A stretch of DNA of 22,386 bases from positions 1 to 22,386 of IMG/VR virus record IMGVR_UViG_3300034284_001433, one strand, 5' to 3'. The DNA comes from a virus. Position numbers and translations under genes: made by a program. Shown piece after piece: positions 1 through 22,386 of this stretch; position 1 is the first letter of the stretch; each line of letters begins with the position of its first letter. The notes beneath the pieces are model-generated. The model did not search any database and was not told where the DNA came from. It saw only the letters and a list, made by a program, of their open reading frames with translations.

Positions 1-1
1 G

Positions 2-1984
2 GTCATGGATTTATTTTTGAGCATCACCGGCGAACAAAACAGTCATGCTGCTTATTTTATTATTAAACACGGCATTGACAGAGCCAAGATAATTGAATTC
101 TACAATGAAAACTACAAAGAAGGCAACAGTAGGAAAAATGCCTCTAAGCAACGAGCAATCGAAGTACTAAAAGAATACTGCGATGATCTTAACGAATTAG
201 CCACTGAAGGCAAAATTGATCCTGTAATTGGTCGCGAGCACGAGCTCGACGAAATAGCGCATGTGCTTGCCAAACGAAACAAAAGCAACATTCTCATGGT
301 AGGCGACGCAGGGGTTGGTAAAACAGCTATTGCCGAAGGACTGGCTCGACGCATTGTTGAAGGAGATGTTCCTGACTATTTGAGAGACTATACTGTTTAC
401 AATCTTGACATTGGCAGTTTGCTAGCAGGTAGTAAGTACCGCGGAGAGTTTGAAGAAAAACTCAAAGATGTAATCAAGGCGCTGAACATTCGTGGCAAAA
501 CAATTTTGTTCATTGACGAAGCACATCAAATGCGTGGTGCAGGCTCAGGGTCGGGTAGCAATGTTGACTTTGCAAACATGATCAAACCTGCATTGACCAA
601 GGGTCGTATCAAAGTGATTGCGTCTACTACTTGGGAAGAATACACTCAAACTTTTGAAAAAGATCGTGCGCTCATGCGCAGGTTCTATAGACTCACAGTA
701 GACGAACCCACACCGGCTGTGGCCAAAGATATTCTATTTGGCCTCCGTGTTCACTTTGAAGAATTTCATGGCGGTAATATTTCAGACGATGCAATTGAAA
801 GCGCCGTGGACCTCAGTGTGCGCTATCAAAGTGACAAAAAATTGCCAGACAAAGCAATTGATTTGATTGATACTGCTTGTGCCAAAGCCAAGATCTATCA
901 AACAAATTGGACAGTAAATCGTAAAAACATCATTGAATGTTTGAGTAAGTTTACAAAAATTCCAGTTGAGCAACTCACCGGCGATGTTGAAGGCGATGGC
1001 AGCAACATTCAGAATCTTGAACCAAAAGTAAAGAGCAGACTTTACGGACAAGACAGTGCAGTTGAAATGGTGCTTGAAAAGATTTATGTAAGTCGTGCAG
1101 GACTAAAACCATTGAACAAACCAGTTGGCACATTTTTGTTTACTGGTCCCACAGGCACTGGTAAAACTGAGCTTGCCAAGTTGTTGGCTGAGTTTTTAGG
1201 CATGAAATTGTTACGCTACGACATGAGCGAGTATCAGGAAAAACACAGTGTGGCCAAACTAATTGGCGCACCACCTGGCTATGTTGGATATGATGACAGT
1301 AATCTAGGCGGGGGCTTGTTGATCAGTGACATTGAAAAGAATCCCAATGCTATTATTCTTTTTGACGAAATTGAAAAAGCTCACCCTGATGTCAGCAACA
1401 TCATGCTCACTGTTATGGATGAAGGCACTGTTACCAGCAGCAATGGCAAAAAAGCAGATTGCCGTAATTGCATTGTGATAATGACCAGTAACCTAGGTGC
1501 AGCAGACAACGAAAGAAACAATATTGGCTTTGGACGCGACTTGCAAAAGTCAGGTGAAGACGATAAAGCAGTGAAAAATTACTTTAGGCCAGAGTTTAGA
1601 AATAGACTAGATGCAATATGCAAGTTTAACAAGCTAGAAAAGAACAGCATGCGCCTTATTGTGAACAAGTTCATCAATGAAATGAATGACTTGTTGATTG
1701 ACAAAGGCATCAAGGTAAAATTATCTGACTCAGCGATTGAACACATTATTGACCAAGGCTTTGATCCCAAGATGGGTGCCCGCCCGTTGGGTCGTAAGAT
1801 TAATGATCTGATAAAGGTTCCGTTAAGTCGTAAAATTCTTTTTGATCGCCTAGGGGCAAATAACACGGTGTCAGTAGACTATCGTAACGACAAGCTAGAA
1901 TTTGATATCACCACAACCAATTTGGCAGTAATTCCTTCTATAGACAGCAATGGATACATCGTTCTGGACGGCATTAAATCCTAA
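2..1984 (+). CDS. clpA: ClpA-type AAA+ unfoldase (5' end cut by window)
   Basis: ATP-driven unfoldase that in bacteria feeds substrates into the ClpP protease. Numbering runs from the ATG at 5. Residues 1-35 match the end of the ClpA N-domain (motif SxxEQxSxAAYxxxKH), and the codon before the ATG is an open valine codon, so the gene starts outside the window. D1 has Walker A GDAGVGKT (100-107), Walker B ILFIDEAH (167-174) and the arginine-finger region DRALMRRF (220-227). D2 has Walker A GPTGTGKT (381-388), Walker [12 protein letters not shown] (450-460) and the C-terminal PEFRNRLD box (529-536). No ClpB-type middle domain separates D1 from D2, so this is ClpA rather than ClpB. An IGF tripeptide (507-509) sits where ClpA has its IGL ClpP-docking loop. 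No clpP is visible, so host ClpP is the likely partner. ClpA identity is strong; the phage role is inferred. Confidence 0.93.
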
Positions 1985-2675
1985 TATCCAAATCTTGGAT
2001 GCTAAGAAACTGCTCCACGGTCAGTACATGTACCGTTTGAGCATGTTGAGCTTTGGCAGTAGATTACTGCGTGATCTTTCGAGACTAGATTATGAGATTA
2101 CACATTACAATCAACGAGCCTACAGCTATGGAGGCAGTTGGCGTCAAACTAGACAGTTAACCGATGAAGATGTTCAACTGTTAAAACTTATTAAGAACAT
2201 AGTTTATGCAGATGATCTCAGTCACCCTGGCAACTTAAAAGTTAGAATCGAAGACCCGCATATTCAATTCTACAGCGTTGACGCTGCTGTGCTAAAAGAT
2301 CTTGCATTGAAGTTAAGACACACAGACAACAGTCATTTTGTAAGTTTCATGTGTCCAGAATCTGAACAAAATGCAGATCTTCTGAAGCAAGGCTTTGTAC
2401 TCAAAAAGAAAAAGATTGATTGGCCCTATAGAATTGTTATTCGTGACGGACGGTACAATACAGAGTCAAAAACAAACTTAAAAAATTATCTTTTACAACT
2501 AGGCGACGAAGTTAAGGCTCCCCGGAATCTTTGGGAACAATTGGAAAAAGGAGGCTGGATTTGGGGAGGATACATTTATGTCAAAGACAAACAAATGGCT
2601 ACCATGTTCAGCATGATAGATGCCAACATGATTGGTCGACTAGAAGAATTTAGAATAAGCTCTAACACAAAATAA
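1950..2675 (+). CDS. Hypothetical protein, 241 aa
   Basis: I do not recognise this family. The predicted product is soluble, mixed alpha/beta, with no signal peptide or membrane segment. Aromatic-rich stretches lie near residues 117-125 (HIQFYSVD) and 200-212 (GGWIWGGYIYVKD). The ATG at 1950 overlaps the clpA end by 35 nt and has no clear Shine-Dalgarno. An in-frame ATG at 2028 inside the same ORF is an alternative, but the intervening residues look like ordinary coding sequence. Tight coupling to clpA suggests co-transcription, but nothing in the sequence assigns a function. Confidence 0.75.
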   Translation: MDTSFWTALNPNIQILDAKKLLHGQYMYRLSMLSFGSRLLRDLSRLDYEITHYNQRAYSYGGSWRQTRQLTDEDVQLLKLIKNIVYADDLSHPGNLKVRIEDPHIQFYSVDAAVLKDLALKLRHTDNSHFVSFMCPESEQNADLLKQGFVLKKKKIDWPYRIVIRDGRYNTESKTNLKNYLLQLGDEVKAPRNLWEQLEKGGWIWGGYIYVKDKQMATMFSMIDANMIGRLEEFRISSNTK

Positions 2676-2678
2676 ATA
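2671..2678 (+). promoter_or_regulatory. T4-late-like promoter box AATAAATA
   Basis: AATAAATA overlaps the stop codon of the preceding gene and lies 25 nt before the ATG at 2703. T4 late promoters consist of a TATAAATA box read by a phage sigma factor, and this differs from it at one position. The assignment rests on similarity and on recurrence of the motif at other gene ends here. Confidence 0.4.
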
Positions 2679-2702
2679 CATATATTATGTTAGGAGCCCA
2701 AA

Positions 2703-2870
2703 ATGGCCACAATCCATGAAGAAATATTAATTATCAAAGTAAGTAAATTGGTTAAGGACAACAGCAATACGCCCCAACTGATCACTACTGATACAGCTAT
2801 CGCATTAGAACAAGTAGCACAAGAACTAGTAGGTGACGGTGTAATTGTTGAAGTTGAAGAAGCAAAATAA
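2703..2870 (+). CDS. Small hypothetical protein, 55 aa
   Basis: Short ORF beginning MATIHEEILIIKVSKLVK and ending in an acidic VEVEEAK tail. It is preceded by a good Shine-Dalgarno (TTAGGAG, spaced about 7 nt) and by a late-promoter-like box. It fills the gap between two well supported genes on the same strand, which supports it as real. No Cys, signal peptide or membrane segment is present, and the pattern suggests a compact alpha/beta fold. No family recognised. Confidence 0.7.
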   Translation: MATIHEEILIIKVSKLVKDNSNTPQLITTDTAIALEQVAQELVGDGVIVEVEEAK

Positions 2871-2873
2871 AAC

Positions 2874-2888
2874 GGCATCTGCAATGCC
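2874..2888 (+). other. Small intergenic hairpin
   Basis: GGCAT-CTGCA-ATGCC forms a 5-bp stem with a 5-nt loop just after the stop of the 55-aa gene. A T-run (CTGTTTTT) appears only some 20 nt later, so it is not a convincing intrinsic terminator. It may be an mRNA 3'-end or processing structure. A weak late-like AGTAAATAC follows. Confidence 0.25.
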
Positions 2889-2925
2889 AAAGTAAATACA
2901 AAACTGTTTTTCAAAGAGGACCTAA

Positions 2926-3864
2926 ATGTCAGATCAAAACCCACCCCACAAGGGCAAAAAAATTGTTATCCCTGGGCCTACAACGGCCCAACCTGCTGCG
3001 CCCAACGGCGGCACCCCACCTGGTCAACCAATGACTGGTGTGCCTGGTGCTGCTGAACAACGCCGTGTGCTGGACGAAATTGCCAAAGTTCAACAACAAC
3101 AAACTACTACACAACAACAAGGCACACCTTTTGATTTTTCAAAATGCCATTTACACATTGGTATTCCTTGCTACGGTGGTATGGTCAGTGAGCCTACAAT
3201 GACCAGTTTCCTACGCTTTGTGCTGTTAGCACAACAAGTTGGATTAAACTGGAGTTTGGACACAATGGTCAACGAAAGTTTGATTCCTCGTGGACGCAAC
3301 AACTTAATGGCCAAGATGATGACCAATCAAAGTGCCACGCATTTTATGTTCATTGACGCAGACATTCGCTTTCAGCCTGAAAGCATTTTGCAAATGATAG
3401 CCTATGACAAAGAAGTTATTGGCGGCTTGTATCCTAAGAAAAGCCTGCCTATCAACTATGTTATTAATTTGAAACCACAGGTTACTGTGCAAGGTGACAT
3501 CTACACTGTAGATACCATGGGCACTGGATTCTTGTTGTTCAAACGACAGGTATACGAGAAATTGATCAAGGCTCACCCAGAAACCAAATATGTAGACGAC
3601 ATCGGACTAGGCAAACAGTACGAACCCATGATGTACGCTATTTTTGATACTGAAATTGATCATCGTGGTCACTATTTGAGCGAAGACTGGACTTTCTGCC
3701 GTCGCTGGCAAGCACTAGGTGGCGACATCTGGGCACACAGCAAAACATTGTTGAATCATATTGGTCATTATGAATTCCAGGGCGACATTGCAAAACTGGA
3801 TATTAATACTATGGCTCAACAGGCCCACGCTCAGACCAATCCTACACCAAGTGAGCAACGATAG
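2926..3864 (+). CDS. GT-A fold glycosyltransferase (GT2-like)
   Basis: Likely transfers a sugar from an NDP-sugar; the acceptor is unknown. Residues 1-70 are low-complexity and rich in Pro, Gly and Gln, like a flexible linker. The GT-A domain begins with HIGIPCYGGMV (77-87). A metal-binding DAD (144-146, FIDADIRF) is the expected DXD motif. LSEDWTFCRRW (251-261) carries the ED pair usual for the GT2 catalytic base. A strong Shine-Dalgarno (AAAGAGGA) precedes the ATG. The 3' end overlaps the next gene by 14 nt. Phage enzymes of this kind decorate DNA, virion proteins or host glycans, and the sequence does not say which. GT-A identity is well supported; substrate is unknown. Confidence 0.85.
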   Translation: MSDQNPPHKGKKIVIPGPTTAQPAAPNGGTPPGQPMTGVPGAAEQRRVLDEIAKVQQQQTTTQQQGTPFDFSKCHLHIGIPCYGGMVSEPTMTSFLRFVLLAQQVGLNWSLDTMVNESLIPRGRNNLMAKMMTNQSATHFMFIDADIRFQPESILQMIAYDKEVIGGLYPKKSLPINYVINLKPQVTVQGDIYTVDTMGTGFLLFKRQVYEKLIKAHPETKYVDDIGLGKQYEPMMYAIFDTEIDHRGHYLSEDWTFCRRWQALGGDIWAHSKTLLNHIGHYEFQGDIAKLDINTMAQQAHAQTNPTPSEQR

Positions 3865-4375
3865 TATTCAAAAGCTAGATTTTGAGATTACCCTAAGTGG
3901 CACCTACTGGGGTAATCGTAATCCAGCATTTGAAATATTAATAAATGATCAGATTGTGATCGACAGTGTTATTGCAGCACCTCCAAGCAAAAAAGGAATC
4001 CCAGAACAGGATTTTATGACTGCTGCCCAGGTGCTGCAAACTCTACATACTGAAAAATTTAGTGTGGATCTGGCCCCAGGATCACATGTGCTGGGCATAC
4101 GACTCAAGAACAAACTCCCAACTGACACCTGCGGGTTCAATGACGACGGTACTTACACAAGAGATGTGTTACTAAACATTGAAAAAGTCAAAATTGACAG
4201 CATGGATCTTGGTAATTTGATCTACGAAGAGTCAATCTATGAGCTTGATTCTCCTACACAAATCAACGGAACAGAACTAGAGATATTGGAACGCTGTATA
4301 AATCTTGGGTTCAATGGTGTGTACAAGCTGCGTTTTAGCATACCCTTTTACATTTGGTTACTGGAACGCCTGTAG
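3851..4375 (+). CDS. Beta-rich protein, possible carbohydrate-binding module
   Basis: The product is 174 aa. I chose GTG at 3851, which overlaps the glycosyltransferase end by 14 nt. The ORF is open further upstream, but those codons lie inside the glycosyltransferase gene and look non-native. The product is mostly beta strand: FEITLSGTYWGNRNPAFEI near the start, SVDLAPGSHVLGIRLKNK in the middle, then DVLLNIEKVKIDS. That ligand-site/strand pattern resembles calcium-dependent beta-sandwich carbohydrate-binding modules attached to polysaccharide enzymes. The link to glycans is strengthened by its position behind a glycosyltransferase, but it remains inference. A virion decoration domain is an alternative. 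Confidence 0.6.
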   Translation: MSNDSIQKLDFEITLSGTYWGNRNPAFEILINDQIVIDSVIAAPPSKKGIPEQDFMTAAQVLQTLHTEKFSVDLAPGSHVLGIRLKNKLPTDTCGFNDDGTYTRDVLLNIEKVKIDSMDLGNLIYEESIYELDSPTQINGTELEILERCINLGFNGVYKLRFSIPFYIWLLERL

Positions 4376-4385
4376 TCTAAATCAG

Positions 4386-4393
4386 CATAAATA
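4386..4393 (+). promoter_or_regulatory. T4-late-like promoter box CATAAATA
   Basis: CATAAATA, one mismatch from T4 late TATAAATA, lies 23 nt before the ATG at 4417 in the only gap between the beta-rich protein and the nucleotidyltransferase. This is the best placed late-like box in the window. Confidence 0.45.
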
Positions 4394-4416
4394 AGTGATC
4401 TAGAGTAAAGATTACT

Positions 4417-5586
4417 ATGTTTATTGCGCAACTGTTTGAAAATAAAGCCAAAAGGATTGTTGTAACATATCCTGGGCGTTTTCAGCCTTTTCATAAAGGG
4501 CACCGTGAAGTTTTTGCCAGTCTGCAACGCAAATTTGGCAGCGACAATGTTTTTATTATCACCAGTAATAACACTGACGGTGTAAAAAGTCCATTCAACT
4601 TCAGTGATAAAATACGCTTCATGCATGCCATGGGTGTTCCTGACAACCAGGTGATTGAAAGCAGCAATGTGTATAATTTGCCTGCTCAATTTGAACCAAT
4701 CAAAGATCAAGTAGTTTTTATTACCGCAGTAGGTCAACCAGACGAAAAAAGACTTCAACCAGGGCGTGTAAAAAAAGATGGTAGCCCAGGTTTTTTTCAA
4801 CCAGTACCCAATGACAGCAAAGATTTCAAAACAGCCGACGAGCACGGATATGTAATCATTGCACCCGAATATCCGCAAAGCATTAGCATAGGCGGTAAGA
4901 ATTACGACGCCAGTCACGGCACTCAAACTCGAGAACTGTGGAATCAGGTGCGTGACAACCCAGAACAACGCAAAGAATTTTTACAACAACTGTACGGGCG
5001 CACTGATCCAGAACTAGGACACATACTTGACAAAATTCCACATGGCGCCCTAGAACCTGTAGAGCCTCCCGCGGCTAAAATGAAAAATGCAAAAAAAGAT
5101 CTTGTGCAAGTGCCTGCTGTCAAGCCCAAAAAACTCAAAAAGGATACTGTGTCTGCTGATGATGCTCCATTGGCCGAAGACGAGTTTGATGAAGGCAGTT
5201 ATAAAAATCTGCATCTTAACTACAAGAAAAATAGATTCCGCTCATTGAAAAAACTTGACCCGTTTGCTGAAAGTGATGTAGAGGAAAGCATGTATCAATA
5301 TGATAAGGATGACCCTTACAACAGCGAATTTGCTCCTGATGTGGGCATGGGCAGAATGACTCTACGAAGTTGGAAGTTGAGCATGATTCGTCGAGTAAAA
5401 GAATTTGCAGCAGAGCTAGAACGCAATGGTCAAGATCTTGACAGAGCAGCGTTATGGGATCATATTCACAAAAAACTCAAAAGCATGAATCTTGATCCAA
5501 TAGCGCAAGAAATTGAATTGGCACATCAAGAGCTTGAAAACATCAGGCGTCGTGGTGGTGTAAGATCAAGGGCGTTCAAGAAATGA
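4417..5586 (+). CDS. Cytidylyltransferase-like nucleotidyltransferase with long charged tail
   Basis: The N-terminal half is a nucleotidyltransferase of the HxGH superfamily (NMN/pantetheine-phosphate adenylyltransferase relatives), which transfer a nucleotide from an NTP. GRFQPFHKGH (20-29) carries the HKGH signature after a beta strand (RIVVTYP), and SPFNFSDKIRFM (58-69) follows. Residues 1-8 (MFIAQLFE) form a short extension before the domain, closely like the start of the 119-aa protein at 6762. From about residue 215 the protein becomes lysine- and acid-rich (KKLKKD, AEDEFDEG), then ends in a helical region to residue 389. That tail is not part of the enzyme family. NAD salvage is possible but substrate is unproven. 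Its stop overlaps the next start (ATGA). Confidence 0.8.
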   Translation: MFIAQLFENKAKRIVVTYPGRFQPFHKGHREVFASLQRKFGSDNVFIITSNNTDGVKSPFNFSDKIRFMHAMGVPDNQVIESSNVYNLPAQFEPIKDQVVFITAVGQPDEKRLQPGRVKKDGSPGFFQPVPNDSKDFKTADEHGYVIIAPEYPQSISIGGKNYDASHGTQTRELWNQVRDNPEQRKEFLQQLYGRTDPELGHILDKIPHGALEPVEPPAAKMKNAKKDLVQVPAVKPKKLKKDTVSADDAPLAEDEFDEGSYKNLHLNYKKNRFRSLKKLDPFAESDVEESMYQYDKDDPYNSEFAPDVGMGRMTLRSWKLSMIRRVKEFAAELERNGQDLDRAALWDHIHKKLKSMNLDPIAQEIELAHQELENIRRRGGVRSRAFKK

Positions 5587-5909
5587 AACAGCCAATAAAA
5601 TTAGAATACGAAGTGCATTGGACTTTGAATACAGAAAAAATGCTCAAGGATCCAATGGGTAGAGGACTGAGAGCCCTTGGTAAACAGGTACCTTATCGAA
5701 TCTATCTGGAGCCTAGCAATGAACTGCTGAGTGATAGAATGTTTGATATTTTTAATCCATTCTTTATATATGAAACGCACCATCTGAGTCTTGACCACGG
5801 CAGTTATAAATTAACAGTTCAGGACCCAAGTGGCTGGCTGGATATATCATTAAAAAATATTAAACTTAACACTGTGGGCATATCCCAGGCACAATTTTCA
5901 CTTGAGTAA
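5583..5909 (+). CDS. Hypothetical protein, 108 aa
   Basis: Start overlaps the nucleotidyltransferase stop by 4 nt, so translation is probably coupled. The sequence alternates polar and hydrophobic residues (KLEYEVHWTL, SYKLTVQDPSGWLDISLKNIKLN), pointing to a beta-rich fold, perhaps a sandwich. No Cys, signal peptide or membrane segment. No family recognised. Confidence 0.72.
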   Translation: MKQPIKLEYEVHWTLNTEKMLKDPMGRGLRALGKQVPYRIYLEPSNELLSDRMFDIFNPFFIYETHHLSLDHGSYKLTVQDPSGWLDISLKNIKLNTVGISQAQFSLE

Positions 5910-5912
5910 ATA
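5905..5912 (+). promoter_or_regulatory. Possible late-promoter-like AGTAAATA at gene end
   Basis: AGTAAATA spans the stop codon of the 108-aa gene and lies only 5 nt from the next ATG at 5918. That is too close to serve that gene, but it could serve the genes after it. Weak match. Confidence 0.2.
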
Positions 5913-5917
5913 TTATA

Positions 5918-6097
5918 ATGAAAATAAAAGAAATAGTTTCTAGACCGTTGCAAGAATTTGCTACCAGTGGCAGTTCCAGTGCCGGCGGCATGGCCAGTTT
6001 TATTAAGCCAGGTGCCGGCACTTTGTTTGGCGGAGAATATCAACAAAGAGATAATCCTTTTCGACAGCCGGCAAAAAAAACAAGGAAGAAAAAATGA
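5918..6097 (+). CDS. Small basic-tailed protein, 59 aa, with N-terminal targeting-like peptide
   Basis: Begins MKIKEIVSRPLQEF, continues with a Gly/Ser-rich stretch (TSGSSSAGG) and GAGTLFGGEY, and ends with a strongly basic tail (KKTRKKK). Its stop overlaps the next start (ATGA at 6094). There is no clear Shine-Dalgarno; the spacer is AT-rich (TAAATATTATA). The basic tail suits nucleic-acid contact. The opening resembles T4 capsid-targeting peptides, and LQE before Phe could be a prohead protease site. Function is inferred only. Confidence 0.6.
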   Translation: MKIKEIVSRPLQEFATSGSSSAGGMASFIKPGAGTLFGGEYQQRDNPFRQPAKKTRKKK

Positions 6098-6762
6098 GTA
6101 ATATGCGCAAGCTGTTAGAAAGTATTGATAAATTTTCTGGCGAACCAAAACAAAAGCCTGGGGATCAGGTACGCGGCCATGAAAAGGCCAAAAGCAGCAA
6201 CAGTAAAAAACATCCTTTTGCAGGACGCCTGGTTGGCGCCAATGAAAGCAAAGAAGACCACGATGATGACCTGGTCCAAAGTCTTATGTTAGAATATAAA
6301 ATGTTTGAAGTTGGTAATCTTGCACAGAACCAAACCAACTCAGATCAACCTAATAGTCCTGTAGCACAGATCAATCCACCAGGAATGGGTACTGCTAATA
6401 CCAATCCTGCTTTACAAGCACAGGATGATCAAAAATCTAGTTTGGCCAGCAAAGCCAATGATCAACCTGGTCAACCACAACAAAACCAGCAACAACCAGC
6501 AACAAGTCAACAAGCTGCGCAAAAAATGAAACAGTCAGCTGACTTAACAAAAAATATAACAGGCTTAAAAAGTTTAGATCCAACACTGAACATTCAAAAA
6601 ACGGTAGATGCGATTGAAAAAGATCCACAACATGTTACTGCCGCAGACGCCGAAGCTCTTGCTCATGTGGTAAATGCTATTGAACCAATGTTAAAAAATA
6701 ATCAGGCAGCAGCAGGACTAACCAGCAATCTCAAACGCATGATGACAAAAGGACCACAATAA
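6094..6762 (+). CDS. Low-complexity hypothetical protein, 222 aa (possible internal or head-core protein)
   Basis: Starts MSNMRKLLESIDKFSGE. A charged stretch follows (EDHDDD near 55-59), then a long Gln/Asn/Pro/Ala-rich linker (about 75-145), and a helical end (DPTLNIQKTVDAIEKD and onward). There is no membrane segment. Helical ends joined by a disordered linker are typical of phage internal or scaffold-like proteins, and the opening contains LLE before Ser, which fits the T4 gp21-type protease consensus. The start is ATGA-coupled to the preceding gene. No family recognised. Confidence 0.68.
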   Translation: MSNMRKLLESIDKFSGEPKQKPGDQVRGHEKAKSSNSKKHPFAGRLVGANESKEDHDDDLVQSLMLEYKMFEVGNLAQNQTNSDQPNSPVAQINPPGMGTANTNPALQAQDDQKSSLASKANDQPGQPQQNQQQPATSQQAAQKMKQSADLTKNITGLKSLDPTLNIQKTVDAIEKDPQHVTAADAEALAHVVNAIEPMLKNNQAAAGLTSNLKRMMTKGPQ

Positions 6763-7121
6763 TGTTTATATACGAATTGTTTGAAGGCAAGGAGTATAAA
6801 TGTACTTGTTTGCCAAACGACAAGGATCCAGATTGTCCCAAGCACGGGTTAGAGCCAATGGATGTTGGTGATGCATTGGATGTAAAAAATGAAGCCAAAC
6901 AGCGTCTTGACCCCAAGTGCTGGACTGGTTACAAAAAACAAGGTACTAAAATGAAGGGCGATGTTCGCGTGAACAACTGCGTGCCTATAGAAGAAGAAAA
7001 CAAAGGACTGTACTACAATGTGAACAAGCGCAAAAAGGCCGGCACAAGTAGAGACAAAGATCATCCCAAAGCACCCACAGCACAGGCCTGGAAGGACGCT
7101 GCTAAAACTGCGAAAAAATAA
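6762..7121 (+). CDS. Cys-rich modular protein, 119 aa
   Basis: Begins MFIYELFEGKEYK, nearly the same opening as the nucleotidyltransferase at 4417. A CxCx8CxxH cluster (C14, C16, C25, H28) could bind zinc. Residues 49-75 (DPKCWTGYKKQGTKMKG then NNCVP) and 82-115 (GLYYNVNKRKKAGTS then HPKAPTAQAWKDAA) look like two short modules. From memory these resemble motifs that recur near the ends of many marine phage proteins. TAATG overlap and an AAAAGGA Shine-Dalgarno support the start. Its role is unknown; DNA or capsid association is plausible because it is very basic. Confidence 0.7.
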   Translation: MFIYELFEGKEYKCTCLPNDKDPDCPKHGLEPMDVGDALDVKNEAKQRLDPKCWTGYKKQGTKMKGDVRVNNCVPIEEENKGLYYNVNKRKKAGTSRDKDHPKAPTAQAWKDAAKTAKK

Positions 7122-7123
7122 TC

Positions 7124-8170
7124 ATGCCTTTGTACAATTTCACATTTGCTTCTCGCGCACAACGAATAACAATACCCAGTGGGTTCCAGCCACAGGCTAC
7201 CATTTATCTATGGGGCGCAGGTGGTGGTGCAGGCGGTGACGATAGTCCTGGGGCAGGTGGTGCAGGAGCCTGCGGTAATGCAATTAAAATTGTTCTTAAT
7301 CTTTCTGCAGGAGATGTACTAGAATTTGGTATTGGTAATAAAGGCACAGCAGGCACCGGTGGTAAACGCACCGCAGGAGGCGCAGCAGGTGAATCTTACA
7401 TTGATACCAGTAACAATCGTTACGGTGGTGGCACAGGCGGGCCTTGCGGAGCTAGAGGCAGTTCCGGCAGTGGCGGTGGCGGTGGCGGCGCAACAGTGCT
7501 GTTGCTCAATGATACCATAGTTGCTATTGCAGCCGGTGGCGCTGGTGGCGGTGGCGGTGGCAATGTTGGCACTACACCAGGCGAAAATGCAAGTGCAACG
7601 CCTTCCACTGGTGCAAATAGCAGTAGCACTGGGCAAAACGGTCAAGGAAAAGACGGAGACGGTGGTGGCGGTGGTGGCGGCGGTGGCGGAAAGTTTGGCG
7701 GAGTGTTTGGCGGACTACGCAGCGGTGACCAAGGTGCTTTAGCTGGTGGAACTGGTGCAAGTTTTGTAGCCTCTGTTGGTGGAGCAGTTGTAAGCGCAAC
7801 CACATATACAGGCAGTGGCAGAACTCCTCCTGCGATTGATGGATACACAGTAACACCCACTTTTGCCACTGGCGGAGTATCAGGAAGAGTTGCAGCAAGT
7901 GGCACAAGTGGCACTCCTGGGCATATGATTGTATCACTGGAGCCAGTTGCCATGCCTTATGTAAAAGTAGATGGTGTATGGAAGCCAGTTACCAACGCCT
8001 ATATCAAAACAGATGAATCTACTTGGGTTGAACTTGACGAAACTTACATTAAAGTAGCAAGTACATGGCGTCGACTTAGTCAAGATCAATCATTGTCGTC
8101 AACTGAGTTGGCGGAAAATCTCAGATATGGCAGTGGCGGCACTAGAGCTGCACCTGCAGACGACTCTTAA
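7124..8170 (+). CDS. Glycine-rich tail-fibre or adhesin-like protein
   Basis: 348 aa. A short N-terminal beta region (MPLYNFTFASRAQRITIPSG) leads into TIYLWGAGGGAGG. A long Gly-rich section (about 35-215) follows, with runs of six to nine Gly around strand motifs ATVLLLNDTIVAIAAGG. This is the usual layout of phage glycine-rich receptor-binding domains, where polyglycine helices pack into a sandwich. The C-terminus has three short repeats of the type YxKxxxxW (YVKVDGVW, YIKTDESTW, YIKVASTW), which recur in virion proteins. GC and Gly-codon use is far from its neighbours. No good Shine-Dalgarno precedes the ATG. Host-surface binding is inferred. Confidence 0.75.
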   Translation: MPLYNFTFASRAQRITIPSGFQPQATIYLWGAGGGAGGDDSPGAGGAGACGNAIKIVLNLSAGDVLEFGIGNKGTAGTGGKRTAGGAAGESYIDTSNNRYGGGTGGPCGARGSSGSGGGGGGATVLLLNDTIVAIAAGGAGGGGGGNVGTTPGENASATPSTGANSSSTGQNGQGKDGDGGGGGGGGGGKFGGVFGGLRSGDQGALAGGTGASFVASVGGAVVSATTYTGSGRTPPAIDGYTVTPTFATGGVSGRVAASGTSGTPGHMIVSLEPVAMPYVKVDGVWKPVTNAYIKTDESTWVELDETYIKVASTWRRLSQDQSLSSTELAENLRYGSGGTRAAPADDS

Positions 8171-8186
8171 GTATTAGGATATTACA

Positions 8187-8624
8187 ATGGAACAACTACA
8201 CAAAGCATTAAAAATAGCTTTTGCAAGCGAGTTTAGCTTTTACCTAAAAGCTCACAACTATCACTGGAATGTGACAGGCCCGTTCTTTAGCCAACTGCAT
8301 GACTTGTTTGGAAAAATTTACGAAGAAGTGTATGGCAGCATTGATCATTTTGCAGAAGAAATTCGCAGTGCTGGGGCTTTTGTTCCTGCCAGCTACACTA
8401 GATTCAGTATGTTGAGTCAGATTGAAGATGAGACCAGTATCCCTGACGACGGCGACATGGTTGCAGAATTATTAGCCGATAGTGATAAAATGGTGAAAAT
8501 TTTGAAATATGTGTTTGATATTGCAACAGAACTAGGCGAAGAAGGTCTGGCAGATTTTGTTGCACAGCGCATGGATGCACATCGCAAACACTCCTGGATG
8601 TTGAGAGCAACAATCTCACAATGA
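8187..8624 (+). CDS. dps: Dps/ferritin-like protein
   Basis: Dps proteins form 12-subunit shells that oxidise and store iron and shield DNA. The signature HNYHWNVTGPFFSQLHDLF (23-41) and IDHFAEEIR (52-60) are clear, and the length of 145 aa suits the family. Aligned without gaps to E. coli Dps, ligands H51, H63, D78 and E82 correspond to H26, H38, D53 and E57. The position of D67 is Gly42, so one ferroxidase ligand is missing. There is no long Lys-rich N-terminal tail. A TAGGAT Shine-Dalgarno precedes the ATG, and the stop overlaps the next gene by 4 nt. A role in guarding phage or host DNA against oxidation is inferred. Confidence 0.88.
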   Translation: MEQLHKALKIAFASEFSFYLKAHNYHWNVTGPFFSQLHDLFGKIYEEVYGSIDHFAEEIRSAGAFVPASYTRFSMLSQIEDETSIPDDGDMVAELLADSDKMVKILKYVFDIATELGEEGLADFVAQRMDAHRKHSWMLRATISQ

Positions 8625-8941
8625 AAAAAACTTGTCCTAAACAAACCAGAACTCAGTGTGTCTGGTGGGAAGTTGCAGGCATAAGTTTGCTGGTGTTTCT
8701 TGCGGTGTATTCTATTGTGACACATGTGCCAGGATACACACTGAGCAAAGAATTGGTAATTGCAGCTGGGGCCAGTTTTTCTGTGCTTTGGTGTCTTTGG
8801 ATAGTGCGCACATTTAGAAATATAATGACCTGGTGGGTGGATCTTCAGCTAAGTATTGATCATGCTACCAAACTATTAGAAGAAACCAAACAAGACCTTA
8901 AAGAAATAAAATCGATCAAACATGAGTTTTCTAGTCGCTAA
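8621..8941 (+). CDS. Small membrane protein, two helices plus coiled-coil tail
   Basis: 106 aa. Two predicted membrane helices lie at about 16-38 (WEVAGISLLVFLAVYSIV) and 46-66 (VIAAGASFSVLWCLWIV). A charged helical tail follows (HATKLLEETKQDLKEIK), likely a coiled coil on the cytoplasmic side. Start overlaps the Dps stop (ATGA). Two helices with a charged tail would suit a holin-like or other inner-membrane phage protein, but no lysis enzyme is adjacent, so I do not call it a holin. Confidence 0.7.
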   Translation: MKKTCPKQTRTQCVWWEVAGISLLVFLAVYSIVTHVPGYTLSKELVIAAGASFSVLWCLWIVRTFRNIMTWWVDLQLSIDHATKLLEETKQDLKEIKSIKHEFSSR

Positions 8942-9557
8942 CATCCCCCCTGTACACTGTTATATTTGCAAAGAATTTTTGTATGACTTTGAAAAAGGCC
9001 ACGGCGAATATGAACCATGTATATGGGTATCAATTAAAAGTATTCGTGGACAAGCATTTAGAATAGAGGCATACTTACCCAACTATGGCGCACTTTATGA
9101 CAAACTACCTCTCCATGCGTTTGTATCACGCACAGAGAATCTTGACCCTAAACTGTTTTTACCTTTAGACACACTGCAAATTTGGGACTGCTTTGATTAC
9201 AACATAGCAGTCATTCAAAAAGCATTTTTACGAAATCTCAGCTGTCAATTCTATGCCAAAGACAAAAACATGTATTCTGGCAACTACATGTTTACAGTAG
9301 ACAATGCACATCCAGATCACAACTTGATAGATACGGGATACAGTGAATGGCCCGAAGATCACAAAAGTTTTAACTTTATAGAATTGGATAATGGTCAATA
9401 CGCTGCGCAGCCTAATAATCGTTGTTTGTTCTTTGATGCAGCAAGTAATCCTCGAGAAATGAAGTTTCCAGACTTCAAGGTTTGCACCAAAAAATATGTA
9501 GTAGAACAAAATCCCAAATGGCGACTAGGTGATTCTGATTTAGTCACTTACGAGTAA
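8922..9557 (+). CDS. Hypothetical protein, 211 aa
   Basis: Overlaps the membrane protein gene by 20 nt. The sequence is rich in aromatic residues and Cys (VHCYICKEFLYDFEKG, LQIWDCFDYNIAVIQ, NNRCLFFDAASNP). HCYICKEF gives a CxxC pair (C13, C16) that might bind metal with later Cys, but no full site is obvious. No signal peptide or membrane segment. I do not recognise the family. It resembles conserved proteins of unknown function in T4-like marine phages only in general style. Confidence 0.72.
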   Translation: MSFLVANIPPVHCYICKEFLYDFEKGHGEYEPCIWVSIKSIRGQAFRIEAYLPNYGALYDKLPLHAFVSRTENLDPKLFLPLDTLQIWDCFDYNIAVIQKAFLRNLSCQFYAKDKNMYSGNYMFTVDNAHPDHNLIDTGYSEWPEDHKSFNFIELDNGQYAAQPNNRCLFFDAASNPREMKFPDFKVCTKKYVVEQNPKWRLGDSDLVTYE

Positions 9558-9583
9558 ACAAACACCTAGAGAGAACAATTCCA

Positions 9584-10288
9584 TTGATTGAAATACTATA
9601 CACTCTGATTGCAACACACATTACTATAGCCTGTGTGACACTGTATCTACATCGTAGTCAGGCACATCGTGGAGTGACATTTCATCCGGTGGTAGCACAT
9701 GCCATGCGTTTTTGGTTATGGCTTACCACAGGTATGGTTACCAAGCAGTGGGTGGCTATACATCGCAAACATCACCAACATTCTGATCATGCCGGTGATC
9801 CACATTCACCGCATGTGTTTGGTATTTTCAAAGTAGTAACACAAGGAGCATTGTTATATCATGCAGCGTCAAAAGATAAAGTCATGGTTAATTCATACGG
9901 TGCTGGTACTCCTGATGATTGGATTGAGCACAACTTATACAGTGCTCACTCCAGACTTGGCATTGGCATTCTCTTTTTGTTCAACATCATCGTCTTTGGT
10001 TGGGTTGGCGCCATAATATGGGGCATACAAATGTTGTGGATCCCATTCTGGGCCGCAGGTGTGATCAACGGCATCGGACATTGGTGGGGGTATCGTAATG
10101 GCACAACACGAGATCAATCTAGAAATATTGCTCCATGGGGTATTGTTATTGGCGGCGAAGAGCTGCACAATAATCACCATTTGGACCCTGCTAACCCAAA
10201 GCTATCGTTAAAGCCCTGGGAATTTGACATTGGTTGGTTTTATATACGCATATTACAACACATGCGACTTGCACACTTACGATCCTAA
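9584..10288 (+). CDS. Membrane fatty-acid desaturase
   Basis: Di-iron membrane desaturase that would introduce a double bond into acyl chains of host lipids. All three histidine boxes are present: HRSQAH (23-28), HRKHH (60-64) and HNNHH (195-199), plus the extra H166 in NGIGHWWGYRN, as in acyl-CoA or acyl-lipid delta-9 type enzymes. Membrane helices lie near 5-22, 38-52, 126-142 and 143-163. At 234 aa it is shorter than most bacterial members (about 270-380). The start is a TTG preceded by AGAGAGA, with no in-frame ATG upstream. Desaturase genes are known in cyanophages. The likely role is adjusting host membrane fluidity during infection (inference). Confidence 0.92.
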   Translation: MIEILYTLIATHITIACVTLYLHRSQAHRGVTFHPVVAHAMRFWLWLTTGMVTKQWVAIHRKHHQHSDHAGDPHSPHVFGIFKVVTQGALLYHAASKDKVMVNSYGAGTPDDWIEHNLYSAHSRLGIGILFLFNIIVFGWVGAIIWGIQMLWIPFWAAGVINGIGHWWGYRNGTTRDQSRNIAPWGIVIGGEELHNNHHLDPANPKLSLKPWEFDIGWFYIRILQHMRLAHLRS

Positions 10289-10295
10289 ATAAATA
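10286..10295 (+). promoter_or_regulatory. T4-late-like promoter box TAAATAAATA
   Basis: The stop codon of the desaturase is the first half of TAAATAAATA. The box is about 70 nt upstream of the ATG at 10366, in the 77-nt gap. It matches the T4 late box at seven of eight positions. Confidence 0.4.
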
Positions 10296-10320
10296 CTCTA
10301 GAGCTCAATTAAGTTACAAA

Positions 10321-10364
10321 CTCTGATTCCGTCAATTAAAATGAAAAACCGGGAATCAAAGAGG
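10321..10364 (+). promoter_or_regulatory. Inverted repeat reaching the ribosome-binding region
   Basis: CTCTGATTCC (10321-10330) can pair with GGAATCAAAGAG (10352-10363), with a two-A bulge, enclosing an AT-rich loop. The right arm ends at the purine-rich stretch AAAGAGGA directly before the ATG at 10366. It could mask the translation start of the following gene. Not tested thermodynamically. Confidence 0.35.
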
Positions 10365-10365
10365 A

Positions 10366-11139
10366 ATGGATCCGTTAACGCTGTTTGCACTGGCCAATGG
10401 TGCGGTCAAGTTAGTCAAAGAAGGGTGCAAACTTTATAAAGATATAAAAGGCGCCGCTGGGGATGTCAAGGACATCCTCAAGGATCTTGATGACCAATTT
10501 CACAACAGATTCCGAGACCGTGCTCCTACAGTAGCAGAAAAAAATCAGTACATTAGCGAAAAAAATCGCATCATTGACCTAAACAAGCGCGATGGCGAAA
10601 CCACCAACATCTACACAGAGATTGGCAATCATTTGGGCACATACTTTGACAACTACCACAAGTGCTTTGCTATTTTCGAAGAAGAAGAGCGCCGCAGCAA
10701 AACTGAAGTTTACACCGGAGAAGCCAGTCTAGGCAAGCGAGCACTGCAACGAGTGCTGATGAAAAAGCAGCTGGAGCACATGGGCGCCGAACTGCGCGAA
10801 ATCATGGTGTACCAAAGCCCACCGGAACTAGGCGCCTTGTGGACGGATGTCAACGATATGATGCAGGTCATGGGCAAAGAGCAAAAGGTTGCCATTGCCA
10901 ATCAAATGCGTCGTGCCACAGAAGCTGCTAAAGTTGCCCGTAGAAAGCGCAAGAAGTTAATGTACAAAATCACCTGCTGGAGTTTGGTTTCCATGTTCGT
11001 CGCAGGAATAGTTTTAATCTTTGGCATAGTAGTTCAAAATAGAATTGAACGCTTTCCGGAACTGGGCAACTGCATTCCGCCCAAGGGATCATGGCTGTAC
11101 AAAAAGTGGACAAACTTGATATGGGCCACTTGCGAATAA
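10366..11139 (+). CDS. Membrane-anchored helical protein, 257 aa
   Basis: The N-terminal helical region MDPLTLFALANGAVKLVKEG is followed by KDIKGAAGDVKDILKDL. A long charged helical middle with many Glu/Lys/Arg is likely coiled coil. One strong membrane helix at about 206-224 (WSLVSMFVAGIVLIFGIVV) comes after a basic stretch (RRKRKK, 192-197), then a short tail with two Cys (C237, C256). Topology is probably N-in, with the tail outside. GC is a little higher than in neighbours. The Shine-Dalgarno GAGG is unusually close to the ATG. Function unknown. A membrane-associated virion or lysis component is possible but unsupported. Confidence 0.75.
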   Translation: MDPLTLFALANGAVKLVKEGCKLYKDIKGAAGDVKDILKDLDDQFHNRFRDRAPTVAEKNQYISEKNRIIDLNKRDGETTNIYTEIGNHLGTYFDNYHKCFAIFEEEERRSKTEVYTGEASLGKRALQRVLMKKQLEHMGAELREIMVYQSPPELGALWTDVNDMMQVMGKEQKVAIANQMRRATEAAKVARRKRKKLMYKITCWSLVSMFVAGIVLIFGIVVQNRIERFPELGNCIPPKGSWLYKKWTNLIWATCE

Positions 11140-11152
11140 TCGCTCATAGGTG

Positions 11153-11181
11153 TTGCGGTATGCGTAAGTAAAGTGTATAAT
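11153..11181 (+). promoter_or_regulatory. Sigma70-like promoter before dsbA
   Basis: TTGCGG (11153-11158), a 17-nt spacer, then TG-TATAAT (TATAAT at 11176-11181) with an extended -10 TG. This is a near-consensus -10 at ideal spacing, 24 nt before the ATG at 11205. Host RNA polymerase recognition, giving early or middle expression, is inferred. Confidence 0.6.
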
Positions 11182-11204
11182 GTGTTTTTCAATCAGGAGA
11201 TATC

Positions 11205-11465
11205 ATGTCAACTAGAATGTTTGGTTCCGCCGAAAAGGCCAAGCTCACTCAATTAATCAACGAAGGCATGCAGGTCATGCAAGAAGTTGAAACACTACAA
11301 GAAGGTCTCAAAGACACAGTAAAGGCCATTGCTGAAGAATTAGAAATCAAGCCTGCTGTGTTGAGCAAGGCCATTCGCATTGCTCACAAATCCAAGTTGG
11401 GAGAAACCAACAAAGAAAACGAAGAATTAAATACCATTCTTGAAACTGTAGGAAAAACCCTGTGA
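11205..11465 (+). CDS. dsbA: DsbA-like double-stranded DNA-binding protein (late transcription)
   Basis: 86 aa, all helical, comparable to T4 DsbA (about 89 aa), which binds late promoter DNA and aids late transcription. The pattern of a coiled N-terminal helix (AKLTQLINEGMQVMQEVETL), then DTVKAIAEELEIKPAVLSKAIRIAHK as a helix-turn-helix-like region, then an acidic end (NEELNTILETV) matches the T4 family layout, including an ELxx(K)PxxxxK/RxxxxxHK-type core. It has a strong Shine-Dalgarno (CAGGAGA) and its own sigma70-like promoter. Identification is by pattern and length, not alignment search. Confidence 0.65.
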   Translation: MSTRMFGSAEKAKLTQLINEGMQVMQEVETLQEGLKDTVKAIAEELEIKPAVLSKAIRIAHKSKLGETNKENEELNTILETVGKTL

Positions 11466-11749
11466 ACAATGTAGTATCCGGCACAGTAGAGTGGATCAAA
11501 AGTGATTACAAAAGTCATAGAATTCGTTTTTGTTTTGAGGTCCTTGCTTGGGCTATATCTATTGGCTGTTCTATCACTATGGCCCTCACCGTGCCTACTC
11601 CACCCCTTATTATCTTGTACCCAATCTGGATTGTTGGTTGTGCTATGTACGCTGGGTGTGCTTACAGTCGTGGTTCCTTTGGTATGTTGGCTAATTACCT
11701 ACTGCTTACCACAATCGACACCATTGGGTTAGTGCGGATGCTCACATGA
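11462..11749 (+). CDS. Small integral membrane protein, 95 aa
   Basis: GTG start overlaps the dsbA stop (GTGA). Two to three membrane helices: about 25-44 (VLAWAISIGCSITMALTV), 47-66 (PLIILYPIWIVGCAMYAGCA) and 73-92 (FGMLANYLLLTTIDTIGLV). A short charged N-terminus (SDYKSHRIR) sits before the first helix. Stop overlaps the next start. No family recognised. Expression linked to dsbA suggests an infection-time membrane role. Confidence 0.7.
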   Translation: MNNVVSGTVEWIKSDYKSHRIRFCFEVLAWAISIGCSITMALTVPTPPLIILYPIWIVGCAMYAGCAYSRGSFGMLANYLLLTTIDTIGLVRMLT

Positions 11750-11874
11750 CTCTTGTGGCTCTAGAAATCTTTGGCTACTGGATTGGCATGGGAGTGGCCA
11801 TGTGGGTCATAATGTACACAGCACTAACATTTGCTAGATTATGTGAATACATTACTGCTCATTTGTTTCGTTAA
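11746..11874 (+). CDS. Micro-membrane protein, 42 aa
   Basis: ATG at 11746 overlaps the preceding stop in an ATGA junction. The single membrane helix spans most of the protein (IFGYWIGMGVAMWVIMYTA), followed by LTFARLCEYITAHLFR. Length and the end-to-end fit in the operon support a real gene. Function unknown. Confidence 0.6.
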   Translation: MTLVALEIFGYWIGMGVAMWVIMYTALTFARLCEYITAHLFR

Positions 11875-11887
11875 ATATTTTTGTCTC

Positions 11888-11904
11888 GCCGGACACAAAA
11901 CGGC
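11888..11904 (+). other. Short stem-loop in polymerase leader
   Basis: GCCG-GACACAAAA-CGGC, a 4-bp GC stem with a 9-nt loop, upstream of the stronger hairpin at 11916. Weak alone; listed because the two lie in tandem in a 74-nt leader. Confidence 0.25.
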
Positions 11905-11915
11905 ATGAAGAGTAG

Positions 11916-11935
11916 GCACCAGCTAGAAGTGGTGC
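11916..11935 (+). promoter_or_regulatory. Candidate gp43 translational operator hairpin
   Basis: GCACCA-GCTAGAAG-TGGTGC forms a perfect 6-bp stem with an 8-nt loop that ends 13 nt before the polymerase ATG and abuts the ATGGAGAA ribosome-binding region. In T4, gp43 represses its own mRNA by binding a hairpin with a short stem and 8-nt loop next to its Shine-Dalgarno. The same layout here suggests the same control; the loop bases differ from T4. Confidence 0.5.
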
Positions 11936-11948
11936 ATGGAGAATATAA

Positions 11949-14606
11949 ATGAGTTATGTAGACGCTCTGTTTGACAGAGACAAAGACCGTATTCATGTTG
12001 TTGAGCGCAATGCCAGCGGCAGAGAGTACAGAGAATTTCCTGCAGAATATATTTTTTACTACGACGATCCCCGTGGTAAATTTCGAACCATATACGATAC
12101 TCCAGTAAGCAGATTTGCTACTCGTAACAGCAAAGAATTTCATAAAGAAATTAGAATCAACTCTGGCAAACGCATATGGGAAAGCGATATTAATCCCATT
12201 TTCCGATGTTTAGAACACAACTATTTGGGTGCCAAGTCACCCAAATTACAAACTGCGTTTTTTGACATTGAGGTAGACTTTGATCCTGTACGAGGGTTCT
12301 CCAGACCAGAGGACCCCTTTAATGCGGTGACTGCTATCAGCATTTATCTAGACTGGTTAAACAAACTGGTAACCTTGGTTGTTCCGCCCAAGAACATGAG
12401 CTGGGAGACCGCACAAGAAATTGCAACCAAATACGATAACTGTTTCTTGTTTGAACAAGAGGCAGAGTTATTAAACACTTTTCTTGACATCATCGAGGAC
12501 GCTGATGTACTAAGTGGATGGAACTCCGAGGGTTTTGATATTCCGTATCTGGTCATGCGTACCACTCGTGTGCTGAGCAAAGATGATTGCCGGCGATTTT
12601 GCTTGTGGGGTCAACTGCCAAAAGAAAGACACTTTGAACGCTTTGGGGCTGAAAATTTAACTTTTGATTTGATTGGCCGTGTGCATCTTGACTATATGCA
12701 ACTGTACCGCAAGTACACATATGAAGAACGCCATAGTTACAGTTTGGATGCAATTGGCGAGTATGAACTAGATGAGCGTAAGGTTGCATATGAAGGTACC
12801 TTGGATCAGCTGTACAACAAAGACTTTGAAAATTTCATCGACTACAATAGACAAGATGCCATGCTGGTGGCTAAACTAGATAAAAAATTGCGTTTCCTAG
12901 ATCTAGCCAATGAACTGGCACATGACAACACTGTGCTGCTGCAAACCACCATGGGTGCAGTAGCAGTCACCGAGCAGGCTATTATCAACGAAGCACATCA
13001 ACTGGGATTAATTGTGCCTAATAGGAGAAGAGATGATCAAGGAGATACGCAAGCAGCAGGTGCCTATGTTGCTTTCCCCAAAAGGGGCATGCACGACTGG
13101 GTTGGCGCCATCGACATCAACAGTCTCTACCCGTCAGCGATCCGTGCTCTTAACATGGGACCGGAAACAATTGTTGCTCAACTTAGACCGATAATGACAG
13201 ATCGGCTCATTGCCGAACGCATAGCGACAGGAACTACCTTTACAGATGCATGGGAAGGTTTGTTTGGTACACTAGAGTACACGGCTGTGATGGAAAATCA
13301 ACCAGGCACAGAAATTACCATTGATTGGGAGGATGGTAATACTACCTTGCACTCCGCAGCAGAAGTCTGGCGGTTGATCTTTGACTCAAATCAGCCGTGG
13401 ACACTGAGCGCCAATGGTACTATCTTCACTTACGAAAAGAAGGGCATTATTCCTGGATTGCTAGAACGCTGGTATGCAGAACGGAAAGAAATGCAGGCCA
13501 AAAAGAAAGAAGCAGACACCGACGAAGACAAAGCCTTTTGGGACAAACGACAGTTGGTTAAAAAGATTAACTTGAACAGTCTATACGGAGCTATCCTCAA
13601 CCCAGGTTGTCGTTTCTTCGACAAGAGAATTGGTCAGAGCACTACTCTGACAGGAAGAATTATTGCTAGGCACATGGATGCATATATCAATGAGTGCATC
13701 ATGGGCACATACGACCATGTGGGTGATGCCATTATCTATGGAGACACTGATAGCTGTTATTTCACAGCCTGGCCTGCTATTAAAGACGAAGTTGCCGCAG
13801 GACACATGGAATGGAGCAAGGAAACTTGTGTTCAGTTGTACGACACTATTGCAGAACAGGTTAATGCCAGCTTCCCAGGATTTATGGAACGGGCATGTCA
13901 CTGTCCACGCAGCATGGGCAGTTTAATCAAAGGCGGACGAGAACTTGTAGCAGAAAAAGGTCTTTATCTTAAGAAAAAGCGTTATGCTGTGCTAATTTTT
14001 GACATGGAGGGCAACAGGTTAGACACTCATGGCAAACCAGGCAAGGTCAAAGCCACTGGTCTAGATCTCAAACGCAGCGATACCCCCAAAATAGTTCAAG
14101 ATTTTCTTAGCAGTCTGCTGTTGGATGTGCTGACAGGTTGTAACAAAGAACATGTGTATGACAAAGTGCGGGAATTCAAATACTCCTTTCAAGATCGTCC
14201 TGCCTGGGAAAAAGGTACCCCCAAGCGTGTTAACAATTTAACAAAATACACAAGAGACGAAGAAAGGTTAGGCAAGGCTAACATGCCAGGACATGTTCGA
14301 GCTGCCATGAACTGGAATAATCTGCGACGCATGCATAGCGACAATTACAGTATGTCAATCGTGGATGGTATGAAAACCATTGTGTGCAAGCTCAAAGACA
14401 ATCCTTTAGGATTTACCAGTGTTGGTTATCCAACTGATGAATTACATATCCCAGCATGGTTCAAAGAACTTCCATTTGATGATGCATTAATGGAAACTAC
14501 CATTGTGGATCAAAAAGTAGAAAACTTACTGGGTGTGTTGAACTGGAAGATTCCTGAAAACACAGAAATCAGCACCACATTTGAAGCATTGTTTACATTC
14601 GAATAA
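11949..14606 (+). CDS. 43: Family B DNA polymerase (T4 gp43-like)
   Basis: Replicative polymerase with 3'-5' proofreading; 885 aa against 898 in T4. Exonuclease motifs: Exo I FFDIEVDFD (D106, E108), Exo II NSEGFD (192-197), Exo III YNRQD (299-303). Polymerase motifs: A DINSLYP (389-395), B KINLNSLYG (539-547), C YGDTDS (597-602), and KKRY near 677. All catalytic carboxylates are present, so both activities should be intact. The last residues (TTFEALFTFE) have the hydrophobic pattern of a clamp-binding C-terminal peptide as in RB69/T4 gp43. The Shine-Dalgarno GGAGAA precedes the ATG, beside a hairpin that may be its operator. A methyltransferase-like gene and the clamp gene follow. Confidence 0.97.
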   Translation: MSYVDALFDRDKDRIHVVERNASGREYREFPAEYIFYYDDPRGKFRTIYDTPVSRFATRNSKEFHKEIRINSGKRIWESDINPIFRCLEHNYLGAKSPKLQTAFFDIEVDFDPVRGFSRPEDPFNAVTAISIYLDWLNKLVTLVVPPKNMSWETAQEIATKYDNCFLFEQEAELLNTFLDIIEDADVLSGWNSEGFDIPYLVMRTTRVLSKDDCRRFCLWGQLPKERHFERFGAENLTFDLIGRVHLDYMQLYRKYTYEERHSYSLDAIGEYELDERKVAYEGTLDQLYNKDFENFIDYNRQDAMLVAKLDKKLRFLDLANELAHDNTVLLQTTMGAVAVTEQAIINEAHQLGLIVPNRRRDDQGDTQAAGAYVAFPKRGMHDWVGAIDINSLYPSAIRALNMGPETIVAQLRPIMTDRLIAERIATGTTFTDAWEGLFGTLEYTAVMENQPGTEITIDWEDGNTTLHSAAEVWRLIFDSNQPWTLSANGTIFTYEKKGIIPGLLERWYAERKEMQAKKKEADTDEDKAFWDKRQLVKKINLNSLYGAILNPGCRFFDKRIGQSTTLTGRIIARHMDAYINECIMGTYDHVGDAIIYGDTDSCYFTAWPAIKDEVAAGHMEWSKETCVQLYDTIAEQVNASFPGFMERACHCPRSMGSLIKGGRELVAEKGLYLKKKRYAVLIFDMEGNRLDTHGKPGKVKATGLDLKRSDTPKIVQDFLSSLLLDVLTGCNKEHVYDKVREFKYSFQDRPAWEKGTPKRVNNLTKYTRDEERLGKANMPGHVRAAMNWNNLRRMHSDNYSMSIVDGMKTIVCKLKDNPLGFTSVGYPTDELHIPAWFKELPFDDALMETTIVDQKVENLLGVLNWKIPENTEISTTFEALFTFE

Positions 14607-14607
14607 C

Positions 14608-15573
14608 ATGACACATGATCAACTGAGTAGATTTCCAAGGTTGGCAGAACTACGCAATCTACTGAAAAACTTTGGCAACGCAACTGATATTACGCCACAA
14701 ATACAAAAAACTCAAGAGCTCATGGCACTGTTGCCTGATGTGGACCAATTGGTTGAAAAAGAGTTAGATAGTCTAGCACAGTGCAAAGATCTGCTGTTTG
14801 CTGGCCACACACGATTGATGGATCTTAAACAGCAGGTAGAAAATGAATACCAACAGATCTTGGACCATGTGAGTGATTGTGTATGGTTCAAACAACATCT
14901 TGAGATTGCAGATCATCAACGAGATAAATGGCTGTGCAATCCTAATCAAGTTCAAGATTTGTTGTTGGTATGGAGTCGCACCAACGACGCATGGAAATAC
15001 CCTGTGACCATGATAAATGCTCAACACGACGAAGTAATAAAAATATTAATCAGTTACTATCTGTTGTACATGGTTGACACAGATAGAGATCTATTAATTA
15101 AAAAATACAACAGCATCGAGAACAGTGTGCAACCTAGAGTAAAATTTCACACAGTACCAAGTTGGAATGATTTAGATTGGGCTACTAAACTTGGTTACAA
15201 CGAACATCAAATGCACTGGGGCGTGCCTATGGGACAAATGGGTCTTGTGGTGGTGTGGAATCTATTTGAAAGATTCAATTTGTATGCAGCTGAAAATTTC
15301 TTAACTCAGGTAAAACCACTGTTACGACCTGGAGGACAAGTTTTTTTCAACATGTTTGATGCTGACAGTAGTAACGCTGCTGCCTTCATCAGTGATGGCA
15401 AAATTGGAGGCATGAACAGAGCACAAATAGATGCTCTGGCTCTCAAACTAGGAATGGAAATATCTATGTGGGTCAATCGCGGATCTGACTTGATTTCAGT
15501 GTCACTGAGTGTGCCCGGTGTTTTACAATCTGACAAAACTAAATGGCCAATGGGCATAGTAAAAAAGTCCTAG
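14608..15573 (+). CDS. Methyltransferase-like protein with helical N-terminus, 321 aa
   Basis: I start at ATG 14608, one base after the polymerase stop; a TTG nine codons earlier is inside the polymerase gene. Residues 1-110 are helical and charged, likely coiled coil. The C-terminal half contains LVVVWNLFERFNLYAAENFLTQ and then KPLLRPGGQVFFNMFDAD, like the post-motif strand and the RxLKPGG loop of class I SAM methyltransferases. The usual GxGxG SAM-binding motif is not visible, so the catalytic core may be degenerate or diverged. It sits where T4 carries regA, 62 and 44. Target unknown. Confidence 0.65.
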   Translation: MTHDQLSRFPRLAELRNLLKNFGNATDITPQIQKTQELMALLPDVDQLVEKELDSLAQCKDLLFAGHTRLMDLKQQVENEYQQILDHVSDCVWFKQHLEIADHQRDKWLCNPNQVQDLLLVWSRTNDAWKYPVTMINAQHDEVIKILISYYLLYMVDTDRDLLIKKYNSIENSVQPRVKFHTVPSWNDLDWATKLGYNEHQMHWGVPMGQMGLVVVWNLFERFNLYAAENFLTQVKPLLRPGGQVFFNMFDADSSNAAAFISDGKIGGMNRAQIDALALKLGMEISMWVNRGSDLISVSLSVPGVLQSDKTKWPMGIVKKS

Positions 15574-15578
15574 TACTG

Positions 15579-15607
15579 TTGACGATCTAAATAGATCATG
15601 TTACAAT
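15579..15607 (+). promoter_or_regulatory. Sigma70-like promoter before sliding clamp
   Basis: TTGACG (15579-15584), 17-nt spacer, TACAAT (15602-15607), followed 23 nt later by the ATG at 15630 with an AAAGGAGAA Shine-Dalgarno. Both boxes are one mismatch from consensus. The best bacterial-type promoter in the window. Confidence 0.68.
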
Positions 15608-15629
15608 CAATTAACTCAAAGGAGAATCT

Positions 15630-16358
15630 ATGAAAGACTACTTACACGACATCGTGCAACACACGCACAGCCTTGGTATTATTGACCTAGTGAAGATTAC
15701 TGGCAATGACCAAGAAACCTGTATTGACAGTATCGCCGAAGATCGCAGTGTGATCGTACAAGCCAAATTCAAGAACCCAGTTCCTGAATTTGTTGGAGTA
15801 TTTGGCATGCCCAATCTTGGCAAACTAAACACTATCCTTAACATTCCTGAATACAAAGAAGATGCAAAACTGACCATACTAAGCCAAGATCGTAACGGCA
15901 ATCAGGTACCAGTTGGTATCCACTTTGAAAACAAAAATGGCGACTTCAAAAACGAGTATCGTTTTATGGCCAGCGAAATCATTAGCGACAAATTAAAAAG
16001 CGTGAAGATGAAACAGGTCAAATGGAATGTGGAATTCAATCCCACTGTGTCTAATATTCAAAGACTCAAGTTCCAGGCCAGTGCCAACAGTGAAGAGCCC
16101 ACATTCATTGCTAAAACCGACAATGGAAAACTAAAGTTTTTCTTTGGGGATCACAGCAGTCATGCAGGAGATTTTGTTTTTCAAGATGGTGTAGGTACAC
16201 TGAGCAAGCCTTGGAACTGGCCAGTGAATGCAGTGATTGGCATCCTGGGCTTGGCGGGTGACAAGAGTATGAAGATCAGTGATGAAGGTGTTATGCAGAT
16301 CACTGTTGATTCAGGTATTGCAGAATACAACTATCTCTTACCAGCACAACAAAAATGA
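15630..16358 (+). CDS. 45: Sliding clamp (T4 gp45-like)
   Basis: Trimeric DNA clamp that gives the polymerase processivity and, in T4, activates late transcription. 242 aa compared with 228 in T4. Recognisable gp45 features: the N-terminal KITGNDQETCIDSIAEDRSVIVQAKF segment, the LGKLNTILNIPEYKEDAKL segment near residue 70, a middle basic VKMKQVKWNVEF and the end ITVDSGIAEYNYLLPAQ. It has its own strong promoter-like sequence and Shine-Dalgarno, as expected for an abundant clamp. Stop overlaps the next start (ATGA). No clamp-loader genes (44, 62) lie within the window. Confidence 0.88.
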   Translation: MKDYLHDIVQHTHSLGIIDLVKITGNDQETCIDSIAEDRSVIVQAKFKNPVPEFVGVFGMPNLGKLNTILNIPEYKEDAKLTILSQDRNGNQVPVGIHFENKNGDFKNEYRFMASEIISDKLKSVKMKQVKWNVEFNPTVSNIQRLKFQASANSEEPTFIAKTDNGKLKFFFGDHSSHAGDFVFQDGVGTLSKPWNWPVNAVIGILGLAGDKSMKISDEGVMQITVDSGIAEYNYLLPAQQK

Positions 16359-16711
16359 TAACCAGTCTTACAGGCACCGCTGGAGTGACAATATACGGAG
16401 GATTAAGTCCTCCGTATATTAACATGACACAGCCCAGCGCAGGTATGGTGCGCTACAATGGTTCCAGTCAGCTCATGGAGGTGTACGATGGTACTGTTTG
16501 GTTACAGATGGGAAGTCATCCTACCATACAACTGGATGCCCGTGTGCAAGAAATATTGTACTGGGCAGAAAAGAAAATGCGTGAGGATCAAGAACTAGAA
16601 AAGCGCATGGAGCAGCATCCGGGTCTTAGAGATGCCTATGAAAAATTCAAGGTAATGGATGTTCTCACACAAGAGAATGATAATAAAAAAGGAATCTATA
16701 CCCGTGCTTGA
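16355..16711 (+). CDS. Short virion-type protein with strong internal hairpin, 118 aa
   Basis: ATG at 16355 overlaps the clamp stop. The region GMVRYNGSSQLMEVYDGTVW (30-49) is a common phage structural motif (RYN, then EVYDG-W), seen in fibre and neck-type proteins. The second half is helical and charged (AEKKMREDQELEKRM), including an LDARVQEILYWAEKKM segment. An internal ATG at 16424, past the hairpin, is an alternative start. A 13-bp inverted repeat lies near the 5' end of the gene. A virion role is inferred from the motif only. Confidence 0.65.
   Translation: MITSLTGTAGVTIYGGLSPPYINMTQPSAGMVRYNGSSQLMEVYDGTVWLQMGSHPTIQLDARVQEILYWAEKKMREDQELEKRMEQHPGLRDAYEKFKVMDVLTQENDNKKGIYTRA
16390..16420 (+). 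repeat. 13-bp perfect inverted repeat inside coding sequence
   Basis: AATATACGGAGGA (16390-16402) and TCCTCCGTATATT (16408-16420) pair fully around a TTAAG loop. The left arm contains a perfect GGAGG. It starts 35 nt into the 118-aa gene and 32 nt past the clamp stop. There is no T-run after it, so it is not a standard intrinsic terminator. Confidence 0.8.
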
Positions 16712-18296
16712 ACAAGACAATCTAACTGCCAAGCAAAGCGACTATGCTGTGTTCTTGCCGGCTATTTCAGGATTCTATGCAACCTTTATAGGAAAACAGC
16801 GTGTTAACAATGACTATGTTGATCCTGCTCGTATGCCTGCGGGCATGCAGGACATGGAACAGATGAACTGGTTGAACAGCCAAAAAAGTTTGTTTCCTTA
16901 TCGGTGGAGTCTTTATTCAGGCGGTCACGCTAATCTCAATCTTGACAAGGATGATGCCAGCGAAGACATGGTTCGCAAGCGTGAGCCAGGTACATTCATG
17001 CTTGGTGACTCTGGTGGATTCCAGATTGCCAAAGGCCTATGGGAAGGTGACTGGAAGGCCAATTCGGGTTGTGCCAAAGCACAAAAGAAGCGAGACGCAA
17101 TTCTCAAATGGCTCGACGGTATCGCTGACTATGGCATGATCCTAGATATTCCAACCTGGGTCATTCACGACAAGAAGGCCAGTGCAGCCTGTCAGATTAC
17201 CACGCTGGAAGAAGCAGTAGACGCTACCAAGTTCAATAATGATTATTTCATGCAGCACAGAAAAGGCAAACGCAATGGTGGTGCCAAGTTCTTGAATGTG
17301 CTACAAGGTGACAATCATGCCAGTGCCGAAGAATGGTACCAGATCATGAAACACTACTGTGATCCTGTTCAGTATCCCGACACGCATTTTGACGGGTGGG
17401 CCATGGGCGGACAGAACATGTGTGATGTGCATCTTGTGCTCAGACGCTTGGTGGCTTTGCGACATGACAATTTACTACAAGAAGGTGTGCATGACTGGAT
17501 GCATTTCTTGGGTACCAGTAAACTTGAATGGGCACTGTTACTCACTGACATACAAAGAGCAATTAGAAAATATGTTAACCCTGCTTTTACCATTAGTTTC
17601 GATTGTGCAAGCCCGTTTCTTGCCACTGCCAACGGGCAGATGTATCATCAGATAGATTTGCCGCATAATGACAAATGGTGTTATCGCATGGGGCCCAGCG
17701 CAGACGATAAAAAGTATGCTCTGGACACCAGACCGTTCAAGGATGTGGTTCTAGCAGACAAGGTGTTCAATCACTTTGACGAAAGTCCTATCAGTCAACA
17801 TCTTCAGATCAAGGATGTGTGCATATACAAACCCGGCGATTTGAACAAAATTGGCAAGGAAGGCAAGACCTCATGGGACAGTTTCAGCTATGCACTCATG
17901 ATGGGTCATAATGTTTGGATGCACATTGAAGCTGTGCAGAGAGCCAATCGTGAATATGATTCAGGCACTTGGCCCAACATGCTGTGGAATCAAGGCACCA
18001 AAGGTCGTACTGGCGATCATGCAAAATTTAGAGACATTGTTGATGCTATATTTGCTACCAGTGACAAACAAGAAAGTTTAGACATTATCGAGCACTACAG
18101 TAGATATTGGATGGATATCATTGGCACTCGCGGTTTCAAAGGCGACAAAACCATGAATGCTCATAGTCAATTTAATTCACTGTTTGAATTTGTAGAACCA
18201 GAGGCTGAGGAGACCGAACGCGATGAGAAAATGGCAGAAGATGCAGCAGAAGATCGACTTGAACAACTTGCAAGAATCGAACGAGGAGGAGACTGA
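16704..18296 (+). CDS. dpdA: tRNA-guanine transglycosylase superfamily enzyme, likely DpdA-type DNA transglycosylase
   Basis: 530 aa from GTG 16704 (Shine-Dalgarno AAAAGGA); ATG 16677 and 16659 are other in-frame starts. TGT enzymes swap guanine for a 7-deazaguanine; DpdA homologs act on DNA. The active-site set is visible: GDSGGFQ (D102, acid/base), LDIP (D148, guanine recognition), VLQGD (Q201), GWAMGG (231-236), LGTSKLEW (269-276) and SFDCASP (D300, the nucleophile, matching FDCVxPTR in TGT). The CxCxxC zinc motif of tRNA-type TGT is not seen, and about 150-200 extra residues follow the barrel. Both points argue for DpdA over tRNA TGT. A QueD-like gene downstream supports this. An alternative is a divergent tRNA enzyme. 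Confidence 0.78.
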   Translation: MLEQDNLTAKQSDYAVFLPAISGFYATFIGKQRVNNDYVDPARMPAGMQDMEQMNWLNSQKSLFPYRWSLYSGGHANLNLDKDDASEDMVRKREPGTFMLGDSGGFQIAKGLWEGDWKANSGCAKAQKKRDAILKWLDGIADYGMILDIPTWVIHDKKASAACQITTLEEAVDATKFNNDYFMQHRKGKRNGGAKFLNVLQGDNHASAEEWYQIMKHYCDPVQYPDTHFDGWAMGGQNMCDVHLVLRRLVALRHDNLLQEGVHDWMHFLGTSKLEWALLLTDIQRAIRKYVNPAFTISFDCASPFLATANGQMYHQIDLPHNDKWCYRMGPSADDKKYALDTRPFKDVVLADKVFNHFDESPISQHLQIKDVCIYKPGDLNKIGKEGKTSWDSFSYALMMGHNVWMHIEAVQRANREYDSGTWPNMLWNQGTKGRTGDHAKFRDIVDAIFATSDKQESLDIIEHYSRYWMDIIGTRGFKGDKTMNAHSQFNSLFEFVEPEAEETERDEKMAEDAAEDRLEQLARIERGGD

Positions 18297-18297
18297 T

Positions 18298-18471
18298 ATG
18301 GAAAGCACCAGCAATCGAGTCCGTCATTTGGAAGAAATGCATAGAGTTTTGGACTTAAAAATAACAGAAATGCAACAGCATCCACATGTGGACGAACAAA
18401 AGGTTGCAGAATATAAGAAACAGAAGTTACAATACAAGGACGAAATTTCTAGACTTAGGTGTCAAGAATAG
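18298..18471 (+). CDS. DUF465/YdcH-like small coiled-coil protein, 57 aa
   Basis: The pattern HLEEMHRVLDLKI, then QHPHVDEQKVAEYKKQKLQYKDEISRL fits the YdcH/DUF465 family (H-x2-LD, variable hp, then KK-x-LxxKDEI). A start at ATG 18298 follows a GAGGAGGAG Shine-Dalgarno inside the end of the transglycosylase gene; an upstream in-frame ATG lies inside that gene. The function of this family is unknown; it is an antiparallel helical hairpin. Confidence 0.72.
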   Translation: MESTSNRVRHLEEMHRVLDLKITEMQQHPHVDEQKVAEYKKQKLQYKDEISRLRCQE

Positions 18472-18505
18472 AAACAACAACACAAACAATTGTCCGAGGA
18501 CTACA

Positions 18506-18829
18506 ATGATCACTAAAGGTTTTTACAAGTGGCTGGCCCAAAAAATTTCTTCTGCACAAGAGGACAACCAAGACGAGCTGCGGCATAATCTATCAAAGTT
18601 TGGACAAGGCATTCCGGCAGGGCATACCAGAGTGTATGATGAGGTGGATGCCACTTTGGATTTGCACTTCCGCATGAGCAAAGCCGAAAACGGTTATGTA
18701 ATGTCAGTTAGACACACTGATCGTAAAACTGAAAGATCAAATAATACACTGTATTTGATAGCAGATCATGAAGATCTTGGCCAAAGTATTTCTCATATAA
18801 TCACTGTTGAAAGTTTGAAAATCAAATGA
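18506..18829 (+). CDS. Hypothetical protein, 107 aa
   Basis: Starts at ATG 18506 with Shine-Dalgarno CGAGGA. The opening is helical, MITKGFYKWLAQKISSAQED. The rest is beta-rich (DATLDLHFRMSKAENGYVMSVRHTDRK, then NTLYLIADHEDLGQSISHIIT). Stop overlaps the next gene by 4 nt. Part of the run from the transglycosylase to the glycosyltransferase. No family recognised. Confidence 0.7.
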   Translation: MITKGFYKWLAQKISSAQEDNQDELRHNLSKFGQGIPAGHTRVYDEVDATLDLHFRMSKAENGYVMSVRHTDRKTERSNNTLYLIADHEDLGQSISHIITVESLKIK

Positions 18830-19341
18830 ATCGTCAAGGACATGAAACTGTGAAATTCTTTGTTGGCCAAGAAGTTGAGCACTCGCCTGCTTACGGCATG
18901 CGCACACTGTTTGTGATTGGTTTGCAAAACCCAACTGATATAATTGGATGGGCTCAGCAGTGTGAATGTCAGCACATCTATTTTGGTGCCAATCAAACTT
19001 TTCCCAATCCTGGCATCAATGACAGTGACACATGGCGACCTTGGGAAAACATGATCAAGGCTGCACTGGACTCTGGTGCATGGTGTACGCTGGATCTTGA
19101 TGTGAGTGCAGTCGAAGCCTTGCACGAAAGTGGCTTGTGCGAATATGCTAGATTCATTCCCATGATCAGTGTTAAACTGCCCTACATTAGTTTGCTCAAT
19201 TACAATACCACAATTAAACTAGATGACCGAGACTTTGAATCAACCAACCCTGGCGTGTGGTGCCATAGTCTACATGATTTGAAAAATCGTGCAGTGTTCA
19301 CTGACTGGTCTAAATATTCTCAAGATGAGGTGATAACATGA
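18826..19341 (+). CDS. Conserved-looking hypothetical protein, 171 aa
   Basis: Compact alpha/beta protein rich in Trp and Cys (GWAQQCECQHIYFG, SGAWCTLDLDVSAVEALHESG, FIPMISVKLPYI, NPGVWCHSLHDL, FTDWSKY). The strands ending in CTLDLDV and FIPMISVKLP look like barrel or Rossmann-type strands, with His/Cys near the end. No radical-SAM CxxxCxxC motif is present. It sits between the DpdA-like enzyme and the QueD-like protein with ATGA coupling on both sides, so a shared pathway is possible. I cannot name the family. Confidence 0.72.
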   Translation: MNRQGHETVKFFVGQEVEHSPAYGMRTLFVIGLQNPTDIIGWAQQCECQHIYFGANQTFPNPGINDSDTWRPWENMIKAALDSGAWCTLDLDVSAVEALHESGLCEYARFIPMISVKLPYISLLNYNTTIKLDDRDFESTNPGVWCHSLHDLKNRAVFTDWSKYSQDEVIT

Positions 19342-19541
19342 AAGAGTTTTTAATAAGAGACGAACCTGCATTTAGATTAAAAGGGCGAATGAGCCAGTGT
19401 CTAAGCCCGGAGAATCTTTGGTGCGTGGAATTCACTGGGCAAAGTCTAAATGACAAAGGTGAAGTGGTTAATAATAGTACCTATCAGTTTTTCCTTGAGG
19501 ACGCACATATACAAAACATGGTAAAAGGATTACTGTCATGA
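19338..19541 (+). CDS. Small hypothetical protein, 67 aa
   Basis: ATGA-coupled to the 171-aa gene. Sequence MKEFLIRDEPAFRLKGRMSQ then NLWCVEFTGQSLNDKGEVV and STYQFFLEDAHIQN suggests a small beta-rich domain. No signal, membrane or metal motif. Its stop overlaps the next start. Confidence 0.62.
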   Translation: MKEFLIRDEPAFRLKGRMSQCLSPENLWCVEFTGQSLNDKGEVVNNSTYQFFLEDAHIQNMVKGLLS

Positions 19542-19690
19542 CCTGCGAAACCTGTGGCAAAGACTACTCCCCAGCCTGTGACTTTCAGCAAGGTCGCTGT
19601 CCGTTGCATCCACCCATGTGGAACTTGACACCATATCATTTTCGCTATCTCACACTTGTCAACACTATCAAAGGTTGGTTTCGCTCATGA
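19538..19690 (+). CDS. Small zinc-finger-like protein, 50 aa
   Basis: Short ORF starting MTCETCGKDYSPACDF. C3, C6, C14, C21 and H24 (CxxC, x7, C, x6, CxxH) make a likely zinc-binding knot, and the C-terminal half (TPYHFRYLTLVNTIKGWFRS) is basic and helical. ATGA overlaps at both ends place it firmly in the run. A nucleic-acid or protein-contact role is inferred. Confidence 0.65.
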   Translation: MTCETCGKDYSPACDFQQGRCPLHPPMWNLTPYHFRYLTLVNTIKGWFRS

Positions 19691-20127
19691 ATACACAAAT
19701 GGACAGATCACAAACAGACATAAACAGTGAAGTTGCAGATCGCATGATATGGGTGCGTTTTGAAAAAGAGGGTATTCATAAATATCCAGCAGCACTGGAG
19801 GATCCTAAACTTGCGGATGTATCTTTTCTTGGCTTTCCTCATCGCCATATTTTTCACTTCCGGGTGTCAATCAGTGTGTTCCATAATGACAGGGACATCG
19901 AATTCATCCAGTTCAAACGATGGCTGGAGAGTCTGTATAGCGATTCCACTCTAGAACTCAATTATAAATCCTGCGAGATGATTGCAGACGACTTATATAT
20001 CCAAATTAACTTGCGTTACCCCGGCAGGCATGTTATTATCTCAGTTAGCGAAGACGACGAAAACGGTTGCGAAATTGTTTATCGAGATCCCCGCACCCCA
20101 GAAAAAACTTTTTACCATCCAGTATAA
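19687..20127 (+). CDS. QueD/6-pyruvoyl-tetrahydropterin synthase-like (T-fold) protein, divergent
   Basis: 146 aa from ATG 19687, which overlaps the previous stop. E. coli QueD makes 6-carboxy-tetrahydropterin, a precursor of 7-deazaguanines. Matches to QueD: KEGIHKY (H31) for FEAAHRL, FPHRHIFHFRVSI (H52, H54) for LHGHSFMVRLEI, RDIEFIQFKRWL for WIIDFAELKAAF, KSCEMIADDLY for PTSEVLAKWIW, and ISVSEDDENGCEIVY for VMVKETCTAGCIY. The three zinc His are therefore present. Absent are the usual catalytic Cys before HGH and a clear LDH catalytic pair (only LELN remains), so chemistry may be altered. Position downstream of the transglycosylase fits a 7-deazaguanine role. Identification is by motif, with no alignment search. 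Confidence 0.6.
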   Translation: MNTQMDRSQTDINSEVADRMIWVRFEKEGIHKYPAALEDPKLADVSFLGFPHRHIFHFRVSISVFHNDRDIEFIQFKRWLESLYSDSTLELNYKSCEMIADDLYIQINLRYPGRHVIISVSEDDENGCEIVYRDPRTPEKTFYHPV

Positions 20128-20141
20128 TAGGAGAAATCAAG

Positions 20142-20450
20142 ATGGCGCACCCAAAGTGGCTTACCAAATACTTTGTTATGAAGTCCGAAGTTAATCAAAT
20201 CTATGATGACTTAGAAAAATATCGTGAGTTCTGTGTTTCACACGGTCGTGTGTTCAATGAAGCGGCACTGTACAATGAACGCGACAGAGATTTTTCTGAT
20301 TTCATGCGTTTCAAAGAACGAGGATATAGCAAGAATCATTGGAACTGGGCCAACAAAGATCCTAACGAACAGCGTAAACCCTTCAACAAAGACAACCGAG
20401 GCCCTCGTGGTTTTAACAACTATCGCTCAGGATACAATCGCAATGCGTAA
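20142..20450 (+). CDS. Charged hypothetical protein, 102 aa
   Basis: Starts ATG 20142 with an ideal Shine-Dalgarno (AATAGGAG, about 8 nt before). The N-terminal part is helical (KSEVNQIYDDLEKYREF), and the C-terminal third is Arg/Asn-rich and probably disordered (EQRKPFNKDNRGPRGFNNYR). Basic, so possibly nucleic-acid binding. It overlaps the glycosyltransferase gene by 8 nt. Longer upstream ORF codons lie inside the QueD-like gene. Confidence 0.7.
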   Translation: MAHPKWLTKYFVMKSEVNQIYDDLEKYREFCVSHGRVFNEAALYNERDRDFSDFMRFKERGYSKNHWNWANKDPNEQRKPFNKDNRGPRGFNNYRSGYNRNA

Positions 20451-21633
20451 GTTATACTACATGGGTCTTGAAAGTTACAAAGCTCGGTACACACTACAGC
20501 TAACAGAATGGAATCGTCGTGTGTTCGAACGACGCGGACTTGATGTTAGTTATGTACCAGGACTTACTCTGGACAATGGAGAAAAGATTGTGGTTGGTCA
20601 GGTGCTGGATGCACATGGTCGCACATACTTTGGCATGAGCCAGCTGATGAATCTAGTTAGACTAATGCAGCAAGGAGAAGTAACCAGTGAAGATGTTATC
20701 TACTTTGAAGACATGTTTCAGCCCGGTATTGAGAGCTTACCTTATATTCTCAATCAAGTGCCTGCTAATCTGCGTCCTCGCATTTTTGTCCGTTGTCTTG
20801 CTCAAGCCATTGATCCTGATGACTTCGTACATGTATGGGGCATGTCTAAGTGGATGGGCTTGTATGAAAAAATGGTATGCGAACTTGTCCGGGACTCAGG
20901 AGGCGCAGTACTAGCCACCAATGAAGAAATGGTCATGCACATGAAGATTGCAGGATGGGATTGTCCTATCTACAACATTTCAGGCCTGGCCTTTGGCAAG
21001 GATGAAGTGCGTGAGCGTGTACCTGGCGAACTCAAACCATTCCTTGAACGCAGTATGCGTGTGGGCTTTGCAGCTCGCTGGGATCAAGAGAAACAGCCCA
21101 ACTTTTACATGGACTTGATTGAACTCTACCATGAGCGCAATCCCGGCAACACAGTAGAGTTTGCTGTGTTCTCTGGTGCGCCATTGCGTACCAACAATGA
21201 CAGCTACATGGCTCGTACACGACAAATGCAAGCCGAAGGCAAACTGACAATCTATGAAGATCTAGAAAAGAACGACTACTATGCTCTTCTTGCTGACACT
21301 CGGGTGTTGTTCAATTGTGCTTTACAAGACTGGGTTTCTAACACAGTGAGCGAAGCAGATACTCTTGGTTGCAATGTACTTTATCCTGCTTACCGTAGTT
21401 TCCCCGAGTCCTTTGGCAATGATCACACTAGATTGTATGTGCCTTGGTCATTGAAAGACGCTTGTAAGAAACTGGAGAAACTTTTGTACCTGGAAAGTTC
21501 TCGTATGGGCAAGATCAGTGACTGGACCAATGGCACTGTAGATCGTATTGTCGACATCATCGAAGGCCAAGGCGAGCAATGGTTGCGCATGAGTACAGAC
21601 TATCGTAAACACACTCACGAAAGTAAATTCTAA
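20443..21633 (+). CDS. GT-B fold glycosyltransferase
   Basis: 396 aa from ATG 20443; the ORF upstream of this is in the preceding gene. The N-terminal Rossmann half opens LYYMGLESYKARYTLQLTEWN. The C-terminal half starts MRVGFAARWDQEK (205-217), and then TVSEADTLGCNVLYPAYRSFPE (301-322) carries the acidic EX-rich donor-binding motif of GT4-type enzymes, with E304 and E322. It would transfer a sugar from an NDP-sugar to an unknown acceptor. Lying after the DpdA-like/QueD-like genes, it could modify phage DNA, as T4 glucosyltransferases do. Virion or host glycan targets are equally open. GT-B identity is solid; target is inference. Confidence 0.82.
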   Translation: MRKLYYMGLESYKARYTLQLTEWNRRVFERRGLDVSYVPGLTLDNGEKIVVGQVLDAHGRTYFGMSQLMNLVRLMQQGEVTSEDVIYFEDMFQPGIESLPYILNQVPANLRPRIFVRCLAQAIDPDDFVHVWGMSKWMGLYEKMVCELVRDSGGAVLATNEEMVMHMKIAGWDCPIYNISGLAFGKDEVRERVPGELKPFLERSMRVGFAARWDQEKQPNFYMDLIELYHERNPGNTVEFAVFSGAPLRTNNDSYMARTRQMQAEGKLTIYEDLEKNDYYALLADTRVLFNCALQDWVSNTVSEADTLGCNVLYPAYRSFPESFGNDHTRLYVPWSLKDACKKLEKLLYLESSRMGKISDWTNGTVDRIVDIIEGQGEQWLRMSTDYRKHTHESKF

Positions 21634-21635
21634 TT

Positions 21636-21740
21636 ATGATTTATGTCATTGGAATCCTTTTGGTGGTCGCCATGTACTTTTTCATCTGCATGGTAGACAG
21701 CGAAACCAAACATCACGACCAGGATTCCAATGGACTTTGA
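21636..21740 (+). CDS. Micro-membrane protein, 34 aa
   Basis: ATG at 21636, two bases after the glycosyltransferase stop. One membrane helix (VIGILLVVAMYFFICMV) and a short polar tail with two His (KHHDQDSN). It overlaps the next gene by 11 nt. It lies almost fully between the arms of a 12-bp inverted repeat. No strong Shine-Dalgarno, so confidence is moderate. Confidence 0.5.
   Translation: MIYVIGILLVVAMYFFICMVDSETKHHDQDSNGL
21647..21732 (+). repeat. 12-bp inverted repeat pairing with a start codon
   Basis: CATTGGAATCCT (21647-21658) and AGGATTCCAATG (21721-21732) are exact reverse complements, 62 nt apart. The right arm contains the ATG (21730-21732) of the 79-aa gene. In RNA the paired form would occlude that start. 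Confidence 0.65.
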
Positions 21741-21969
21741 GCTGTGGCATCAATTGTTAACTGAAACTGTGTATTGGCAAGACATCAACCCTCACAGGTC
21801 TCTTGATATTTTGCAACGCACTGCTGTGGCCTGGGCACATGATCAGAAGTATTTTATGCAATCTGGTCCTGACCGGGTGGATTTGACAAAACTCTACGAA
21901 CAATATAAACTACTAGAAACTCTCAAAGGAACTTATCATGGCGAAGAAATCGGATCAGAACACTGCTGA
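21730..21969 (+). CDS. Hypothetical protein, 79 aa
   Basis: MDFELWHQLLTETVYWQD and then SLDILQRTAVAWAHDQKYF, a helical, Trp-rich product; the C-terminus ends EEIGSEHC. Start overlaps the 34-aa gene by 11 nt and lies in the right arm of an inverted repeat. Stop overlaps the next gene by 32 nt. No family recognised. Confidence 0.65.
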   Translation: MDFELWHQLLTETVYWQDINPHRSLDILQRTAVAWAHDQKYFMQSGPDRVDLTKLYEQYKLLETLKGTYHGEEIGSEHC

Positions 21970-22386
21970 ACCAGTGAACCCAGAACATGAACATCTAATC
22001 GAGGTACTAAAGTTCACTCCGCGTACTTACAAAATCCAGCTATGGGGTTACGGCGGTGAGTACGCCATGGGCACTGTGGACCGAAACATATATGATTACT
22101 TTCGTAGGCGTAGATTGAGCGTGGCTGATTTTGCCTGGGACAGTGACTATGCTGAAACTCATAACATACCAGAATCCATGTGGCCATTTGTTCCAGGATC
22201 TTGGTATGAATGCGAAAACATGGGACATGTGTACGGAGTAGACCGAGCATCTGGCACCATGCAGATTTTGGATGAAAATGGCGAAGTGGTGTATGAACGC
22301 AGCTTGGAAGAACTTGATGGTTGTGATGTAGAGCTTAACACTCGCGACGAAATTTGGATTGATAGTCAACCCAAAGATACTGTTGT
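21938..22386 (+). CDS. Conserved-looking hypothetical protein (3' end cut by window)
   Basis: ATG 21938 with Shine-Dalgarno AAAGGA about 7 nt before; 149 codons are open to the window end. The sequence runs TYKIQLWGYGGEYAMGTVDRN, then VADFAWDSDYAETHNIPESM, WPFVPGSWYECENMGHVYG and ILDENGEVVYERSLEELDG. Strand-rich openings with repeated Gly/Trp suggest a beta-sandwich-like or SH3-like small domain arrangement. No signal or membrane segment. I do not recognise the family. Confidence 0.7.
   Translation, partial: MAKKSDQNTAEPVNPEHEHLIEVLKFTPRTYKIQLWGYGGEYAMGTVDRNIYDYFRRRRLSVADFAWDSDYAETHNIPESMWPFVPGSWYECENMGHVYGVDRASGTMQILDENGEVVYERSLEELDGCDVELNTRDEIWIDSQPKDTV

Follow-up and report, generated by a model that had tools for sequence, protein, structure and literature searches.

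The window analysed here, a stretch of 22,386 nucleotides from the virus record IMGVR_UViG_3300034284_001433, carries a cluster of genes on the plus strand, headed by a transglycosylase-like gene and closed by a glycosyltransferase-like one. The features are listed below, with the near and far loci in which the variable and conserved ORFs recur.

16704..18296, plus strand: DpdA-like (TGT-superfamily) transglycosylase, 530 aa, GTG start; assigned by fold, DpdA2 profile match and invariant Asp residues
18298..18471, plus strand: 57-aa DUF465-like ORF (PF04325, E 6.5e-10)
18506..18829, plus strand: 107-aa ORF, variable (7/46 near, 16/44 far loci)
18826..19341, plus strand: 171-aa conserved accessory protein (46/46 near, 43/44 far loci; 89/90)
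19338..19541, plus strand: 67-aa ORF, variable (3/46 near, 11/44 far loci)
19538..19690, plus strand: 50-aa ORF, variable (3/46 near, 11/44 far loci)
19687..20127, plus strand: small PTPS/T-fold-like protein (phrog_17812), 146 aa, zinc His kept
20142..20450, plus strand: 102-aa variable ORF (31/46 near, 11/44 far loci) that separates the T-fold gene from the GT-like gene
20443..21633, plus strand: GT-B-like glycosyltransferase, 396 aa, assigned via a BUCT-ZZ01 homologue

The order and coordinates of the first seven, a TGT-like gene followed by ORFs of 57, 107, 171, 67, 50 and 146 aa, agree with a first-pass annotation of this DNA. For the first gene, an in-frame ATG at 16659 is an alternative start and would give 545 aa.

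A TGT-type enzyme related to DpdA2

Pfam and PHROG searches returned no match for the 16704-18296 protein, so we turned to its predicted structure (pLDDT 86.4, pTM 0.87). Foldseek against the PDB gave six matches at E<=1e-3, every one a TGT (E 2.4e-7), and all 50 matches listed by VIA were TGTs as well (Z 17.7, rmsd 5.4, 324 aligned residues). The fold comparison also matched the protein to the Achromobacter Motura TGT (9e-11) and to a 464-aa nt-1 protein of the same length as nt-1 DpdA2 (1.8e-9). Among 62 aligned members of the family, the window's included, D102, D148, G231 and D300 are each present in 62, as are H402 and H407; Q201 is present in 53, with Ser in the other 9. The catalytic Asp residues are unchanged down to 31% identity. 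We take D300 to be the nucleophile, D102 the acid/base and D148 the base-recognition residue, by motif order and the numbering of known TGTs. The expectation of a TGT-superfamily enzyme with these residues was thus borne out, both in the alignment and in the fold.

The first-pass annotation had also stated that the enzyme lacks the zinc cysteines of tRNA-type TGTs. Indeed, no three-Cys cluster was found in the 62 members; past residue 300, Cys occurs in at least 80% of members at columns 301 (53/62) and 373 (51/62) only. PF01702, the tRNA-type TGT model, matched 0/62 members at E<=0.1 and nothing in the window, and profiles of the family recovered no TGT among PDB sequences. TGT kinship is visible in the fold, where the likeness is far above chance, and in the DpdA2 profile.

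We compared the family directly with DpdA2 (phrog_10773; phages nt-1, ACP17, X1 and BUCT-ZZ01). Profile against profile, the two are remotely related (E 2.5e-6), with the DSGG, DxP, QG, LG and SxD motifs in register; both have a TGT-type fold and a FolE gene near. The profile of the window's family detects ACP17 DpdA2 at 5.3e-6 and does not detect the DpdA2 of nt-1, X1 or BUCT-ZZ01, for which single-sequence hhalign gave E 0.04, 0.0054 and 0.25, the last out of register. Conversely, neither the window protein nor its relatives in PA5oct, Phosso and Vibrio 2.275.O match phrog_10773, and the window protein is 66 aa longer than nt-1 DpdA2. Phage nt-1 also has QueC, and phages of the window type are mostly without it. 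The DpdA of phage 9g (DpdA1, 317 aa), annotated as a queuosine tRNA-ribosyltransferase and adjoining FolE, QueD and QueC genes, has no meaningful profile match to the window's family (hhalign E 0.39 over 21 columns). The profile likeness is to DpdA2, and none was seen to 9g DpdA. Judged by sequence, and among the families actually compared, the window enzyme is a phage DpdA branch separate from both.

These comparisons bear on the target of the enzyme. The TGT fold would suit a viral TGT that acts on tRNA and changes translation, not DNA. We consider this very unlikely, given the missing zinc cluster, the missing Pfam TGT match and the likeness to DpdA2; the DNA of nt-1, the phage that encodes DpdA2, contains dPreQ0 (PMC6884629). 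Phage 9g works with Gat-QueC (PMC6884629).

The family is abundant in IMG/VR, with at least 599 candidate stretches of which 598 were confirmed, yet the window protein has neither a Pfam nor a PHROG match. In the phage collection, 13 proteins match it, labelled hypothetical, and the PA5oct and Vibrio proteins, used as queries against viral_contigs, brought up no relatives. The PADLOC models of bacterial dpd systems gave no meaningful match to the window proteins, the DpdA-like one included, and none to 9g DpdA. Campylobacter phage CP220 is a fully modified phage; its match to the DpdA-like profile (E 0.0099) was set aside as chance, the gene being annotated as a possible scaffold protein.

Base synthesis genes, mostly without QueC

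A 144-kb contig represents the same virus. Roughly 2-8 kb beyond the window end, it encodes FolE, a PTPS-family protein and a QueE-like ORF. Together with the DpdA2 profile match, this supports the first-pass reading of a DpdA-type transglycosylase in a 7-deazaguanine-type module. Among 13 large contigs, one of them from this virus, FolE is present in 13, the T-fold gene in 13 and a PTPS-family gene in 12; QueC is present in 1, with a weak match. Since these contigs are fragments, QueC may lie elsewhere, and hosts may supply it. Thus folE, the PTPS gene and a queE-like ORF were located as anticipated, queC for the most part was not, and preQ0 as the inserted base is not supported.

CDG (7-carboxy-7-deazaguanine) synthesis is not certain, for two reasons. 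The QueE-like ORF matches QueE models over its first 36 residues only, below cut-offs, and a radical-SAM search of the 13 contigs did not pick it out; the same search found a radical-SAM gene beside the PTPS gene above cut-off in two other contigs (G007 and G012) and below it in a third (G003). Moreover, the PTPS protein of this virus keeps the Cys and the Asp-His pair and has lost two of the three zinc His. Annotated QueE genes do occur in PA5oct and Phosso, both with the window-type DpdA-like gene. Pterin pathways can also draw on FolE and PTPS, and the genes could have been repurposed for pterin- or folate-type cofactors only, next to an inactive TGT-like protein. That is an extremely improbable reading, as the catalytic Asp residues are invariant even among distant members and QueE or QueE-like genes accompany the DpdA-like gene.

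Could a host QueC make preQ0 from phage CDG, leaving ordinary dPreQ0 or dADG in the DNA and some other task for the T-fold protein? Vibrio 2.275.O, which has no T-fold gene, joins the same DpdA-like family with QueC, a QueF-like gene and FolE nearby; this ties the family to 7-deazaguanine synthesis genes and at the same time counts against a QueC-less scheme. The hosts of DpdA2 phages also have the full queuosine pathway (PMC6884629). On the other side, the T-fold gene, constant in the large contigs, occurs where QueC is mostly absent. Among named phages, QueC scored above cut-off in 1/11 with the T-fold gene vs 3/3 without (Fisher p 0.011, with hand-picked controls). We regard the host-QueC explanation as unlikely.

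A T-fold protein that mirrors the phage PTPS

The 19687-20127 protein matches phrog_17812 at E 7.8e-36. Its kinship to PTPS rests on an hhalign value of 3e-6 against phage PTPS proteins; its best PDB match is at E 0.33 only. The gene is present in 46/46 near and 43/44 far loci by tblastn. It shares with QueD/PTPS (PF01242) the zinc His triad, the Glu that belongs to the Cys-Glu helix, and a C-terminal Glu; the zinc ligands H31, H52 and H54 are invariant in 33 sequences, as the first-pass annotation led us to expect. Unlike QueD, however, it has an invariant Leu (L48) where QueD has its catalytic Cys, and it lacks the Asp-His pair. It is also shorter, 146 aa vs 181 aa for the PTPS-family protein of the same virus. 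The description as a QueD-like partner therefore fits the zinc site and fails at the catalytic residues, which rule out a self-sufficient QueD.

The two proteins are mirror images, the T-fold protein with the zinc His and the PTPS protein with the catalytic Cys and Asp-His pair. They could be complementary halves of one QueD, with the usual CDG synthesis and no separate T-fold step. In PTPS enzymes, the active site forms where subunits meet. Phages 9g and 2.275.O, which have no T-fold gene, carry a PTPS with the full His-Cys-His-His set. The zinc-poor Phe/Tyr-Cys-His-Tyr form occurs in all 12 window-type contigs that have a PTPS gene and also in Phosso, BUCT-ZZ01, ACP17, X1, MA9V-3 and phiST. 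But in known PTPS the Cys and the zinc His lie in one subunit, and several phages break the pattern: Bakedbeans has the T-fold gene with a full-set PTPS, PA5oct has two PTPS (one full-set, one His-Cys-His-Tyr), the RHph PTPS is His-Cys-His-Tyr, and D479 has the T-fold gene with no PTPS match. A split QueD also leaves the absence of QueC unexplained, and we think it quite unlikely.

A different function for the T-fold protein is suggested by analogy. DpdL, DpdA3 and DpdA4 were reportedly described by Cui et al. in 2023, and DpdL is said to have been predicted there to decarboxylate CDG. Such a decarboxylation would suit a pathway without QueC, and the T-fold protein may likewise act on CDG.

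Accessory genes and a glycosyltransferase-like gene

The first-pass annotation had proposed that the 107-, 171-, 67- and 50-aa genes would be new accessory components. This stands for the 171-aa protein only; the other three are ruled out as core parts by their poor conservation across loci. The 107-aa ORF is thus probably outside the core, and so probably is the 57-aa ORF (tblastn matches in 15/46 near and 14/44 far loci). Of the named phages searched, only ACP17 and the PA5oct type have the 171-aa protein, and in the PA5oct type its gene is some 30 kb away from the DpdA-like one. Plasmid records gave no match to this protein at E<=1e-3. Its model is confident (pLDDT 90.7), and Foldseek found nothing in the PDB at E<=1e-3. 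We rejected a degraded QueE, as QueE structures scored Z 6.1 and 6.0 in VIA (126 and 130 aligned), below the noise level of 8, and hhalign against phage QueE gave E 0.2. The VIA list is headed by stressosome (RsbS-type) proteins, at Z 7.1 against that same noise level.

The GT-like gene lies outside the range of the first-pass annotation, which missed it. The ORF itself has no Pfam match and no meaningful PHROG match; its protein is 61% identical to a BUCT-ZZ01 protein that passes the PF13692 cut-off (28.3 vs 27 bits). In PA5oct, ACP17, X1, BUCT-ZZ01 and Phosso, homologues adjoin DpdA or T-fold genes, and the gene lies beside the module in 34/34 near and 35/36 far loci (69/70; six queries). 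The fetched loci are not mutually independent, and a DNA polymerase gene and a 242-aa gene near the module, with no tie to the pathway, are conserved equally (21/21 and 26/27), so synteny within the clade is weak evidence by itself.

A proposed route to a modified guanine

The fold, catalytic residues, gene content and recurrence of the module are observed; from these we infer its DNA target, the base and the roles of the individual proteins. FolE, the PTPS-family protein and the QueE-like protein, all encoded outside the window in the same virus, would convert GTP into CDG. Without QueC, CDG would not be converted to preQ0. Most likely, the zinc T-fold protein would decarboxylate CDG to 7-deazaguanine, as reportedly predicted for DpdL, and the DpdA-like enzyme would then swap this base for guanine in phage DNA by the covalent TGT mechanism (D300, D102). 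The 171-aa protein would be a conserved helper, and the product may in turn receive a sugar from the GT-like protein. We give about an even chance to the module being a phage DNA-modification system that exchanges guanine for a QueC-less 7-deazaguanine, possibly glycosylated. Escape from restriction may be what the exchange serves.

A bolder version is that the DNA holds an undescribed base: a QueC-less 7-deazaguanine derived from CDG, which a new DpdA family would insert and the linked GT-B-like protein would glycosylate once in DNA, with the 171-aa protein as a new helper and the mirror-image PTPS pair in its synthesis, as a guanine counterpart of the glucosylated cytosine of T4. We hold this version to be doubtful, though it has some chance of being right. 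The module suggests that DNA guanine modification has a QueC-less branch, and it ties unnamed phage genes, namely phrog_17812, the 171-aa protein and the GT, to one pathway; the candidate glycosylation step, if true, would make a new kind of hypermodified guanine. Sequenced isolates with module genes include PA5oct, Phosso, ACP17 and BUCT-ZZ01, which puts the question within reach of mass spectrometry of virion DNA.

A DpdA-like transglycosylase family abundant in phages

The following ORFs of the window are discussed here.

16704-18296: DpdA-like transglycosylase of the TGT superfamily, 530 aa
18298-18471: DUF465-like ORF immediately 3′ of the DpdA-like gene, 57 aa
18826-19341: 171-aa protein
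19687-20127: small PTPS-like (T-fold) protein, 146 aa
20443-21633: glycosyltransferase-like protein (GT), 396 aa

The 530-aa protein had no match in Pfam or PHROG at E ≤ 1, and the Pfam TGT model matched none of 62 family members at E ≤ 0.1. A structure prediction built from the 62 sequences, with relatives 31 to 85% identical to the window protein, reached pLDDT 86.4 and pTM 0.87. Foldseek against the PDB returned six matches at E ≤ 1e-3, every one a tRNA-guanine transglycosylase (top, 2.4e-7). VIA gave a Z of 17.7 and an rmsd of 5.4 over 324 aligned residues, with TGTs in all of the best 50 matches listed. Among viral models, the top match was a 596-aa entry (1.5e-27), the same length as the Vibrio phage 2.275.O protein; further matches include the Achromobacter Motura TGT (9e-11) and a 464-aa nt-1 protein (1.8e-9), the same length as nt-1 DpdA2. 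D102, D148, G231, and D300 are invariant (62/62), and residue 201 is Gln in 53 members and Ser in 9. The three-Cys zinc cluster of TGTs is absent from the 62 aligned members. The fold and alignment thus confirm the first-pass annotation, which had seen a TGT-superfamily gene with catalytic residues and without tRNA-type zinc cysteines. The zinc site of Zymomonas TGT has four ligands, and C373 (51/62) and H402 (62/62) may correspond to two of these, in which case the site is degraded and not entirely lost. Given the fold and the catalytic residues, the enzyme would exchange a base by the covalent TGT mechanism.

We then compared the family with known DpdA proteins. DpdA and DpdA2 were defined, and dPreQ0 was reported in nt-1, in PMC6884629. 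hhalign matched the family to four DpdA2 proteins at an E of 2.5e-6 and placed their catalytic motifs in register. The ACP17 protein on its own gave 2.6e-7, and other single DpdA2 sequences gave 0.04 (nt-1), 0.0054 (X1), and 0.25 (BUCT-ZZ01); there was no match to 9g DpdA. The DpdA2 proteins of nt-1, X1, ACP17, and BUCT-ZZ01 form phrog_10773, whereas the window family lies outside it. A tblastn search of the phage collection found 13 records, all annotated as hypothetical: 11 PA5oct-type Pseudomonas phages (34.5%), Sinorhizobium phage Phosso (30%), and Vibrio phage 2.275.O (30.5% over 42% of the query). According to a 2021 jumbo-phage survey (PMC7824862), PA5oct has a deazaguanine synthesis and incorporation system. 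In IMG/VR, at least 598 stretches (598 of the 599 candidates listed) code for relatives. The family is thus an abundant branch of phage DpdA, separate from DpdA2 and 9g DpdA. The first-pass interpretation, a DpdA-type module, was right in kind. In 2.275.O, the DpdA-like gene lies near QueC, QueF-like, FolE, and transporter genes, so the family is not tied to a single base.

Candidate synthesis genes downstream of the window

The window comprises an entire IMG/VR virus record (22,386 bases). Between base 8704, where the fetched locus L001 starts, and the end of the window, the two share 99.96% identity; L001 comes from a 144-kb contig of this virus. The window's end falls near base 124,028 of that contig, which therefore reveals the downstream genes. 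Locus L181 begins at base 119,900 of this contig.

Candidate synthesis genes beyond the window end
FolE, L181:5805-6572, about 1.7 kb beyond, Pfam 1.3e-39
PTPS gene, L181:9780-10325, about 5.7 kb beyond, Pfam 5.7e-15
QueE-like ORF, L181:11646-12539, about 7.5 kb beyond, Pfam radical SAM at only 0.005

NCBIfam models matched under their cut-offs: QueE models at residues 2-36 only of the QueE-like ORF (top, 5.7e-12), and the QueD model to the PTPS protein (1.1e-7). By eye, the QueE-like ORF has CxxxC with an insert before the next Cys, giving unusual cluster-motif spacing. Among 13 large contigs, which are fragments and include the window's virus, FolE (PF01227) was found in 13, a PTPS-family gene (PF01242) in 12, and QueC (PF06508) in 1, above cut-off only when neighboring pieces were added. 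Thus, where the first-pass annotation had proposed looking for folE, queE, and queC elsewhere in the genome, folE is present, queE probably so, and queC is not found; preQ0 as the base is doubtful, given QueC in 1/13 contigs. That FolE, QueD, and QueE lead to 7-carboxy-7-deazaguanine (CDG) is established biochemistry, as summarized in PMC13329287.

FolE and the PTPS gene have a xanthine/guanine-type phosphoribosyltransferase gene between them (L181:8457-9026); in another locus, such a gene adjoins QueE (L171:5456-5917). PF00156 was above cut-off in 7/13 large contigs and 3/8 named phages. This enzyme could salvage guanine released by DpdA. The window also carries ClpA/B-like (2-1984), cytidylyltransferase-like (4417-5586), ferritin/Dps-like (8187-8624), and fatty-acid-desaturase-like (9584-10288) genes.

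The T-fold protein and its PTPS counterpart

The T-fold protein belongs to phrog_17812 (7.8e-36), and its profile matched six phage PTPS proteins at an E of 3e-6. A PDB sequence search gave two matches, the better being the PTPS-family protein PH0634 (E 0.33, HxH motif in register). H31, H52, H54, S95, E97, and E122 are invariant in 33 aligned members. So is L48, four residues before H52, at the site of the catalytic Cys of QueD; no counterpart of the QueD Asp-His pair was found in this alignment. With Leu at the Cys site and no such pair, its earlier assignment as QueD is doubtful.

By profile, the T-fold gene is present in 13/13 large contigs and 7/8 named phages, missing from 2.275.O; tblastn found it in 26 phage records, nt-1 and 9g not included. 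Among 11 named genomes carrying the T-fold gene, QueC was above cut-off in 1 (D479, a partial match of 33 bits; X1 gave 16 bits, under cut-off), versus all three without it, 2.275.O, nt-1, and 9g (Fisher p 0.011, with hand-picked controls). Since T-fold genomes mostly lack QueC, the natural reading is that the T-fold protein takes its place, working on CDG. A candidate parallel is DpdL, reportedly a CDG decarboxylase predicted by Cui et al. in 2023.

The separate PTPS proteins were compared at four positions, namely zinc His 1, the Cys, and zinc His 2 and 3, omitting Ahp1 (PTPS-like ORF unrecovered) and nt-1 (unaligned). PF01242 was above cut-off in 10/11 named genomes carrying the T-fold gene. 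The 9g and 2.275.O proteins, from phages without a T-fold gene, have His-Cys-His-His. All 12 window-type contigs having a PTPS gene have Phe/Tyr-Cys-His-Tyr, as do Phosso, BUCT-ZZ01, ACP17, X1, MA9V-3, and phiST; these proteins retain the Cys and Asp-His but miss two zinc His. RHph and one of the two PA5oct copies have His-Cys-His-Tyr. There are exceptions: Bakedbeans has a T-fold gene alongside a full-set PTPS, the second PA5oct copy is a full set, and D479, with a T-fold gene, has no PTPS match at E ≤ 0.001. Judged by these residues, and apart from the exceptions, the separate PTPS protein of T-fold phages is likewise no plain QueD. The patterns are reciprocal, each protein carrying the residues that the other misses; the two may be halves of a single enzyme or two enzymes at successive steps.

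The PA5oct PTPS-family genes (L185:707-1225 and 3002-3472) adjoin, by eye, a FolE-like ORF. In Vibrio phage Bakedbeans (L178:8212-9363), a different domain of about 260 residues precedes the T-fold domain in a fusion protein. A third TGT-like type, recognized by eye from the motifs DNSGFE, LPDYP, VPQS, HFLG, and SWDTSS, lies near the T-fold gene in four phages, which have no DpdA-like family match by tblastn and no GT.

Third TGT-like type
phiST, L168:14795-15574
RHph_I1_18, L166:16092-17360
Ahp1, L177:9420-10292
D479, L179:9683-10540

Neighboring genes and the glycosyltransferase-like gene

Neighbors were counted as tblastn matches at any place in those fetched loci that continue for 4 kb or more on the downstream side of the DpdA-like gene; these were 46 of 80 near and 44 of 82 far loci, which are not independent.

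Neighbor genes in near and far loci
171-aa gene, 46/46, 43/44
T-fold gene, 46/46, 43/44
57-aa gene, 15/46, 14/44
107-aa gene, 7/46, 16/44
67-aa gene, 3/46, 11/44
50-aa gene, 3/46, 11/44

Four accessory parts had been proposed; only the 171-aa gene stands, since the 107-, 67-, and 50-aa genes occur in a minority of loci. Genes for the DNA polymerase and for a 242-aa protein are equally conserved among window relatives (21/21 and 26/27), so conservation within the window's clade tells little by itself; the evidential weight is in recurrence in other phages. In the phage collection, relatives of the 171-aa protein occur in 11 PA5oct-type and two ACP17 records (by profile, 2/15 named phages). The homologue sits between FolE and DpdA2 in ACP17, whereas in PA5oct about 30 kb separate it from the DpdA-like gene. 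The window's 171-aa protein has a confident model (pLDDT 90.7), for which Foldseek and VIA gave no convincing fold match among solved structures.

The first-pass interpretation was incomplete in missing the GT. Although it has no Pfam match of its own, this protein shares 61% identity with one from BUCT-ZZ01 whose score narrowly exceeds a Pfam glycosyltransferase cut-off. Among loci that extend 6 kb or more downstream, six GT queries found it within 9 kb in 34/34 near and 35/36 far ones, all but L084. Homologues of 20 to 23% identity adjoin the DpdA or T-fold gene in PA5oct, ACP17, X1, and Phosso. A GT profile found 5/15 named phages, the same five used to build it, and what it adds is the lack of a match in the remaining 10. 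Phosso has its T-fold and GT genes side by side but its DpdA-like gene about 170 kb away, which argues for a functional pair of T-fold and GT. RHph, phiST, Ahp1, Bakedbeans, D479, and MA9V-3 have the T-fold gene without GT, so GT is an add-on.

We propose that FolE, a PTPS-family protein, and a QueE-like protein would make CDG, the T-fold protein would process it, the DpdA-like enzyme would act on DNA, and GT would glycosylate. Support is strongest for the DNA target, less for T-fold action on CDG, and least for glycosylation. A literature search, judged from titles and abstract openings, turned up no mention of a glycosylated deazaguanine, which is not proof of absence. This bold reading of the module is testable.

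Relatives in bacterial contigs

A partner gene stands directly upstream of the DpdA-like relative in 8/20 loci from bacterial genomes, forming a two-gene cassette (L195:3712-7383, L199:4340-7344, L193, L196, L197, L201, L202, and L205). In L195 and L199, the DpdA-like proteins are 463 and 445 aa and the partners 561 and 554 aa; neither pair had a meaningful match in PADLOC or Pfam. The cassette could be an undescribed modification or defense system. Next to the L199 cassette (Polynucleobacter) are genes for a cytosine methylase and a type II REase-like protein. Three loci binned into bacterial MAGs (L189, L190, and L192) carry T-fold and GT genes too, with the 171-aa gene in L190 and L192, and are probably phage contigs. 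In Novosphingobium (L207:4061-7233) and Rhizobiales (L200:1832-3580), the gene order is unchanged with another upstream partner (592 aa in L207), the two partners being 27% identical to each other.
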